In this document: positions 1 to 64,000 of the stretch, piece after piece
Numbering within the stretch: the stretch's first letter is position 1
Layout of the letters: each line of letters begins with the position of its first letter
Assembly: GCA_947165675.1 (NCBI GenBank)
Contig: CAMVBJ010000008.1
Span: forward strand, 38,355-102,354
DNA length: 64,000 nucleotides
Direction: 5' to 3'
Origin: an uncultured Prevotellaceae bacterium
GTDB lineage: Bacteria; Bacteroidota; Bacteroidia; Bacteroidales; Muribaculaceae
Program-made: the position numbers and the translations under genes
The notes under the pieces: model-generated
Databases searched by the model: none
Told to the model about the DNA's origin: nothing
Seen by the model: only the letters and a program-made list of their open reading frames with translations

Positions 1-1
1 C

Positions 2-250
2 TTTGTCTCACGCGAGAATGACATGAATATTCCCATCCCCTCAGTGGACTCGATGGGTGTGGGCGACTATTTCAAGTACATGGCGACGCTGGTCACAGTC
101 TATTGCACGCTCATCTTCCTCATCCAGGCCTTCACGCTGCACAACATCGTGCTCACTCTGGCACGCATCGTTGCCAGCAGCGCGCTGTCCATAATTATCA
201 TTTTTGGGTTGGACACCTTAGTCAGCACGCGCCGTGAGAAAAGATTATAA
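2..250 (+). CDS. mreD: MreD, rod shape-determining membrane protein (5' partial)
   Basis: The reading frame is open from base 2, so this is the C-terminal part of a gene beginning before the window; the ATG at 23 in the ORF track is internal. Two hydrophobic segments are visible (around YMATLVTVYCTLIFLIQAF and the following LTLARIVASSALSIIIIFG), ending in a short basic tail, as at the end of MreD. MreD is an inner-membrane member of the elongasome with MreB, MreC, PBP2 and RodA. The call rests mainly on context: PBP2 starts inside its last codons and RodA follows, the standard Bacteroidota mreBCD-mrdA-rodA order. The preserved sequence is too short to identify alone. Confidence 0.75.
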   Translation, partial: FVSRENDMNIPIPSVDSMGVGDYFKYMATLVTVYCTLIFLIQAFTLHNIVLTLARIVASSALSIIIIFGLDTLVSTRREKRL

Positions 251-2174
251 TCTCGAGAAACGCAAGTTTGTCATTGGAGGCTTCATCGTGGCGATTGTGA
301 TCATCTACATCATCCGCCTGGTGCAGCTTCAGTTGCTTGAAAGCACCTACAAGGCCAATGCCGATAGCAACGCCTTCATGGAAAAGGTGATTTATCCGTC
401 ACGCGGCCTCATCTACGACCGCAACGGTAACCTTGTCGTCTATAATACGCCCGAGTATGACCTGGTGATGATTCCCAAGGATGTCACTCCGTTTGACACC
501 ATTGACTTCTGCAACACACTTCAAATCAGCCGCAGCGAGTTTGATCACCGCTGGCAGGAAATGAAAAAGGCCCGCAACTACTCGGCCTTTACTCAGCAGG
601 TGTTCATGAACCACCTCACGCCCGAGGATTATGGTCGCTTACAAGAAAAATTGTACCGTTTTCCGGGGTTCTATGTCGTTCAGCGCATCCTCCGCCAATA
701 TAATTATCCCGTAGCGGCCAACGTGCTGGGTGATATCCGCGAGGTCAATGCCCGCGATATCGAGAACGACGATTATTACCGTCCTGGTGACTATACCGGC
801 GACTTGGGTATCGAGAAGAGTTATGAGACGTGGCTACGCGGTATCAAGGGTAAGGAAATTCTCATCCGTGACGCGACAGGCAAGATCAAGGGACACTACA
901 ATGACGGTGCCGACGATGTGTCGCCCGTGGCTGGCAATAACCTGAAGCTGAGTATTGACATTGAGTTGCAGGCATATGGCGAATTGCTCATGCAGGGTAA
1001 AGTGGGTGCCATCGTGTGCATCGAGCCCAAGACAGGCGAAATCCTTGCGCTGGTTTCCAGCCCCACCTATGACCCGTCGCTGCTCATGGGCAAGGAACGA
1101 GGCAAGAACTATAGCAAACTGGTCAACAATAGGTTAAAGCCACTGTACGACCGCTCCATTATGGCCGCCTACCCTCCAGGATCGACCTTCAAGCCCACCC
1201 AGGGCCTAATCTTCCTGCAAGAGGGCATTATCACCACGAGCACAGTGTTCCCATGCCATCGTGGCTACATCAACGCGGGCCTGCGCGTGGGGTGCCACGG
1301 CCACGGGTCCCCCATCCCACTCAAGCCCGCATTGCAGACATCATGCAACGCCTACTTCTGCTGGGGCTTCAAGTACATGATGGACAAGCGCAGTAAGTAT
1401 GGATCAACAGGCAAGGCCTTTGAGGTGTGGAAAAACCACATGGTGTCGATGGGATATGGTTACAAGTTAGGCATTGACATGCCTGGCGAGAGCCGCGGCT
1501 TTATCCCCAACACGGCCTTCTATGACAAAATCTACGGTGAAGGGAAATGGGTGGGGCAAACCATCATCAGCGACGCCATCGGTCAGGGCGAGATTCTTGC
1601 CACGCCCCTTCAGATCGCCAACCTGAGTGCCACTATTGCCAACCGTGGCTATTACATCACGCCCCACGTGGTGAAGAACATCGAGGGCGTCGGCGTGCTC
1701 AAGAAGAACCTCGAGCGCCACGACACCGACATCGACAAGAAGTACTACACCCACATCGTCGAGGGCATGCGCATGGCAGTGCTGGGTGGCACCTGTACGG
1801 GAGCCAATATCCCGGGCCTTGACGTGTGTGGTAAGACAGGTACCGCCCAGAACCCGCACGGCCGAGACCACTCGGTGTTTATGGGCTTTGCTCCCATGAA
1901 CGACCCGAAGATTGCCGTCTGTGTCTATGTAGAGAATGCAGGCTTCGGCGCAACATACGGTGTTCCCATAGGGGCATTGATGATTCAACGCTACTTGCAG
2001 GGAAATTCCCCGGGTCTGATGTCTCGCGGTCATGCGATGGCAAACCGCCATACCATCACCTACCCCAAGGTCAAGAAAACTGCCACCCCATCCACCACCG
2101 GCAACAAGGCCGACAAACATAAGAAATCAACCATTAAACCTGTGATAAGCAACAACGATGGAAGTCAGGAATGA
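234..2174 (+). CDS. mrdA: Penicillin-binding protein 2 (elongation transpeptidase)
   Basis: Class B penicillin-binding protein, 646 aa, the DD-transpeptidase that cross-links peptidoglycan during elongation; it is anchored in the inner membrane by an N-terminal helix at about residues 12-32. The dimerisation domain carries the SRGLIYDRNG motif near residue 56. The transpeptidase domain shows all three active-site motifs: STFK with the acylated Ser at about 317, SCN at about 370 and KTGTAQ starting at about 534. The start is GTG at 234, overlapping the end of mreD by 17 bases, and the gene overlaps rodA by 17 bases, so translational coupling is likely. The C-terminal 40 residues are a low-complexity Lys/Thr/Pro tail. 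Length and motifs are normal for the family. Confidence 0.95.
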   Translation: MRKDYNLEKRKFVIGGFIVAIVIIYIIRLVQLQLLESTYKANADSNAFMEKVIYPSRGLIYDRNGNLVVYNTPEYDLVMIPKDVTPFDTIDFCNTLQISRSEFDHRWQEMKKARNYSAFTQQVFMNHLTPEDYGRLQEKLYRFPGFYVVQRILRQYNYPVAANVLGDIREVNARDIENDDYYRPGDYTGDLGIEKSYETWLRGIKGKEILIRDATGKIKGHYNDGADDVSPVAGNNLKLSIDIELQAYGELLMQGKVGAIVCIEPKTGEILALVSSPTYDPSLLMGKERGKNYSKLVNNRLKPLYDRSIMAAYPPGSTFKPTQGLIFLQEGIITTSTVFPCHRGYINAGLRVGCHGHGSPIPLKPALQTSCNAYFCWGFKYMMDKRSKYGSTGKAFEVWKNHMVSMGYGYKLGIDMPGESRGFIPNTAFYDKIYGEGKWVGQTIISDAIGQGEILATPLQIANLSATIANRGYYITPHVVKNIEGVGVLKKNLERHDTDIDKKYYTHIVEGMRMAVLGGTCTGANIPGLDVCGKTGTAQNPHGRDHSVFMGFAPMNDPKIAVCVYVENAGFGATYGVPIGALMIQRYLQGNSPGLMSRGHAMANRHTITYPKVKKTATPSTTGNKADKHKKSTIKPVISNNDGSQE

Positions 2175-3627
2175 AGATGAGAATACCAACCTATTGAGGT
2201 CGGTGGATTGGTTCACCATCATCCTCTATCTTATTATGGTCATCGCTGGAGCGGTGAGCATCTATGCTGCTACCTATGATTACGATAAGGCAAGCATGTT
2301 TGACCTCAGTGAATACTCGGGCAAGCAATTCCTATGGGCCGGTCTCTCGTTCCTCATCGGCTTCTCGCTGCTGCTGATTGACAGGCGCATTTATGAAGCC
2401 TACGCCTATCCGCTCTACGGATTCATGATATTGCTGTTGATTGTCACCATCTTTGTCGCGCCCGACATCAAGGGTTCTCGCTCATGGCTTGTCTTCGGTC
2501 CCGTGAGCCTACAGCCAGCCGAGTTTGCCAAAACGGCCACAGCGTTGGCCCTGGCCAAACTATTCAGCACCTACGGTTTCTCGCTCAATGGCTGGCGCAA
2601 CTACGCCATTGCGCTGGGAATCATCTTGTTGCCCATCCTGTGCATCATCATGGAGCGGGAGACAGGCTCGGCGCTGGTCTATACATCTCTAATCTTTGTA
2701 CTCTATCGAGAGGGCATGTCAGGCTTTGTGCTGTTTGCAGCCCTGATGTCTGTAGTCTATTTTGTCGTGGTGCTCAAGTTTGCCGCCATCACCTTCATGG
2801 GCATTCCTCTGGGCATGGTCATCGCCTTTATCCTGGCAATGGGACTTATCGTGGGCATGCTGCTCGTCTATTGCCGCTCGTGGATTTTGGGCCGCAATGT
2901 GCTGTTAGGCTATCTGGTGGCTGGTGCCATCGCCGGTGGCTTAACACTGGCGGGCATTCAGGTCAATGGCTACGCCTTCTTTCTGCCCGTCATCATCCTG
3001 TCGCTCATCTACCTGTTGTGGGGCATGTTGCACGATGACCTGAAGAAGGTCTTGATCACCATCTGCTTTGCCGCTGCGTCGCTCGTGTTCATGTTCACCG
3101 TGAGCTTCGCTTTCAACAAGGTGCTTGAGCCTCACCAGCAGACGCGAATCAAGGTTACCTTAGGCATCGAGGAAGACCTGCGTGGTGCAGGTTATAATGT
3201 CAATCAGAGCAAAATTGCCATCGGCAGTGGAGGTGTCACAGGCAAGGGCTTCCTACAGGGAACCCAGACCAAACTCAAGTATGTCCCTGAGCAGCACACC
3301 GACTTCATCTACTGCACCATCGGTGAGGAACAGGGCTTCATCGGCAGTGTAGCAGTGTTGGTACTGTTTCTGGCATTGATCCTGCGTATCATCACTCTGG
3401 CCGAGCGCAACCATTCGACTTTTGCCCGCGTTTATGCCTATAGCGTCGCGTCCATACTGATATTCCACTTGTGTATCAACATCGGCATGGTCATCGGTCT
3501 GTGCCCCGTCATCGGCATCCCGTTGCCATTCTTCAGCTACGGCGGTTCCTCGCTGTGGGGATTTACTTTCCTGCTGTTCATCCTGCTGCGCATCGATGCT
3601 GACCGCGGCAACTACGGCACCTGGTAA
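2158..3627 (+). CDS. rodA: RodA, SEDS-family peptidoglycan glycosyltransferase
   Basis: A polytopic SEDS protein that polymerises glycan strands from lipid II together with PBP2. The 489-aa product is almost entirely hydrophobic helices and carries the family signature near the C terminus (LPFFSYGGSSLWGF) plus the conserved extracellular block around GVTGKGFLQGTQTKLKYVPE. It is longer than typical RodA (about 370-430 aa); the extra length appears as additional hydrophobic sequence in the middle (about residues 230-300), a form common in Bacteroidota. It overlaps mrdA, so the two are probably co-translated. It converges with the next gene, only about 20 bases away. Confidence 0.93.
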   Translation: MEVRNEDENTNLLRSVDWFTIILYLIMVIAGAVSIYAATYDYDKASMFDLSEYSGKQFLWAGLSFLIGFSLLLIDRRIYEAYAYPLYGFMILLLIVTIFVAPDIKGSRSWLVFGPVSLQPAEFAKTATALALAKLFSTYGFSLNGWRNYAIALGIILLPILCIIMERETGSALVYTSLIFVLYREGMSGFVLFAALMSVVYFVVVLKFAAITFMGIPLGMVIAFILAMGLIVGMLLVYCRSWILGRNVLLGYLVAGAIAGGLTLAGIQVNGYAFFLPVIILSLIYLLWGMLHDDLKKVLITICFAAASLVFMFTVSFAFNKVLEPHQQTRIKVTLGIEEDLRGAGYNVNQSKIAIGSGGVTGKGFLQGTQTKLKYVPEQHTDFIYCTIGEEQGFIGSVAVLVLFLALILRIITLAERNHSTFARVYAYSVASILIFHLCINIGMVIGLCPVIGIPLPFFSYGGSSLWGFTFLLFILLRIDADRGNYGTW

Positions 3628-3648
3628 AACGCCGTTTCCGCAGAATGT

Positions 3649-4533
3649 TTAGTCTTTACTGACTACCATGAGCAGGGCTACGCAGATAAAGAAATGAATG
3701 ATCAGGTACCCGATGGAGAACAGGGCATTGGGACGTGCATCTGCACCCAGCCCCACATCGTGAATAGCCTCGATGATGGGCGGGAATGACTCGACTCGAT
3801 AGAGCGAATCGTTCAAGTACTGGGATGAATTATCCACCGCATTGAGGTACTGGTCATAATTCCCGCGATTATAGGCAAAGATGCGGCGATAGGTGTGGCA
3901 CTGCTTGTCATAGTGATGGTCTGAAATCTTTTCCCGCAGTCGTGCCTGAGCATCGTTGTAGGCTTCTTCTACTTCATCACGGCTTTTCCATCTGGTTTTA
4001 AAATACTCTCGGTCATCGAAGGCCAGATACACGCCATGACTATCCATGACCGGCGCAACAACAAGGGCTTTTAATCGCATCCGTCCGTGTCGCTCTCGGG
4101 AACTGCTCACATCATAGCCACGGCAATTCTCCATGACATCAATGTCCTGCTCACTCATGATATACTCGGCATCGCCGATACTTTCGCGAGTGATTCTCTC
4201 GCAGTGATAATAGGACGAGGTGGCCCTGTGGACATATTGATCAATGCATAGAAGCCCACAGGCAATACTCATGCCGAAAAAGAGATAGGCTACATAGCGA
4301 TAGTTGTCTTTTTTAGGTATTGCACCGAACTGTTTTCTCAATAGGAAAACCGTCATCAACACCCACGCAATGCCGACATAGAATCTTGTTGAGTTCCATT
4401 GATACTTAAGGTCGGAACAATGCACACCCCAGCATAGCAGTGCGTACAGGGCTACCGACAACAGCGAGCCCACCGTGACTGCAAGCACGCGTTGCCAACC
4501 CTGTGTTCTTTCATTTGACATCACCTCTTTCAC
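3649..4533 (-). CDS. Unknown four-helix membrane protein
   Basis: Not recognised. The 294-aa product has three hydrophobic helices near the N terminus (about residues 17-38, 51-66 and 79-97), a hydrophilic domain of about 170 residues rich in charged and aromatic residues, and a final hydrophobic helix at about 272-291. The middle domain would lie on one side of the membrane and contains two cysteines with no obvious metal-binding pattern. A Met at residue 5 is an equally plausible start. It is a single-gene unit with its own well-formed promoter (CAAA-N20-CAAAACTA on the plus strand) and converges with rodA. No function is inferred. Confidence 0.8.
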   Translation of the reverse strand: MKEVMSNERTQGWQRVLAVTVGSLLSVALYALLCWGVHCSDLKYQWNSTRFYVGIAWVLMTVFLLRKQFGAIPKKDNYRYVAYLFFGMSIACGLLCIDQYVHRATSSYYHCERITRESIGDAEYIMSEQDIDVMENCRGYDVSSSRERHGRMRLKALVVAPVMDSHGVYLAFDDREYFKTRWKSRDEVEEAYNDAQARLREKISDHHYDKQCHTYRRIFAYNRGNYDQYLNAVDNSSQYLNDSLYRVESFPPIIEAIHDVGLGADARPNALFSIGYLIIHFFICVALLMVVSKD

Positions 4534-5040
4534 TTGTCCTCCATCGTGAAAATATCACAACGATAATTACGCTATGCAAAACTACACCTTAAATAATTTA
4601 TCACCAAATCTCTGGATAAAAAAGTAAAAGTCCGGCTCTCACGAGTGGGACTTTAAATTTTATGAATAGAATCTGTATAGAAAAGTGCAATATCTCCTTA
4701 ATGCGACTGCAAAGAACGGATTTTTTTCTGAACCGCCAAAATTTTTAACAGGGAAATTGGCCCTATTTTTATGAAAAAATGCATATTTTACCACTTTAGG
4801 GTAGGCAAAACCTCTTGTTTACGGAAAAAACATATACAGAAATAGACCTGAACTTCAAGCTGCATGGTAGTTTTTTTATTATCTCATGCTGTTCGCTCAA
4901 ATTGTTTTCCTCCAAGATGTGGTATTCATGCAAGATGATTAATCAGCTTTTTCAAACGGTCACTTATACTATTGGAGAATGATTTATCGTTAATGTAATG
5001 TCAGTTGGCATTATTCTTGCCTCATTATTTATCAAAGAAG
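4534..5040. other. AT-rich intergenic region with a small hairpin
   Basis: About 500 bases between divergent genes, strongly AT-rich with long A and T runs. It contains the minus-strand promoter above and an imperfect hairpin at 4627-4654 (AAAGTCC ... GGACTTT with an inner CTC/GAG pairing). A weak -7-like TACTATTG lies at 4967-4974 in front of the plus-strand gene. No convincing coding potential was seen on either strand. Confidence 0.5.
4577..4608 (-). promoter_or_regulatory. Bacteroidota-type promoter for the unknown membrane protein
   Basis: Read on the minus strand: TTTG (4605-4608), a 20-base spacer, then TAGTTTTG (4577-4584), matching the Bacteroidota TTTG/TAnnTTTG consensus. It lies 44 bases before the gene's first start codon. 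Confidence 0.6.
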
Positions 5041-6360
5041 ATGCAACGGCTGTTGAAGACATATTGCCAAAAGGCGAAAGAAGGTGTCGCCTCGGGAATG
5101 CTCAAAAATGTTTTGAACATTCCACACGGCTTGCACTACTGTTGCTTGACGATGCTGTGTGCCCTGTATGCCACGGGTACACTCGAAGCTGCACCCCAGT
5201 TGCCCCAGCCCGAAGCCACCCAAGTTCAAGAGGAAGAAGACTCGGTGCGTGTGAGCCTCGTCACGTTCTACCCTGGCAGTGAGCCACACAACATCTTTGG
5301 TCACAGCGAGATACGCGTGCAGCAAGGCTCCACTGACTTGTACTTTAACTATGGTGTGTTTGACTTTCAAGCACCTGGCTTCTTGTGGCGCTTTGTGCTT
5401 GGCGAGACCGACTACCTGTGTATGCCCATTCCACGGGCCTATGCCACCGTGGGCATGGAGAACCGTCGCATGGTCGAGCAGGAACTCAACCTGCCTCAAG
5501 ACCGAGCCATTGCCGTTCGCGATTTCCTGTGGAACAACGCTCAGCCCGAGAACCGCGAATATCGCTATAAATTCCTAAGCGACAACTGCTCTACCCGTCC
5601 CCGCGACATCATTGAGATGGCGGCAGGCGAAACCCTGCGATATCCCGATATGGGAGACAGAACTGTCACCTATCGTGACATCTTGTCATTCTATTGTCGC
5701 AATTATGCCTGGGAATCATTTGGCATTGATCTGGTATTAGGATGGGACGTGGATACCTTGATTGACCAGCGTGCCATGATGTTTATCCCCATGCAACTCA
5801 TGGATGCCATAGCAGGAGCCACAATCACTACCGACCGCGTCATACCACTCGTCAAAGCGACGACCGTGCCCATCGACAAGAGCACCGAGGGCAACGTGCG
5901 GCCGCCCACGCCCTGGTATATCTCGCCCATAGCATTTGCCCTGCTGGTGCTGGTGCTCACACTGCTCGTGAGCGGTCGCGACTGGCATCGCCATGATGTG
6001 TCACGGTGGTTTGACAGCATCCTGTTCACCGCTGGCGGACTGGCGGGCTGCATCCTGTTTTTCCTCATCTGTTTCTCCACCCACGAGGCTACCTCACCCA
6101 ATATCAACATCGTGTGGCTGCATCCGCTGTTGCTGTTGCTCGCCGTGTTACCATGGTTCAAGAAAACACGTCCTGTAGCACGCTGGCTGCATGCCATGAA
6201 TGCGGTTATTGTGGCCCTGCTCATGATGGCATGGCCCTGGCAACCACAAGTAGGCAATATCGCCTTTTTCCCGCTGATGACTGCGCTGGTGATGCGCTCA
6301 GCCATCAACGTGCTGCTGGGTGCACAGACGACCCGCGGCCCCACCTCCTCCAACCATTAA
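5041..6360 (+). CDS. DUF4105 membrane protein (Lnb-type N-terminal domain)
   Basis: The N-terminal half matches the DUF4105 / Lnb periplasmic domain: the block VSLVTFYPGSEPHNIFGHSE, then a glycine- and aromatic-rich stretch and the SDNCSTRPRDI block with its conserved Cys. These resemble NlpC/P60-like thiol hydrolase folds, so a cell-envelope hydrolase role is possible but not shown. The C-terminal third has four or five hydrophobic helices. The ORF track starts at a TTG (5005); the ATG at 5041 is given here, while a third candidate at 5098 (MLKNVLNIPHG...) would place a cleaner signal sequence first. The start is therefore uncertain by up to 30 codons. The gene stands alone upstream of secA. 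Confidence 0.8.
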   Translation: MQRLLKTYCQKAKEGVASGMLKNVLNIPHGLHYCCLTMLCALYATGTLEAAPQLPQPEATQVQEEEDSVRVSLVTFYPGSEPHNIFGHSEIRVQQGSTDLYFNYGVFDFQAPGFLWRFVLGETDYLCMPIPRAYATVGMENRRMVEQELNLPQDRAIAVRDFLWNNAQPENREYRYKFLSDNCSTRPRDIIEMAAGETLRYPDMGDRTVTYRDILSFYCRNYAWESFGIDLVLGWDVDTLIDQRAMMFIPMQLMDAIAGATITTDRVIPLVKATTVPIDKSTEGNVRPPTPWYISPIAFALLVLVLTLLVSGRDWHRHDVSRWFDSILFTAGGLAGCILFFLICFSTHEATSPNINIVWLHPLLLLLAVLPWFKKTRPVARWLHAMNAVIVALLMMAWPWQPQVGNIAFFPLMTALVMRSAINVLLGAQTTRGPTSSNH

Positions 6361-6438
6361 CCCCGCGACAATCCGCCATTTTTCAACCTTGTGGGTGATT
6401 TATCCTTATATAATAGGTATTTATCAGCCAAAAAATTG

Positions 6439-6446
6439 TATCTTTG
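6439..6446 (+). promoter_or_regulatory. -7 element of the secA promoter
   Basis: TATCTTTG, a perfect TAnnTTTG, 67 bases before the secA ATG. No clear -33 box is seen at the usual spacing. The leader ends in an A/C-rich stretch (AACTACAACAACAAACC) rather than a Shine-Dalgarno sequence, as is common in Bacteroidota. Confidence 0.6.
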
Positions 6447-6513
6447 CGGGTTAGATTACATTATCACTGTTCGAAAAAACTAAACAAAACATAACTACAA
6501 CAACAAACCAAAA

Positions 6514-9500
6514 ATGGGACTTAGTGACATTTTGAAATCCTTGTTTGGCAATAAGTCAACCCGTGACCTGAAGAAGATCACGCCTATTGTCAATCAAATC
6601 AAATCAATTTATCCCGAGATCGACGAACTGGACATCGACAGTCTGCGACAACGCACTGCCGACATCCGCAAGTATCTCAACGAATCGGTACAAGACAAGC
6701 GCAACGAGATTGACCGCATCAAGGCCGAAATCGAGACCCTCGACTACGAGGAGCGTGAACCACTATGGAAGAAAGTCGATGATATCCAGAAGGAGATCCT
6801 CGACGTTCTCGAGGACAAACTCAACGAGGTGCTGCCCACCGTGTTCGCCATTGTGAAATCTACCGCTCGCCGTTTTGCCCAGAACGAAACCATTACCGTG
6901 ACCGCCACCCAACTCGACCGTGACTTGGCTGCGCAGGGCAAGGACTTTGTCAGCATCGATGGCGACAAGGCCATCTGGAAGAATCACTGGATGGCTGGAG
7001 GCAACGAGATCACATGGGACATGGTACACTATGATGTACAGCTCATCGGTGGTATCGTTTTACATCAGGGCAAGATTGCCGAGATGGCAACTGGTGAAGG
7101 TAAGACCCTGGTGGCTACCCTGCCCGTATTCCTCAATGGCTTGACCGGCAATGGTGTTCATGTAGTGACAGTCAACGACTACCTGGCCAAGCGCGATAGT
7201 GAGTGGATGGGTCCGCTATACATGTTCCACGGCATGACCGTCGCCTGTATCGACAAGACCGAGCCCAACTCCCCCCAGCGCCGTGCCGCCTACAACTGCG
7301 ATATCACCTTCGGTACCAACAGTGAGTTCGGTTTCGATTACCTGCGTGATAACATGGCGATGCGCCCCGAGGACATGGTGCAGCGTCCCCACAACTATGC
7401 CATCGTCGATGAGGTCGATAGCGTCTTGATTGACGATGCCCGTACCCCGTTGATTATCTCTGGTCCCGTACCCAAGGGTGAAGACCAGATGTTTAACGAC
7501 TTCAAGCCCAATGTGGAGCGCGTTTATAACGCCCAGCGCCAACTCGTGACCGGCTTACTCGCCGACGCCAAGAAGATGATGGCCAGCGACGACCAGGACA
7601 CCGTCAAAGAAGGTACCCTGCGACTCTTCAGAGCCTTCAAGGGTCTGCCTAAATACAAGCCCTTGATTAAGTACTTGAGCGAAGAGGGTGTCAAGAACGC
7701 CATGCTCAAGACTGAAGCCTTCTACATGCAAGATAACAATCGCGAGATGCCCACTGTTACTGATCCCCTATACTTCATCATCGACGAGAAGAACAACACC
7801 GTCGAAATGACCGACAAGGGTATCGACGTACTCACCAAGGGCACCGACGATCCTGAATTCTTTATCCTGCCTGACATTGCCGCACAATTGTCGGCAGTGA
7901 CCAACGAACCCCTCACCGATGAGGAGAAAACCCACAAGAAGGACGAACTGCTCGCCAACTATTCGGTCAAGGCCGAGCGCGTGCACACCGTCACTCAGCT
8001 ATTGAAGGCCTACACCCTGTTCAACCGCGACGACGAGTACATCGTTGATGCCGAGGGCAAGGTAAAGATTGTTGATGAGCAGACTGGTCGTGTGATGGAA
8101 GGCCGTCGATACAGCGATGGTCTGCATCAGGCCATTGAAGCCAAGGAAGGTGTGAACGTCGAGGCTGCAACCCAGACGTTTGCCACCATCACATTGCAGA
8201 ACTACTTCCGCATGTACCACAAGTTGTCGGGTATGACAGGTACTGCTGAGACCGAGGCTGGTGAGTTCTGGGACATCTACAAGCTGGATGTCGTGACCAT
8301 TCCCACCAACCGTCCCGTGATCCGCAAGGATATGGCCGACCGCGTTTACAAAACTCAGAAAGAGAAATTCAACGCTGTTATTGCCGAGATTGAGGCTATG
8401 CGAAATTCTGGTCGCCCCACTCTGGTGGGTACCACGAGTGTTGAGATCAGTGAGCAGTTGAGTCGTATGCTCAGTATGCGGCACATTCCTCACAACGTCC
8501 TCAACGCCAAGCTGCATCAGAAGGAGGCCGACATTGTTGCCCAGGCGGGTCAATCCATCGACGGCAAGGGTGTCGTGACCATCGCCACCAACATGGCCGG
8601 TCGTGGTACCGATATCAAGCTGTCGCCGGCCGTTAAGGAGGCTGGTGGTCTTGCCATCATCGGTACCGAGCGCCACGAGTCACGTCGTGTTGACCGCCAG
8701 TTGCGTGGTCGTGCCGGTCGTCAGGGAGACCCAGGTTCCTCGGTATTCTTCGTCTCATTTGAAGATAAGCTGATGCGACTGTTCGCCAGCGAGAGTGTTG
8801 TCAAGACGCTCGACCGTCTGGGACTCAAGGATGGTGAGGCTATCGAGAGTAACATGGTGACCAAGAGCATTGAGAACGCTCAGAAGCGCGTCGAGGAGAA
8901 CAACTTCGGTATCCGTAAGCACTTGCTCGAGTATGACGACGTGATGAATGCCCAACGCAAGGTGATTTACACCCGCCGTCACCATGCCCTCATCGGTGAG
9001 CGCATCGGTCTGGATATCATTAATACCCTGTATGATAGTGTGGAGGATGTCGTAGAACGCTTTGGCGCCGACGACTTCGAGGACTTCAAGATGCAGGTAC
9101 TCAAGACCTATGCCATTGAGACTCCGTTTGAGGAAGAGGAATATCGCCGCATGGATGACAGCAAGAAGCAAGAAATCCTGTATGATGCTGTACTCAAGGC
9201 CTTCAACCGCAAGATGGACCGCTTGAGCGAGGTAGCTGATCCCATTATCCAACAGATTGTCGCCGACCAGCAGGCCAACGGCATGGAACCTCAAGGTCTC
9301 ATACGCGTGCCCATTACCGATGGCAAGCGTGCCTTTGGCATCGTTATCGACATCAAGGAGGCCGCTGAAACCCACTGCAAGTCGTTAACCAAGGCTTGGC
9401 AAAAGGCCGTCATGCTGCTCACCATCGATGAGAACTGGAAGGAGCACCTGCGTGAGATGGACCAGTTGCGCCAGAGTGTGCAGAACGCCAGCTACGAACA

Positions 9501-9849
9501 GAAGGACCCGCTCGTGATCTACAAAACCGAGGCGTTCAACATGTTCAAGCAGATGGTCGGCATCATGAATGGCAAGTCCATCGCCGTGCTCATGCGTGGT
9601 CAAATACCCGAAGCGCCACCCCAACAGAACGTCCAGGAGCGTGAACCCCAACCACGCCAGCAGCGCTACAGTGAGAACCGTGGTGGAGAACCCGATCCCA
9701 CGCGCCCCGATGCAGCCCCGGTCGGCCCGCGCCCACAAGGTCCCGTTGGTCCCATCCGCAACGAGGGTCCCAAGATTGGCCGCAACGATCCATGCCCCTG
9801 CGGTAGTGGAAAGAAGTACAAGAACTGCCATGGTCGTGGTCTGGTTTAA
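6514..9849 (+). CDS. secA: SecA preprotein translocase ATPase
   Basis: The motor of the Sec pathway, pushing unfolded preproteins through SecYEG using ATP. The 1111-aa product has the DEAD-type nucleotide-binding fold with Walker A GEGKTLVA at about residue 194 and the DEVDSVLID Walker B region at about 299, the second NBD with the AGRGTDIKL and [13 protein letters not shown] motifs, and the C-terminal zinc-binding SEC-C motif [14 protein letters not shown] at about 1093. It exceeds E. coli SecA (901 aa) because of insertions in NBD1/PPXD, usual for Bacteroidota, and a Pro/Arg/Gln-rich linker before the zinc motif. It is monocistronic, ending at a strong hairpin terminator. Confidence 0.98.
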
Positions 9850-9872
9850 TACCGATCCACTGGCAATCAATT

Positions 9873-9924
9873 AATAAACAGAGTGCACGTTAGCCTCAAA
9901 CGGTTGACGTGCACTCTGTTTATT
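9873..9924. terminator. Bidirectional intrinsic terminator after secA
   Basis: A perfect 18-bp inverted repeat (AATAAACAGAGTGCACGT / ACGTGCACTCTGTTTATT) with a 16-base loop. It has A-rich and T-rich ends and lies between convergent secA and the next gene, so it probably serves both. Confidence 0.8.
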
Positions 9925-9944
9925 CTTGTCACTTTGTTTCTTCA

Positions 9945-10691
9945 CTATGGTAATGTATCGTCAATGATGAGTCGCAACCACTGGGCAGTGGTCAATGGAA
10001 TGGGACCTGCTGGCTCGGTGGACATCAAGTGCTCATTAAGTGCCAGCAACATGGGCCGGGCGTCGCTCTCACCAGCTTCAATGATGATTTCATGAGCCTG
10101 AGGCATAGCACGATCCATCACCGCCTGGGACGATGGACGCAACAGGAAACTGCGCCAATAGAGCCAATAGGCGTAATCATAGATGCGTTGTGCATCCTGA
10201 GGATTGTCCAGATCGACATCACTGGCGATACAGAACTGCCGTGGCACGGGAGCATCCTCATATTCCTCGTCAAGCAGCATGTGGAAGGCTACCGCCAGCG
10301 CCTCAAGTTCCTTGTCGTGAGGATCGAGAACATCCACTCCCGACTCGCCTGCAACAGTCCACCAGATGACATAGCGCACATCATCACAATTGAGCTCATA
10401 ATCAATGTAGGACTCCCCCCTGCCGTAGTGGGGCAACGGTGAGCCATGAAGCTGGTTGTGCAACCGAGTGAACGACCGCCACAAGCCACCATCGGCTACC
10501 ACGTCCTGGTAATACCCTGTCACCGCCAGCACCACATCACGGCGCACGCTATCGGCCAGCCCACGCAGCCACGGTGACTCATCCCATAACTTAGCGAGCC
10601 TAAGTGCTATCCACAAATAAAACTGATCGGTTTCGGCCACGTGCGGGTTACCCGGTTGCCGCTCCATGTAATCCTTAACACTGATTTCCAT
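9945..10691 (-). CDS. Hypothetical protein, DUF3843-like
   Basis: A soluble 248-aa protein with no signal peptide or membrane segment. The start (VKDYMERQPGNPHVAETDQFYL) recalls the opening of Bacteroidota DUF3843 proteins (a 'xxP...TDxYYLxLAN' pattern), but this one is shorter than that family and the assignment is a guess from memory. The sequence is acidic and rich in aromatic residues (for example VIWWTVAGE and DYAYWLYWRSF), suggesting an alpha-helical fold. It is convergent with secA and directly downstream of tRNA-Thr on the same strand, so it may be co-transcribed with the tRNA. Function unknown. Confidence 0.75.
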   Translation of the reverse strand: MEISVKDYMERQPGNPHVAETDQFYLWIALRLAKLWDESPWLRGLADSVRRDVVLAVTGYYQDVVADGGLWRSFTRLHNQLHGSPLPHYGRGESYIDYELNCDDVRYVIWWTVAGESGVDVLDPHDKELEALAVAFHMLLDEEYEDAPVPRQFCIASDVDLDNPQDAQRIYDYAYWLYWRSFLLRPSSQAVMDRAMPQAHEIIIEAGESDARPMLLALNEHLMSTEPAGPIPLTTAQWLRLIIDDTLP

Positions 10692-10746
10692 CTTGACATC
10701 ATTTTTCTATTAAAAAACGGGAAAACGATTTTGTTTTCCCGTCTGG

Positions 10747-10819
10747 AGCCGCGAGCGGGACTCGAACCCGCGACCTTTTCGTTACGAATGAAATGCTCTA
10801 CCGACTGAGCTATTGCGGC
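10747..10819 (-). tRNA. tRNA-Thr (anticodon CGT)
   Basis: A 73-nt cloverleaf can be drawn: acceptor GCCGCAA/TCGCGGC, D arm GCTC..GAGC, anticodon loop TTCGTAA with anticodon CGT, T arm GCGGG-TTCGAGT-CCCGC, discriminator T. The acceptor stem has an A-C mismatch at position 6-67 and the last anticodon-stem pair is A-C. CCA is not encoded. Confidence 0.93.
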
Positions 10820-10851
10820 TTGGTGCACTGCGATGTTTTGCAATGCGGGTG

Positions 10852-10883
10852 CAAAGGTAACACAAATTTTCTAATCCAGCAAG
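10852..10883 (-). promoter_or_regulatory. Promoter for tRNA-Thr
   Basis: Minus strand: CTTG (10880-10883), 20-base spacer, TACCTTTG (10852-10859), about 33 bases before the mature tRNA 5' end. Confidence 0.65.
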
Positions 10884-10885
10884 AA

Positions 10886-12307
10886 TTAATTGACAATTTG
10901 TGAACTATAGGCTATTCTTATCTTGGCCTTATCGAGCAACAAGTTGACTATCGCTGGACGGGATACCAAGGGCGAAATCTTGGTCACAACCGAAGTCGAG
11001 GCTGAACTATAGTAATAGGAGGAATAGGATGTTGGATAGGTATAGGTTGTCACGTCAACAGGAGTGATCGTGAAGTCCATATCCTCGGCAGCGGCGATAC
11101 CGCCTTTATTGTTGATGATGTCAAGAATATAGGAGCGCAGACCCGAGAAGGTGTACTTCTTGCTGGCAGCGTCATAGACGGCGTAGAACGAATCCTTGTT
11201 GTTGACCAAGCTGTCACCGTTGATAAACTGATCCTTCTTGGACGTCTTGACCATGAGCAGATAGCCAGGGGGCTGAATGTTGTATTGCGTCTCGGGTACA
11301 GAGACAGGGAGCTCCAGTGATAAGGTATTGATAATTGCCTGGTTATCGCCTATATTTTGCTCATACCTATCGATGATTTCCTGAATGGGGAAATGCACCT
11401 GTACCTCATATCCAGCCGGTGCCACGATGAGCGCCTGACCCGCTTCCACCATCGAGGTCAACTCATCGTCGATGTTAAAGCGGATGATGTTGTTGGAGAT
11501 AATTTCGGGAGTTGATGCCAAATAGGACTGGCAACGTGCCGAGTCCACTTCGGTAGTATCATTCAACACTACATGCTTGTGGTAATATACGTCAAACTGG
11601 GTTGCCTTGATGTTGATCACATGGCCACTACCATAACTGTTGGTGATATAAATGCCAGGGAAGAGATCGGCAAACGTATTGGGATTGGAGAACTTGTCAG
11701 GGTTACTCCGGTAAGCATTAAACAGATTCTGCCCCAACTCGATAGGCATGGGTACTGATATCACACGCACAGTATCCACCTCACGGGTACCAGAGACATA
11801 GGATTCAGCAATCTCAACCCAACCCGACATTGGGGAATAGGGTTCAGAGGCCAACAATTCGTCTGAGTCATAATAATCAGTGGGATCAAAATCACTATAG
11901 ATGGGGGTGGGCAATGCCTTGTTAAGGGCATAGACATTGAGACGCATCGGTGCCAACTCATCACCAGTAAAACCACTGCGGTAAGGTATGCGCAGCTTCA
12001 ATCGACACGAGTCGATTGAGGCGGCAGTAATACCTGTCGTGTCAATATTCATCGCGGGCATCCACATGGTCACTGCCGAAGCTGTGAGCGAGCCATATCC
12101 ATCAGAATTGAGCGAGCCCAGCATCTTGGTACTGGTGCGCATCTGGACACGGTCATTGCGGACTGAATGCCCAGTAATGACAAACGAAGAATCCTCGATA
12201 ATCGACGAAACACTATCGGTGATCGACACTCCTATTGTCTCGTCGGTGCATGAGTACAAGCTAAGCAGCGCAGCTACCGCCAATACCACATAGAAGAATT
12301 TATTCAT
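10886..12307 (-). CDS. DUF4270 outer-membrane-type lipoprotein
   Basis: A 473-aa predicted lipoprotein: signal sequence MNKFFYVVLAVAALLSLYSC with a lipobox ending at Cys20. The body matches the Bacteroidota DUF4270 family (repeated polar beta-rich sequence with patterns such as SCRLKLRIPYRSGFTGDELAPMRL near residue 100 and a Ser/Tyr-rich segment near the C terminus). It is likely exported and anchored in the outer membrane. The family's biochemical role is unknown. In many Bacteroidota it sits beside a short glycogen-synthase-like gene, as here: the upstream neighbour on the same strand ends 78 bases before this start, so an operon is likely. Confidence 0.85.
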   Translation of the reverse strand: MNKFFYVVLAVAALLSLYSCTDETIGVSITDSVSSIIEDSSFVITGHSVRNDRVQMRTSTKMLGSLNSDGYGSLTASAVTMWMPAMNIDTTGITAASIDSCRLKLRIPYRSGFTGDELAPMRLNVYALNKALPTPIYSDFDPTDYYDSDELLASEPYSPMSGWVEIAESYVSGTREVDTVRVISVPMPIELGQNLFNAYRSNPDKFSNPNTFADLFPGIYITNSYGSGHVINIKATQFDVYYHKHVVLNDTTEVDSARCQSYLASTPEIISNNIIRFNIDDELTSMVEAGQALIVAPAGYEVQVHFPIQEIIDRYEQNIGDNQAIINTLSLELPVSVPETQYNIQPPGYLLMVKTSKKDQFINGDSLVNNKDSFYAVYDAASKKYTFSGLRSYILDIINNKGGIAAAEDMDFTITPVDVTTYTYPTSYSSYYYSSASTSVVTKISPLVSRPAIVNLLLDKAKIRIAYSSQIVN

Positions 12308-12385
12308 ATTCTCGAAATGATAAAGTCGTTATATTTAAGAATATAGAAATAGAACGGTCAGTAAAATGTAACCCTGGGCAGTCAT

Positions 12386-13186
12386 TTACAGCGAGGCGTA
12401 AAAATCCCTTACCCTCAAGACATCATCATCGTCATCGACAAACTCGAGCTTGGGCAGGTCATGAGCGGCCTCAAGGATGGTTTCGCTCACCCCAGTTTCA
12501 CACTGGATAACAGCATCGCTATACTTGAGCGACAAAGCCATCAGCTCATCAATGCCTAACTCCTTACCTGCAATGGGCTTGAGGGCATTCTTGGGAATAC
12601 CGTCCATGTGCATTTTCTCGCTCAAACGAGCATCCAGTGGAGCAGGCAACTGGTCATTAAACAGGGCCGTAACAATCTTGGCGTCACGGAATGACGGGTC
12701 GTCACCATAGAGCGTGCGGATGTAAACAGGCGCCAAAGCCGAGATCCAGCCTGTGCACTGGATAATATCAGGAACCCAACGCATCTTGCGAATCGACTCG
12801 ATGACGGCACGGACAAAGAACATGCTGCGTTCATCATTGTCCTGTGTCGAGCAGTTCATCTCCAGTTCATCAATGCGGTTGCTGGCAAAATAGTCCTCAT
12901 TATAAATGAAATAAACCTGAAAATGGGCCTGTTGCAACGTTGCAACCTTGATAATCAGCGGGTGGTCGGTGTCATCTATGATCACATTCATACCCGACAG
13001 TCGGATCATCTCATGCAGTTGGTTGCTGCGCTCGGCTATCATACCATACTTGGGCATGAAAGTACGCTCCTCGATTCCTTGTTCTTTAATACCTTGAGGC
13101 AGTATCCTGCCTATCTGGGACAAACGGCGCTCGGGTACGTATGGAGCAATCTCCTGTGATATGAATAAGACTTTCTTTACATCCAT
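12386..13186 (-). CDS. Glycogen/starch synthase N-terminal-domain protein (truncated GT5)
   Basis: A 266-aa protein equal to the N-terminal Rossmann domain of GT5 glycogen synthases: KKVLFISQEIAPYVPE at the start and the VPDIIQCTGWISALAPVYIR region near residue 140. The second Rossmann domain (GT1-type C-terminal half) is entirely absent. The usual KxGGLGDV substrate loop is replaced by RRLSQIGRILPQ, so catalysis as a normal synthase is unlikely. Such short homologues are common in Bacteroidota and annotated as glycogen/starch synthase; the real function is not established. The C terminus has an acidic run. It has its own promoter and probably forms an operon with the DUF4270 gene. Confidence 0.8.
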   Translation of the reverse strand: MDVKKVLFISQEIAPYVPERRLSQIGRILPQGIKEQGIEERTFMPKYGMIAERSNQLHEMIRLSGMNVIIDDTDHPLIIKVATLQQAHFQVYFIYNEDYFASNRIDELEMNCSTQDNDERSMFFVRAVIESIRKMRWVPDIIQCTGWISALAPVYIRTLYGDDPSFRDAKIVTALFNDQLPAPLDARLSEKMHMDGIPKNALKPIAGKELGIDELMALSLKYSDAVIQCETGVSETILEAAHDLPKLEFVDDDDDVLRVRDFYASL

Positions 13187-13211
13187 GTTTTCTTCTTTAT
13201 ATTTTATAATG

Positions 13212-13241
13212 CAAAGTTAGTGATTTTTTTTCATTTTCAAG
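13212..13241 (-). promoter_or_regulatory. Promoter for the GT5-like/DUF4270 operon
   Basis: Minus strand: CTTG (13238-13241), 18-base spacer, TAACTTTG (13212-13219), 25 bases before the ATG. Confidence 0.6.
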
Positions 13242-13430
13242 ACATTTTCGACGATACCGCAGGTCATTTTTAAGTAAAAAACACCCCTTTTTAACATCTT
13301 CTAATCATTTTAGGCCACCACAGTCCCCAATTCCTGACTCAAAAAAAATAGAGGAGCACTTCCTTCAAACAGGAAATACCCCCCTCTTTCAAAACACACA
13401 CACGATTAATTTTTTTTCATCTCCAGGGTC

Positions 13431-13889
13431 TTACTTGTCCTTACAGCAGCAGCCACCATCATGCCTGGGCGCTCGCTTGCCATCTTGACGGCCATCATGG
13501 CGATTGCCGTGACCCTGATGACCTTGTTTTTTCTTCATCTGGGCAAACTTAGCTGCCTGCTCGGGCGTCAACAGTGATTCGACCTTGGCATCGGTAGCTT
13601 CGCGCTGAGCCTGCATCTGCTGACGTTTAGCCTGCATGATTGACTCATCAGGTTTCTCACCCTTGTCCTTGCGTGCCGCCCGGTCCTTTTTCATCGCCTC
13701 CATCTCCTCGCTGTAGATCTTTGTGATTTCAGCTTTTTGTTCGGCGCTCAGGCTCAATGCCTTGTCCAAGCGTTCAACACGTTGTTCCACCATTCGCTGC
13801 GGGTCCATGTCATGACGGCGCGGCGGCTGTGCGTTTGTCACCAGTGTGCCCATCAGGGCAACAACCAACATTAAAACAATCTTTTTCAT
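13431..13889 (-). CDS. DUF4890 periplasmic protein (Spy/CpxP-like)
   Basis: A 152-aa exported protein with signal peptide MKKIVLMLVVALMGTLVTNAQ. The mature part is a highly charged, alpha-helical sequence with the LSAEQKAEITKIYSEEM and LTPEQAAKFAQMKKK blocks that recall the LTxxQ repeats of Spy/CpxP-like chaperones; Bacteroidota annotate this as DUF4890. The tail is His/Gly/Asp-rich and ends in a CCCKDK cluster, suggesting metal binding (inference). It is a single gene between the GT5-like promoter and a divergent nagA. The downstream region 13340-13400 contains a loose GAGG/CCTC hairpin that might terminate it. Confidence 0.82.
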   Translation of the reverse strand: MKKIVLMLVVALMGTLVTNAQPPRRHDMDPQRMVEQRVERLDKALSLSAEQKAEITKIYSEEMEAMKKDRAARKDKGEKPDESIMQAKRQQMQAQREATDAKVESLLTPEQAAKFAQMKKKQGHQGHGNRHDGRQDGKRAPRHDGGCCCKDK

Positions 13890-14223
13890 TTCAAGTAGTG
13901 TTTTGAAAATTAATAGCAGTAACTACAAGTGTCACATCAACACTCGATTACGCTACAAAGGAAATGATAAAAATCCAATAAAAAAAACACGATTCAGCCA
14001 CTTTGTGACCAATAGGCTAATCTCCTTGACAAATCACCGAAAAATCAAGACCAATCACCATACCCCTAACTGTGAACCAAGCCCGATCCCAACAAGACAA
14101 AGACCCCCATTGTCTAAAATTATTGTCAAGAAATCTAAAAAAATGTATCAAAGCTATACAACTAATAGAAAAACAATGTATATTTGCATTTCAAGTCGGT
14201 GACAAGGATAAAAAAGATTGCTA
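13890..14223. other. AT-rich divergent intergenic region
   Basis: About 330 bases between the DUF4890 gene (minus) and nagA (plus). An ORF in the track covers it but has no family resemblance and a composition typical of noncoding AT-rich DNA. The nagA -7 element is the only recognisable signal. Confidence 0.5.
14179..14186 (+). promoter_or_regulatory. -7 element of the nagA promoter
   Basis: TATATTTG, 37 bases before the nagA ATG at 14224. No good -33 match at the usual spacing. Confidence 0.5.
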
Positions 14224-15414
14224 ATGTTAACTCAAATCTACAATGGTCATATACTCACTCCCGAAGGTTGGATCAATGGCGGTTCCATCGTCATTGAGGA
14301 TAGCCGCATCAAGGAGGTGAGCAAGAGCAGCCGCACGCTTGACGGCATGGATAAGGCCATCGATGCCCATGGTATGCACGTGGTCCCTGGCGGTATCGAC
14401 CTGCATTGCCATGGCGGTGGCGGATGTGACTTCCAGGAATGCACGCGGGAAGCTTTTGAGACAGCAGCACTAACCCACCTGCGTCATGGCACAACTGCCA
14501 TCTATGCGACCTTGTCATCATCCCCGTTAGACATGATGGAGAGAGCCTGCCAGACATGTGACGAACTTATGGAAGACCCACGTTGCACCATTATGGGCAT
14601 GCACATGGAGGGTCCTTACTTCAATCCCAGCAAAGCCGGAGCACAGATGCCCGAGGTCATCCGTATCCCCGATCCAGCTGAATACAGGCACATTGTCGAG
14701 GACTTTGACTGCATGCGCCGATGGGACACGGCACCAGAATTGCCTGGTGCTGTCGAGATGGGGCAATACATCACGAGCAAGGGTATCGTAGCTGCCATCG
14801 GCCATACTGCTGCCGAGTATCCCCACGTCAAGGCAGCCTGGGATGCCGGGTACACCATGGCGACCCATTTCTACAACGCCATGCCCGGCTTCCACAATGT
14901 GCGCGAATTCAAGCATGCCGGCACGGTGGAGAGCGTCTATCTGCTCCAGGACATGGCCGTCGAGGTCATTGCCGACGGCATCCATGTGCCCTCTACCCTG
15001 CTCAATCTGGTCTATCACATGAAGGGCGTGGAGCGCACCGCCCTGTGCACCGATGCCCTGGCCGTGACAGACAGCGACAGTGAGCATGCTTTCGACCCGC
15101 GTGTCATCATCGAGGATGGCGTATGCAAGCTATCTGACCGCAGTGCTCTGGCTGGCAGTATCGCCACCATGGACCGACTCATCAAGACGATGGTACGCGT
15201 CGTGGATGTGCCGTTGCAGGATGCCGTGAGGATGGCCAGTGAGACACCTGCCAGAATTATGGGAATCTATGACCGCAAGGGCTCATTGCAGCGAGGCAAG
15301 GATGCTGATGTCCTGCTGTTGGACGGCGATATCAACCTGCGTGGCGTGTACTCGATGGGCGAGTTCGTCAAGGGCAGCGACCGCAATGCTCCAGCCGAAA
15401 TTGTTGAACGTTAA
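14224..15414 (+). CDS. nagA: N-acetylglucosamine-6-phosphate deacetylase
   Basis: Amidohydrolase-family enzyme removing acetate from GlcNAc-6-phosphate in amino-sugar catabolism and peptidoglycan recycling. Visible family blocks are GGIDLHCHGGGGCDFQ (metal-site region), HMEGPYFNPSKAGAQ with the metal-binding Glu, and GHTAAEYPHVKAAWDAG followed by ATHFYNAM with metal-ligand histidines. The ORF track starts at a TTG (14218); the ATG two codons later is the better start, giving 396 aa, a normal length. No nagB is adjacent. It is followed by tRNA-His, which has a separate promoter. Confidence 0.93.
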   Translation: MLTQIYNGHILTPEGWINGGSIVIEDSRIKEVSKSSRTLDGMDKAIDAHGMHVVPGGIDLHCHGGGGCDFQECTREAFETAALTHLRHGTTAIYATLSSSPLDMMERACQTCDELMEDPRCTIMGMHMEGPYFNPSKAGAQMPEVIRIPDPAEYRHIVEDFDCMRRWDTAPELPGAVEMGQYITSKGIVAAIGHTAAEYPHVKAAWDAGYTMATHFYNAMPGFHNVREFKHAGTVESVYLLQDMAVEVIADGIHVPSTLLNLVYHMKGVERTALCTDALAVTDSDSEHAFDPRVIIEDGVCKLSDRSALAGSIATMDRLIKTMVRVVDVPLQDAVRMASETPARIMGIYDRKGSLQRGKDADVLLLDGDINLRGVYSMGEFVKGSDRNAPAEIVER

Positions 15415-15467
15415 TCAACACCATGACCGATCAAAAAAGAAAAATTTACAGATTTTTTGGTCTAAAT

Positions 15468-15499
15468 CTTGCACAGTAACAAAATTGGTATTATCTTTG
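15468..15499 (+). promoter_or_regulatory. Promoter for tRNA-His
   Basis: CTTG (15468-15471), 20-base spacer, TATCTTTG (15492-15499), about 31 bases before the tRNA. It mirrors the CTTG/TACCTTTG promoter of tRNA-Thr. Confidence 0.65.
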
Positions 15500-15530
15500 C
15501 ACCCGCATTTGAGATAAAATGCCATATATG

Positions 15531-15604
<74 letters not shown>

Positions 15605-15609
15605 CTCGT

Positions 15610-15649
15610 AATAAAAACTGCATCTCACATTTGGGATGCAGTTTTTATT
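15610..15649 (+). terminator. Intrinsic terminator after tRNA-His
   Basis: A perfect 15-bp inverted repeat (AATAAAAACTGCATC / GATGCAGTTTTTATT) with U-rich 3' arm. It lies before the convergent OmpH gene and could act in both directions. Confidence 0.8.
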
Positions 15650-15670
15650 GTTACCTATGGGACATCTTTA

Positions 15671-16174
15671 TTACAATCCTAATATAGCCTTGACCATCGG
15701 GGTGATATCTACAGTTGAGGGACCAGTATAAGCGACAGGTGTCACGGCAGTGTCAAACACCACGTCCAGCGCCCCCTGCTCACCAGCCGCACGGATGGCG
15801 GCTTGAACACGATCGGAGATAGGTTTGGTCAATGTATTGCGGTGCGCGGCAATGTCATCAGCTGCCTTGCGTTCAAAATCACGCATCTTCTTGTCGCTCT
15901 GCTGCAACTCCTGCACACGACGATCCTTGATGGCATCAGGCATCGTGGGGTCTGCCGCTACCGTCTGATAGTCGGCATACTTCTTGTCAAACTCGCCTTT
16001 CAACAACTCATACTCGGCATGATATTTGTCGCTCAGGCTTTTGAGTTGGGCCTCTGCGACAGCCTTCTCGGGCATGAGATTAAAAATCTCTTGCGAGTTA
16101 ACAATACCGATTCGGGCTTGAGCCATAAGCATCAGCGGCATTAACGCCACTGCAATCAAGAGAAATCTTTTCAT
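15671..16174 (-). CDS. OmpH/Skp-family periplasmic chaperone (paralogue 3)
   Basis: A Skp/OmpH protein that holds unfolded outer-membrane proteins in the periplasm for BamA. The signal peptide is MKRFLLIAVALMPLMLMAQA, followed by the family opening RIGIVNSQEIFNLMPE, a long charged coiled coil (about residues 40-120) and the closing VFDTAVTPVAYTGPSTVDITPMVKAILG. The ORF track begins seven codons earlier; the Met giving a clean signal peptide is used here (167 aa). It is the last of three tandem paralogues but is separated from the second by a terminator and has its own promoter. Confidence 0.9.
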   Translation of the reverse strand: MKRFLLIAVALMPLMLMAQARIGIVNSQEIFNLMPEKAVAEAQLKSLSDKYHAEYELLKGEFDKKYADYQTVAADPTMPDAIKDRRVQELQQSDKKMRDFERKAADDIAAHRNTLTKPISDRVQAAIRAAGEQGALDVVFDTAVTPVAYTGPSTVDITPMVKAILGL

Positions 16175-16213
16175 CGTTTTATCGTCTTTTATCACATTAT
16201 AATATTATAAAGA

Positions 16214-16221
16214 CAAAGGTA
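16214..16221 (-). promoter_or_regulatory. -7 element of the promoter for OmpH paralogue 3
   Basis: TACCTTTG on the minus strand, 39 bases before the chosen ATG; a GTTG sequence (16242-16245) sits 20 bases upstream as a weak -33 box. Confidence 0.5.
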
Positions 16222-16262
16222 GTATTTTTTCACACAAGCCACAACCCATTGTCACAAAAAAT

Positions 16263-16299
16263 GAAGCTCCCTGCTCGGCGACCGCCGGCAGAGAGCTTC
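16263..16299 (-). terminator. Intrinsic terminator between OmpH paralogues 2 and 3
   Basis: A hairpin, GAAGCTCxCTGC paired with GCAGxGAGCTTC (one C-A mismatch), with a GC-rich loop. On the minus strand it is followed by ATTTTTTG, as expected for an intrinsic terminator. Confidence 0.7.
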
Positions 16300-16333
16300 G
16301 CATCTTAACATTATCGTGTTGTGTGTAATTATG

Positions 16334-16846
16334 TTACTTAATACCCAACTTGGCCTTTACCTTAGCGCTCACGTCCTCGGCATTGGTGCCAGTATAGAGA
16401 ATGGAGCCAGCGGCCTGGTCAAAGATGAAGGTGTAACCGCCCTCAGCGCCCACGGCCTGAATGGCGTTCTGGAGCTTCTGAGTGATGGGGGCGAGCAGAG
16501 TTTCCTGTTGACGCTGCAAGTCCTGAGAAGCAGTCTGCTGGAAGTTCTGAATCTTCACGTATTCATCTTGCAACTCCTGATTATGACGATCTTTAATCGC
16601 TTGGGGAGTGCTGGCGTCCTTGTCAGCAGTTTCATAGTCGGCCATCTTCTTCTGGAAGGCGTCCTGCAAGTTCTTGAATTCGGTCTCATACTTGTCGCTC
16701 ACCTGCTTGAGAGTATTCTCGGCTGTGGCCTTCTCGGGCATCACGTTGAAAATCTCACTGGTGTTGATGTAACCGAACTTCTGGGCCTGTGCGGCAAAGC
16801 ACATCATAGTAGCCGTAACGGCTAAGATCATAAATCTTTTAAACAT
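16334..16846 (-). CDS. OmpH/Skp-family periplasmic chaperone (paralogue 2)
   Basis: A 170-aa Skp-like chaperone: signal peptide MFKRFMILAVTATMMCFAAQA, the family start KFGYINTSEIFNVMPEKATAENTLK, a Gln/Lys/Glu-rich coiled-coil arm (about 40-125) and the end FIFDQAAGSILYTGTNAEDV. It would trap nascent outer-membrane beta-barrels in the periplasm. It lies 74 bases downstream of paralogue 1 and is probably transcribed from the uppS-bamA operon, ending at the hairpin just after it. Confidence 0.92.
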   Translation of the reverse strand: MFKRFMILAVTATMMCFAAQAQKFGYINTSEIFNVMPEKATAENTLKQVSDKYETEFKNLQDAFQKKMADYETADKDASTPQAIKDRHNQELQDEYVKIQNFQQTASQDLQRQQETLLAPITQKLQNAIQAVGAEGGYTFIFDQAAGSILYTGTNAEDVSAKVKAKLGIK

Positions 16847-16920
16847 GTCTAAAATTGATTTTCTTTATTATAATAAATGTTCTTTTTCTTAATCACACAT
16901 CGGTCCTGAGACCTGATGCC

Positions 16921-17442
16921 TTACTTGTAACCCATCTTCTCGAGCACCTCATTGCTCACGTCGATGCGTGGTGAGGCAAAAATGATACTCTGGCTGCTGG
17001 CGCGGTCAAAGATGACCTGGAAGCCACGCTCCTCACACACCTTCTTGCAGGCGTTATACACATCGTCCTGGATGGGCTTGATGAGCGACTGGCGCTTCTT
17101 GAACAACTCGCCCTGGGGACCAAAGTACTTGTACTGCAACTGCTGAGCCTCTTTTTCCTTTTCGGTGATCTCGGTCTCTTTTTTCTTCTTCTGGTCATCG
17201 GTCAGGAATACCATGTCGGCCTGATAGTTCTTATACATGGTGTCGGCCTCCTTCTTGAGTTCGTCCACCTCACGCTGCCAGCGCTGCGACACTTGGTTTA
17301 GCTGCTCATTGGCCATCTCATAGGCAGGGATGTTCTTGAGGATATACTCCATATCCACGAGGGCAAACTTCTGCGCATTGGCGGCCATGAAGCCGGCAAC
17401 AAGCGCAACTGCGATTAAAACTATTCTCTTCATATCTTTCAT
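16921..17442 (-). CDS. skp: OmpH/Skp-family periplasmic chaperone (paralogue 1)
   Basis: A 173-aa Skp/OmpH chaperone immediately downstream of bamA, the position of skp in many bacteria. Signal peptide MKRIVLIAVALVAGFMAANA, family start KFALVDMEYILKNIPAYEMANEQLN, a charged coiled coil, and the end QVIFDRASSQSIIFASPRIDVSNEVLEKMG. The ORF track start (MKDMKR) and the Met three codons later both give a good signal peptide. The Lys/Glu-rich coil is longer and more basic than in paralogues 2 and 3, so the three copies have diverged. Confidence 0.92.
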   Translation of the reverse strand: MKDMKRIVLIAVALVAGFMAANAQKFALVDMEYILKNIPAYEMANEQLNQVSQRWQREVDELKKEADTMYKNYQADMVFLTDDQKKKKETEITEKEKEAQQLQYKYFGPQGELFKKRQSLIKPIQDDVYNACKKVCEERGFQVIFDRASSQSIIFASPRIDVSNEVLEKMGYK

Positions 17443-17531
17443 TATTTTTTTAAAATTTCGATTTTTAGACTTCTATTTCGTCAAATCGTTTATTACACAA
17501 GTTAAGATTTTAACATCTCGCTGTTAATTCC

Positions 17532-20204
17532 TTAAAACTCCTGGCCCAGCACAAAGTGGAAATTGCTGCCACCCTTCTCGCCATAGACCTTATCAAAACC
17601 GTAGCCCCAGTCAATACCCATCATACCAATCATGGGCAGGAAGATACGGGCACCCACGCCTGCCGAGCGCTTGACATTGAACGGGTTGAAGTCTCTCACG
17701 TGGGTCCATGCATTACCAGCCTCGACAAACACGAGCGGGTAGATGGTCGCACTCTGTGACAACATCAACGGGAAGTGGAGTTCCATGACAAATCGGTCAT
17801 AGGCATAGCCCTCGCTGCCATAAGGGGTGAACGCACCGTTCTCATAACCACGCAGGGCGATGGTCTCGGTCGCATAGGTATAGGACCCTGACATACCGTC
17901 ACCACCCACATAGAAGGTCTCGAACGGTGACTTGAGCCACTTGTTCCAGCTACCCAACAGACCAAAGTCTGCACGCGTCATCAGCACCAGCGTCCAGCGT
18001 CCGTCGGGGTCGGTGAGCGGAGTGTAGGTACGAGCCTGGAACTTGAGTTTCCAGTATTCAATCCAGCGATACAGTTCCTTCTTGGAAGCATCAGTTGTGC
18101 TCTCGCTCAAGGCTCTCCAATTCTTCTTGCCGAACAGACTGGCAGGTGGAGTGGCATTGAATGACAAGGTAAACGAGCTACCACGACGGGTGTAGAGCGG
18201 GTTATCGATACTATTGCGTGACAGGGTCAAACCCAGGACAATAGAGTTAGACACACCGTTCTTCATGTAATAGAGGTACTCCCAATTCTTGAGGCTATAC
18301 CACTGGTAACTCAATGACGCCATAAAGGTGAAGTAGTCATCGGGCCACTTCAATCGCTTACCAAAGCCCACCGTCAAGCCCGCCATCTGCAGGTACTTGT
18401 TGGGGTCGTAGGCGTTCTCATAATAATTGTAACCGTTATAGCCACCGTAGCCATAACCACCGTAGCCGTATCCATAGCCATACATCGAGTTGGCATATTG
18501 GTACATGGCGTTCTGGTACAACTGGCTATAGTAGGACTGGTTGATACCCGTCTGACGGCTATAGAAGGCTGACACTGACAGCGAGTTGGGGCGCTTGCCA
18601 CCAAACCATGGGTCGAGGAACGACACGCTGTATGCCTGGTAGTACTTTGCGTTTGTCTGTGCACTGATGGTGAACGTCTGACCATCGCCCTGAGGAATCA
18701 AGCCCTTGTAAGATGAGGGATGCAACAGGTTCTGCATCGAGAAGTTGGTAAACTTCAACGATGCCTTGATGATGACACCCGTCTGCCCCCAACCGGCACT
18801 GAGTTCGACCTGATCATTGGTCTTGCTCTCCAGGTTCAAGATGATATCGACCGTTCCGTTATCAGGATTAGGTTCGGGGCGGATGTCCATCTTCTCGGGG
18901 TCGAAGTGGCCCGTCTGGGCAATCTCGCGCGCCGAGCGCATGAGATCCTCCTTAGAGAACAGGTCACCAGGACGCACACGCAGCTCACGGCGCACCACTT
19001 TCTCATACAAGCGGTCGTTACCATTGATGACCACCTTGTTGATGCGCGCCTGCTTGCCCTCATACATACGCATCTCCAGATTGATGCTGTCGCCCTCGAT
19101 CTTGCTCTCGATGGGGATGAGCTGATAGAAGAGATAGCCATTATTCAAGTACAGATTGGCCACGGCGTCATCGTCCTCCTGAGTGCGCTTGTTAAGCAGT
19201 TTCTGGTTATACACGTCACCCTTCTTGATGCCCAACACGTCGTTCAGGATCACCGACGGATATACGGTGTTACCCACCCAGGTAATATCTGAGATGTAAT
19301 ATTTCTTGCCCTCATCAATCTTGAGGTAAACGTCCACACTCTTCTCGTCATAGTTCACCACGCTGTCACTGACGATGACGGCGTCGCGATAACCCTTCTC
19401 GTTATACTTGTCGATGATAAGCTGCTTGTCGGCTTCATAGTCACTCTTGACAAACTTCTTCTGAGAAAAGATTTTCCAGATGCTCTTCTTCTCGTTGGTC
19501 TTCTTCATGGTCCGCTTGAGCTTGGAATCACTCAACACTTTGTTACCATCGATATAGATCTTGTGCACCTTGATTTTCTCGTGCTTATCAACATTGATGT
19601 TGACGATGACCTCGTTCTGCTTACTGAGGTCGGGCACTTGCACGACCTCGCATGTGGCTTGGCCGAAGCCCTTGTTGGCATAGTATTTCTCAACAATGAC
19701 TTTGATGCGATCAGCGATATTGGGGGTCATCTGGCTGCCAGGCTGGAAACTTAGACGCTCGATGATATCTTTTTTCTCACCGCCCTTCATGCCGTTATAG
19801 TTCACTTGGGAAACACGAGGCTGCTGACGCAGATTGAACACCAACCAAGCCTGATCGTGGTAAATCTTCTCGACCAGAATCTGCACCTTGGAGAATAGAC
19901 CTTGACGCCAGAAACGTTTCGCTGCCGTCTTGATGTCGTCACCAGGGATATCAATGTGCTGTCCGATAGCCAGTCCCGAATAACCGATGATGATACTCTC
20001 GTCATAGTTATCGACTCCCTCAACGCGGATGCCCGCAATCTCATAGTTAGTCGGTGTTCCCGTGAAAACAATCTTGGGATTGTAAATGGTATCGTTCACC
20101 GTCAGGGTTTCCTGGGCGTTCACTGCCACTGGCGACAGGGTGGCACATGCCACAAGCGCCAATAGTATATGCTTGATGTTCATTGATTTACTCTTCATTT
20201 TCAT
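17532..20204 (-). CDS. bamA: BamA outer-membrane protein assembly factor
   Basis: The core Omp85-family insertase of the outer membrane. The 890-aa product has a signal peptide ([23 protein letters not shown]), five POTRA repeats up to about residue 480 (for example [19 protein letters not shown]-type and [21 protein letters not shown] blocks) and a C-terminal beta-barrel ending in the terminal aromatic residue of HFVLGQEF, the usual barrel signature. Around residues 570-600 the barrel carries a Tyr/Gly-rich low-complexity loop (see findings). The ORF track start overlaps the end of uppS by 17 bases; the Met at codon 8 would avoid overlap. It is followed by the OmpH chaperones that deliver its substrates. 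Confidence 0.95.
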
Positions 20205-20955
20205 GATTTACCTGTTCGCTCGTTTTACCATAACGGCGCTCCCGCGCCTGGAAGTCGGCTATCGCATCTACGAAATCCTCCTTGGTAAAATCGGGCCAAT
20301 ATTTTGAAGTGAAGTAGAGTTCGCTATAGGCTATCTGCCACAACAGATAGTTGCTCACGCGCAAGTCGCCGCCTGTACGGATAAGCAAGTCGGGGTCAGG
20401 CATATTGCGGGTTGACAGGTGAGCTGACATCACAGCATCGTCAATGGCATCGACATTGAGTTCTCCAGTGGCCACCTCACGGGCCATCTGCCTGCATGCC
20501 TCCACAATCTCCCAGCGCGATGAATAACTCAATGCCAAGCACAACACCAGACCTGTACAGCACGATGTGTCCTGCATACACTTGCTCAAGCGGTTGGCAG
20601 CAAACTCGGGCATTCGTTTCATGTCACCGATAGTGGTCAAGCGCACATTATTCTTAATCAAGTCGGGCGTCTGCTGTTCGATGCTTACCACGATCAAGTT
20701 CATGAGAGCATCCACCTCGTCTTGCGGGCGATTCCAGTTTTCGGTTGAGAAGGTATAGAGCGTCAAGTACTGCACTCCCATCTCACTCGCAATTTCAGTA
20801 ATCTGTCGCACGGTGGACACACCATTCTCATGACCGAATCGTCGCTCATGACCATGCTGCTTGGCCCAGCGTCCGTTGCCGTCCATGATGATGGCAACGT
20901 GTCGCGGGATGCGCTTCAGGTTGAGTTGTTCTATTTTGTCACTAAGTGATGCCAT
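20188..20955 (-). CDS. uppS: Undecaprenyl diphosphate synthase (isoprenyl transferase)
   Basis: Cis-prenyltransferase that makes the C55 lipid carrier for peptidoglycan and O-antigen precursors. The 255-aa protein shows the family blocks [17 protein letters not shown] with the catalytic Asp at residue 25, [14 protein letters not shown] around 80-95, and the C-terminal [20 protein letters not shown]. In most Bacteroidota the last block reads SGEIRLSNF; here the acidic residue and Arg are kept. It starts 7 bases after the DUF6089 gene and overlaps bamA, so the genes form one operon. Confidence 0.95.
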
Positions 20956-20962
20956 ACTGCAT

Positions 20963-21634
20963 TTATTCTATATAGTTACACTTGATGCACCGCTTACCGA
21001 ACTCATAGGTCACCGAGAACTGGGCAAACGAGTACCAGTCGGTATTCTTGGCAAACGAGTGCTTGATGCCATTCAGATCGCTCAGGCCGTCAATGCGGTC
21101 ACTGAACTCCTTGCGCATAGTGAATTCAAAGCCTAAATTAAGCCTCTCCTTATACTTGTATTTCACGCCGATTCCAAAGGGGACGGTGAACGAAGCCTGA
21201 TTGTGCCCGTTACAGATCGCGAATACGAAGCCCACGCCAGCAACCATGTAGGGAGAAATCGGTTTATACTTCTTGTAAGCTGGACCACGTCCATAGTTCA
21301 GGAAGTTGAACTCGGCTGTGAGGCCTAAATCAATGAGACTGGCCGAGATTTTATAATTCGCTCCGTCAGGATACCAAGTCTCATCCTTTTCGCTATCACC
21401 GCGAATGTTGGCGTAATTCAGGTTAGCCTTGAACGCCCATCGACTGTTGTGGTTATATCGGAACTGACCACCAACGGTAAAACTCGGATGCTTAAACAAG
21501 TTGCCATTGTTAGCGTCACCCAAGTAGCCTGTCATTCCCAATGTGGGTCCCACCTCATACTTATACTGCTGGGCCACCACAGGAGACACAGTCATCAAGC
21601 TGAGAAACAATACTATGAACAGGGTTTTCTTCAT
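20963..21634 (-). CDS. DUF6089 outer-membrane beta-barrel protein
   Basis: A 223-aa exported protein, signal peptide [22 protein letters not shown]. The mature part has alternating hydrophobic/polar strands and the phrases [19 protein letters not shown] and [14 protein letters not shown], typical of the DUF6089/OmpA-like 8-stranded barrels of Bacteroidota. It has a conserved position next to uppS and bamA in this phylum, so a role in outer-membrane assembly or as a structural porin is plausible but unproven. It ends 7 bases before uppS. Confidence 0.85.
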
Positions 21635-21668
21635 CTTCTCGTCGATCGGGTCGTGATGATGGTGATAA

Positions 21669-23159
21669 TTAATAAAGGGGAGTATTGGTCAAGCGATTAT
21701 AGACTCCACGCCACACGTTAGGCAACAAGTTGCCATCAACATTGTAACCGCCAAATAAGTAAATAAAAGGACAATTCCAAGTGGACATGGCAGCGGCCGC
21801 ACGGCTGGGCATACGGCTGGGGGCCGAGAGGGTCTCCTCGCCGACAATGGCCTGAGCGCCATAGAACCGGGGCATGAAATTGGGCTGAACCATTGTCGTG
21901 TCGGCCTCAGTCCAAGTGACGCCCTTAGTGTTGGACAGGTAGATGTCGCTATTCAGCGTGCCGTCGGCCATGCGACCACCCATCAAGTACCACGTTGATT
22001 GACGCGCATATCGGCGCACGCCACTCAACGACTTGAAGGTATAATAGGAGAACAAGGTAGCATCAGCCAACTTGGGCAACACATCACTGTGGATGTTGTT
22101 GATCTTGCCCCAATGGTTGCCGTCATAGCCCCAAGTGTCCTTCAAGAAGTTGCCATTACGATCAATACCGCCCACAATCATTGCCTGTGGAGCCACCGAC
22201 CAGCTGTTATAAACCACAATCATATCAGATGAGTGGGCGACGGGGAAATCCTCATCCAGCTCGTAACCCAGGAACTCCGGATCACGAGGATACTCATCGT
22301 GGATGTAGGTATCACCGTCACTGATGACACCCAGCACCTTGTTCTCATAGGCACCCAGCAGCGCGCACCATGTCACACCACATGAAGTCCAATCCACGCC
22401 ATCAGTCGATGTATAGAGCACATCATCGCTTGACAACATGTACAGGTTATCGAAAGTGGCCGTGAGCGTATTTACCTTGGGTATGAACGGCAGCGACACT
22501 TCTTGTTCAGTCCAGGTTTCCTGATAAGGAGTCAAGGCTGTCAAGAGGCGACAGTGATTACCGTCATAGGCTATGGCCCTCAACAGACTGCCCTGCTCAA
22601 CGACCTTATAAGCAGTCAAGTCACTGGAATAGCCCGGCAGGTCACGGCGCCAAGACTGCCCCCAGATGAGTGTATCGGGCTTGACCTTGTGGACAAGCAC
22701 CTTGATCTCGTATTCCTTGACCTGAGACTGGTCGGCCGAGGTCACCTTCAACAACGTCTTTCCAGAGAAGTCAATCGACTGGCTCATCGAAGTGGTATAA
22801 TTGATGGCGGTATCGGCCTGAACCTTTGCACCGGAGATTTGGAACACGGCAGAGTTGACAGTGTTCAGGAACTCCACAATCACCTTGAGTTTTGTAATAT
22901 TGGTGCCCACGGGCAGTGAGTCGGCATTATAGATTAACCCCTTGTCATAATCAATGGTGAAATGCACCGAGTCCAGACTAGCAAGCACATCGGCATCGGA
23001 CTGCAGTCCAAACCCCTTGACCAGTGTAGTCTGCTGGCTGGTGCTGTAAGTGAAAGTATCATCATCGTCCTTGTCCTTTTTACAGGAGACAAACATGGGA
23101 AGCGATGAGAGTATCACTACCATCGCCAACAAAAAATATAGAGGTGCTTTATTGGTCAT
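21669..23159 (-). CDS. DUF6242 lipoprotein
   Basis: A 496-aa lipoprotein with lipobox MFVSC (Cys26), followed by an acidic KKDKDDDDTFTY spacer that resembles a Bacteroidota surface-export signal. The N-terminal domain (to about residue 145) is Ig-like; the rest contains six or so kelch-like or beta-propeller repeats (segments such as NLYMLSSDDVLYTSTDGVDW and WYLMGGRMADGTLNSDIYLS). It fits the DUF6242 family. It is the first gene of the DUF6089-uppS-bamA series and has a promoter, so it may be co-expressed with the envelope assembly genes. The ligand is unknown. Confidence 0.82.
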   Translation of the reverse strand: MTNKAPLYFLLAMVVILSSLPMFVSCKKDKDDDDTFTYSTSQQTTLVKGFGLQSDADVLASLDSVHFTIDYDKGLIYNADSLPVGTNITKLKVIVEFLNTVNSAVFQISGAKVQADTAINYTTSMSQSIDFSGKTLLKVTSADQSQVKEYEIKVLVHKVKPDTLIWGQSWRRDLPGYSSDLTAYKVVEQGSLLRAIAYDGNHCRLLTALTPYQETWTEQEVSLPFIPKVNTLTATFDNLYMLSSDDVLYTSTDGVDWTSCGVTWCALLGAYENKVLGVISDGDTYIHDEYPRDPEFLGYELDEDFPVAHSSDMIVVYNSWSVAPQAMIVGGIDRNGNFLKDTWGYDGNHWGKINNIHSDVLPKLADATLFSYYTFKSLSGVRRYARQSTWYLMGGRMADGTLNSDIYLSNTKGVTWTEADTTMVQPNFMPRFYGAQAIVGEETLSAPSRMPSRAAAAMSTWNCPFIYLFGGYNVDGNLLPNVWRGVYNRLTNTPLY

Positions 23160-23188
23160 TACTGTCTTTTGTTCTTATTTACAAACGG

Positions 23189-23196
23189 CAAAATTA
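23189..23196 (-). promoter_or_regulatory. -7 element before the DUF6242-uppS-bamA operon
   Basis: TAATTTTG on the minus strand, 29 bases before the ATG. No clear -33 box. Confidence 0.45.
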
Positions 23197-23371
23197 CAAA
23201 AAAATTCGGTCACACATTGGATTTTTCCATTTAATAATGTTAGTGACCGTATTTTTCGGGGGTAAAGATACTACTTAGCGGGCACACAACATGCACTCGT
23301 TAAAGATAATAAACGATAGAATGCAGAATTTTACACCTTTTTAACGTGAAAAGCCCACCTGACGCATGAAA

Positions 23372-24406
23372 TCAGGAACGTCGCATCAAGGTAATGATGT
23401 TTCCATCGATGCTGTGACATGCAGCCACGACACCATTGATAACGGGAGCGGCTACACCTTGCCCAATCCTGCGGGGGCTGACCTCGATGCGCGCCTCATC
23501 CCAGGCCCCGGCGTCAATCAATCCTTGCAGCACGCGTGGACCGCCCTCGACCATAACACTGGTCACACCACGACGATATAAATCCTCAAGCCAGGAGCAC
23601 GGGTCGCGGGTGTCCATTTTGACATATTCCACGGCTCCCTCCGACCCGTTTTTCACGCCATTATAGACAATTGTCGGCATCCCGTCAACAAGCAATGTCA
23701 AGTTACCGGGTATCGACAAATCACGTGACAAAACGACCCTTAACGGAGACGGGCCAGGCCATTGACGAGTAGTCAGCGAGGGGTTGTCAATGCGGGCTGT
23801 AGATGCCCCCACAACAATGGCGTCACACAACGCCCTCTGTCGATGCATCAAGCGCATGGTCACTGGGGTTGACATGCGCAACGGATTCTCGCCTGCCTCG
23901 GGTGGCAAAGCGACAAAACCGTCGGCCGTCTGCGCCCACTTGAGTTGCACCCAGGGGCGGCCTGTGGTATGGGCAGTCATGAAACGCCGGTTCAACTCAC
24001 GGCATTCTGGCTCAAGTACTCCCACAACGACTTCTATACCCGCGTCACGCAACATCTGCACGCCACGGCCCGCCACCATGAAAAATGGATCTAACGTTCC
24101 CACCACCACACGGGGTATGCCTTTTTCAATGAGCAAGCTGGCACACGGCGGGGTCTTACCATAGTGGGAACAGGGTTCAAGAGTCACATATACCGTACTG
24201 TCCTTCAACAGATTGACATCTCGCACAGTGGCCAAAGCATTGACCTCGGCATGAGCCTCTCCACACTTGCGGTGCCAACCCTCGCCAATAACCGTTCCGT
24301 CAGGTCCGACAACCACTGCGCCCACCATCGGGTTAGGACTGGTGCGGCCCGCTCCATGCCGCGCAAGTTGCAGGGCGCGACGCATGTATTTCTCGTCAAT
24401 CAACAT
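23372..24406 (-). CDS. ribD: Bifunctional riboflavin deaminase/reductase
   Basis: Two-domain enzyme of riboflavin synthesis: the N-terminal domain deaminates the pyrimidine and the C-terminal domain reduces the ribose. The 344-aa product has the deaminase zinc motifs HAEVNAL (about residue 51) and PCSHYGKTPPCA (about 76-87), then a DHFR-like reductase from about 150, with blocks WVQLKWAQTADGFVA and VMVEGGPRVLQGLID. It lies 6 bases after prmC on the same strand. No other riboflavin gene is nearby. No FMN riboswitch was recognised upstream. Confidence 0.93.
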   Translation of the reverse strand: MLIDEKYMRRALQLARHGAGRTSPNPMVGAVVVGPDGTVIGEGWHRKCGEAHAEVNALATVRDVNLLKDSTVYVTLEPCSHYGKTPPCASLLIEKGIPRVVVGTLDPFFMVAGRGVQMLRDAGIEVVVGVLEPECRELNRRFMTAHTTGRPWVQLKWAQTADGFVALPPEAGENPLRMSTPVTMRLMHRQRALCDAIVVGASTARIDNPSLTTRQWPGPSPLRVVLSRDLSIPGNLTLLVDGMPTIVYNGVKNGSEGAVEYVKMDTRDPCSWLEDLYRRGVTSVMVEGGPRVLQGLIDAGAWDEARIEVSPRRIGQGVAAPVINGVVAACHSIDGNIITLMRRS

Positions 24407-24412
24407 CGATGA

Positions 24413-25255
24413 TCACTTCATGACGGCAGCAGCAAAACGCACGTTGCCGTAGCTATCCTCAATGATACGCACCTCGTCCAAGCCATTTTGCTCAAGCAAG
24501 CACTTGACATCGGCCCCAAAGCGCTGGTTAATCTCAAGATACAACTTGCCACCAGGCTCAAGAGACTGGGCGGCATAAGGGGCAATCGCTTTGTAGAACA
24601 GCAATGGGTCATTGTCTGGCACAAACAATGCCTGAGCAGGCTCATAATCCTTAACATTACGGTCCATCGCATCTCGCTCACTCCAGCACACATAAGGGGG
24701 GTTGCTCACAATAATGTCATAGCGTGATGCGGGTTGGGGCGAGAGCATGTCGCTCTCAAAGAAGCGCACCTTGGCCTTCAGTGCGGCAGCATTTTCCCTA
24801 GCGACATTGAGGGCGTCACGCGAGACGTCTAAGGCCTCGACCTGAGCAAACTTTAATGCCCTCGCCAGTGAGATGGCGATGCACCCGCTTCCAGTGCCCA
24901 TGTCAAGCACTCGCAGGTCGCTCGCGGGGTTCTCGTCAACAATGAGATCAACAAGCTGTTCGGTCTCGGGACGGGGAATGAGCACGGCAGGATTTACCTT
25001 GAACTTGTGGCCATGGAACCGTGCACTGCCCACGATATACTGCAAGGGCTCATGTCGGTTCAATCGCGCGATGATGTCAGCAACCTTCTCGGGGGCAAAC
25101 TCGGGCAACTCACTTTCTTGACGCAGAGCCACATCCACCTGATCATAATTGAAGATATCCTCACAGACGACCCTGATCATCGCCTGCACTTCTTGAGGGT
25201 CGGCCACGCCAGCGAGGCCATTCCTTAACTGTTCTATCGCTTCTTTCAGTATCAT
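24413..25255 (-). CDS. prmC: Release factor glutamine methyltransferase
   Basis: S-adenosylmethionine-dependent methylase of the GGQ glutamine in peptide release factors. The 280-aa protein has an N-terminal helical domain, the HEPLQYIVGSARFHGHKF block, the SAM site VLDMGTGSGCIAISLA at about 115 and the catalytic VSNPPYV motif at about 185. The ORF track starts at a TTG (25264); the ATG three codons in is better. The promoter -7 box ends only 6 bases before that ATG, so the mRNA may be leaderless (see findings). ribD follows after 6 bases. Confidence 0.93.
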   Translation of the reverse strand: MILKEAIEQLRNGLAGVADPQEVQAMIRVVCEDIFNYDQVDVALRQESELPEFAPEKVADIIARLNRHEPLQYIVGSARFHGHKFKVNPAVLIPRPETEQLVDLIVDENPASDLRVLDMGTGSGCIAISLARALKFAQVEALDVSRDALNVARENAAALKAKVRFFESDMLSPQPASRYDIIVSNPPYVCWSERDAMDRNVKDYEPAQALFVPDNDPLLFYKAIAPYAAQSLEPGGKLYLEINQRFGADVKCLLEQNGLDEVRIIEDSYGNVRFAAAVMK

Positions 25256-25261
25256 ATTTTG

Positions 25262-25269
25262 CAAAGGTA
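25262..25269 (-). promoter_or_regulatory. -7 element directly before prmC
   Basis: TACCTTTG on the minus strand; the last G is followed by CAAAAT and then the ATG. A start site about 5-7 bases past the element would fall at or next to the ATG. Confidence 0.6.
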
Positions 25270-25291
25270 CAATTTTTTCTGGTTAAAACTG

Positions 25292-25822
25292 TCATGATTC
25301 CACACCATACACTTCACGCTTGATCACATCAATGGCTCGGCGGACATCCTTGACAAGCATTGCCTGTGATGTCATCAAGCGCATGGGCACGGGGCATTTA
25401 TCAGGCGAATAGGGCGGTTGCACATAGTCTATCTCACCGTGAAGCACGAGTCCCAAGTGCTCATAAAATGCCACACGGCGCTGCGTTGCATCATCCACTG
25501 GTCGTTCGACTTCAAGTACCAGCGGTGCGCCCACCGACTCGACATAATTCACCAAGCCACCCCCGATGCCCCTGTGGCGACAAGTAGTCTTCACCGCCAA
25601 GTGCTCAATATAGCTGAAGCCATCGAACAACCAATAAGACACAAATCCCTGCACGCCCTTATCGTCTCTCGCCACCACCACGTGGAAGCGGTTATCCGTT
25701 TCCATTATACCGACGACTTGCCCCCAGTCACGGCGCTCACAATCAGGAAAGCTTTCAACGTATAAATGTTGAAAACTTGCGATATAAGAAGATTTTTGTG
25801 AAATTTTATTATAAATTGTCAC
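25292..25822 (-). CDS. GNAT-family N-acetyltransferase
   Basis: A GNAT acetyltransferase with the acetyl-CoA loop RHRGIGGGL preceded by YIEHLAVKTTC, and the Bacteroidota-type N-terminal block LYVESFPDCERRDW. The substrate cannot be read from sequence. The ORF track begins at 25894, but that start would run through the lrp promoter on the other strand, and the first 24 residues look unlike the family; the GTG at 25822 is used here, leaving about 176 aa, the normal size. The start is uncertain. It is upstream of prmC and divergent from lrp. Confidence 0.8.
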   Translation of the reverse strand: MTIYNKISQKSSYIASFQHLYVESFPDCERRDWGQVVGIMETDNRFHVVVARDDKGVQGFVSYWLFDGFSYIEHLAVKTTCRHRGIGGGLVNYVESVGAPLVLEVERPVDDATQRRVAFYEHLGLVLHGEIDYVQPPYSPDKCPVPMRLMTSQAMLVKDVRRAIDVIKREVYGVES

Positions 25823-25841
25823 TATTTTAAGAAATTTGTTG

Positions 25842-25849
25842 TATCTTTG
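25842..25849 (+). promoter_or_regulatory. -7 element of the lrp promoter
   Basis: TATCTTTG, with TTGT at 25816-25819 as a possible -33 box (22-base spacing). It predicts a 5' leader of about 105 bases before the ATG at 25960. Confidence 0.55.
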
Positions 25850-25959
25850 TAGCCTGCAAGCAGATATTTGCCTTGCGAACTGATGCTTGTCCACTGTAAA
25901 TGAACGTGTTGTGAAGTATATTTATTACATTGAATTCCACAAATAATAACAATAAACTT

Positions 25960-26442
25960 ATGGCAACAAAACTTGATACACTTGATTACAAGATTCTGAA
26001 AATGCTTTCGCTCAATGCACGCAAGCCTTACTTGGAGATTGCCCGAGCATGTAACGTGTCTGGCGCTGCAATCCATCAGCGCATTCAAAAACTTTATAAC
26101 ATGGGGGTTATCAAGGGATCAATCTCATTGATTAATCCTGCTTCGGTCGGCTATGAGACCTGTGCTTACATTGGATTTTTCTTGAATGACCCGTCCAAGT
26201 TTGACGAGGTTGTGGCAAGACTCAAAACAGTTCCTGAAGTGGTTGAATGCTATTTTACCACGGGCAAGTATGACATGTTTGTCAAACTCTATGCCAAGAA
26301 CAATGACCACCTCTTGCAGGTCATTCATGACCGCTTCTTGAAAATGGGCTTGGGTCGCAGCGAGACGCTTATCACCTTCAAGGAGGTATTTAAACGTCAG
26401 ATTCCCATTGAGCCCGAGGGTGGCAGCGAGTCAAACGCATAG
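25960..26442 (+). CDS. Lrp/AsnC-family transcriptional regulator
   Basis: A 160-aa feast/famine regulator: N-terminal winged helix-turn-helix (LDTLDYKILKMLSLNARKPY through the recognition helix GAAIHQRIQKLYNMGVI) and C-terminal RAM effector domain (ETCAYIGFFLNDPSKFDEVV, then VPEVVECYFTTGKYDMFVKLYAKN). Family members form octamers that sense amino acids. The ORF track start (25930) is a TTG; ATG 25960 starts the conserved part. A C-terminal Glu/Gly/Ser tail extends past the RAM domain. Targets are unknown; it stands alone with its own promoter and terminator. Confidence 0.93.
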   Translation: MATKLDTLDYKILKMLSLNARKPYLEIARACNVSGAAIHQRIQKLYNMGVIKGSISLINPASVGYETCAYIGFFLNDPSKFDEVVARLKTVPEVVECYFTTGKYDMFVKLYAKNNDHLLQVIHDRFLKMGLGRSETLITFKEVFKRQIPIEPEGGSESNA

Positions 26443-26449
26443 CAAGCCT

Positions 26450-26480
26450 AAAGGGGGTCACGCCACAGTGACTCCCTTTT
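26450..26480 (+). terminator. Intrinsic terminator after the Lrp gene
   Basis: Stem AAAGGGGGTCAC / GTGACTCCCTTT with one G-T pair and a 6-base loop, followed by TTTTTAA. Confidence 0.8.
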
Positions 26481-26525
26481 TAATAGAGATATTTCAGGTT
26501 TCAAATAATAATTAAAGGTAAAAAG

Positions 26526-27323
26526 ATGAAAAACATGACAGACATCAATCTAACCCCACAGGAAGAGCAATGGCTGGAAAGCGCCATGATGATGGGGAAA
26601 CAAGCAGGCGAAGTGCTGAAGAGCTACTTTCGCCGCCGTGACCTGGGCATCCAGGACAAGGGCAGTGCATTTGACATCGTGACCGAGGCCGACAAGGGCA
26701 GTGAGCGCGTGATCATCGATTTTATCCACAGTCGCTACCCCGAGCATGCCATCCTCAGCGAGGAGAGTGGTGATGACCACCGACAGGCTCAATGCCAGTG
26801 GGTTATCGACCCACTCGACGGCACGGTCAACTACAGTGCAGGGCTCGCTAATTACTGCATTTCCATTGGCTTCAAGGTGGATGGGGAAACCCGAATGGGT
26901 TATGTTTATGCCCCCACACTCGGCGAGGAGTTCTACGCGATCAAGGGCAAGGGTGCCTTCGGGCCAAACGGTCGATTACAGGCCAAAGCTACAACCGAGT
27001 TGCAGCGCGCCGTGATCTCGACAGGGTTCCCCTATGACAAAGCGACTAACCCCGACAACAACTTGGACCGTTTTTCCCAAGTCATGCCTCGCGTCAGGGG
27101 AATCCGCCGATTAGGGTCGGCAGCAATGGATCTGTGCTACGTTGCCGCCGGATGGCTCGACGGCTATTGGGAATTGAACCTCAAGGAGTGGGATGCCTGT
27201 GCCGGCGAACTCATTGCTCTTGAAGCCGGAGCCACCGTCAAGCGCTACCGTGAGGATCACGGCATCTGCATCCTGGCCGCCTGCCCCGGCATCGCCTCTA
27301 AATTGATGAGGTTGGTCGAGTGA
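26526..27323 (+). CDS. Inositol monophosphatase-family phosphatase
   Basis: A 265-aa member of the Li+-sensitive Mg2+-dependent sugar phosphatase family. Metal-site motifs are visible: ILSEESGD at about residue 75-82, DPLDGTVNYSAG at about 95 and WELNLKEWDACAGELIALEAGA at about 215-236. Which substrate (inositol-1-phosphate, fructose-1,6-bisphosphate or PAP) cannot be told; family annotation ranges over suhB and cysQ. It follows the Lrp gene but after a terminator. It converges with a tiny ORF described next, with 3 bases between the stop codons. Confidence 0.9.
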   Translation: MKNMTDINLTPQEEQWLESAMMMGKQAGEVLKSYFRRRDLGIQDKGSAFDIVTEADKGSERVIIDFIHSRYPEHAILSEESGDDHRQAQCQWVIDPLDGTVNYSAGLANYCISIGFKVDGETRMGYVYAPTLGEEFYAIKGKGAFGPNGRLQAKATTELQRAVISTGFPYDKATNPDNNLDRFSQVMPRVRGIRRLGSAAMDLCYVAAGWLDGYWELNLKEWDACAGELIALEAGATVKRYREDHGICILAACPGIASKLMRLVE

Positions 27324-27326
27324 CTC

Positions 27327-27488
27327 TCATTCTTTTTTGATGATCCTCAGAGCCGAAAGGCCGTGACGGCGGGCACGGTACACATCACAGTAGCCATGCT
27401 GGTGTCCACCCAGCGGCGTGATGTCGGTAAAGGTGTATCCCACATCAGCAGTTTTCATCTCGTTGTCCCATCCCGAGTCGGTTGTCAT
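27327..27488 (-). CDS. Small ORF resembling a protein-kinase N-lobe (53 aa, possibly a remnant)
   Basis: Not in the ORF track. The translation reads MTTDSGWDNEM..., then YTFTDITPLGGHQHGYCDV, VYRARRHGLSALRIIKKE and a TGA. The core looks like the first three strands of a Bacteroidota Ser/Thr kinase: a glycine-rich loop, a VYRARR strand and an AxRxIKKE strand holding the ATP-binding Lys position. Everything after the N-lobe is missing and the opposite strand is occupied by the phosphatase gene. It has a good -7 element (TATCTTTG) 29 bases upstream. It may be a 3'-truncated kinase gene or a true small protein. The kinase resemblance is from memory, without a search. Confidence 0.55.
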   Translation of the reverse strand: MTTDSGWDNEMKTADVGYTFTDITPLGGHQHGYCDVYRARRHGLSALRIIKKE

Positions 27489-27517
27489 TGTCGCAATACT
27501 ATAGTTTTAACACAATG

Positions 27518-27525
27518 CAAAGATA
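27518..27525 (-). promoter_or_regulatory. -7 element of the small kinase-like ORF
   Basis: TATCTTTG on the minus strand, 29 bases before the ATG at 27488, back to back with the trpS promoter. Confidence 0.5.
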
Positions 27526-27553
27526 CACTTATTTCTGATTTAAAAAAAATGAT

Positions 27554-27561
27554 TACCTTTG
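27554..27561 (+). promoter_or_regulatory. -7 element of the trpS promoter
   Basis: TACCTTTG, 34 bases before the trpS ATG. Confidence 0.55.
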
Positions 27562-27595
27562 CAATTCGGTAAAATAAAATTGCAAGAATCAGAAT

Positions 27596-28672
27596 ATGGA
27601 TAATAAGAAGATTGTTTTGAGCGGTATCAGGCCCACGGGGCAGTTGCACCTGGGCAACTACCTGGGCGCGTTGAGTAACTTTGTGAAGATGCAGAACGAG
27701 GGCAAGTATGACAGCTACTACTTCATTGCCGACCTGCATGCCCTGACGACAAACCCTGACCCCAAGGAGTTGCACACCAACGTGCGCCACATTCTGGCTG
27801 AGTATCTGGCGGCAGGGCTTGATCCCGAGAAGTCGACCATCTTTGTGCAGAGCGACGTGCCCGAGGTGAGCGAGATGTACCTGCTGCTGAACATGCATGT
27901 GGGCATCGGTGAACTGATGCGCACGGCCGCCTTCAAGGATAAGGCCCGCAAGGCCTTAGGCATCACCGCCCCCAATCAAGGTGATGACGACGAGGACGTG
28001 GCCAAGGAAATCATCGGTGCCAGCACCAACAAGCGCGTGAACGCTGGCCTGCTGACCTACCCCACCCTGATGGCGGTTGATATCCTCATCCAGCGGGCCG
28101 ACTTTGTGCCCGTGGGCAAGGATCAGGAACAGCACTTGGAACTGACGCGCAGGTTTGCACGCCGCTTCAACTCGTTCTACAAGACAGATTACTTCAAAGA
28201 ACCGCAGAATTTCAACTTCGGCAGTGCGCCTGTCAAGGTTCCCGGCCTGGACGGCAGTGGCAAGATGGGCAAGAGCGAGGGCAACTGTATCTACCTGGTG
28301 GATGAGGAGAAAGCCATCCGCAAGAAGGTGATGCGCGCCGTGACCGATGGTGGTCCCACCGAACCCAACCAGCCCATGGCCGAGGCAGTACAAAACCTCT
28401 TCACCATCCTCAAGCTCGTGGGCACCCCCGACAAGGTGGAATACTTCACCGAGGCTTATAACAACTGCTCCATCCGCTATGGAGACTTGAAGAAAGAGAT
28501 TGCTGAGGATATCGTGGCATTGACCACCCCCATTCGCGAGCGCATCATCGATATCGAGAACGACGACGCCTACCTGCATCGTGTTCTGGAGATGGGCGCT
28601 GAACGTGCCCGTGCACGCGCCAGCAAGACCCTGGCCGATGTGCGTGAGATCATGGGTATCACCAAGTTCTAA
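27596..28672 (+). CDS. trpS: Tryptophanyl-tRNA synthetase
   Basis: Class I aminoacyl-tRNA synthetase charging tRNA-Trp; 358 aa. The HIGH-type signature is QLHLGNYLGAL at about residues 17-27 and the KMSKS-type loop is KMGKSEGN at about 222. The tryptophan-binding part is normal in length for the compact bacterial enzyme. It is a single-gene unit; an AACAAC-rich palindrome lies directly downstream. No T-box or leader peptide was seen. Confidence 0.95.
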   Translation: MDNKKIVLSGIRPTGQLHLGNYLGALSNFVKMQNEGKYDSYYFIADLHALTTNPDPKELHTNVRHILAEYLAAGLDPEKSTIFVQSDVPEVSEMYLLLNMHVGIGELMRTAAFKDKARKALGITAPNQGDDDEDVAKEIIGASTNKRVNAGLLTYPTLMAVDILIQRADFVPVGKDQEQHLELTRRFARRFNSFYKTDYFKEPQNFNFGSAPVKVPGLDGSGKMGKSEGNCIYLVDEEKAIRKKVMRAVTDGGPTEPNQPMAEAVQNLFTILKLVGTPDKVEYFTEAYNNCSIRYGDLKKEIAEDIVALTTPIRERIIDIENDDAYLHRVLEMGAERARARASKTLADVREIMGITKF

Positions 28673-28679
28673 CACTCCA

Positions 28680-28777
28680 TCAAACAACTTGAACAACATT
28701 GAACAACTCAAACAACAACAAGAAACTTTTAATCATTTAAGTTGTTAATATTGTTTCTTGTCGTTCAAGTTGTTTGA
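28680..28777. repeat. AACAAC-rich palindromic element A
   Basis: Outer arms are a perfect 15-bp inverted repeat (TCAAACAACTTGAAC, 28680-28694; GTTCAAGTTGTTTGA, 28763-28777). Inside, AACAACAAGAAAC pairs with GTTTCTTGTCGTT with one mismatch. It fills the gap between trpS and the next gene, ending 12 bases before its ATG. Two related elements occur at 29528 and 50483. Confidence 0.7.
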
Positions 28778-28789
28778 CATGAAAAAGCC

Positions 28790-29500
28790 ATGAAAGGCTA
28801 TATCGAGGACCGTGAGTTCGGGAAGATACATGTGGAACTGCGCCGAGGTATGACCTCGGTGCGGTTCACTTATCACGCCGATGGCAACTTGCTTATGCGT
28901 GCGCCACTGGGTGTGACCGTGAGTGACTTGAGGCGCATGGTCGACCTTAACCGAGAGCAGCTCAGGAAGTTACCACATCCCCAAGGCATCACCTTCTACC
29001 TCGGCCAGGTCATCGAGTGTTTCAAGTGCCGTGTCATCATCGAGGCACAGAGGCGTATGCCCAGTTACATCCTCAACCACTGGGAGGGAGACACACTGCA
29101 CCTGCAAGTCCATGAGAACGCCAACCTACATGACGAGAACATCAAGCACACCATTTCAAGCGTTATCAGCCGTGCCATGGAAGTCCAAGCCCACGCCCTA
29201 TTGCTGCCCTATGCCCAACAGGCAGCTCGTGAGTTGGGACTGCGGCCCGCAGGATTTGAAGTGGGCCGTGGCATGAGGAAGCTGGGCCACTGCACGGCCA
29301 AAAAAATTATTCAGCTCTCGCGCAATCTCATGTTCTTGCCCGAGCCATTGGTGCGTTACATCATCTGCCACGAGCTGGCCCACTTGACCCACATGAACCA
29401 CTCGCCCCAGTTCCACGCCCTGTGCGACCAGTACACCAGTGGTCACGAGAAAGAACTGGAGCGCCAACTGCGCCAATTCCGCTTCCCCATCGCCAAATAA
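28790..29500 (+). CDS. YgjP-like metallopeptidase-domain protein (DUF45)
   Basis: A 236-aa soluble protein of the YgjP/DUF45 family related to SprT and M48 zinc peptidases. The zinc motif is CHELAHLTHMNHSPQFH at about residues 193-209: HELAH gives two His ligands and the downstream His the third. The preceding CTAKKIIQLSRNLMFLPE is the family's usual lead-in. A substrate is not known; some family members are annotated as M48-family peptidases. It is flanked on both sides by AACAAC-rich palindromes. Confidence 0.85.
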   Translation: MKGYIEDREFGKIHVELRRGMTSVRFTYHADGNLLMRAPLGVTVSDLRRMVDLNREQLRKLPHPQGITFYLGQVIECFKCRVIIEAQRRMPSYILNHWEGDTLHLQVHENANLHDENIKHTISSVISRAMEVQAHALLLPYAQQAARELGLRPAGFEVGRGMRKLGHCTAKKIIQLSRNLMFLPEPLVRYIICHELAHLTHMNHSPQFHALCDQYTSGHEKELERQLRQFRFPIAK

Positions 29501-29527
29501 CCCCATTTTTCAAACAACCCTCTTCTC

Positions 29528-29618
29528 TTTCAAACAACAAAACAACATTGAACAACCGGAACAACAATTATTAAAAAAGTTGTTTTAGGTTGTTTATTGT
29601 TGTTCAAGTTGTTTGAAA
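29528..29618. repeat. AACAAC-rich palindromic element B
   Basis: Outer arms TTTCAAACAAC (29528-29538) and GTTGTTTGAAA (29608-29618) are a perfect 11-bp inverted repeat. The interior has several AACAAC and GTTGTT units able to form further pairs. It lies between convergent genes and could terminate either transcript. Confidence 0.65.
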
Positions 29619-29643
29619 TAACACCGTTGCAGTTGTTTGATAA

Positions 29644-30720
29644 TCAGTGGATGGTGACCTGGGTGGCGCCGAAGCCGTACTCGCGGAAGCTGGCGTCCTG
29701 AGCTGTGCAGCGGGGGTAGCGGCGCTTGAGTTCGCTCAGCAGGTGCTGGCGCAGCTTGCCCTCGCCCTTGCCGTGGATGAAGACGATGCGCTGTCCGTGC
29801 TTACTCAGGTTGGCGTCCATCACCTCGCGGAACTTATCCATCTGGTACTCCAGAATGGCGCCGGGAGTCATGCCGTTGAGGTTATCCAGCAGCGACGTGA
29901 TGTGTAGGTCCTGGACGATGATGCCGTTAGGGTCGGTCTTCTTCTGGACCGTCTTGCGTTGCGGGCGGTCCATGCGTTTCTTTTCCTTCATGGCGCGCTC
30001 GAGTTCGCCGCTGTCGATGCGCATCTGGCGGGCAGGACGGTCGTTGGTCACGATTTCCACGGTGATGACGGGCACATCAAAGTAAGGATTCTCGTGGAAG
30101 CAATGCACCTTGTAGAACTTGGTGACGTCCAGGCGCTGCTCAATGAGGGCGGGATTCTTCAGTTTGAAGCCCTTGCCCTGCTTGAAGGCCACATACTGCA
30201 CGGCCACATGGGTCATGTCGTTCAAGTCATCGTGACCAAACTCCTCCAGTTCCACCTGGATGTTAGGCTCGACGATGCCATGGTAGCGGGTCTTCCACTC
30301 GCCGTCGCCGTCACCGCGGGTCATATAGGTGAAATACAGGAAATAGTTTGAATCATTGACAAGTGTGGCATAAAAAGTTGTGGTATTCAAGTGCTTGATT
30401 TCGCGAGCCTCGTAGCCCAGCACAACATTAAGCACCTCGCCCTCGGGGGTCTCCTCGATAGGCAGGGTGGGTTCGGGAGCGGGTTGGGGTCTGGGAGCAG
30501 GCTTGTCGGGTTCCACCAGACGGGTGCGGATGTCGAGCGGACGCTCATAGGCCGACGCCTTGGTTCCCGCCTGTCCCACCACGACCAGTTCCTTCTCGAG
30601 CGCAGGGCGCTCAAAGCCGTCCTGATCTTCCACATAGACGGTCTTGCCGTCAATTCTGGACACTCTACCACCTCCCACATCGTTGAGGAAGCGCACGATA
30701 TCGTTAATCTTTACATTCAT
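29644..30720 (-). CDS. DUF2027 and Smr-domain protein
   Basis: A 358-aa Bacteroidota protein with an N-terminal KOW/SH3-like segment (KINDIVRFLNDVGGGRVSRIDG), the DUF2027 domain (about 90-280, beta-rich; LGYEAREIKHLNTTTFYATL) and a C-terminal Smr domain (about 275-358) with the characteristic HGKGEGKLRQHLL motif. Smr domains occur in MutS2 and in nucleases acting on stalled ribosomes; nuclease activity here is inference. A Pro-rich linker sits near residues 70-90. A -7-like TAACTTCG lies about 30 bases upstream. Confidence 0.88.
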   Translation of the reverse strand: MNVKINDIVRFLNDVGGGRVSRIDGKTVYVEDQDGFERPALEKELVVVGQAGTKASAYERPLDIRTRLVEPDKPAPRPQPAPEPTLPIEETPEGEVLNVVLGYEAREIKHLNTTTFYATLVNDSNYFLYFTYMTRGDGDGEWKTRYHGIVEPNIQVELEEFGHDDLNDMTHVAVQYVAFKQGKGFKLKNPALIEQRLDVTKFYKVHCFHENPYFDVPVITVEIVTNDRPARQMRIDSGELERAMKEKKRMDRPQRKTVQKKTDPNGIIVQDLHITSLLDNLNGMTPGAILEYQMDKFREVMDANLSKHGQRIVFIHGKGEGKLRQHLLSELKRRYPRCTAQDASFREYGFGATQVTIH

Positions 30721-30838
30721 GATTGGGTCTTTCTTTGTTTTTTAGGCTGCGAAGTTACAAAAAATGCGGCACATGATGAAATAATGAAGGCATTCCTTGC
30801 GTTTCATGTGAATATCGAAACCATAAACATTTATCAAA

Positions 30839-31294
30839 ATGAAGAAGATCATATTATCATTGGCATTGATGGCTTCATCAATGACAGTTATCGGACAAGA
30901 CGCAATGCAAGTCCCACCAGCACAGGTGAGTGAGATTGAGGGTTTTAATCCCGCATCCAAGCGGGTTTATGCCCTGCTGTCCGGGTCATCTCAACTCTTC
31001 AGCAGCAAGGTCAAGGTGGCCATCGACTTTGGCCAAAGCACCTCATGGCTGGGTGCCATGAACGAGTCGATGATTGTGGACGAAAACGGCAAGGAAATCA
31101 AGTTCAACTCGATGATCGACGCGATGAACTATCTGGGCCAGTTCGGCTGGAAGTTTGCCCAGGCCTATGTGTTGCCTTATGGCGACAAGGGAGACGTCAG
31201 TGGCACTGTTTACTGGATTCTCTATAAAGACGTTGACGATTACAGCCAGATTACCGAAGGCTTCACTACCAAGCAGCAACAGCGGGGACACTAA
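30839..31294 (+). CDS. Hypothetical small exported protein
   Basis: A 151-aa protein with a clear signal peptide (MKKIILSLALMASSMTVIGQ). The mature part is short, soluble and without cysteines; a hydrophobic/aromatic stretch (AMNYLGQFGWKFAQAYVLPY) and YWILYKDV near the C terminus suggest a small compact fold. Not recognised beyond resemblance to generic Bacteroidota periplasmic proteins. It is monocistronic, ending at a hairpin terminator before the convergent cydB. Confidence 0.75.
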   Translation: MKKIILSLALMASSMTVIGQDAMQVPPAQVSEIEGFNPASKRVYALLSGSSQLFSSKVKVAIDFGQSTSWLGAMNESMIVDENGKEIKFNSMIDAMNYLGQFGWKFAQAYVLPYGDKGDVSGTVYWILYKDVDDYSQITEGFTTKQQQRGH

Positions 31295-31317
31295 CCCCAC
31301 CACAAGGAAACGAAGAT

Positions 31318-31360
31318 AAGCCCCATGTTTGACTTTGACAGAGCAAACATAGGGCTTGTT
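31318..31360 (+). terminator. Terminator after the small exported protein gene
   Basis: Stem AAGCCCCATGTTTG / CAAACATAGGGCTT with one mismatch and a 12-base loop, followed by GTTTTCT. It lies before the convergent cydB end. Confidence 0.7.
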
Positions 31361-31378
31361 TTCTAACGTGCTGCGGCC

Positions 31379-32518
31379 TTAATACTTGTGGTCGGTGTTG
31401 TCGAGTTCGTCGCTGGTGAGCTTCTTGTGGTCCATCTTGTACCAGCAGTAGCCGATATAGGCCACCACAAAGGGCACCAAGATGCTCACGACGCTCATCA
31501 CTGTGAGGGTGAATTCGCTGGACGAGCTGTTGCGCAACGTGAGCGAGCTCTGGACATCAAGCAGTGAGGGCAGATAGGCCGTATTGTTATAGCCCACGAC
31601 CCAGAAGAGGGTCAGCACCACCAGCACGGTACCGATGCCCGCGGGCCAGATGCCGCCCCGATAATCAGCCTTGAGCAAGGTCTTGCCGATACCCAGCAAT
31701 ACCATCACCACGCCCAGCAGCAGGATAATCAGGGCCCACCACATGGTCAGGTAGTTGTTCAGGTACTTCAAGGGCACCCACTGGGCATTGCCACTGTCGT
31801 CATAACCCACACCAGGTGAGGTGAGGATAACGGCTACCGTGGCCAGGAACAGCACGACAAAGACCGCGGCATTGACCAGCAGCAACTTGTGCTGGCTGCG
31901 GTTGACCTCGTCATCGTCAATGTTGTTGATGAAGTAGAGTGACGCCAGCGTGCGGGCCAGGAAGAAAACCATCAGGCCAAAGAGCAGGCATTTCCAGCAG
32001 GCGATAGCCTCCAGACCATGCCGCGGCCCCCATTGCGAGATGGTAGCGGCCTGCACGTTGAGGATGTTGCTCTTGGTCACCGTGAACTCGGCGCCAAAGA
32101 ACATCGTTGCCACTGCCACACCCAGCAGCACGGGACCAACGATGCCGTTGATCAACAGTAGCGTGTCGTAGAATCGTGAACCATAGATGTTGCCTGGTTT
32201 GGAGCGATATTCATAGCTGATTGCCTGGATAACAAAGCTGAACAGGATGAGCATCCACAACCAGTAAGCACCGCCAAAGCTCGTGCTATAGAACAATGGA
32301 AACGAAGCGAAGAAGGCTCCGCCAAAGGTTACCAGCGTCGTGTAGGTCAACTCCCACTTGCGCCCCATCGAGTTGATGAGCAACGCGCGCTTGTCGGGCT
32401 TGGCATAGTGGATGAGCATCGACTGGCCACCCTGCACCATGAGCAGGAACACCAGCAATGCACCGAGCACCGACATGATGAGCCACCAGTAATTCTGCAA
32501 TAAATTGTATGTTGTCAT
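31379..32518 (-). CDS. cydB: Cytochrome bd oxidase subunit II
   Basis: Membrane subunit of the quinol oxidase that reduces oxygen at very low concentrations. The 379-aa product has 8-9 hydrophobic helices, the N-terminal YNLLQNYWWLIMSVLGALLV followed by QGGQSML, and a C-terminal helix then a basic tail. It is 22 bases downstream of cydA and certainly co-transcribed. In strict anaerobes such as Bacteroidales this enzyme supports growth with nanomolar oxygen (known for Bacteroides). Confidence 0.95.
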   Translation of the reverse strand: MTTYNLLQNYWWLIMSVLGALLVFLLMVQGGQSMLIHYAKPDKRALLINSMGRKWELTYTTLVTFGGAFFASFPLFYSTSFGGAYWLWMLILFSFVIQAISYEYRSKPGNIYGSRFYDTLLLINGIVGPVLLGVAVATMFFGAEFTVTKSNILNVQAATISQWGPRHGLEAIACWKCLLFGLMVFFLARTLASLYFINNIDDDEVNRSQHKLLLVNAAVFVVLFLATVAVILTSPGVGYDDSGNAQWVPLKYLNNYLTMWWALIILLLGVVMVLLGIGKTLLKADYRGGIWPAGIGTVLVVLTLFWVVGYNNTAYLPSLLDVQSSLTLRNSSSSEFTLTVMSVVSILVPFVVAYIGYCWYKMDHKKLTSDELDNTDHKY

Positions 32519-32540
32519 GACTTGTTTCCTCCTTACTTGA

Positions 32541-34118
32541 TTATTCGTTAACTGTGTCTAAGTCGGTCTGAGATTTCTTGGAAATCTGCTTGCAGATGAT
32601 ACCGATATCGGCAATCAACAGTGCAGTGAAGACCACGGCAAAAATCCAGAAGGTAATCTGCACATAACTGGCATTCAGGTCACTGATGGCCACCTTGTTG
32701 GGCATCAGGTCCTGGATGGTCCACGGTTGACGTCCCACCTCGGCAACAATCCAGCCACTGGCACTGCACAGGTAGGTCAACGGCACGGTGATGATGGCCA
32801 GAATGTGCCACCACTTGGCCCACTTGGCCTTTTTAAGGATTTCTGGCTTATAAACAAAGAACAATGCTAACAAGAGGAATACCAGCAGGTAACCACCCAC
32901 AGTCACCATGAAGTGGAAGGTGTAGAACGTCAACGGCACATTGGGGATGGCCTCCTCGGGCTTTTCTAAATAAGCATAGCCGAAGTTCTTGAAGTCGGCA
33001 TTGATGGCGCTCTTGAGGCTATCCTGCATGAGTGTGTTGCCGCTATTCATTGCAGTGCTGTACTGCGACAACATCTCTTGCAAATGCTTGCCACGCTCCA
33101 TGCGCTCGGCATAGGAGACGGTGTTGATTGCATTGCCCTCGTTGTCATAGCTTTTACCCTCAATGATGTCCTCGATACCGGGTACAAAGGCATGGAAATC
33201 ATGGGTGGCCAGGAAGGACAAGCCGTATGGGATGCTGATATCAAACAAGTAAGGATCTTGGCCGTCAAACGCTTGCTTAGACGGATTCAAGATACCAAAG
33301 GCCACAATCGACTGCTCATGGTTGCCCTTATACAGGCCCTCCATTGCAGCCAGCTTCATGGGCTGATACTTGGCCACAGTAACAGCACTGGTGTCTCCCG
33401 TGATCATCGTCAACACGATACCGATGACTCCCACCCAGGCTCCGACCTTGAGGCTGCGCTGACAGTGTTCATAATTGCGCTTCTTGAGCAACATCCAGCC
33501 ACACACACCACACACAAAGGCACCGCCCAAGGTCCATGCACTCAACACCGTGTGCAGGAACTTGCTTACCGCCATGGGGGAGAGTGCCACTGCAGCAAAG
33601 CTCGTCATCTCGTTGCGCATCGTTGCAGGATTGAACTCGCATCCAGTGGGATACTGCATCCATGCATTGGCCACAAGAATCCACAATGCCGACAGGCTGG
33701 CGCCTATCGCCGTCAACCATGTGGCTGCCAAGTGGAACTTGGGACTCACCTTCTTCCACCCGAAGAACATCACAGCAATAAACGTCGATTCCATAAAAAA
33801 GGCAAGTATGCCCTCAACCGCCAGCGGCGCACCGAAGATGTCTCCTACAAACCAGCTGTAGTTGGACCAGTTGGTACCAAACTCAAACTCCAGGATGATA
33901 CCCGTGGCCACCCCGATGGCAAAGTTGACACCAAAAACCGTCATCCAGAACTTGGTTGTTGCCAGCCACTTCTCGCTCTTGGTCTTGTAGTATATCGTCT
34001 CCATGACGGCGATGATGATACCCAAGCCCAGAGTCAATGGCACGAACAACCAATGGTAGATAGCCGTCAGCGCAAATTGCGCCCTCGACCAATCAACAAC
34101 TTGAGTTAATTCTTCCAT
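32541..34118 (-). CDS. cydA: Cytochrome bd oxidase subunit I
   Basis: The 525-aa haem-bearing subunit, oxidising quinol and reducing O2. Visible features are AIYHWLFVPLTLG near the N terminus with a His at residue 22 in the place of a haem ligand, and the conserved EVGRQPWTI motif near residue 460. A long soluble insert between helices (about residues 290-380, containing GKSYDNEGNAINTV) corresponds to the quinol loop region. The 5' leader carries four 7-bp repeats (see repeat). Confidence 0.95.
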   Translation of the reverse strand: MEELTQVVDWSRAQFALTAIYHWLFVPLTLGLGIIIAVMETIYYKTKSEKWLATTKFWMTVFGVNFAIGVATGIILEFEFGTNWSNYSWFVGDIFGAPLAVEGILAFFMESTFIAVMFFGWKKVSPKFHLAATWLTAIGASLSALWILVANAWMQYPTGCEFNPATMRNEMTSFAAVALSPMAVSKFLHTVLSAWTLGGAFVCGVCGWMLLKKRNYEHCQRSLKVGAWVGVIGIVLTMITGDTSAVTVAKYQPMKLAAMEGLYKGNHEQSIVAFGILNPSKQAFDGQDPYLFDISIPYGLSFLATHDFHAFVPGIEDIIEGKSYDNEGNAINTVSYAERMERGKHLQEMLSQYSTAMNSGNTLMQDSLKSAINADFKNFGYAYLEKPEEAIPNVPLTFYTFHFMVTVGGYLLVFLLLALFFVYKPEILKKAKWAKWWHILAIITVPLTYLCSASGWIVAEVGRQPWTIQDLMPNKVAISDLNASYVQITFWIFAVVFTALLIADIGIICKQISKKSQTDLDTVNE

Positions 34119-34135
34119 AATGATATAGTTTTTTA

Positions 34136-34163
34136 GTTGTTAGTTGTTAGTTGTCAGTTGTTC
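34136..34163. repeat. Four tandem 7-bp units in the cydA leader
   Basis: GTTGTTA, GTTGTTA, GTTGTCA, GTTGTTC on the plus strand (TAACAAC-type units on the coding strand), 18 bases before the cydA ATG. The first two are identical. Confidence 0.6.
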
Positions 34164-34174
34164 AGTTCTGAAGC

Positions 34175-34411
34175 TTACTCCCCTACTCCCAGTTTATGGC
34201 GCACATACTCGGTCTTCTCCTCCTCGGTGTCACACTTGGTGTTCAAGAAGTTGGGGAAGAAAAGCAACTTGATGATAACAAAAAAGATGAACAGCTTGAT
34301 GCCAATGATCAACCACAATGTCTTACCCACAGTCATGCTGCGGAAGCCATCGTAATACAGATGGAACACGCGGGACCAGAATCCTTGCTTCATGTCTTGG
34401 TTGTCACTCAT
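34175..34411 (-). CDS. DUF4492 small membrane protein of the cyd operon
   Basis: A 78-aa protein with one strong hydrophobic helix (MTVGKTLWLIIGIKLFIFFVIIKLLFF) preceded by VFHLYYDGFRSM and followed by a charged tail. This matches DUF4492, a small family encoded just upstream of cydA in Bacteroidota and some Campylobacterota. By position it may assist cytochrome bd assembly, like the unrelated small proteins CydX/CydH, but that role is inference. It is the first gene of the operon. Confidence 0.85.
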   Translation of the reverse strand: MSDNQDMKQGFWSRVFHLYYDGFRSMTVGKTLWLIIGIKLFIFFVIIKLLFFPNFLNTKCDTEEEKTEYVRHKLGVGE

Positions 34412-34440
34412 GGAGAAGGCGTATTAGGGTTAATAAATCA

Positions 34441-34472
34441 CAAAATTAATACAGAATGTTTGAGATTGCAAA
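34441..34472 (-). promoter_or_regulatory. Promoter of the DUF4492-cydA-cydB operon
   Basis: Minus strand: TTTG (34469-34472), 20-base spacer, TAATTTTG (34441-34448), a full match to the consensus, 29 bases before the DUF4492 ATG. Confidence 0.7.
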
Positions 34473-34610
34473 TTTCTGAGCTTTTTTTATTTTAATCTCA
34501 TCAAAAATCGAAAAAATATACAATAAGAATTGGGCTTATCATCCTTATTGACCATATTTGCCGTATCATTTCTCTGTAGTATATTTTCAAACCAATAATT
34601 TTACGCATAG

Positions 34611-35189
34611 ATTCCTTTGTTCCCGAGAGGCGAGTTTGACAGCCGTGGGCGTGGCATTCTGACCTACACTGGCTTCTTTGGCGGCAACGACTTTATCGCC
34701 ATCCAGCACACACCAGGCAGTTAGGCCGACCGCTGGGGCATCGACAGTGAGGGCAACTTCATCCATGGCGACATCGAAGAAGCCATGGGATTCAACATGG
34801 GTAATGATGGCTACTACACCATCACCCTGAACACCCAGACTAACGAGCTGAGCGTGATGCCCTATATGGGCGAAATCCCTGGCCCATTCAATGCCGCGGC
34901 AATGACTGGCGCCCACAATGACTGGGACATCAATAACAATGACCATGACATGACCCAATTGAACCCTTACAAGGAGAACCACAACTGGATATTCAGGGAC
35001 TTTGTCGTCACCGGCAATGACACAGAGCTCAAGTTTACCGCCGACGACGATTGGCAGAACAACTGGGGCGAGGATGCTTTCCCATGGGGACAAGGACTGG
35101 TTAACGGGGCCAATATCCATGTGAAAGCCGGCACCTATGACGTGTACTTAAACAACATCACAGGCGACTACAACTTCATCAAGAAGTAA
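34611..35189 (+). pseudogene. Degraded SusE/SusF-like starch-binding protein, C-terminal part
   Basis: The frame reads through FDSRGRGILTYTGFFGGNDF, IAIQHTPGS, then a TAG (34722-34724), and resumes as ADRWGIDSEGNFIHGDIEEA into the 134-aa ORF of the track (34785-35189). The content matches the C-terminal carbohydrate-binding modules of SusE/SusF outer-membrane lipoproteins (WGID..., TLNTQTNELSVM, KFTADDDWQNNWG, NIHVKAGTYDVYLNNITGDYNFI). There is no signal peptide, no start for the upstream part (TAG at 34608) and no SusC/D neighbour. It is best read as a remnant; a functional short ORF starting at 34785 is unlikely but possible. Confidence 0.7.
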
Positions 35190-35213
35190 AGTAAATACAT
35201 ATAATGCAGTCAC

Positions 35214-35245
35214 AATGAGGACATTGCAATTGCGATACCCTCATT
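35214..35245 (+). terminator. Possible weak terminator after the SusE/F remnant
   Basis: AATGAGG / CCTCATT arms around an 18-base loop, followed by TTCTTG. The stem is short. Confidence 0.35.
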
Positions 35246-35317
35246 TTCTTGATCATCAAAAAACACGAGTTCCATAAATAATGTGCCAAATGTGGGTGGA
35301 GTTTGGGCAAAAACCAT

Positions 35318-35325
35318 TATCTTTG
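35318..35325 (+). promoter_or_regulatory. -7 element before the GSCFA-murF/alr gene series
   Basis: TATCTTTG, 36 bases before the GSCFA ATG. A TTTG at 35302 is too close to be a normal -33 box. Confidence 0.55.
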
Positions 35326-35360
35326 CTCGTTAAACCATCTACTGCTTTAAGTTTTTAGTC

Positions 35361-36344
35361 ATGGAGTTCAGGACGACAGTAAAGACGGTCGAGAACCGCG
35401 GCTGGCTGCACCACAGCGACAACGTGGTGCTGTTAGGGTCGTGCTTCAGCGACAACATCGGTCACAAGATGCATGGTGCGCTCATCAATGCCACGATCAA
35501 TCCCATGGGGACTCTCTACAACCCCATGAGCATTGCCAGTGGCGTGTCGCGCCTCATCGACTGCCGACCCATGGCAGGACAGGAACTGTTCATGCAAGGG
35601 GGTGTGTGGAACAGCTATGATTTCCACTCTCGCCATTCCTTTCCCGACAAGCAGGTGACACTCGACCGAATGAACCAGCGCATCGAGATGGGTCATAAAG
35701 CCCTGGAAGAGGCTCAGCTGCTCACCATCACTCTGGGCACCGCCATCGTCTATCGCCTCAAGGCTACCGGCGAGGTGGTCGCCAATTGCCACAAAGTACC
35801 CCAGCACGAGTTTGAGCGCAAGATGGCGACAGTGGACGCAATGGTCAAGGAACTTGACTCGATGCTAACCCGCCTGCATGAGTTCAATCCTGAGCTTAGA
35901 ATCATCCTCACCGTGAGCCCCATACGCCACATTGCCGACGGGCTGGATGTCAACTCACTGAGCAAGGCATCATTACGCGTTGCCATCAACGATGTAATGG
36001 ATCGTCACTGCGAGTACTGTGACTACTTCCCAGCCTATGAAATCATGCTGGATGACCTGCGCGACTACCGTTTCTACAGCAACGACATGGTACATCCCAG
36101 CGACGTGGCGGTGGAATACATCTGGCAGGCATTCCAAGCGACCTATCTTGATGACCACAGCGCACTGGCAGTAGCCCGTTGCGAACGCATTCACAAGCGC
36201 TTGCAGCACCGTCCCATGAGCACCAACCGCGAGACCGTTGACCGCTTCAATGCCGACACCGTCAGCGTGGTGCGCAACCTCATCAAGGAATATCCCTACC
36301 TGTCACAAAATCCCGAACTCCAAAAAGTACTTGACCGATCATGA
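35361..36344 (+). CDS. GSCFA-domain protein
   Basis: A 327-aa protein with the namesake motif VLLGSCFSDNIG at about residue 23, the catalytic-Ser block of an SGNH-like hydrolase fold, and the later VHPSDVAVEYIWQAF block containing an Asp/His pair. GSCFA proteins are predicted esterases or acyl hydrolases with no established substrate. No signal peptide is seen, so it is probably cytoplasmic. Its stop overlaps the murF/alr start (ATGA), so it is translationally coupled to wall-precursor synthesis, a pairing that recurs in Bacteroidota. Confidence 0.88.
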   Translation: MEFRTTVKTVENRGWLHHSDNVVLLGSCFSDNIGHKMHGALINATINPMGTLYNPMSIASGVSRLIDCRPMAGQELFMQGGVWNSYDFHSRHSFPDKQVTLDRMNQRIEMGHKALEEAQLLTITLGTAIVYRLKATGEVVANCHKVPQHEFERKMATVDAMVKELDSMLTRLHEFNPELRIILTVSPIRHIADGLDVNSLSKASLRVAINDVMDRHCEYCDYFPAYEIMLDDLRDYRFYSNDMVHPSDVAVEYIWQAFQATYLDDHSALAVARCERIHKRLQHRPMSTNRETVDRFNADTVSVVRNLIKEYPYLSQNPELQKVLDRS

Positions 36345-38830
36345 ATTACTCAATTACCGAAATAGCCAACGTACTGGAACTGACCAGCGAACGCATCCTT
36401 GACGAGGATGCCATTGTGAGCCAGTTGCTCACCGATTCACGCTCCCTGACATCCCCTGGCGAGACCATCTTCTTTGCCCTGCGCACCGACGCTGGCGATG
36501 GCCACAACTACATTCCCGACCTGTTTGACAAGGGTGTGCGTAACTTTGTGGTTGCCAGCGATTACTTCCCGCTACCCGAGTGCTCAGGAGCCAATTACCT
36601 TGCCGTGGAGTCGCCCTTGGAAGCCTTGCAGGCGTTGGCAACATTCCACCGCAGGCGTTTCCGTGAATTGCCAGTCATCGGCATCACGGGCAGCCGTGGC
36701 AAGACCACCGTCAAGGAGTGGCTCTATCAACTGCTCAAGGACGATTACCGCATCGTGCGCTCGCCACGCAGTTACAACTCGCAAATCGGCGTTCCCCTGT
36801 CACTGTGGGAAATCGACAACAATACCGACCTGGCCATCATCGAGGCTGGCATCTCGACAACTGGTGAGATGGACAACCTGCAAGTGATGATCAGGCCCAC
36901 CATCGGCATCATCACCAACCTGGGCAGCGAGCATAACGACGGCTTTGCTTCGATGGAGCAGAAGGCCCAGGAAAAGGCCAAAATCCTGTATAATTGCGAG
37001 AGCGTCGTCTATTGTGCCGACGATCCGCTGGTGACTCACACCATCGCACCACTCGTCGAGAGCGGTGTCGCTACCGAGATGTCATGGTCACGCAACCACT
37101 GCGAGGCACCCTTGCAGGTCGAGAGCACCGACCGCGGCGAGAAAAACATCACGGTGCACTACAGCTACGACGGCGAAGCCAGCGAGGTGACCATCCCTTT
37201 CACCGCCGACCGCGACTTGGACAATGCCATCATCTGCCTTGCGGTTCTGTTGCAATTAGGGCTCAACCGTGAAGTGATTGCCGAGCGCATGGCTGCACTC
37301 ACACCCGTGGGCACACGACTAAACGTCATCGAGGGAGTGAACAACTGCACCGTCATCGTTGATAGCTACACCAGCGACTACTATTCGCTTACCCCAGCGC
37401 TCAACTTCATGACACGCCGAGCCGGCAACCGTCCTTGCACCGTCATCCTGAGCGACCTCGCCACCGAGAGCTACAGCGGCGACGAGCTATACATCCGCGT
37501 GAGCGAACTACTCAAGACCAAGCGAGTCAACCGCCTGATGGGTATCGGCAAGGAGATGTGCCGTTATAGCCAGTACTTTGACGAGCTGCCCCAGGCCCGT
37601 TTCTATAACGACACCCAAGACTTCATGAACGACTTTGCCAAGGGTGATTTTGACGATGAGACCATCCTCATCAAGGGCGACCCCCGTTATGGATTCAGCC
37701 AGATCATTGACCTGCTGGAAGCCAAGCAACACATGACCGTGATGGAGGTGGACCTCAATGCCCTGGCCCACAATTTCAAGTTCTTCAAGTCGCTTATCAA
37801 GCCTGGCACCAAGACCATCGGTATGGTCAAGGCCAGTGGCTATGGCGCTGGCAGCTACGAGATTGCCAAGACGCTTCAAGACTGTGGTTGTGACTATCTT
37901 GCTGTCGCCGTCCATGACGAGGGAGTGGAGTTGCGCAAGGCAAGCATCACCATGCCTGTCATCGTGCTCAACCCCAATGGCGTGAACTACAAGGCCATGT
38001 TCCAGTACCGCCTGGAGCCCGAGCTCTACAGCATCGACATGGCACGCGACCTCATCAAGGAGGGCAAGCGCTATGGCGTACAGCATTTCCCAGTCCACAT
38101 CAAAATTGACAGTGGCATGCACCGCCTGGGCTTCACCCGCGAACAGTTGCCCGAGCTCATCGAGTTGCTCAAGAGCCAGGACATCATCACCCCAGCGTCG
38201 GTATTCACCCACTTGAGTGTTGCCGACGAGCCCGACCAGGACGCCTATACCCAGGGCCAGTTTGATTACTTTGACACTTGCAGCGAGATGCTACAACAGT
38301 CATTCGACCACTATATCATGCGTCACGTGCTCAACACGAGCGGCATCGTCCGTTTTCCCGAGCGCCAGTACGACATGGTGCGCATCGGTATCGGTCTTTA
38401 CGGTATCCGCACGCTATTTGATGGCAGCGAGGACGCGCTCAAGCCCGTGTCGGCCCTGCGCTCTATCATCATCAGCATCAAGGATTGGCCCGCTGGCACC
38501 ACCATCGGCTACGGTCGCCATGGAGTACTCCAACGTGACAGCCGCATCGCCACAGTGACTATCGGATATGCCGATGGTTTCGACCGCCACTTTGGCAACG
38601 GTGCTGTGAACATGTGGGTCAACGGCAAGCTGTGTCCCACGGTAGGCACCGTATGCATGGACGCTGTGATGATTGACGTGACCGATGTCCCCTGCAAGGT
38701 GGGCGACACGGTCGAGATATTTGGTGAACACGTGCCCATCGAGCAGTTGAGCGAGGCGCGCGGCACCATCCCTTATGAGATATTGACCAGTGTTTCACCG
38801 CGCGTCAAGAGAGTTTATTATCGAGAATAA
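36341..38830 (+). CDS. murF-alr: Fused MurF ligase and alanine racemase
   Basis: An 829-aa fusion typical of Bacteroidota. Residues about 1-460 form MurF, which adds D-Ala-D-Ala to the UDP-MurNAc tripeptide; the ATP loop GITGSRGKTTVKEW is at about 110. Residues about 465-829 form a fold-type III PLP alanine racemase that supplies D-alanine; the PLP lysine is K497 in GMVKASGYGAGSYE, and the C-terminal block contains CMDAVMIDVTDVP and the terminal IPYEILTSVSPRVKRVYY. One polypeptide thus makes and uses D-Ala, with Ddl presumably elsewhere. It overlaps GSCFA by 4 bases and abuts the LRR gene with no gap. Confidence 0.95.
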   Translation: MNYSITEIANVLELTSERILDEDAIVSQLLTDSRSLTSPGETIFFALRTDAGDGHNYIPDLFDKGVRNFVVASDYFPLPECSGANYLAVESPLEALQALATFHRRRFRELPVIGITGSRGKTTVKEWLYQLLKDDYRIVRSPRSYNSQIGVPLSLWEIDNNTDLAIIEAGISTTGEMDNLQVMIRPTIGIITNLGSEHNDGFASMEQKAQEKAKILYNCESVVYCADDPLVTHTIAPLVESGVATEMSWSRNHCEAPLQVESTDRGEKNITVHYSYDGEASEVTIPFTADRDLDNAIICLAVLLQLGLNREVIAERMAALTPVGTRLNVIEGVNNCTVIVDSYTSDYYSLTPALNFMTRRAGNRPCTVILSDLATESYSGDELYIRVSELLKTKRVNRLMGIGKEMCRYSQYFDELPQARFYNDTQDFMNDFAKGDFDDETILIKGDPRYGFSQIIDLLEAKQHMTVMEVDLNALAHNFKFFKSLIKPGTKTIGMVKASGYGAGSYEIAKTLQDCGCDYLAVAVHDEGVELRKASITMPVIVLNPNGVNYKAMFQYRLEPELYSIDMARDLIKEGKRYGVQHFPVHIKIDSGMHRLGFTREQLPELIELLKSQDIITPASVFTHLSVADEPDQDAYTQGQFDYFDTCSEMLQQSFDHYIMRHVLNTSGIVRFPERQYDMVRIGIGLYGIRTLFDGSEDALKPVSALRSIIISIKDWPAGTTIGYGRHGVLQRDSRIATVTIGYADGFDRHFGNGAVNMWVNGKLCPTVGTVCMDAVMIDVTDVPCKVGDTVEIFGEHVPIEQLSEARGTIPYEILTSVSPRVKRVYYRE

Positions 38831-40006
38831 ATGATGAACCATAGAATACGAGACATAGTATTGCTGCTTGTCGCCTGCCTATGTTGTGCCGTGAACGTCC
38901 ACGGACAGGACATCGAGGCCAATGGCATCTACTACAATATCATCAGCGACACCCAGGTCGAGGTGGCTCCTGCCTACTATAACGGCATGAACCACTACGA
39001 GGGCTGCATCATCCTGCCCGAGCGCGTCTATTGCGATGGGGTGAACTATGACGTGTCAGCCATCGCCCCGAGGGCCTTCTGGCAATCGGGAGTGACCGAG
39101 GTCCAGATTCCCAATAGCGTGACCATGATCGGTGAGGCAGCCTTTGCCGACGCTGAGGACCTGGCCAACATCACCCTGCCTCTGGGACTAACCGCTGTGA
39201 GCAAATATATGCTGGCAGGCACTGCCATCACCCATGTGGTGCTCCCCGAGGGGGTGACCAGCATCGGCAGGGGAGCCTTTGAGGACTGCAGTTACCTGAA
39301 GACGATCTTCTTGCCCGCCTCGTTGCGATATATCGGCGAGAGTGCTTTCAGCTACTGTAGCCGTCTCAACGAGATCTATAGCGACGCCTCTACCCCACCC
39401 CTCACGATGGGCGATAATGCCTTTGAGGGTTGTGACGACATCCACGTGATGCTGGCTGGTGCTGCCATCACTCGCCACTATCAGGATGACCCCGTGTGGG
39501 GCAATGAAGACCAGTTCACGCTGTGGATCGACGAGGGATTGGCCGTCTTGCCCACCATGCAACAGGAAAACGTGGGAGATCATTGGACAGCACTGACCCT
39601 TGGCAACAGCCTGGCCTACAAGATCTATGGTCCCGACGGCTATCTGGTTGCCGTGACAGCGGCCGACCGCTATTTCCTGCCCATCGGCGCTCAGAGCACC
39701 GAGTACCTGGTAGTGCCCACAACACTGATGTATGACGAGGAAGACCTGCAACTGGTAGCGACGGCCGAGCCTGCTGCTATCAAGGAAGTCGAGGAAGAGC
39801 GTCCCGAGGGCAAATTGACCATCGTGGGTCTGGACGGCACCATCTACATCGGTGGCGACACCCACGGGATGTGGACCTTTATCTATGACGTGTATGGCAA
39901 CCTGTGGTATGAGCGTCCAGCCGTCAACAACTGGATCAGCTTGCCCGGACAGCGAGTATATATTGTCAAAGTGGGCAACACTGTTCGCAAAGTTTATCTG
40001 AACTAA
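38831..40006 (+). CDS. BspA-like leucine-rich-repeat secreted protein with sorting-like C terminus
   Basis: A 391-aa exported protein: signal peptide to about residue 25 (RDIVLLLVACLCCAVNVHGQ), then four or so LRR_5/BspA-type repeats (for example VTEVQIPNSVTMIGEAAFAD and THVVLPEGVTSIGRGAFEDC) to about 200, then a non-repeat domain, and a C-terminal stretch (YDVYGNLWYERP... ISLPGQRVYIVKVGNTVRKVYLN) resembling a type IX sorting domain. Typical BspA proteins are surface adhesins. The ATG follows the murF/alr stop directly, so it is co-transcribed with wall-synthesis genes, an odd pairing for a surface protein. Confidence 0.85.
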   Translation: MMNHRIRDIVLLLVACLCCAVNVHGQDIEANGIYYNIISDTQVEVAPAYYNGMNHYEGCIILPERVYCDGVNYDVSAIAPRAFWQSGVTEVQIPNSVTMIGEAAFADAEDLANITLPLGLTAVSKYMLAGTAITHVVLPEGVTSIGRGAFEDCSYLKTIFLPASLRYIGESAFSYCSRLNEIYSDASTPPLTMGDNAFEGCDDIHVMLAGAAITRHYQDDPVWGNEDQFTLWIDEGLAVLPTMQQENVGDHWTALTLGNSLAYKIYGPDGYLVAVTAADRYFLPIGAQSTEYLVVPTTLMYDEEDLQLVATAEPAAIKEVEEERPEGKLTIVGLDGTIYIGGDTHGMWTFIYDVYGNLWYERPAVNNWISLPGQRVYIVKVGNTVRKVYLN

Positions 40007-40009
40007 GTC

Positions 40010-40462
40010 ATGTTACAGACCGAAGATATCGACATCAAGTATATGCGCATGGCCCTCGACGAGGCCCACAAGGCACTCGAGCGCGATGAAGTGCCCATCG
40101 GGGCTGTCATCGTGAGCAAGGGACGTGTCATTGGGCGTGGCCACAACCTGACCGAAGCCTTGACCGACGTTACCGCCCATGCCGAGATGCAGGCCATCAC
40201 CGCTGCGGCCTCCACCTTAGGCGGCAAGTACCTGACCGACTGCACCCTCTATGTCACCATCGAGCCGTGCCTGATGTGCGCCGGTGCCCTGGCATGGAGC
40301 CAGATTTCCCGCATCGTCTATGGCGCCAACGATGACAAGCGCGGTTACCACACAATGTGCGCCGCCCCCTTCCACCCCAAGACGACAGTCACCAGCGGCA
40401 TCCTCGCCGACGAGTGTGCCCGCCTCATGACCGACTTTTTCAAGAAAAAAAGGGTAAAATAG
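40010..40462 (+). CDS. tadA: TadA-type nucleoside deaminase
   Basis: A 150-aa zinc-dependent deaminase with motifs HAEMQAI (about residue 53, catalytic Glu) and PCLMCAGAL (about 85-93, two Cys ligands). It matches TadA, which converts A34 to inosine in tRNA-Arg(ACG); other cytidine/guanine deaminases of the same fold cannot be fully excluded, but the block IVYGANDDKRGYHTMC is near the TadA pattern. It starts 3 bases after the LRR gene stop, so it shares the transcript. The C-terminal FFKKKRVK basic tail fits tRNA binding. Confidence 0.85.
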   Translation: MLQTEDIDIKYMRMALDEAHKALERDEVPIGAVIVSKGRVIGRGHNLTEALTDVTAHAEMQAITAAASTLGGKYLTDCTLYVTIEPCLMCAGALAWSQISRIVYGANDDKRGYHTMCAAPFHPKTTVTSGILADECARLMTDFFKKKRVK

Positions 40463-40520
40463 GGACGGTTCTTTTGATGTAATTTTAGATATCAACTCAT
40501 AAACCAGAATAATTAAAGTG

Positions 40521-41462
40521 ATGAAAAAGACGCTATTGTTACCGCTATTGATGATGACTGCCATGACGTTCATGGCAACGACGGCATGTGCCCACACGAC
40601 AACCAACAAGCAAGATGCCATCGAGATGGCTGCTCCCGAAGAGGAAGCCTCTTTTCCTGCCGATACCATCGAGGTGATGAGCCAGGCGATGAATCGCATC
40701 ATCAAGAATGTAGTCGTAAAGCCCCAGCAATACTTTGATGACGTAGAGTCCAACAAATACCCGGTGCTCTACCTGCTGCACGGCGCCGACGGCTGCTACA
40801 ACGACTGGTCCCGCAAGGCCGACCTGCATCGGCTGGCCGACCGCTATGGCGTAATCATCGTGTGTCCCGACGGACAGGACAGCTGGTACTTTGACTCGCC
40901 CATCGACCCCAAGATGCAGTTCGAGACCTACGTGAGCAAGGAACTGGTCACCTATATCGACAGCCATTACCGCACCCATGCCAACCGCTACATGCGTGCC
41001 ATCACGGGCCTGAGCATGGGTGGCCATGGCGCGCTCTTCCTGGCCTTCCGACATCCCGACGTGTTCTGGTCCTGCGGCAGCATGAGCGGTAACATGGACA
41101 TCACCCAGTTCACCGACCGATGGCACATCCGCGCCCGCCTAGGAGACTACGAGAGCAACCCGCAGCGGTGGCATGACCATGCCGTGTGCAACCAGTTGGA
41201 CAAGGTGAAGAACTGCCCCCTCAAGCCCGCCCAGAACATCCTCATCGACGACGGCCTGAACGACATCTTCATCAAGAACAACATCGCCATCCACGACAAG
41301 ATGGTGGAGATGGGCATCGACCACGACTTCACCGTGCGCCCCGGTCGCCACAGTTGGACCTACTGGGTCAACTCGCTTGACTATCACATGCTGTTCTTTG
41401 ACAAAGCCTTTGACCGCGGCCGCGAACTCATGAAGAAAGAAGCGGACAACAATCATAACTAA
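40521..41462 (+). CDS. Exported alpha/beta-hydrolase esterase
   Basis: A 313-aa esterase of the esterase D/feruloyl-type family. It has a signal peptide with a Cys at about 24 (MATTAC), which may make it a lipoprotein. The nucleophile elbow is GLSMGGHGA; the catalytic Asp is likely within LIDDGLND and the His within PGRHSWTYW. The block YLLHGADGCYNDW is the oxyanion-side motif of this family. The ORF track starts at a GTG (40518); ATG 40521 is used. The natural ester is unknown; a role in acetyl- or feruloyl-polysaccharide breakdown is inference. Confidence 0.88.
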   Translation: MKKTLLLPLLMMTAMTFMATTACAHTTTNKQDAIEMAAPEEEASFPADTIEVMSQAMNRIIKNVVVKPQQYFDDVESNKYPVLYLLHGADGCYNDWSRKADLHRLADRYGVIIVCPDGQDSWYFDSPIDPKMQFETYVSKELVTYIDSHYRTHANRYMRAITGLSMGGHGALFLAFRHPDVFWSCGSMSGNMDITQFTDRWHIRARLGDYESNPQRWHDHAVCNQLDKVKNCPLKPAQNILIDDGLNDIFIKNNIAIHDKMVEMGIDHDFTVRPGRHSWTYWVNSLDYHMLFFDKAFDRGRELMKKEADNNHN

Positions 41463-41482
41463 CCTGATAATACCTTACCACA

Positions 41483-42517
41483 ATGAAACGACCCAAGATA
41501 CTTATCATCTATACCGGCGGCACCATCGGCATGATCGAGAACCCCGACACCCATGCCCTGCAGCCGTTTGACTTTGACCACCTCATGGACAATGTGCCCA
41601 AGGTCAAGAAACTGGACTATGACATCGACAACCTCCAGTTCAACCCGCCCATCGACAGCAGTAACATGGATCCGACCCACTGGCGCGACATCGCGCTGGC
41701 CATCGAGGAGCACTATGACCGCTACGACGGATTTGTGGTGTTGCATGGTACCGACACGATGGCGTTCACAGCCTCGGCGCTGAGTTTCATGCTCGAAAAC
41801 CTGAGCAAGCCCGTCATCATCACTGGCTCGCAACTGCCCATTGGCGAGGTGCGCACCGACGGCGAGGAGAACCTCATCACTGCCCTGCAGGTGGCTGCCG
41901 CTATCGACGAGAAGGGACGGCCGCGCGTACAGGAGGTTGCCATCCTGTTCGAGAACTACCTGTGGCGAGGCAACCGTGCCACCAAGATGAGCGCCGACAA
42001 CTTCAATGCCTTCAAGAGCTTCAACTATCCCGAACTGGCCGAAATCGGTCTCGACATCGAGTATAACGAGGCCAGCCTGAGGAGAATGCCGCCGCGCCCG
42101 CTACGGGTGTGCACCGACATGGACACCAACGTCATGTTCCTGGAACTCAACCCCGGCATGACCGAGCAGACACTCGACTACCTGCTGCACACACCCAGCA
42201 TCAAGGGCATTGTCCTCAAGACATACGGTGCCGGCAACACGCCCAGCCACCCGTGGTTCATCAAGTGCATCAAGGAGGCCGTGGAGCGTGGTGTGGTCAT
42301 CGTCAACGTGACCCAGTGCGTCAACGGCGGCGTGAACTGCACACTCTATGAGACGGGCAAGACACTGCTCGATGCAGGTGTCATCAGCGGCGCAGACATG
42401 ACCAGCGAGGCTGCAATCACCAAGCTGATGTTCCTCTTCGGCATGAAGTATTCCCCAAGCATGGTCAAGAAATACATGGTCAGCGACCTGTGCGGCGAAC
42501 TCACCGTTACCACCTGA
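41483..42517 (+). CDS. ansA: Type I L-asparaginase
   Basis: A cytoplasmic 344-aa asparaginase hydrolysing asparagine to aspartate and ammonia. The first catalytic Thr is T14 in IIYTGGTIGMIE, the second lies in the HGTDTMAF block at about residue 92. No signal peptide, consistent with the cytoplasmic type I enzyme. It is 20 bases after the esterase and is the last gene of the run, which closes at a strong hairpin. Confidence 0.93.
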   Translation: MKRPKILIIYTGGTIGMIENPDTHALQPFDFDHLMDNVPKVKKLDYDIDNLQFNPPIDSSNMDPTHWRDIALAIEEHYDRYDGFVVLHGTDTMAFTASALSFMLENLSKPVIITGSQLPIGEVRTDGEENLITALQVAAAIDEKGRPRVQEVAILFENYLWRGNRATKMSADNFNAFKSFNYPELAEIGLDIEYNEASLRRMPPRPLRVCTDMDTNVMFLELNPGMTEQTLDYLLHTPSIKGIVLKTYGAGNTPSHPWFIKCIKEAVERGVVIVNVTQCVNGGVNCTLYETGKTLLDAGVISGADMTSEAAITKLMFLFGMKYSPSMVKKYMVSDLCGELTVTT

Positions 42518-42537
42518 ACAGGCCACCACACCATTTA

Positions 42538-42576
42538 AATGAAGCCGCCTGGACGATGTGTCCAGGCGGCTTCATT
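42538..42576. terminator. Bidirectional terminator between ansA and the DUF4332 gene
   Basis: A perfect 17-bp GC-rich inverted repeat (AATGAAGCCGCCTGGAC / GTCCAGGCGGCTTCATT) with a 5-base loop, between convergent genes. Confidence 0.85.
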
Positions 42577-42597
42577 TGTCAGGTTGCTAAGGATCGT

Positions 42598-43005
42598 TTA
42601 GTAAGTCATTCGGGGCTCGAGTTCCTTGGCTTGGTCAATCATGCGTTGCAACTCGCTCTCGACCGGAACGCGGCGGCACAAGTGCTTTTCCTCGTTCACC
42701 TCGACGAGCTTGGAGGCCAGGTTGGCGGGAACGCGGTGACCCAATTCCTTAACGGTGTCAACGCCTGCTGCCTCAAGGAGTTCGGCAAACTGCGGACCGA
42801 TGCCGTCAACACGGAAGAGGTCGGCATGATTAGCCCAGCGCAGAATCAGTTTCTCACTGATACCGGTTTTCTCGGCCAATTCCTTACGTCCTGCCGGTGC
42901 AGCGCAACGATCCAGCAGTTGTTCAACAGTATCAATGTTTTCGGCCATTAACTTAGAGGCGAATGCTTCGCCAATGCCTTCAATGTCAATAATCTTGTAA
43001 TTCAT
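42598..43005 (-). CDS. DUF4332 helix-hairpin-helix protein
   Basis: A 135-aa soluble protein consisting of two helix-hairpin-helix-like repeats: YKIIDIEGIGEAFASKLMAE at the start and RVDGIGPQFAELLEAAGVDTV in the middle. This fits DUF4332, whose HhH repeats resemble those of DNA-binding proteins such as RadC/PolX; a nucleic-acid role is inference. It contains only one cysteine and no enzymatic motif. It is a single-gene unit. Confidence 0.88.
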   Translation of the reverse strand: MNYKIIDIEGIGEAFASKLMAENIDTVEQLLDRCAAPAGRKELAEKTGISEKLILRWANHADLFRVDGIGPQFAELLEAAGVDTVKELGHRVPANLASKLVEVNEEKHLCRRVPVESELQRMIDQAKELEPRMTY

Positions 43006-43152
43006 TCTTTAGATTAAATTTTTTGGTGATAATTAATAAACATGTAATCATTAAATAAGCCAAAAGTTGGAAACCACTAACTTTTAGACGCCCTAAAATT
43101 ACAATCTTCCTGAATAAAAAACAAGAAATTTACATTTTTTAATTATTGACAA

Positions 43153-43842
43153 TTACTCGGCCTTCTTCTCGCAGTTGCAATCGATGATCTTCCAGATAAG
43201 GGCTGCCAAAGCACCGCCCACAAAGGGACCAACGATGAACACCCAAAGTTCGTTCAGTGCCTGACCACCCTGAAAGAGAGCCGGACCGATTGAACGTGCA
43301 GGGTTGACCGAGGTGCCCGTGAAGTGGATACCCACCAGGTGGATAAGGATCAGCGACAGACCGATGGCAAGACCAGCAAAGTTGTTGGTAGCACCGTTGG
43401 TTACCGAGGTAGCACCCAGCACTACAAGCACAAAGAGCATCGTGAGGACAATCTCGACAATCAATCCATTAGTCACGCCGAATGCACATGAGTTGGCACC
43501 CGTGCTTGTCGTGATGATCGCATCGGGCGAAGCGGTTCCCACGATGCCTGCCAGCACTGCTGCGGCAAGGATAGCGCCGATAACCTGGAATACCATGTAC
43601 ATGCCACAATCCTTGGCATTCATGCGACCACTCAGGAACACACCCAAGGTGATAGCGGGATTAATGTGGCATCCGCTGATGCCGCCAATGGTGTAAGCCA
43701 TTGCCACGACAGCCAGACCAAAGGCCATAGCGGTCCCAACCACCGATGCAGTGTCGGTTCCACAACCAAGTGCTACTGCTGCTCCGCAGCCCAAAAACGT
43801 CAGCACAAACGTTCCTACCATTTCAGCTAAATACTTTTTCAT
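43153..43842 (-). CDS. aqpZ: Aquaporin Z
   Basis: A 229-aa six-helix channel of the MIP family with both NPA boxes (CHINPAITLG near residue 60 and TSVNPARSIGPALF near 180). The LIHLVGIHFTGTSVNPARS context resembles water-selective AqpZ, including the His before the second NPA, rather than a glycerol facilitator. The length is normal. It is transcribed alone from a full-consensus promoter, divergent from ugd. It ends in a KIIDCNCEKKAE tail. Confidence 0.92.
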   Translation of the reverse strand: MKKYLAEMVGTFVLTFLGCGAAVALGCGTDTASVVGTAMAFGLAVVAMAYTIGGISGCHINPAITLGVFLSGRMNAKDCGMYMVFQVIGAILAAAVLAGIVGTASPDAIITTSTGANSCAFGVTNGLIVEIVLTMLFVLVVLGATSVTNGATNNFAGLAIGLSLILIHLVGIHFTGTSVNPARSIGPALFQGGQALNELWVFIVGPFVGGALAALIWKIIDCNCEKKAE

Positions 43843-43917
43843 AGTGAAATTCTGATTATTTAATGGTTAAACAAGTGATTTCTCGACTTTAACAATAATA
43901 TAACAATTACGAAAGTG

Positions 43918-43947
43918 CAAACTTAACAATTTTTGATGAAAAACAAA
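43918..43947 (-). promoter_or_regulatory. Promoter of aqpZ
   Basis: Minus strand: TTTG (43944-43947), 18-base spacer, TAAGTTTG (43918-43925), about 75 bases before the ATG. Confidence 0.6.
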
Positions 43948-43969
43948 AGAATTTATGATAAAAACTTTC

Positions 43970-43977
43970 TATATTTG
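43970..43977 (+). promoter_or_regulatory. -7 element of the ugd promoter
   Basis: TATATTTG, 48 bases before the ugd ATG, back to back with the aqpZ promoter. Confidence 0.5.
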
Positions 43978-44025
43978 CAAATTCATTACACTTATAAACC
44001 TATCATTGAATAAAAAAATAATACG

Positions 44026-45342
44026 ATGAACGTTTCTATAGTTGGAACAGGATATGTGGGGCTGGTGAGTGGCACGTGCTTTGCCGACCTTGGTGTCAAT
44101 GTTACCTGTGTGGACAGTGATAGCCAGAAGATTAACCGACTGGTCTATGGCGCAATCCCCATCTATGAGCCTGGCCTTGACAACATGATCGCCCGTAACG
44201 TCAACGACAAGCGCCTGACGTTCTCCAGCGATTACAAGCAGGGCTTCATCGACCAGGATTACGTCTTCTGTGCCATCGACACAACCGCCAGCGAAGACGG
44301 CTCGACCGACTTGACACCCATTCTTGACATCGCCAAGGACTTCGGCCAGCACATCACCCACTATAGCGTGTTTGTCATCAAGTCGACAGTCCCTGTCGGC
44401 ACAGCTCAGCATGTGACCAAAATCATCAGCGACACCCTTGAGGCACGCGGTGCCGGAGATATCAAGTTTGATGTAGCCAGCAACCCCGACTTCCTCACTG
44501 AGGGCAACGGCATCAAGGATTTCATGAAGCCCGACCGCATCGTCATCGGCACCGAGACGTCCAGTGCCCGTCAAGCCATGGAACGGTTGTACCGCACCAT
44601 CCTGATGCACAACAACCGCACAGTCATCTATACAGACACCCGCACCGCCGAGATGATCAAGTATGCCGCCACATCGATGCTTGCTACCCGCGTGAGCTTC
44701 ATGAACGAGATCGCCAACCTGTGTGAAATCGTCGGCGCCGACATCAACATCGTGCGCCACGGAGTGGGCACCGACAGCCGTATCGGTCCCAAGTACATCT
44801 TCCCTGGCTGTGGCTATGGCGGAACCCTGTTCCCCCAAGACATCAAGGACTTGATCAAGATAGGCAATGAGCACAACTTCGACATGGAAGTTCTCAAGGC
44901 TGTAGAGAATGTCAACACACGACAGAAGCGCATCATGTTCAAGAAGCTCAACAACCACTTCAAGGGTGACCTTGACGGCAAGACCGTCGCCCTGTGGGGA
45001 CTCGCTTTCAAGCCCGAGACCGACGACATGACTGCAGCTCCCGCTATCGACACGATTAACCTGCTGATGGATGCTGGTTGCAATGTGCGCGTCTATGACC
45101 CCGTCGCCATGAATGCCACCAAACGCCGCTGGGGCAATGTCTATTGTGGCGTGGACATGTATGATGCTGTCAAGGGTGCCGATGCCGTCCTGCTGCTCAC
45201 CGAGTGGCGACAGTTCCGCATCCCGGCATGGCACACGGTAAAAAGTTTAATGAAGACCCCGCTCATCATTGATGGTCGCAACGTGTATGACGGCGACGAA
45301 CTCGAGGAGATGGGCTTCACCTACTACTGCATTGGCCGCTAA
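44026..45342 (+). CDS. ugd: UDP-glucose 6-dehydrogenase
   Basis: A 438-aa NAD-dependent enzyme oxidising UDP-glucose to UDP-glucuronate for surface polysaccharides. The NAD-binding motif VGTGYVGLVSGTCFADLG opens the protein, and the catalytic Cys is in FPGCGYGGTLFPQDIKDL at about residue 263. The C-terminal domain carries LWGLAFKPETDDM. Length and motifs are normal. No polysaccharide cluster surrounds it; it is monocistronic with its own promoter and terminator. Confidence 0.95.
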   Translation: MNVSIVGTGYVGLVSGTCFADLGVNVTCVDSDSQKINRLVYGAIPIYEPGLDNMIARNVNDKRLTFSSDYKQGFIDQDYVFCAIDTTASEDGSTDLTPILDIAKDFGQHITHYSVFVIKSTVPVGTAQHVTKIISDTLEARGAGDIKFDVASNPDFLTEGNGIKDFMKPDRIVIGTETSSARQAMERLYRTILMHNNRTVIYTDTRTAEMIKYAATSMLATRVSFMNEIANLCEIVGADINIVRHGVGTDSRIGPKYIFPGCGYGGTLFPQDIKDLIKIGNEHNFDMEVLKAVENVNTRQKRIMFKKLNNHFKGDLDGKTVALWGLAFKPETDDMTAAPAIDTINLLMDAGCNVRVYDPVAMNATKRRWGNVYCGVDMYDAVKGADAVLLLTEWRQFRIPAWHTVKSLMKTPLIIDGRNVYDGDELEEMGFTYYCIGR

Positions 45343-45370
45343 GCTGTGCTGCTGAAAGCCGTGCAACCTT

Positions 45371-45411
45371 ATTACAAGAAAAACCGCTGTTCTGGCGGTT
45401 TTTCTTGTAAT
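45371..45411. terminator. Bidirectional terminator between ugd and the PorE-like gene
   Basis: A perfect 17-bp inverted repeat (ATTACAAGAAAAACCGC / GCGGTTTTTCTTGTAAT) with a 7-base loop and T-rich arm, between convergent genes. Confidence 0.85.
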
Positions 45412-45413
45412 AT

Positions 45414-47411
45414 CTAATACTGGTAATCAGTATCAATGACCGTGAACTCAGTGCGCCGGTTGACCTGGTCGGCGGCTTCCTGATCCTCCTTGCTCAGGGT
45501 CTTGATGAACTCCTCGGTAAGTGTCACTCCTTCCTCAAACTGCGGATACTTGTTATGGATGCGCTTGGTCACTGTCTTGGGGCGTGACTCGCCATAACCA
45601 GCCGGCTTGAGCCTCTCACGCGGGATGCCATTCTCGATCAGATAGTCCACTACGCTCTGGGCACGACGCTGCGACAAGCCCTGATTGTACTTGGCACTTC
45701 CGACGCGGTCGGTATGCGAAGCCATTTCAATGACGATATTGGGATGATCCTTCAAGAGCATCACCATGCTGTCGAGAGCAAGTTTTGACTCGTCACGCAA
45801 CACCGCCTTGTCAAAGTCATAGAAGATGTTCTCAATAATCTGGGCCTTGAACATCGCCGGCAGAATGAAATCCACATAGTACTCAGCATCTTCCTCAGCA
45901 CTATCACTCACAAATTCCTGGCGGGCATTCAAGTAACCTTCAGCGCCAGCCATCATCGCATATTTTACCCCCCGTTGCAAGTCAAAACGGAAAGAGCCGT
46001 CGGGCTTGGCCGCAGTCTTCTGGTTGCTGCCATCGTCACCCACGATGCGTATGACTGCGTTGGGCACGGGTTCATCGTCCTTATCGACCACATAACCCGA
46101 AATTGATATCTGCAATTCGGGCTTGATAAAGTCGAAGATGTGATCATAACCACGCGCATCACCACGGTTGCTGGAGAACATACCGCTCTCACCCTTGCCG
46201 AAAGTGATACCGAAGTCGTCGCCCGACGAGTTCATCGGCACGCCCATATTCTCAACAACCCAGCGGTCCATCACTGTGCGCTCAGTCTCATCCTGAGGCT
46301 GCAACTTGGCCACAAACAGGTCAAGGCCACCCATACCGGGATGTCCATTACTGGAGAAATATAATAGGCTGTCGGTACGCATGTTAGGATACCGCTCATT
46401 CCCCTTGGTATTAATGTCTGGTCCCAGATTCTCGAGTGTACCGTGCTTGTCCTTGAGGTTAATGCGCCAGATGTCAGTGCCACCCTGTCCACCAGGCATG
46501 TCGCTGACAAAATAGAGCCATTGTCCGTCGGGGCTCACTGACGGGTCGGAATAGTTACTCAAGGTATCGGCAGTAATTTCAAACTTCTGTGGGGCACCCC
46601 ACTTAGCCTCGCTGCGACTGCTGGTATAAATCTCAACCGTCGTGGGCCAGTCCTGGCGCACAGCACGGGCCAGATACATCGTCGAACCATCGGGCGAGAA
46701 AGCTGCTGCACCCTCATCATGCTCAGTGTTCAAGCCTCCATCCACGACCTCTGGACGCGACCAAGCTCCTTTCTCGTCCAGCTTGGTGAAGTAGATATCA
46801 CCCTTCTTGGTGCCAGTAATCTCGCTACGTAGTTCACCAGTGGATTTTTCGTTGGTCGATGTGAAGTAGATATACTCCATGTTCTTGTCGAGGTACATCG
46901 GACAATAGTCAGCACGGCGTGAGTTAAGCAACTTGTTCTGCTTGACGGTATATCGCGAACCCTCCTCCTTCCACTGTGGAGCCAATTCACAACCCCGCTT
47001 GCCGATGAGAGCCTCCCAGTCGTCAGGAAACATATCTAAATACTCATTATAGCTCTTGATTGCCGTGGCATACTGCCCCTCAAGCTGTTGGGCTTGGGCC
47101 AGACGCAACAACGTCGTCGAGTCCTGATACTCATAGCGGATCGCATTCTGGAATGCGGCCGTAGCACGGTTGCCCTGATTGAGTTTCAAGTGACACATGC
47201 CCAATTGGAAGGCCAGTTCGCCACGCAACCAGCTATCTTCCTTGCGGTTATAGTGATTGTACAGCTTGCGGTATATGGTCGCCGCGTCAAAGTACTCGCC
47301 ACGGTCGTAGGCCTCATCGGCATCCTTGAGTTTAGGTCCCTTGCACGACGTCAATGACAAAGTCACCGACACCAACATCAGACCCACAATCATATATAGT
47401 ATCCGTTTCAT
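45414..47411 (-). CDS. PorE-like TPR-PD40-OmpA lipoprotein
   Basis: A 665-aa lipoprotein (lipobox SLTSC, Cys23). The order is TPR-like repeats (about 25-130), a PD40/beta-propeller (about 165-390; for example GAAAFSPDGSTMYLA and SDPSVSPDGQWLYFVSD), a carboxypeptidase-regulatory-like domain (about 425-505) and an OmpA peptidoglycan-binding domain (about 530-665) with IVIEMASHTDRVGSAKYNQGLSQRRA. This is the domain set of PorE of the type IX secretion system. OmpA binding of peptidoglycan would anchor it at the periplasmic face of the outer membrane. Other Bacteroidota OmpA/PD40 proteins share the layout, so a T9SS role is not proven; no other por gene is in the window. Confidence 0.85.
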   Translation of the reverse strand: MKRILYMIVGLMLVSVTLSLTSCKGPKLKDADEAYDRGEYFDAATIYRKLYNHYNRKEDSWLRGELAFQLGMCHLKLNQGNRATAAFQNAIRYEYQDSTTLLRLAQAQQLEGQYATAIKSYNEYLDMFPDDWEALIGKRGCELAPQWKEEGSRYTVKQNKLLNSRRADYCPMYLDKNMEYIYFTSTNEKSTGELRSEITGTKKGDIYFTKLDEKGAWSRPEVVDGGLNTEHDEGAAAFSPDGSTMYLARAVRQDWPTTVEIYTSSRSEAKWGAPQKFEITADTLSNYSDPSVSPDGQWLYFVSDMPGGQGGTDIWRINLKDKHGTLENLGPDINTKGNERYPNMRTDSLLYFSSNGHPGMGGLDLFVAKLQPQDETERTVMDRWVVENMGVPMNSSGDDFGITFGKGESGMFSSNRGDARGYDHIFDFIKPELQISISGYVVDKDDEPVPNAVIRIVGDDGSNQKTAAKPDGSFRFDLQRGVKYAMMAGAEGYLNARQEFVSDSAEEDAEYYVDFILPAMFKAQIIENIFYDFDKAVLRDESKLALDSMVMLLKDHPNIVIEMASHTDRVGSAKYNQGLSQRRAQSVVDYLIENGIPRERLKPAGYGESRPKTVTKRIHNKYPQFEEGVTLTEEFIKTLSKEDQEAADQVNRRTEFTVIDTDYQY

Positions 47412-47482
47412 GAATTGCGCTTCTATTGCTTTAACATTAAAAACGGCAAATCTCCTCCTTTTATTGTCCTAAAACCTATAAC

Positions 47483-48334
47483 CTACAAACTATAACTCCT
47501 GGTAATCGTCATCTGGGGCTTGCCGTCAAGGGCAATCTCGATGCGGGTATAGCGGCCATGGGTATCAATATCATACTGGAACGTTCGCTCATGAATGACG
47601 TCGTTACCCTTCAACTCCTTGATGGAAATGAGAAACTTCTTACCTGTAGCTGTGTCATAGTCATAGTGGTAACGGAATACCCTGCCCCCCACCTCCTCAC
47701 GGATGATGTAGCCATCCTGATAGATGAGTGTGCGTTTGTCACTGCCAGGCTGCACAATCACGCGCTTGGTGATGTGCCCCTTCTCATTAAAGGTATAGTC
47801 CTGACGGCTGCCATTGTCTCCCTTGAGTGACATGCAGTGACCATCCTCACTATAGATGGGCGCATAATTGATGGTCTTTCCCTTGCGCTTGCTCTGCTTG
47901 AGTATCGCTCCATGCTGGTTATCATAGGAGTACAGATAGTCCACAATGGTCCTCGTTCCCTTGCTGCCCTGGATTGATGACTGTGACAACAGGCCCTGCT
48001 TGTTGAACAAGAAGACGTTGTCACGCTTGCTTCCATTGGCCATGACCACCTGTTCGTCAACACGGCCCGTACAACCGTTGAAGCCCACATCCAGATGCTC
48101 GATGCGGTAGCTGTGAGTCGGGTTGTTTACCAGATTGCTGTAGAATACCTTGATGCGTGCGGGATAATTCCTGGCCGTATCGACATAGGCTGCAAGACTC
48201 TCGAGCGTGATGTTCTCGTTGCAATAGGCATCCACCACCTCTGCATCATCGACTTGCCCCACGGCATGAAGTGCTACGACCGCCATCATGGTCACGAACC
48301 ATATCCTTAAAAAACTCTTCATCATAATTTTCAT
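47483..48334 (-). CDS. Hypothetical secreted protein, YD-repeat-like
   Basis: A 283-aa exported protein; the signal peptide is in MKSFLRIWFVTMMAVVALHAVGQ. The mature sequence is a series of short tyrosine-rich strands such as VDYLYSYDNQHGAIL, FRYHYDYDTATGKKF and RTFQYDIDTHGRYTRIE, which resemble YD/RHS-like beta repeats of Bacteroidota wall-associated proteins. The ORF track starts 16 codons earlier, but the promoter lies inside that extension, so the later Met is used. It is monocistronic or shares its strand with the PorE-like gene 70 bases downstream. Function unknown. Confidence 0.75.
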   Translation of the reverse strand: MKIMMKSFLRIWFVTMMAVVALHAVGQVDDAEVVDAYCNENITLESLAAYVDTARNYPARIKVFYSNLVNNPTHSYRIEHLDVGFNGCTGRVDEQVVMANGSKRDNVFLFNKQGLLSQSSIQGSKGTRTIVDYLYSYDNQHGAILKQSKRKGKTINYAPIYSEDGHCMSLKGDNGSRQDYTFNEKGHITKRVIVQPGSDKRTLIYQDGYIIREEVGGRVFRYHYDYDTATGKKFLISIKELKGNDVIHERTFQYDIDTHGRYTRIEIALDGKPQMTITRSYSL

Positions 48335-48354
48335 GTGATTACTTGTTTGCCCTG

Positions 48355-48385
48355 CAAAGATAGCTAAAAACTTCTTTCTCACAAA
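48355..48385 (-). promoter_or_regulatory. Promoter of the YD-repeat-like secreted protein
   Basis: Minus strand: TTTG (48382-48385), 19-base spacer, TATCTTTG (48355-48362), a full match. It argues for the later start codon of the gene. Confidence 0.7.
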
Positions 48386-48434
48386 AAAACCAACATTTCA
48401 AGCCATTGATAGTACCACTTTGTCGATTTTTTCC

Positions 48435-48442
48435 TATCTTCG
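48435..48442 (+). promoter_or_regulatory. -7 element of the OPT transporter promoter
   Basis: TATCTTCG, one base off TAnnTTTG, 47 bases before the ATG. The leader has A/C-rich AACTAACAAACAACTAACAA. Confidence 0.45.
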
Positions 48443-48489
48443 CAGTTTAAATCCCAACTAACAAACAACTAACAAATAAATATAATTTT

Positions 48490-50454
48490 ATGAAAGACGA
48501 AGAAAACATTGTTCAACAACAGCAAGACGAAATCGCGTTGCCCGACAACGCAGCGCGCGAGCTCAAGCCTGGAGAGAAATATGTCCCCATCCTGAAGCCC
48601 GACAAGACGTATCCCGAGATTACGCCCTACAGTGTCTCGTTGGGTCTCATTATGGCGGTCATCTTCAGTGCCGCCGCAGCCTATCTGGGCCTCAAGGTGG
48701 GCCAGGTATTTGAAGCTGCCATCCCTATTGCTATCATCGCTGCTGGCATCGGTGCGGTGACCAAGCGCAAGAACTCGCTCGGCGAGAATGTCATCATCCA
48801 GTCGATTGGTGCGGCTTCGGGCATCATTGTGGCCGGTGCCATCTTCACACTGCCTGCCCTGTACATCCTGCAAGCCGAGTATCCCGACATCACTGTCAGC
48901 TTCCTGGAAGTATTCCTCAGCTCACTATTAGGTGGCATCTTAGGCATCCTGTTCTTTATCCCCTTCCGCAAGTACTTCGTGAGCGACATGCACGGCAAGT
49001 TCCCGTTCCCCGAGGCTACCGCAACGACCCAGGTACTCGTCAGCGGCCAGAAGGGTGGCGACCAGGCCCGTCCGTTGCTCATTGCGGGTCTGGTGGGTGG
49101 TCTATATGACTTCCTGCTCTCGACCTTCGGCTGGTGGAAAGAGGTACTTACAACCCAAGCTATCCCTGCCCTGCAAGGATTTACCGACAATGTGAAGATG
49201 ATCTTCAAGATCAACACGGGTGCCGCCGTACTGGGCCTGGGCTATATCATCGGCCTGCCATACGCCTTCATCATCTTTGCCGGTAGTGCCTTCATCTGGT
49301 GGGTGATCGTTCCCCTGTTGGGTATGAATCCAGAGTATGCACAGATGGCACCTGACCAGATCTTTGCAGGCGGCGCTCGCTACATTGGCATCGGCGGTAT
49401 CGCCATGAGCGGTATCATCGGCATCGTCAAGTCGTGGGGCGTTATCAAGAACGCTGCTGGCCTTGCGGGCCAGGCCTTCAAGGGACAGGATCAGAACGTA
49501 CAGGTGGAGCGCCACCAGCGCGACATCCCCATGAAGGTTCTCGTGTTCGCCCTGTTGGCAGCTTTGCTGGTAACCTTTGTGTTCTTCTATATCGGCGTGA
49601 TCCACAACCTGATGCAGACGGTAGTTGCCTTTATCGTCGTCCTGGTTATCGCCTTCCTGTTCACCACCGTGGCAGCCAACGCTATTGCCATCGTGGGCAG
49701 TAACCCGGTTTCGGGTATGACCTTGATGACCCTTATCGTGGCCAGCGTCATCTTTGTCGCTATTGGCCTCAACGGTTCCAAGGGTATCGTGGCAGCCATG
49801 GTCATCGGTGGTGTGGTCTGCACCGCCCTGTCAATGGCTGGCGGCATGGTCACCGATATGAAAATCGGTTACTGGATCGGTACCACCCCGGCCAAGCAGC
49901 AGACGTGGAAGTTTGTCGGCACGCTGGTGTCGGCAGCTACCGTCGGCGGTGTGATGATCATCCTCAACAAGGCTTACGGCTTCACGGGCGAGAACGCCCT
50001 CGTTGCTCCCCAGGCCAACGCTATGGCAGCCGTCATCAAGCCCCTCATGATGGGTGGTGAGACGCCTTGGTTACTCTACGGCGTGGGTGCCATTCTGGCC
50101 CTGTTGCTCAACTGGTTGAAGGTGCCTGCCCTGCCCTTCTCGCTGGGTATGTTCATCCCCTTGCAACTCAACGCACCGCTGCTCGTCGGCGCCATCATCA
50201 GTTGGTTTGTCGGCAGCCGCAGCAAGGATGAGAAAGTTAACAACGCCCGCAAGGAGCGCGGTACCCTGCTGGCCAGCGGTTTCATCGCGGGTGGTGCCCT
50301 CATGGGTGTCGTCAGCGCTGCCATGATCTTCTTCGGCTTCAAGTACACCAGCCCCCTGAGTGAGACCGCCAGCAACGTTCTCGCCATCGTGATGTACATC
50401 GCCCTCATCCTCTTCCTGGCCGTCTCCTGCCTGCGCGCCAAGAAAGACAACTAA
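48490..50454 (+). CDS. OPT-family oligopeptide transporter
   Basis: A 654-aa secondary transporter with about 15 hydrophobic helices. The N terminus carries the family block PEITPYSVSLGLIMAVIFSAAAAYLGLKVGQ, and the C-terminal half has the FIAGGALMGVVSA block. OPT members import di-, tri- or oligopeptides with protons. The substrate is not visible. In Bacteroidota the family is often encoded singly, as here. It ends at an AACAAC-rich hairpin. Confidence 0.92.
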   Translation: MKDEENIVQQQQDEIALPDNAARELKPGEKYVPILKPDKTYPEITPYSVSLGLIMAVIFSAAAAYLGLKVGQVFEAAIPIAIIAAGIGAVTKRKNSLGENVIIQSIGAASGIIVAGAIFTLPALYILQAEYPDITVSFLEVFLSSLLGGILGILFFIPFRKYFVSDMHGKFPFPEATATTQVLVSGQKGGDQARPLLIAGLVGGLYDFLLSTFGWWKEVLTTQAIPALQGFTDNVKMIFKINTGAAVLGLGYIIGLPYAFIIFAGSAFIWWVIVPLLGMNPEYAQMAPDQIFAGGARYIGIGGIAMSGIIGIVKSWGVIKNAAGLAGQAFKGQDQNVQVERHQRDIPMKVLVFALLAALLVTFVFFYIGVIHNLMQTVVAFIVVLVIAFLFTTVAANAIAIVGSNPVSGMTLMTLIVASVIFVAIGLNGSKGIVAAMVIGGVVCTALSMAGGMVTDMKIGYWIGTTPAKQQTWKFVGTLVSAATVGGVMIILNKAYGFTGENALVAPQANAMAAVIKPLMMGGETPWLLYGVGAILALLLNWLKVPALPFSLGMFIPLQLNAPLLVGAIISWFVGSRSKDEKVNNARKERGTLLASGFIAGGALMGVVSAAMIFFGFKYTSPLSETASNVLAIVMYIALILFLAVSCLRAKKDN

Positions 50455-50482
50455 ACCACGGCATCACAAGAAAACAACAAAG

Positions 50483-50550
50483 ACAACTGGAACAACTCAA
50501 ACAACTGTCCATCAAAAAGATAGTTTCCAAGTTGTTCCAGTTGTTTTTTA
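50483..50550 (+). terminator. AACAAC-rich palindromic element C, terminator-like
   Basis: A perfect 15-bp inverted repeat, ACAACTGGAACAACT (50483-50497) and AGTTGTTCCAGTTGT (50530-50544), followed by TTTTTATT. The sequence recalls elements A and B at 28680 and 29528, but only this one has a T run on the plus strand. Confidence 0.7.
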
Positions 50551-50575
50551 TTATAAAAATGGCTGGCCCTTATTA

Positions 50576-50607
50576 TTTGCACTTTACATGGGAAAACCCT
50601 ACCTTTG
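50576..50607 (+). promoter_or_regulatory. Promoter of the LRR lipoprotein
   Basis: TTTG (50576-50579), 20-base spacer, TACCTTTG (50600-50607), the best-matching plus-strand promoter in the window. It predicts a leader of about 70 bases. Confidence 0.75.
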
Positions 50608-50679
50608 CCATTGGATTGCAAGCGATTCGCAACATTGCATAATAACACCAGGAAAATAACAACTAAACAATACCTCATC

Positions 50680-52077
50680 ATGAAACATCTCATCAAAGCC
50701 ACCCTCCTGCTGTTGGCCCTGCTATTGCTTGCCATGGTATCATGCTCTGGCAATCAGAGTGTGCCAAATTCAGACTCCACGTTCGAGGTCAACGGCATCA
50801 TCTACAACAAAATCAATAGCAATGAAGTCGAAGTCACCTTCAAAGGAACATCAGATTCCCAGTTTTCCAATGATTACTCTGGCTCGGTGACCATCCCCGC
50901 TACCGTCACCTACCACGGCACGACCTACTCCGTCACTTCCATCGGCTACGCTGCGTTCGAATACTGTACCAGCCTAACCGCCATCAACATACCCAACTCC
51001 GTCACAAACATCTGCTCCGTTGCGTTCCGAGGCTGCTCTACCCTAACCTCCATCAACATCCCCAACTCCGTCACAAACATCTTTAACTCTGCTTTCAATG
51101 GCTGCTCCAGCCTTGAAAACATCTCAGTTGCTAGTAATAACACAAACTACGATTCTCGCAATAACTGCAATGCCATTATCGAAACGGCGACCAATACATT
51201 AATTGCTGGCTGCAAAAACACGACTATCCCTAACTCCGTCACTTCCATTGGTGACATGGCGTTCGGTGGCTCCGGCCTAACCACCATCAGCATCCCCAAC
51301 TCCGTCACTTCCATCGGCTCTTCTGCGTTCTCTGGCTGCTCCAGCCTAACCTCCATCAACATCCCAAACTCCGTCACGACCATCGACGGCTGGGCGTTCC
51401 TGGGCTGCTCTGGCCTAGCCTCCATCTCAGTAGTTAGCGATAATCCAAAGTACGATTCTCGCAACAACTGCAATGCCATTATCGAAACGGCAACCAATAC
51501 ATTAATTGCTGGTTGCATGAACACGACCATCCCCAACTCCGTCACTTCCATCGGCGACGAGGCGTTCTCTAACTGCTCTAGCCTAACCTCCATCAACATC
51601 CCCAACTCCGTCACGACCATCGGCGACATGGCGTTCGAAGGCTGCTCTGGCTTGACTAACATCAGCATCCCTAACTCCGTCACTTCCATCGGCGACCATA
51701 CGTTCTATAGCTGCTCCAGCCTAACCTCCATCTCAGTAGCTAGCGATAATCCAAAGTACGATTCTCGCAACAACTGCAATGCCATTATCGAAACGGCAAC
51801 CAATACATTAATTGCTGGTTGCATGAACACGACCATCCCCAAATCCGTCACTTCCATCAACGAGGAGTTCCTGGATTGTCCTTCTTTAAAAGACGTCTAT
51901 TGCTACGCAACCACTCCCCCTAGATGCGAGAACTCTTGTTATATCAACTATTCCGCGACACTCCATGTGCCAGCGGCGTCATTAGCAGCTTATCATAAAG
52001 CCCCCGTTTGGAGCAAGTTCAAGAAGATTGTGGGTGATGCCGACGCTACCAACGGGTATCGCAACCAGTCGCGATAG
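50680..52077 (+). CDS. BspA-like leucine-rich-repeat lipoprotein
   Basis: A 465-aa surface-type lipoprotein; the lipobox is LLAMVSC (Cys22). The body is built of LRR_5/BspA repeats of about 23 residues with the phrase [13 protein letters not shown] (at least ten). Inserted three times is a second module ([22 protein letters not shown]) of non-LRR type. The ORF track starts 25 codons earlier; the Met at 50680 gives the signal peptide. Such proteins bind host or matrix proteins in oral Bacteroidota, but the ligand here is unknown. Codon use is somewhat more AT-rich than its neighbours. Confidence 0.88.
51132..51840. repeat. Three ~102-codon direct repeats in the LRR gene
   Basis: Near-identical DNA starts at about 51132, 51435 and 51741, that is 303 and 306 bases apart. 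Copies 2 and 3 agree almost base for base over about 100 bases (from TAGCGATAATCCAAAGTACG to CATGAACACGACCATCCCCA); copy 1 has diverged. Confidence 0.8.
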
Positions 52078-52266
52078 TGTTGAAACCCGGCCGGGTGAAT
52101 AAATCGAATTGCCGACCACCGTTACCCCCGCTAACGAATCACACATAATAGCTACACAAACATCTGTAATTCAACAAAATAGCCATTATAGCTATCTTGA
52201 TTATCTTTGTTAAGTGGCTACCAAGATGAAGATTGTGTATCTTGTATTTCTTGTTTTCGTTATATA

Positions 52267-52294
52267 AAAAAGGACGACTGTTGTCGTCCTTTTT
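52267..52294 (-). terminator. Terminator after tRNA-Ser
   Basis: A perfect 12-bp inverted repeat (AAAAAGGACGAC / GTCGTCCTTTTT) with a 4-base loop, immediately 3' of the minus-strand tRNA-Ser. Confidence 0.85.
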
Positions 52295-52296
52295 GG

Positions 52297-52384
52297 CGGA
52301 GTGACCGAGATTCGAACTCGGGATACGCTTTTGACGTATACACGCTTTCCAGGCGTGCCTCTTCAGCCACTCGAGCATCACTCC
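52297..52384 (-). tRNA. tRNA-Ser (anticodon GGA)
   Basis: An 88-nt class II cloverleaf: acceptor GGAGTGA/TCACTCC with discriminator G, anticodon stem CACGC/GCGTG with loop CTGGAAA (anticodon GGA), a long variable arm (TATACGT/GCGTAT-type) and T arm CCGAG-TTCGAAT-CTCGG. CCA is not encoded. Confidence 0.95.
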
Positions 52385-52401
52385 ATGCGCTAAATGCGGG
52401 G

Positions 52402-52434
52402 CAAAGGTAATACAATTTGGCGGAAAAACGCAAG
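52402..52434 (-). promoter_or_regulatory. Promoter of tRNA-Ser
   Basis: Minus strand: CTTG (52431-52434), 21-base spacer, TACCTTTG (52402-52409). It shares the CTTG -33 box with the two other tRNA promoters in the window. Confidence 0.65.
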
Positions 52435-52452
52435 TTTTTCTTGATTTTTTAA

Positions 52453-52460
52453 TATTTTTG
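52453..52460 (+). promoter_or_regulatory. -7 element directly before the helicase gene
   Basis: TATTTTTG ends only 5 bases before the ATG at 52466, so the predicted start site coincides with the start codon (candidate leaderless mRNA). Confidence 0.5.
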
Positions 52461-52465
52461 TAGCC

Positions 52466-53932
52466 ATGAATAACAACGAGCGACTATCGACTTACAACAA
52501 CACGGGTGGCGCCGATCGCCAAGATGCGCGGGTAAAGCAGCTTGCAGTGGACGTGCTGCGCTGGCTCCCCTATGACCCCAACGACGACCAGATGATGGTC
52601 ATCGTGGCGCTGGCCCACTTCCTGCTCTATGCTCCCGAGCGCTCGGTGTTTATCCTGGGGGGGTATGCTGGCACAGGCAAAACGTCGCTCACCGGTGCCA
52701 TTGTCAAGGCGCTGCACCAGCAGGGCAAGAAATCGGTACTGATGGCGCCGACGGGCCGCGCAGCTCACATCTTTAGCGACTATTCAGGACATCCTGCCTA
52801 TACTATCCACCGCAAGATCTACCGCCAGCAAGGCTACGGCATTGATGCCTTCGGCCTGGCCGAGAATAAGCATACCAACACTCTGTTTATTGTTGATGAG
52901 GCATCGATGATCAGCAATGCCAACGATGGGTCGATGTTCGGCAGCGGGCGGTTGCTCGAAGACCTTGTCGGATATGTCTATAACGGTATGGGATGCAAAC
53001 TGGTGCTCATGGGCGACAATGCCCAGCTGCCTCCTGTGGGACAACTCGTGAGCCCCGCATTGGATGACGAGATACTGCGTTCACTGGGGCTGACGACCTA
53101 TGGCGTATTCCTACGCGAAATAGCCCGCCAAGCCCAAGAGAGTGGCATCCTGCACAACGCCACCCTGCTGCGACAAGCGATGGAAGATGGCCTGTTAGGA
53201 CGGCCACACTTTGACCTCGATGACATGGAGGACATCCAAGCCGTGTCAAGCGAATTCCTGCTTGAGACCATCAGCGACTGCTATGACCGCGACGGCATGG
53301 GCGAGACCATCATCGTGACCCGCAGCAACAAGCGCGCCACATTGTTTAATATGGGCGTGCGCAACACGATACTCTACCGCGAGGACCTGCTCGTCAACGA
53401 CGACATGCTGCTCGTGGCCAAGAATAACTACTACTGGGCACGCGATTATGACGAGCTGGACTTTATCGCCAACGGCGACGTGTGCCACGTCAAGCGTGTG
53501 TGGGGCGACATCGAACACAAGTACGGCCTACGCTTTGCCAACGTCACCGTCGAGTTTCCTGATCACGACGGCGTGGAAATGGATTGCAAGATTGTGGTCG
53601 ATTGCTTGCTGAGCGATACTCCAGCACTGAATCGCGAGCAGAGCGACCGCTTGTTCAACGAGGTATATAATGAACTGACCGGCGACAAGCGCGAGCGCTA
53701 CAAGCAGTTGAAGGAGCACCCTTATTTCAATGCGCTACAAGTCAAGTATGCCTACGCCGTGACCTGTCACAAGGCTCAAGGCGGCCAGTGGCGCAACGTG
53801 TTCATCGACATGGGTGGCATCATGCCCGATGCGATGCAGTCGATGGACTTCTACCGCTGGCTCTATACAGCCATGACACGAGCCCGCGACCGAGTTTACC
53901 TCATCAACTGGATCAACGATCCAGAAAACTAA
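52466..53932 (+). CDS. RecD-like ATP-dependent helicase
   Basis: A 488-aa superfamily 1 helicase of the short RecD/AAA_30 type. Walker A is GGYAGTGKTSLTGA at about residue 66, Walker B is FIVDEASMIS at about 140, the Gln motif region is GDNAQLPPVG at about 183, and the C-terminal UvrD-like block is YAVTCHKAQGGQW at about 430 followed by YTAMTRARDRVYLI. It has no RecB/RecC partner nearby. The family is related to the helicase half of Dda/Pif1-type motors. Its ATG sits against a promoter -7 element. A nested inverted repeat follows the stop at once. Confidence 0.92.
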   Translation: MNNNERLSTYNNTGGADRQDARVKQLAVDVLRWLPYDPNDDQMMVIVALAHFLLYAPERSVFILGGYAGTGKTSLTGAIVKALHQQGKKSVLMAPTGRAAHIFSDYSGHPAYTIHRKIYRQQGYGIDAFGLAENKHTNTLFIVDEASMISNANDGSMFGSGRLLEDLVGYVYNGMGCKLVLMGDNAQLPPVGQLVSPALDDEILRSLGLTTYGVFLREIARQAQESGILHNATLLRQAMEDGLLGRPHFDLDDMEDIQAVSSEFLLETISDCYDRDGMGETIIVTRSNKRATLFNMGVRNTILYREDLLVNDDMLLVAKNNYYWARDYDELDFIANGDVCHVKRVWGDIEHKYGLRFANVTVEFPDHDGVEMDCKIVVDCLLSDTPALNREQSDRLFNEVYNELTGDKRERYKQLKEHPYFNALQVKYAYAVTCHKAQGGQWRNVFIDMGGIMPDAMQSMDFYRWLYTAMTRARDRVYLINWINDPEN

Positions 53933-53936
53933 AGGA

Positions 53937-54075
53937 AATGATATAGCAGCTGACCCAGAAAAGTTTCTTTAACGCTAATGTCGCTAAGAAAACGTATTTC
54001 ACAAAGAGTGTTTAAAACTATTCGTGAAATTGGCATTAGCCCTGCAGGGTTCAGGGGGGCAACAGCTATATCATT
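53937..54075. repeat. Triple-nested inverted-repeat element
   Basis: Three inverted pairs sit inside one another: AATGATATAGC / GCTATATCATT (53937-53947 and 54065-54075), GCTAATG / CATTAGC (53974-53980 and 54034-54040), and ATTTCAC / GTGAAAT (53996-54002 and 54024-54030). The ends resemble a miniature transposable element or a structured RNA. It starts 4 bases after the helicase stop and ends 20 bases before the -7 box of the next gene. The gap holds no coding sequence that I can support. Confidence 0.6.
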
Positions 54076-54103
54076 GCCATATAAAAACTTTTTCGTACCT
54101 TTG
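54073..54103 (+). promoter_or_regulatory. Promoter of the endonuclease I gene
   Basis: ATTG (54073-54076), 19-base spacer, TACCTTTG (54096-54103), 28 bases before the ATG. Its -33 box overlaps the right arm of the nested repeat. Confidence 0.6.
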
Positions 54104-54131
54104 CCAGCCATAACGTTTAATAATTAAAGCT

Positions 54132-55838
54132 ATGATTCCAAAGAGATTATACCGACTTGCCATCGTCATTGTCGCCATCACGGCATGGATGGAGAGTCAC
54201 GCCACTATTCCCGCAGGCTACTACAACACGCTCGACGGCAAGAGTGGGCAAGCCTTGAAGGATGCCATCCACAACTTGACAATGCAGCACACCACGCTGA
54301 GCTACGGCAGTCTGTGGGGCTACTTTACCGAGACCGACTGCATGCCTGACAACCGCAACAGGGTGTGGGACATGTATAGTGATGATACCTTCTACTTTAG
54401 GGGCAACAACGCGCCATACGGCATGAACAGGGAGCACTCCCTGCCCAAGAGCTGGTGGGGTGGATATGACGTGAGCCAAGGCTACTCGGCCTACACCGAC
54501 ATCAACCACCTATACCCATCGGAAGAACAGGCCAACCTGGCCAAACTCAACTGGCCACTGGGCGAGGTGTCAATGGTAGAGTTTGATAACGGAGTGACCC
54601 GCGTGGGATCGCCCATGGCGGGCCAGGGTGGCGGAGCCAACCAAGTATTTGAGCCTGATGACCGCTACAAGGGTGACTTTGCCCGCACCTACTTCTACAT
54701 GGCGTGCGCCTATCAGCACTACAAGTGGAAGTACACCTTTATGCTCAACAACAGCTCCTGGAAGTCGCTTAACAACTGGTCCATCGACCTTTTGTGCCGA
54801 TGGGCGCGCAATGATGCCGTGAGCGACAAGGAGGTGAACCGTAACGATGCGGTGCAGAAGTATCAGAACAACCGTAACCCGTTTATCGATTTCCCTGATC
54901 TGTTTGAATACATCTGGGGTGACCGCCAGGGGCAGATTTTCTACATTAGCGAGGCAGGTACCAGCAGCGATACAACCAGCTACACAGGTGATCCCGAACT
55001 GATCGCACCCACTCAGGGAACCGTGCTTAACTTTGGCGAAGTCGCTGTGGGCAAGTCGCTGGACTATACCCTCTATATCAAGGGCCGAGGCTTGACCAAC
55101 CCACTGTCACTGGTACTGTACCGTGATGATTACCAGATGTTTCACATCCCCGTATCAAGTGTAAACCGCACCACAGCCAACAGTGCCAACGGTTATGCCC
55201 TGACCATCACCTACACACCCACAGCCATCGGCAACCACACGGCCCATCTCGTCATCTATGATGGAGGTCTTGTGGGCAGTGTAGATGTAGAACTCAGAGC
55301 TACCTGCCTTGACGTGCCCACGTTGTCAACCCTTACCGCACTTGACGCGACCAACATCAACGGCAACAATTACGTCGCCAACTGGAAAGCCGCCAGCGAG
55401 GTTGTGGATTACTATGTCATCACCCGCACCATCTATAACAAGGAGAACGGCGAAACCCGTACCGAGGTCACCAGCACCGATGACGGTAATGCGACGAGCT
55501 ACACGTTTGATGACCGCATGCCAGGCGAAACCCACACCTACTACGTTCAGTCCTTCCGCCTGGGCTACATGAGCGAGCCGTCAAACGTCATCACTCTCGA
55601 CGCCAGCGGCATCACTGGACTACTTGCCGACAAACCTCTGCAGGTCATCGGCAGGGATGGCGGCATCCTCATCAAGTGCAGTGAAGACCTGGGCAACGCC
55701 ACGATCTATGACATGGCAGGCCGCGCCGTGAAACATATCGACAATCTGCACAACGACATGGTTATCGATCTGCCACGCGGCATCTACCTGCTCACCACTA
55801 CCACCAGCCGCAGTGCTTGGAAGGTCGCCGTGAAATAG
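54132..55838 (+). CDS. Secreted endonuclease I-type nuclease with sorting-like C terminus
   Basis: A 568-aa exported nuclease of the EndA/NucM endonuclease I family. Signal peptide to about residue 24 (LAIVIVAITAWMESHA). The nuclease core (about 28-270) has the beta-beta-alpha metal motif NREHSLPKSWWGG at about residue 98 and TDINHLYPSEEQAN at about 123. After it come an Ig-like domain (about 290-395), a fibronectin-type-III-like domain (about 395-485) and a C-terminal segment (ATIYDMAGRAVKHID... LPRGIYLLTTTTSRSAWKVAVK) resembling a type A type IX sorting domain. It would degrade extracellular DNA or RNA for nutrients or biofilm turnover. Confidence 0.9.
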   Translation: MIPKRLYRLAIVIVAITAWMESHATIPAGYYNTLDGKSGQALKDAIHNLTMQHTTLSYGSLWGYFTETDCMPDNRNRVWDMYSDDTFYFRGNNAPYGMNREHSLPKSWWGGYDVSQGYSAYTDINHLYPSEEQANLAKLNWPLGEVSMVEFDNGVTRVGSPMAGQGGGANQVFEPDDRYKGDFARTYFYMACAYQHYKWKYTFMLNNSSWKSLNNWSIDLLCRWARNDAVSDKEVNRNDAVQKYQNNRNPFIDFPDLFEYIWGDRQGQIFYISEAGTSSDTTSYTGDPELIAPTQGTVLNFGEVAVGKSLDYTLYIKGRGLTNPLSLVLYRDDYQMFHIPVSSVNRTTANSANGYALTITYTPTAIGNHTAHLVIYDGGLVGSVDVELRATCLDVPTLSTLTALDATNINGNNYVANWKAASEVVDYYVITRTIYNKENGETRTEVTSTDDGNATSYTFDDRMPGETHTYYVQSFRLGYMSEPSNVITLDASGITGLLADKPLQVIGRDGGILIKCSEDLGNATIYDMAGRAVKHIDNLHNDMVIDLPRGIYLLTTTTSRSAWKVAVK

Positions 55839-55875
55839 CGAAGCGATTAACAGCTAATCCATATCACTCAATAAA

Positions 55876-55904
55876 CAAGCGGTTGGCCATTGGTCAACCG
55901 CTTG
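55876..55904. terminator. Bidirectional terminator between the endonuclease gene and korC
   Basis: Stem CAAGCGGTTGGCC / GGTCAACCGCTTG, 13 pairs with one G-T and a 3-base loop, between convergent genes. Confidence 0.8.
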
Positions 55905-55938
55905 CTATTGAATTTAAAATATAATCGCTATGAAAAGA

Positions 55939-56478
55939 TTATTCCTTAATGAGGTTTCCACCTTCCTTCAGAGCCTCCTCGTTGAGGGGGATAAGGTGCC
56001 AGTGGCGCTCGGGAAGAGTCTTCTTCAGAGCTTTAAGCACGCTCTCGATGGTCACCATGGGACGCACCTTGAGCATCGAACCCAGGACAATCATGTTGAA
56101 GGTCTTGGAATTCTTCATCTCGATTGACTTCTCGGTAGCATCGATAGGATAAATCTTGATATCGGTGCGAGTGGGTTTCTTGTGGATGCCATAGGTGTCA
56201 TACATCAAGATGCCACCAGGCTTTACCTTGCTCTCAAACTTATCGAGCGACTGCTGGTTGAGGACAACCACTACGTCATAGGTGTTCAAGACAGGAGAGC
56301 TGATGCGCTCATCGCTCACGATAACAGTAACGTTGGCGGTACCACCGCGCTGTTCGGGACCATAAGAGGGCAGCCAGCAAACCTCCTTGTCTTCCATCAG
56401 ACCAGAGTAGGCAAGAATCTTACCCATTGACAATACACCCTGTCCGCCGAAACCGGCAATAACTATTTCGTTAATCAT
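55939..56478 (-). CDS. korC: 2-oxoacid:ferredoxin oxidoreductase gamma subunit
   Basis: A 179-aa gamma subunit of the KorABC / VorABC enzyme that converts 2-oxoglutarate (or branched-chain 2-oxoacids) to acyl-CoA and reduces ferredoxin. It opens with the family block EIVIAGFGGQGVLSMGKILAY, and WLPSYGPEQRGGTANVTVIVSDE follows. The subunit order on the minus strand is ferredoxin-like delta, alpha, beta, gamma. It is the last gene, 20 bases after beta. Confidence 0.92.
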   Translation of the reverse strand: MINEIVIAGFGGQGVLSMGKILAYSGLMEDKEVCWLPSYGPEQRGGTANVTVIVSDERISSPVLNTYDVVVVLNQQSLDKFESKVKPGGILMYDTYGIHKKPTRTDIKIYPIDATEKSIEMKNSKTFNMIVLGSMLKVRPMVTIESVLKALKKTLPERHWHLIPLNEEALKEGGNLIKE

Positions 56479-56497
56479 AATAGTGTCTTGTTAATTT

Positions 56498-57277
56498 TTA
56501 GCGTTGAATACCATCTTCTAAGTTCTTCAGGTCTCCCAGGGGATACTTGGCGAACATATTCTCTTCCATCCACTTGTTGGCCTTCTCGGGAGTGAGTTTC
56601 CAGCCAGTGTTGCATGCGCTGACGATCTCGACAACCGAGGTACCCTTGCAGTTGATGCTGTTCTCAAATGCTTTGCGCAGGGCAGCTTTGGCCTTGCGGA
56701 CGTTGGCGGGCGTGTGAACACTCTGACGGGTCACATAGCAGGTGCCATCGAGCTGAGCCAGCAGTGGGGTGATGGCCAGGGGATAACCATTGAGGTCCGG
56801 ACGGCGACCGTAGGGGCAGGTAGCGGTCTTCTGACCCAACAGGGTCGTGGGAGCCATCTGACCACCGGTCATTCCGTAGATAGCATTGTTGATGAAGATG
56901 ATAGCGATGTTCTCACCACGGTTGCAAGCATGAATCGACTCGCAAGTACCGATAGCCGAGAAGTCACCGTCGCCCTGATAGGTGAATACCAGATTCTCGG
57001 GCCACAGACGCTTAACAGCAGTAGCCAGAGCAGTGGCGCGACCGTGAGGAGCCTCCTCCCAGTCAACATCGATGTAATTGTAAGCAAACACGGCGCAGCC
57101 AACGGGCGAAACGCCAACAGTCTTTTCAGCAACACCCATTTCCTCGATGACCTGGGCAACGAGTTTGTGTACAACGCCATGGCTGCAACCAGGGCAATAG
57201 TGCATGTGAACTTGGTTCAGCAGCGCAGGTGCAGAATAAACTTTATTCTCAGGTTTAATGATATCGTTAAGTTCCAT
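56498..57277 (-). CDS. korB: 2-oxoacid:ferredoxin oxidoreductase beta subunit
   Basis: A 259-aa thiamine-diphosphate-binding subunit. The TPP/Mg2+ region is visible as TYQGDGDFSAIGTCESIHACNRGENIAIIFINNAIYGMTGGQ (Asp within GDGD and Asn in the INN pair); HMHYCPGCSHGVVHKL near the N terminus provides a conserved Cys pair. Together with alpha it forms the catalytic core. It is 7 bases downstream of alpha. Confidence 0.94.
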   Translation of the reverse strand: MELNDIIKPENKVYSAPALLNQVHMHYCPGCSHGVVHKLVAQVIEEMGVAEKTVGVSPVGCAVFAYNYIDVDWEEAPHGRATALATAVKRLWPENLVFTYQGDGDFSAIGTCESIHACNRGENIAIIFINNAIYGMTGGQMAPTTLLGQKTATCPYGRRPDLNGYPLAITPLLAQLDGTCYVTRQSVHTPANVRKAKAALRKAFENSINCKGTSVVEIVSACNTGWKLTPEKANKWMEENMFAKYPLGDLKNLEDGIQR

Positions 57278-57284
57278 TGCGTTA

Positions 57285-58370
57285 TTACTTATTAATGAGT
57301 TTCTCTTTCAGTACGTTCAACAGCTCGTCGGGAGTGGGCACGTTACCACCGAAGCGGCCATAGTGCTCAACCGGCATCTTGCATTCAACGGCAAGTTTCA
57401 CATCCTCGACCATCTGGCCGGCGTTGAGCTCAACACACAGGATGCCCTTGACATTCTTGGCAGCCTCACGAAGCTGCTTCTCGGGGAAGGGCCACAAGGT
57501 GATGGGACGGAACATGCCCACCTTGATGCCCTCCTGGCGAGCCAGCTCCATCGTCTTCATGGCGATTCGGGCGGTAGTGCCAAAAGCGGTGATCAGATAA
57601 TCGCAATCCTCAACGTCGATGAGTTCGCAACGGGTCTCATTCTTCTCGATCTCGCGGTAGCAAGCCTGGAAGCGCCAGTTGTTCTCCTCCATCTTGTCGT
57701 CGTCGAGCTCAAGGCTGGTAACGACATTGCTGGGACGCATACCCTTGCGACCGTTAACGGCCCAGGGGCACTGCTCGCGGATCTGCTCCTCGGTGCGGCG
57801 CGGACGCTGCTCGGGCAGAACCACCTTCTCCATGAGCTGGCCGATGGTACCATCGGCGAGAATCATCGACACACAACGATACTTGAAGGCCAAGTCAAAT
57901 CCCAGAGCGACCATGTCGGCCATCTCCTGAACACTGCTGGGAGCGAGCACGATCATGTGGTAGTCACCGTGACCGCCACCCTTGCAAGCCTGGAAGTAGT
58001 CGGCCTGAGAAGCGTGGATAGTACCCAGACCAGGACCACCGCGCTGTACGTTGATCAACAGAGCGGGAACCTCGCTGGCAGCGAGATAGGACACACCCTC
58101 CTGCATGAGGCTGAAGCCAGGGCTGGAAGTAGAAGTGCAGACAGCCTTACCGGTCATGGCACCACCATACACCATGTTGATGGCAGCGACCTCACTCTCG
58201 GCCTGCAGTACAACCATACCAGTAGTGTCCCAAGGCATTTCTTCCTCGAGTTTCTCAAGCACCTCACTCTGCGGAGTGATTGGGTAGCCGAAATATCCGT
58301 CGGCGCCGTAGCGAATCATAGCCATGGCGAGGGCTTCGTTACCCTTCATCAATGTTACTTTATCGTTCAT
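57285..58370 (-). CDS. korA: 2-oxoacid:ferredoxin oxidoreductase alpha subunit
   Basis: A 361-aa alpha subunit with the N-terminal block MKGNEALAMAMIRYGADGYFGYPITPQSEVLE, and conserved YLAASEVPALLINVQRGGPGLGT. Annotation in the group wavers between KorA (2-oxoglutarate) and VorB (3-methyl-2-oxobutanoate); the substrate cannot be settled by reading. The enzyme feeds reduced ferredoxin in anaerobic metabolism or, in reverse, fixes CO2 in a reductive TCA branch. It is 34 bases after the delta subunit. Confidence 0.93.
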   Translation of the reverse strand: MNDKVTLMKGNEALAMAMIRYGADGYFGYPITPQSEVLEKLEEEMPWDTTGMVVLQAESEVAAINMVYGGAMTGKAVCTSTSSPGFSLMQEGVSYLAASEVPALLINVQRGGPGLGTIHASQADYFQACKGGGHGDYHMIVLAPSSVQEMADMVALGFDLAFKYRCVSMILADGTIGQLMEKVVLPEQRPRRTEEQIREQCPWAVNGRKGMRPSNVVTSLELDDDKMEENNWRFQACYREIEKNETRCELIDVEDCDYLITAFGTTARIAMKTMELARQEGIKVGMFRPITLWPFPEKQLREAAKNVKGILCVELNAGQMVEDVKLAVECKMPVEHYGRFGGNVPTPDELLNVLKEKLINK

Positions 58371-58404
58371 ATTGTTCGACAGTAGTTTAAATGGTTAGTC
58401 TCTA

Positions 58405-58635
58405 TTATTTCTCCGTCACACGATAAACCTCGATGCAGGCATCAGGGCAAACGAGTGCACAACTCTGGCAACCGATACAAGCCTCCGGTTGCTCCATATA
58501 CGCGAAATGATATCCGCGGTCATTCACCTCTTTCTCTTTGAGGTTCAATACATTGCATGGGCATGCCACAACACACAGGCGGCATCCCTTGCATCGCTCC
58601 GTATTCACTACTACGGCTCCATGAATTTTTGCCAT
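58405..58635 (-). CDS. korD: 4Fe-4S ferredoxin-type delta subunit
   Basis: A 76-aa ferredoxin-like protein with two 4Fe-4S motifs, CKGCRLCVVACPCNVL and CIGCQSCALVCPDACIE (CxxCxxCxxxCP pattern). It passes electrons from the korAB active site to ferredoxin. It is the first gene of the operon, with its own promoter 50 bases upstream. Confidence 0.94.
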   Translation of the reverse strand: MAKIHGAVVVNTERCKGCRLCVVACPCNVLNLKEKEVNDRGYHFAYMEQPEACIGCQSCALVCPDACIEVYRVTEK

Positions 58636-58685
58636 AAATATAGATATAGTTTAAAGGTTATAAATAGTTAGTCTTACAATTACCG

Positions 58686-58716
58686 CAAAAATACTTCTTT
58701 TTGGGGACATAGCAAG
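58686..58716 (-). promoter_or_regulatory. Promoter of the korDABC operon
   Basis: Minus strand: CTTG (58713-58716), 19-base spacer, TATTTTTG (58686-58693), about 50 bases before the korD ATG. Confidence 0.6.
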
Positions 58717-59012
58717 CAAAAAAGAGTGAATATTTACCAACAAATGATGATTTTCTTACTGAAATAAGCAGATATAGCATATAGCGGGATGTTTTCCATC
58801 CAGCCCGCATCTTGATAAGGATTCATTGATATCCTCAAGCCCTTAAACTCACTAAATGATCATCTACATTAAAAAAATGAATTGACCACTGACAAAATCA
58901 GATTTTACATTTTTTTGGACATTCAAAATAGGTGCTAATAATGACATTTGTTGTGAAGTTAAAACAAAGTATAAATAGTATTAAAAATGCAGGTATTGAT
59001 AAGAATTCATAA

Positions 59013-59020
59013 TATCTTTG
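59013..59020 (+). promoter_or_regulatory. -7 element of the unknown secreted protein
   Basis: TATCTTTG, 29 bases before ATG 59050. It lies inside the longer ORF of the track, which supports the later start. Confidence 0.55.
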
Positions 59021-59049
59021 CGAAAAATCATCATAAAAAGTATTGTATT

Positions 59050-59661
59050 ATGAAAACGATTGTATTACTTCTCACCTCATTGATGCCATTTGCCTTGTTT
59101 TCACAAAGCAAATCCAGTAGCGCAGACATTAAAAGGCCCGTGCCCTCAAATATGGCCATTTCTCCAGAATCTCATGAAAATGTACTTACAGAAAACACGC
59201 TTAACCTGGAGGTACATTTAATCGCCGAGAACAAGAGTAGTAGTGACCAACAATATTCCATCAGAATGTCAGGGCTTCGCTCCAGATCAGACAGAAGGCT
59301 GCTTTTGGTTGAAGCACAGCCCATTTTGCTGACATTAAGTAATGGTAAAGTTTTGGAATTCAATACTGTTGGCGCGGGCATTAAAGAAGTCAACAATTCA
59401 CAGTCAGCATCCCACGGCATTGATGACGACCTCGTCTTCATGGTTTCTCGTGAACAAATCAACGAGATCATACAAGGCAGAATAGTAAATGTACGTTTTG
59501 CGCTCAACGGTACGAAATTGGTCAACTATCAGGTCGAGAATAACCGTTTCTCTGAGGCCTTGAGTGAGCAACTTGAAGTTCTTGACGGCAATGAAAACCC
59601 AATGAGTGGTGACATTGACAGATACCTCGTGCCATTACAGATTGTCACTACCGAAAGGTAA
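59050..59661 (+). CDS. Hypothetical secreted protein
   Basis: A 203-aa exported protein with signal peptide MKTIVLLLTSLMPFALFSQ. The mature part begins with a polar Ser/Lys-rich segment and continues as a beta-rich domain (LNLEVHLIAENKSSSDQQYS, RRLLLVEAQPILLTLSNGKVLEFN). Not recognised. The start at 59050 is chosen because the ORF track's extra 21 codons lie at or before the promoter. It is convergent with the TonB-domain gene and ends just before a 24-bp perfect hairpin. AT-rich codon use links it to the following accessory genes. Confidence 0.75.
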   Translation: MKTIVLLLTSLMPFALFSQSKSSSADIKRPVPSNMAISPESHENVLTENTLNLEVHLIAENKSSSDQQYSIRMSGLRSRSDRRLLLVEAQPILLTLSNGKVLEFNTVGAGIKEVNNSQSASHGIDDDLVFMVSREQINEIIQGRIVNVRFALNGTKLVNYQVENNRFSEALSEQLEVLDGNENPMSGDIDRYLVPLQIVTTER

Positions 59662-59701
59662 CCAACTCAACCCAAATCGCCAGGCCTTGATAACGCAGAA
59701 C

Positions 59702-59757
59702 CACACTTTAGGTCCAAAAAATGTGTAAAAAATCACATTTTTTGGACCTAAAGTGTG
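59702..59757. terminator. 24-bp perfect hairpin, bidirectional terminator
   Basis: CACACTTTAGGTCCAAAAAATGTG (left) pairs perfectly with its complement on the right over 24 bp, with an 8-base A-rich loop. It lies between convergent genes. Its length and the internal A/T tracts make it an unusually strong structure. Confidence 0.75.
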
Positions 59758-59788
59758 ATGCACGACAGATTATCTCTGGTCACCTTAA

Positions 59789-61153
59789 CTACAGTCTAAA
59801 ATTTATCGGGATGGTCATAGTTGAGGCCACTGGCTGACCATTGCGGCGGGCCGGTGTGAAGCGCGGCAGCGACTTGCACAAACGCAACGCCTCTGCATCA
59901 AGCATAGGATCTACAGATTGAACTATTTCTGCATTGCTCACTTGGCCTGTTGAAGATATGGTCAACTTGACAACAACTTTACCTTGAATCTTCTTCTCAG
60001 CCGCTACTGGCGGATAATTAATATGTCTTGCAATATAGCTTGACAGCGCATAATTACCACCCTGAAACTCTGGACCTGCATTTTCCTTGGGAGTTTGTTC
60101 TGCCTGCGGTGCAGCTTGGCGTTCTTCTCTTATAGGAGCTACAGGGGGCGTGCTCGCCTGGTCATTGGCTCGTGTAACAGTCTCTGTTTTGGGCTTAGTT
60201 TCCGATTTAGGATCAGATGATGTCGTAGACTGTGACGGCCTATCCTCATATTCGTCATAATCATAATACCTACTATCATCACTCAAATTATCATCTGAAC
60301 TCATGAATTCATCTGGATCAACACTTTCCTGCTGTTCTTCTTCTACATTATTCTCTTCATTAACCAAGGTGTTATCAACCACATCTGGAGTTGAGATGCT
60401 GTCTGTTGTCACTTGAATCTTATCGGTTCTCTTTGCTGCATCTTTTCCTATTGTAGCAGTACTAAACATGAATATCGTGCCCATCAAAGGTATCATGATA
60501 AGGGATAACGTAGCGTGGTACTTGTAGTTTTGAAATTTCTTCAGATTAAATTTCTGTACTGACATATCTGCTGCCGAAGTCCACCATTTGTAATGTCCAG
60601 AAAAAAGCATTTCATAGTTCTCTATGGCCCAGTTGAAACGCCATTTGACGTAATCTTTGGCATTTGACTTCACCAAACCAAGGATTAAGTAATACAAAAT
60701 GACGCCAACACATGATCCCAAGATTAAAATCCAGTTAAAAGACATTATGCATACGATAAGAAATAGTAGCGGACCCCAATTGACAATAAAATTTGCAACA
60801 TGGCCTATTGCAGTAGCCAGGAACAGGCTACCTTGTTTTACTTTTTCCTTCCGGACTTGTTTCTCACCATCACTTTCATTAAGCGGACTGACGATGGCAC
60901 CTGCAACAAACAAACCAAATAGAAGTGGAACGCCGGTAGCCATCAGCAGCCACTTGAGATCAAATATTTTTGAAAACCCAACATTCATTCCTGCAAATAA
61001 CCCAATGACGAGGAAAGCGATTATGCATAGTGCAAAAGCTATGGCAATACCGATACTCACCTCATAGTTATAGAACAAATCCCACAACCAGAGTTCTTTC
61101 TCTTCATCTCCTTTTGTATAGTTCTTAAGAACTCTTCTAAATATCTTATTCAT
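59789..61153 (-). CDS. Polytopic membrane protein with C-terminal TonB domain
   Basis: A 454-aa protein whose N-terminal 240 residues contain about five or six hydrophobic helices (for example IGIAIAFALCIIAFLVIGLFA and LLMATGVPLLFGLFVAGAIV), then an acidic/Pro/Ser-rich periplasmic linker (about 250-360), then a TonB/energy-transducer domain (about 365-454) with YPPVAAEKKIQGKVVVKLTI and LPRFTPARRNGQPVASTMTIPINF. Normal TonB proteins have a single helix; the multi-helix head is unusual, and no ExbB/ExbD is beside it. Similar TonB ends occur in BlaR1-type and other Bacteroidota membrane proteins. It lies 18 bases after the next gene and shares its operon. The codon use is AT-rich. Confidence 0.82.
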   Translation of the reverse strand: MNKIFRRVLKNYTKGDEEKELWLWDLFYNYEVSIGIAIAFALCIIAFLVIGLFAGMNVGFSKIFDLKWLLMATGVPLLFGLFVAGAIVSPLNESDGEKQVRKEKVKQGSLFLATAIGHVANFIVNWGPLLFLIVCIMSFNWILILGSCVGVILYYLILGLVKSNAKDYVKWRFNWAIENYEMLFSGHYKWWTSAADMSVQKFNLKKFQNYKYHATLSLIMIPLMGTIFMFSTATIGKDAAKRTDKIQVTTDSISTPDVVDNTLVNEENNVEEEQQESVDPDEFMSSDDNLSDDSRYYDYDEYEDRPSQSTTSSDPKSETKPKTETVTRANDQASTPPVAPIREERQAAPQAEQTPKENAGPEFQGGNYALSSYIARHINYPPVAAEKKIQGKVVVKLTISSTGQVSNAEIVQSVDPMLDAEALRLCKSLPRFTPARRNGQPVASTMTIPINFRL

Positions 61154-61171
61154 AATATAGTCTTTTTGTAA

Positions 61172-63121
61172 TTATTTAAACTGTGGTTCTCCGATAAAAG
61201 CCTTGTGGAATTGATGCCATAATTCCCAGTTCTTGCCTGCGGGAGCACTTGGATGGTATACGCGCATAGCCGGAATGCTCTTACCTTTGATCGGGTAATA
61301 CCACACAGGGCATGAATCGCCGTCAACCTCAATTGAGGATTCAGTGCCGTCCCATGCAGGGAGTAGATTATATAGCCTTTGCCCCCAGACAATGATGGCA
61401 TCAGGCTGATAGCTTTCTAGCAATTCTCTAAACGCTTCTTCACTATCTTTTTGAGCTGTCATATCAGGTTCTGTACGTGGGCCAGTTGTGGACTTTTGGA
61501 AGTAGTTGTAAAACATTATACTGTTCCACAACTGTTCGCGCTCCTCTTGATTGAGTTCCCGACCTGCTAATGCGCGTTCGAAACACAAGAAAGTCTGTTG
61601 ATAAGGTGCACCCCAGTACTCATAAACGAATTCTTTGACAACGCCAATAGTTTCATCTGTGGCATCCGTTGCGTCGCCATAATGGCTCTCGCCAAGTACC
61701 AGCACCTTCTTTCCATAAACACCACCTGAATTGTATTCACTTCCAACCCATGGCTTGAAAAAGATTTTAGAATCGCTATTTACTTCTTGTTGAACGGTTT
61801 CCTTCCGTACTGCCTCTTGCTGTACTGGGTCTTGCTGAATAGGTTCTTGCTTTGCAGACTCTAACTGAATCAGTGCTTCTTTTTTAATATCGCTATTTTG
61901 CGGATTTTTGATGAAATAATAGATTAAAGCCCGTAAAACAAGAAGTTCAGCATCAATATCTGTCATGTTATACCCTATTGTGCCGAAAAGCCATTTATGA
62001 TTGTCTCGACATGTGATTTCTAATAATTCCGGTTCATTGCTATCCCATTCACCATACCATGCATTTTTGTTAATATCAATAATGTCTGATAAATTTATGG
62101 TGTAATGTCCACGATCAGCAATAAATTCCAGCGCATCAGCAAAAAGGTAAACTGTAACCTCTTGGCTAGAATCCCTATCAAAATACCTTTTCCCCATGTG
62201 AAAATGAGGAGTTTTCAGAGAAAACGACTTTCTCATATAGCAGGGACGATTAACAATTAAATCATCACAGTCAATTTTTTGTGGTTTCGCTCCTGATTCT
62301 AACCAATACCGTTTAAAGTAATCGGCATAATTATCATACAGAGATTGATTTAATAATTTTGACCCATAATCATAGAAGAAAAAATGTTCCAAAACGTGTT
62401 CCATACGATGTTTAAAAATGAACAACTGATAATAGTAGTTTTCCTCAGTTAATGACACATCATCTTCTCCTACAATTGGAATTTTAATCAAGTTACGCAA
62501 TTCTTGATTAACATCATCAGAAAGATTATCAAGTAGACTTAGTTTTGTGCTTGTATATTCATTAATATTCTCTGGTCTTAACCAAGATTGCAATAATTCA
62601 GCTAGATCCTGGGAGTCTTTTTTCTTAATTTTTCCCAAATAATACTTACTTTTGGGTTCAGCGCGCATATCAAACTCTAAATCATCTCGTTCTTCCTCTG
62701 GGAGAGATTCAAGGATTTTAAGTTTCTCAATGATTGCACTACTTGCTTTATTCTTCTGCTCAGTTCTTTGAACTTTTGTTGCTTTTAGGCGTTGATATGC
62801 TTGTTCTAGAGCTTTGGTAGGATCAGATATCTTTCTCGCAAAGAAACTTTCGGTAACTTCATCAATCAATTCGTCAATGTCTTCACTATCACGTTCTTTT
62901 TCTGGAAGTTTCATATAGAAACGTTCAAGAGCCTTTTGAAAACGGTTTGATTCAGCTTCAGAAACACCACCTATGTCATCATCGTCATCATCAGACGATG
63001 AGTCGACATCATAAGTTTCCTCGTACTCATCACTGTCTTTGAAACGGTAATCATCCTCATATTCACCATCATCGCCGGTGAATATCTTCTTCACAGTTTT
63101 GATAAAATCAGTTAATCCCAT
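61172..63121 (-). CDS. Acidic / PH-like / uracil-DNA-glycosylase-like fusion protein
   Basis: A 649-aa cytoplasmic protein not seen by me as one family. It starts MGLTDFIKTVKKIF (ATG 63121; the ORF track's TTG is four codons earlier). An acidic run (DSSSDDDDDD) lies at about 38-48. A helical charged region follows to about 300, then a PH- or GRAM-like beta domain (about 320-395; VTVYLFADALEFIADRGHYT), a Gln/Glu-rich linker of repeated QQxxVQQE-type units (about 425-450) and a C-terminal domain of about 195 aa resembling UDG-family proteins (KKVLVLGESHYG, NSIMFYNYFQ, PDAIIVWGQRLYNLL, YHPSAPAGKNW). Uracil glycosylase activity is not established. AT-rich codon use suggests horizontal origin. Confidence 0.7.
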   Translation of the reverse strand: MGLTDFIKTVKKIFTGDDGEYEDDYRFKDSDEYEETYDVDSSSDDDDDDIGGVSEAESNRFQKALERFYMKLPEKERDSEDIDELIDEVTESFFARKISDPTKALEQAYQRLKATKVQRTEQKNKASSAIIEKLKILESLPEEERDDLEFDMRAEPKSKYYLGKIKKKDSQDLAELLQSWLRPENINEYTSTKLSLLDNLSDDVNQELRNLIKIPIVGEDDVSLTEENYYYQLFIFKHRMEHVLEHFFFYDYGSKLLNQSLYDNYADYFKRYWLESGAKPQKIDCDDLIVNRPCYMRKSFSLKTPHFHMGKRYFDRDSSQEVTVYLFADALEFIADRGHYTINLSDIIDINKNAWYGEWDSNEPELLEITCRDNHKWLFGTIGYNMTDIDAELLVLRALIYYFIKNPQNSDIKKEALIQLESAKQEPIQQDPVQQEAVRKETVQQEVNSDSKIFFKPWVGSEYNSGGVYGKKVLVLGESHYGDATDATDETIGVVKEFVYEYWGAPYQQTFLCFERALAGRELNQEEREQLWNSIMFYNYFQKSTTGPRTEPDMTAQKDSEEAFRELLESYQPDAIIVWGQRLYNLLPAWDGTESSIEVDGDSCPVWYYPIKGKSIPAMRVYHPSAPAGKNWELWHQFHKAFIGEPQFK

Positions 63122-63162
63122 AATGTTTAGCAATTATATGTTAAAAAATATATTACTGATGG

Positions 63163-63170
63163 CAAAAATA
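63163..63170 (-). promoter_or_regulatory. -7 element of the UDG-like/TonB operon
   Basis: TATTTTTG on the minus strand, 41 bases before ATG 63121. Confidence 0.5.
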
Positions 63171-63551
63171 GATACAGGGTGCGTCAAAATATGACCGAGG
63201 ATATGACTATTTTTGCCGATGTTTTCATCAGATTTCCCGTCAACCATGCAAAAAGGCGGGACTGCTCGTGCCTCGCTTTGTCAGTTGATGGTCCTAGGAA
63301 AACCAGAGTACAAAAACGGTACATCAATGCAGTCCACGCCTATAGCATGGAAGCCGCCGTGCCGCCTTCTCTTGTACTCGTATTGAAAATTTCCTAGGTT
63401 CTCAACCGACAAGAATGGTGCATGTCGCTTCTATTATCTAAAATGTCTTGATTAGAAAACGCCAGTAAGAGTTCTAATCATTTGCAAAATTAGGTGTTAT
63501 TAGTTAGAAAAGCAAGAAAAAGCATTCAATTTAATGTTTATAGGAAAAATG

Positions 63552-63585
63552 CAAGGCGGCGGGACCGTGTGGTCTCGCCGCCTTG
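63552..63585 (-). terminator. Terminator of hppA
   Basis: Stem CAAGGCGGCGgGACC / GGTCtCGCCGCCTTG, 15 pairs with one G-T and a 4-base loop; on the minus strand it is followed by CATTTTTCC. Confidence 0.8.
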
Positions 63586-63638
63586 ACAATTATTGACGGG
63601 GGCTCGCAATTAAGCCCTTGATGGGTCAAATCTGAGGA

Positions 63639-64000
63639 TTACTTCTTGTAGGCGTTGATGACGTTCTCAATGCTATCGTCGATGCGCATCTTGTAGAAGG
63701 AGCGCCATACGAAGAAAATAGCGACGAGGACGAAGATGATGCCAATCCAAGGTGCATACTCGCGGAAGTTCTCGCTGATAGCCATCTCCATAGCCAGCAG
63801 ACCGAACAGGGTGGTGAACTTGATGATGGGGTTCAACGAAACTGAAGAGGTGTCCTTGAAGGGATCACCCACGGTGTCACCAACAACCGATGCGTCGTGC
63901 AGATCGGTGCCCTTGAGGTCGAGGTCAACCTCAACGACCTTCTTGCTGTTATCCCAGCTACCACCGGCGTTGGCCATGAATACAGCCTGGAACAGACCGA
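63639..64000 (-). CDS. hppA: Membrane-bound sodium/proton-pumping pyrophosphatase, C-terminal part (5' partial)
   Basis: The frame is open to the end of the window (reading GLFQAVFMANAGGSWDN at the edge), so the 5' part of the gene lies beyond 64000; the Met in the ORF track is internal. The visible 120 residues carry the conserved ANAGGSWDNSKK and HDASVVGDTVGDPFKDTSSVSLNPIIK blocks of membrane pyrophosphatases, with the acidic and lysine residues of the pyrophosphate site, then three hydrophobic helices. The enzyme couples pyrophosphate hydrolysis to Na+ or H+ export. In Bacteroidota it is usually Na+-pumping and K+-dependent, which the fragment cannot prove. It ends before a hairpin terminator. 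Confidence 0.92.
   Translation of the reverse strand, partial: GLFQAVFMANAGGSWDNSKKVVEVDLDLKGTDLHDASVVGDTVGDPFKDTSSVSLNPIIKFTTLFGLLAMEMAISENFREYAPWIGIIFVLVAIFFVWRSFYKMRIDDSIENVINAYKK

Follow-up and report, generated by a model that had tools for sequence, protein, structure and literature searches.

Anti-phage DNA glycosylases provide a precedent for proteins of the UDG superfamily outside housekeeping repair. In the portions of the published descriptions considered here, Brig1 is part of a defence island, whereas the operon of Brig3 also contains an ADP-ribosylglycohydrolase-like gene (PMC11078745, PMC13160076). Compared by description only, the locus reported here resembles them in encoding a putative UDG-superfamily protein outside housekeeping repair (gene 1), but the same portions of those descriptions contain no membrane partner or TonB domain, which the present locus has in gene 2. 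Other members of the superfamily (TDG/MUG, UdgX, and family-4 UDG) share with gene 1 the predicted fold, the order of the motifs, an Asn (N539), and a His-Pro-Ser (H623); they differ in the catalytic Asp/Asn of motif I, which is Ser/Ala/Gly here. The C-terminal domain of gene 2 resembles that of the energy transducers TonB and HasB in sequence and fold, but these have one N-terminal anchor helix, whereas gene 2 has a five-TM head and a domain that is exchangeable among homologues.

The FopS family of Bacteroides comprises paralogous sRNAs that consist of a single-stranded 5' stretch and a terminator hairpin (PMC11697453). Like FopS, the leader RNA of the present locus is a multicopy Bacteroidales RNA with a promoter and a Rho-independent terminator; unlike FopS, it contains four helices with covariation and is located 5' of coding genes. 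A UDG-fold family with an altered active-site motif, a membrane partner whose domain facing the envelope is swapped in the manner of a sensor head, and a strongly covarying leader RNA outside Rfam have not been described together.

An accessory insertion between housekeeping genes

In the window (the entire stretch of 64,000 nt that was analysed), the gene pair is part of an accessory insertion between housekeeping genes of a gut bacterium. In three relatives (G187, G207, and G280), the sequences corresponding to the flanks (59667/59672 and 63545/63551) are only 16-44 nt apart; the site is thus present without the gene pair, which therefore represents an insertion of about 3.9 kb. The GC content of the insert is 39.4%, compared with 51.6% elsewhere in the window, where all other 3.9-kb stretches have at least 46.7%; this bears out the AT-richness noted in a preliminary description of the locus. 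The two minus-strand reading frames described there are intact and separated by 18 nt (61172-63121 and 59789-61153). The element includes both genes but is longer than first delimited (about 59673-63548), because an upstream box and a structured RNA also belong to it. Its features are as follows (minus strand unless indicated):

59673..63548, inserted segment of about 3.88 kb, holding the candidate promoter, leader RNA, both genes, and 3' hairpin
63485..63492, candidate Bacteroidetes -7 box TAATTTTG (TANNTTTG), about 50 nt upstream of the leader RNA
63449..63479, small 5' hairpin (GATTAGAA...TTCTAATC) followed by an ACAT motif, read from the sequence
63243..63435, structured leader RNA of about 190 nt, ending in a terminator-like hairpin and a U-rich tract (covariance model, covariation)
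61172..63121, gene 1 (649 aa), ATG at 63121, in-frame TTG at 63133
Layout of gene 1 (AF2 model): acidic tail (about residues 20-50), helical region (55-210), uncharacterised region (211-424), Gln-rich linker, UDG-fold domain (450-645)
61175..61789, UDG-fold domain (residues 445-649), pLDDT 96-98 for residues 450-645, Foldseek match to TDG
Motifs of the UDG domain (conservation in 50 homologues): GESHY (477-481), FYNYFQ (537-542), IIVWG (576-580), HPS (623-625)
59789..61153, gene 2 (454 aa), ATG at 61153, five-TM head, acidic linker, TonB_C
TM helices of gene 2: about residues 36-54, 66-88, 116-134, 142-160, and 218-236
59792..60025, TonB C-terminal domain (residues 377-454), matched by PF03544, TIGR01352, and TonB CTDs in PDB
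59702..59757 (no strand assigned), perfect 24-bp palindromic hairpin with 8-nt loop, about 31 nt past the gene-2 stop (z -6.0)

The hairpin downstream of gene 2 is possibly a bidirectional terminator. Its matches to Rfam miRNAs are far under the gathering scores and reflect the palindrome. Related hairpins are present near the same site in two relatives (G187 and G237).

The glycosylase-like protein and its putative membrane partner

The acidic N-terminus, the Gln-rich linker (about residues 424-445), and the UDG-like C-terminus originally read from gene 1 are all present, the last by its fold. The top PDB matches of the AF2 model of this C-terminal domain are human TDG (E 5.2e-5), UdgX, family-4 UDG, and MUG (Foldseek E 5e-5 to 1e-3; best entries 3ufj, 8iim, 1ui1, and 1mug), and the fold found is that of a UDG rather than of another superfamily. 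The canonical motif I (GQDPY or G[IM]NPG) with its catalytic Asp or Asn is absent; among 50 homologues, the position judged equivalent from motif order within G-E-S-H-Y is occupied by Ser (42), Ala (7), or Gly (1). The Asn of the FxN motif and the C-terminal His-Pro-Ser are present and conserved (N539 and H623 in 48/50, P624 in 50/50, S625 in 39/50). No family in Pfam, NCBIfam, or PHROG recognises the domain, and a sequence search of its profile against PDB chains yielded only weak, unrelated matches. The domain belongs to an as yet unnamed family of Bacteroidales whose motif I is non-canonical; this glycosylase-like GESHY family is new.

The PH/GRAM-like domain previously assigned to gene 1 ahead of the Gln-rich linker could not be confirmed: a Pfam search of gene 1 returned no match to such a family, and the strands (311-381) and helix (388-405) of this region are modelled by AF2 at a confidence of only about 40-50. 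A similarity of the helical region to IFN-gamma (Pfam E 0.0016, below the cut-off) was judged to be due to chance. The N-terminus was found in one other genome only (L035), which encodes an intact homologue of gene 1 with 94% identity.

Gene 2 combines a multi-helix head, an acidic linker, and a TonB domain, in agreement with the preliminary description. TonB_C is recognised by PF03544 (E 1.8e-21; 76.8 bits vs a cut-off of 24.6) and TIGR01352 (E 7.9e-15), and the fold agrees. The head has five TM segments, not a single N-terminal anchor, and the operon contains no gene for ExbB or ExbD. Other members have, in place of the TonB tail, a divergent domain similar to TonB_C, an SH3-like plus beta domain, or a tail that is short. 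The proposed coupling to the outer membrane is therefore possible where the TonB tail is present but not for members in which it is replaced. Both the N-terminal part of gene 1 and the TonB tail of gene 2 are thus exchangeable.

The UDG gene and the head occur together in 7 of the 101 genomes of the genus; one genome has the head without the UDG gene, and four have the UDG gene without the head. With relatedness ignored, the presence of the UDG gene in seven of the eight genomes with a head has a Fisher P of 1.5e-7. The two genes are adjacent in the window and at five other loci (L035, L036, L037, L038, and L049). Side-by-side conservation elsewhere was thus found for the UDG domain and the five-helix head, but inside the genus only and with a variable N-terminus and TonB tail. 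The reading that we tentatively favour, at less than even confidence, is that of an RNA-gated, envelope-triggered accessory cassette in which a UDG-type enzyme and its membrane partner act jointly. Alternatively, the two proteins may share a transcript and act separately, as products of a mobile collection of orphan genes that have the leader in common. Such an arrangement would fit the very mixed genes preceded by the RNA copies, the situation outside the genus, where most UDG-like genes have no head and other neighbours, and the separation of UDG gene and head by several genes in L039 and L040. It is possible but somewhat doubtful in view of the co-occurrence in the genus and of an adjacency that is kept at six loci despite the swapped N-terminus of gene 1 and tail of gene 2. 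A general association of TonB_C with UDG genes may exist: a first indication was suggestive but involved a profile built from the UDG neighbours themselves, and by Pfam the domain is encoded by 4 near vs 0 far genes of 115, which is not significant alone (P 0.12).

A structured RNA ahead of many accessory genes

The leader RNA, which had been missed initially, is located 121 nt ahead of gene 1 and scores 177.9 and 162.6 bits with covariance models R1 and R2 (folding z -4.3). It matches no Rfam family above the gathering score and is new and undescribed. Across 49 copies, 34 pairs are formed in 96.7% of cells (86.5% when shuffled), with 234 double-change cells compared with 90 +/- 12.5 in shuffled and at most 41 in slid alignments. 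The single promoter proposed previously could not be upheld, because the region has no more sigma-70-like matches than expected by chance (15 vs 15.3), and the one near 63140-63165 is likewise at chance level. The TANNTTTG box at 63485-63492 is the better promoter candidate: the same box precedes 46/50 RNA copies by 32-53 nt and one more by 18 nt but occurs in only 6% of shuffled upstream regions. Stems of at least 7 pairs in the 5' hairpin are found in 74% of the copies (41% when shuffled) and the ACAT motif in 42/50. The conserved, covarying structure thus lies 5' of genes, between candidate promoter and start codon, as in a leader. Pairings that compete with the terminator form in 93-96% of cells, with covariation not above that of shuffles, so that a terminator/antiterminator switch is hypothetical.

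Copies of the RNA are present in 80/101 genomes of the genus, 171/198 of the family, and 58/197 of the order, with 1-12 per genome, and extend into dozens of other Bacteroidales families. Most are located 20-120 nt ahead of a start codon; the accessory genes that follow are many and unrelated and encode proteins as different as LRR_5, dockerin, SPFH, Big_2, and small exported proteins. Among the sense RNA matches, 13/25 lie at most 650 nt upstream of a UDG gene (about 2% expected), also in other genera. The RNA precedes the UDG operon at L039, L040, L084, and L096; it is not obligatory for the operon, because it was not found before that of L035 and L036.

Instead, the RNA might be an sRNA that acts independently in trans, or a mobile repeat with a promoter, and be no more than a neighbour of these genes. 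Its own promoter and terminator and its multiple copies, which recall the FopS family (PMC11697453), would agree with this view. However, 39 of 50 copies have a same-strand ATG within 125 nt (median 56 nt; divergent side 6/50), often too close for a second promoter, and FopS, a single-stranded stretch with a terminator hairpin, is stated to be in Rfam, whereas the leader RNA has no match there. A recently spread (MITE-like) repeat is not favoured either, since copies are divergent even within a genome and compensatory changes preserve the pairs; overall, this alternative is unlikely. Rather, the RNA may constitute a new, order-wide class of multicopy cis-regulatory leaders of Bacteroidales that silences accessory genes (for UDG-like modules and for exported proteins, BspA-like ones among them) pending a shared signal, with the UDG-membrane pair as one envelope-sensing effector of the regulon, an interpretation that we regard as plausible while stopping short of calling it probable.

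Proposed mechanism and defence-like context

The cassette has the layout of a single transcription unit, which runs from the candidate Bacteroidetes promoter through the structured leader with its own terminator to gene 1 and gene 2. The leader would gate transcription by attenuation, and read-through would require disruption of the terminator, be it by a signal, by a protein, or by another RNA. The UDG-fold protein would be a cytosolic enzyme directed at nucleic acids or nucleotides, presumably with altered chemistry, since motif I has Ser/Ala/Gly in place of the catalytic Asp/Asn but keeps the Glu and the His beside it, and the partner Asn and the His-Pro-Ser are also kept. The five-helix protein may anchor or control it via conserved cytoplasmic loops, and the exchangeable periplasmic tail, here TonB, may read the envelope, e.g., TonB-dependent outer-membrane receptors. 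That gene 1 is instead a variant DNA-repair glycosylase and gene 2 the energy transducer of a TonB-dependent transporter is very improbable, because, despite the UDG fold and a genuine TonB_C domain, the canonical catalytic residue is replaced, the patchy distribution (12/101 genomes of the genus) and the insertion between core genes mark an accessory feature, the operon lacks ExbB/ExbD or a receptor, and other domains take the place of the TonB tail in homologues.

The cassette is probably of the defence type; most likely, it would serve to attack foreign or modified DNA upon a trigger from the envelope. Should phage DNA be the target of the proteins, known UDG-type defence would be widened past soluble glycosylases. 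As a regulatory switch, the RNA would account for the control of many orphan accessory genes, and cultivable gut bacteria would allow direct tests of its signal and regulon.

A role in phage defence, already considered in the preliminary description, is possible but unproven. The neighbours in the window are housekeeping genes, with no defence genes among them, and neither protein matched a PADLOC model at E<=1. No relatives were found in phage records or, by single-protein or UDG-profile search, in viral contigs, and a viral-structure search gave only generic UDG and DNA-polymerase matches. Around the stand-alone UDG-like family, however, WYL regulators are modestly enriched (8/115 near vs 1/115 far genes; P 0.035), DEDDh exonucleases are encoded by 4 near vs at most 1 far gene of 115, and ADP_ribosyl_GH occurs twice among the near neighbours, a parallel to the Brig3 operon. 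One relative is carried by an IncN plasmid, where its neighbours are a DNA methyltransferase and a DEAD/DEAH helicase.

An insertion carrying two genes at a variable site

The gene pair sits at the contig end of a rumen-type Bacteroidales genome. Among named genomes, its near relatives are MAGs, mostly from ruminants, that bear the labels Muribaculaceae, Prevotellaceae or Bacteroidales. Upstream of the pair, an H+-pyrophosphatase gene ends; downstream follow a 224-aa ORF and, as read from the sequence, a 2-oxoacid:ferredoxin oxidoreductase-like cluster.

Features of the locus
59673–63548, inserted segment (~3.88 kb), extra relative to genomes G187, G207 and G280
59702–59757, perfect 24-bp palindromic hairpin without U-tract, towards the insert's 3' end
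59789–61153, minus strand, gene 2, 454 aa, intact
61172–63121, minus strand, gene 1, 649 aa, intact, 18 nt from gene 2
63243–63435, minus strand, structured leader RNA, 5' of gene 1

The segment that contains the pair is an insertion. Its flanks (window 63545–63551 onward on the pyrophosphatase side, up to 59667–59672 on the ORF side) are separated by only 16–44 nt in three congeneric genomes (G207, locus L152; G280, L153; G187, L155), so positions 59673–63548 are extra in the window. The GC content of the insert is 39.4% versus 51.6% in the rest of the window, where the lowest other stretch of equal length has 46.7%. Loci L154, L156 and L158 carry different content again at the same site, which is therefore variable; in the interval from the H+-pyrophosphatase gene to the oxidoreductase cluster (window 58755–63640), some genomes of the genus are empty, some have the 224-aa ORF and others differ in content. 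Hairpins resembling that of the insert lie close to the same site in G187 (L155 1907–1968) and G237 (L156 2231–2289).

A UDG-fold protein and a membrane partner with exchangeable tails

Gene 1 has no convincing family match in Pfam, NCBIfam, PHROG or PADLOC. In its AlphaFold2 model (51 rows), residues 450–645 have pLDDT values of mostly 96–98 and most other residues much lower ones, with good confidence for a helical region at 55–140. Foldseek matches of the model in the PDB are human TDG (3ufj, E 5.2e-5), UdgX, family-4 UDGs and MUG, which upholds the UDG-superfamily C terminus proposed in the preliminary description; the PH/GRAM-like domain proposed there was not confirmed and lacks a convincing Pfam match.

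The first motif reads G-E-S-H-Y among 50 homologues, with Ser, Ala or Gly at the usual catalytic Asp/Asn site. The flanking Glu 478 (47/50) and His 480 (46/50) are conserved, and N539 (48/50), H623 (48/50) and P624 (50/50) are retained. The change in motif I suggests an altered chemistry of the UDG domain, and the protein may act enzymatically on nucleic acid or nucleotides. A Cys directly follows GESHY in 37 of the 50 homologues, often with more Cys next; neither the window protein nor its nearest relatives have these Cys. The N-terminal 430 residues turned up in just one other genome (locus L035, 649 aa). DNA identity to that gene is 96.8% over codons 1–430 versus 81.7% over codons 431–649, a difference that marks gene 1 as a mosaic. 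The L036 version of the operon encodes nothing of gene 1 but the UDG domain (203 aa).

Gene 2 encodes five hydrophobic helices (the head) with positive, cytoplasmic loops; behind them come an acidic linker in the periplasm and a TonB_C domain. Homologous heads share GDEEKE..WD....YE and Y..WRF.WA as cytoplasmic motifs but differ in the domain that follows, which makes the periplasmic tail exchangeable.

Tails behind the five-helix head (non-TonB domains named by eye)
Window, L036: TonB_C
L035: divergent TonB_C-like domain
L049: SH3-like plus beta domain
L039, L040: beta domain common to a neighbouring lipoprotein
L037, L038: short

Among the 101 genomes of the genus, a strong UDG-like gene is present in 11, the head in 8 and both in 7 (Fisher P 1.5e-7, counting genomes without correction for relatedness). 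The two genes adjoin in the window, L035, L036, L037, L038 and L049; in L039 and L040, a few kb separate them. Beyond the genus, the search for the head gave no convincing match. The membrane partner might control the gene 1 protein, and the pair could sense the envelope. In L040, a nucleotidyltransferase/HEPN toxin-antitoxin-like pair (by eye; 13552–14307) lies on the opposite strand between the UDG-operon genes and the head gene. G306 has a lone head; encoded close to it are an AAA ATPase, a PLD-type nuclease and, judged by eye, another UDG-like protein. A second, distinct UDG-like subfamily accompanies PLD-type nucleases (by eye; L134 6508–8659 in G306, L046 and L083); in G306 it adjoins the orphan head.

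Neighbourhood of the stand-alone UDG-like family

The 65 named loci of the stand-alone family are mostly from Bacteroidales, with some from Treponema, other Spirochaetes and Methylobacterium. Relatives of about 30% identity occur in 93 plasmid records, chiefly enterobacterial conjugative plasmids; the single IncN plasmid inspected carries the gene next to those for a DNA methyltransferase and a DEAD/DEAH helicase. None were found in viral contigs or phages. When 115 genes within two positions of a UDG-like gene were compared with 115 genes five or more positions away, near genes more often encoded WYL domains (8/115 versus 1/115, P 0.035), DEDDh exonucleases (4 versus at most 1) and TonB_C (4 versus 0). 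The neighbourhood is modestly defence-like, and the cassette may have a role in defence. UDG-superfamily phage defence exists in Brig1 (PMC11078745) and Brig3 (PMC13160076), base-excising enzymes for which excerpts of the two reports mention no membrane partner.

At least two lineages (L052, L055 and L057; G303/G324, L132 551–1543 and L133 5066–6058) have an ATP-grasp (graspetide-ligase-like) gene, recognized by eye, that directly adjoins the UDG-like one. At five loci (L039 8615–9928, L040, L068, L085 and L091), a two-TM protein with an LLRGQT..E..RN...F motif is encoded 5' of the UDG-like gene, two genes away in L091 and directly before it in the others.

A multicopy leader-RNA family of Bacteroidales

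The minus strand 5' of gene 1 folds unusually well (z −4.3). Homologues of this RNA precede the UDG genes of G303 and G324, and one more was found elsewhere in the window's genome (G000), in which the copies besides that of the window lie at C27:5450–5639, C3:83412–83605, C60:2557–2739 and C46:2180–2360. Covariance models detected the RNA in 80 of the 101 genomes of the genus (1–9 copies) and, with a second model, in 171 of 198 genomes and 28 of 30 genera of the family; the second model also found it in 58 of 197 genomes across the order, with up to 12 copies. When 49 copies were aligned without reference to structure, 96.7% of the cells were paired at 34 pairs in four helices (86.5% after shuffling), and 234 cells carried double changes, versus 90 ± 12.5 in shuffles and at most 41 when slid. 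The RNA has no match in Rfam 15 and constitutes a new multicopy family of structured leaders before accessory genes. The Bacteroides sRNA family FopS (PMC11697453) is likewise multicopy but differs in structure and acts in trans. In the literature searched, short of an entry-by-entry reading of large candidate-RNA catalogues (e.g. PMC8040213), no paper was found on this RNA or on the UDG-head pair.

TANNTTTG, a candidate promoter box, lies upstream of 47 of 50 copies, nearly always 32–53 nt before the model start (shuffled upstreams, 6%). A small hairpin and the motif ACAT usually come next; the main structure follows, and a stem resembling a terminator, with its U-rich tract, comes last. In 39/50 copies, the next 125 nt contain a start codon on the same strand (median 56 nt), versus 6/50 on the divergent side. 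Judged by these sequence features, the copies are laid out as 5' leaders. The genes that follow are mixed (BspA-type LRR, dockerin, Big_2, SPFH, small exported proteins and UDG-like genes). At the 65 UDG loci, 13 of 25 sense matches lie within 650 nt 5' of the UDG gene, versus 2% of positions expected (P about 3e-16); the 13 include several weak matches (15–25 bits), which yet end 47–61 nt before the gene. The RNA precedes the whole operon in L039, L040, L084 and L096; L035 and L036 have the window's operon without an RNA match.

The leader would attenuate transcription. Competing terminator pairings form in 93–96% of cells without covariation above shuffles, because the strands involved hardly vary, so that a switch is plausible rather than proven. 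In G371, G422, G516 and G531, many copies stand no more than a few hundred bases from a contig end, as though beside assembly-breaking repeats.
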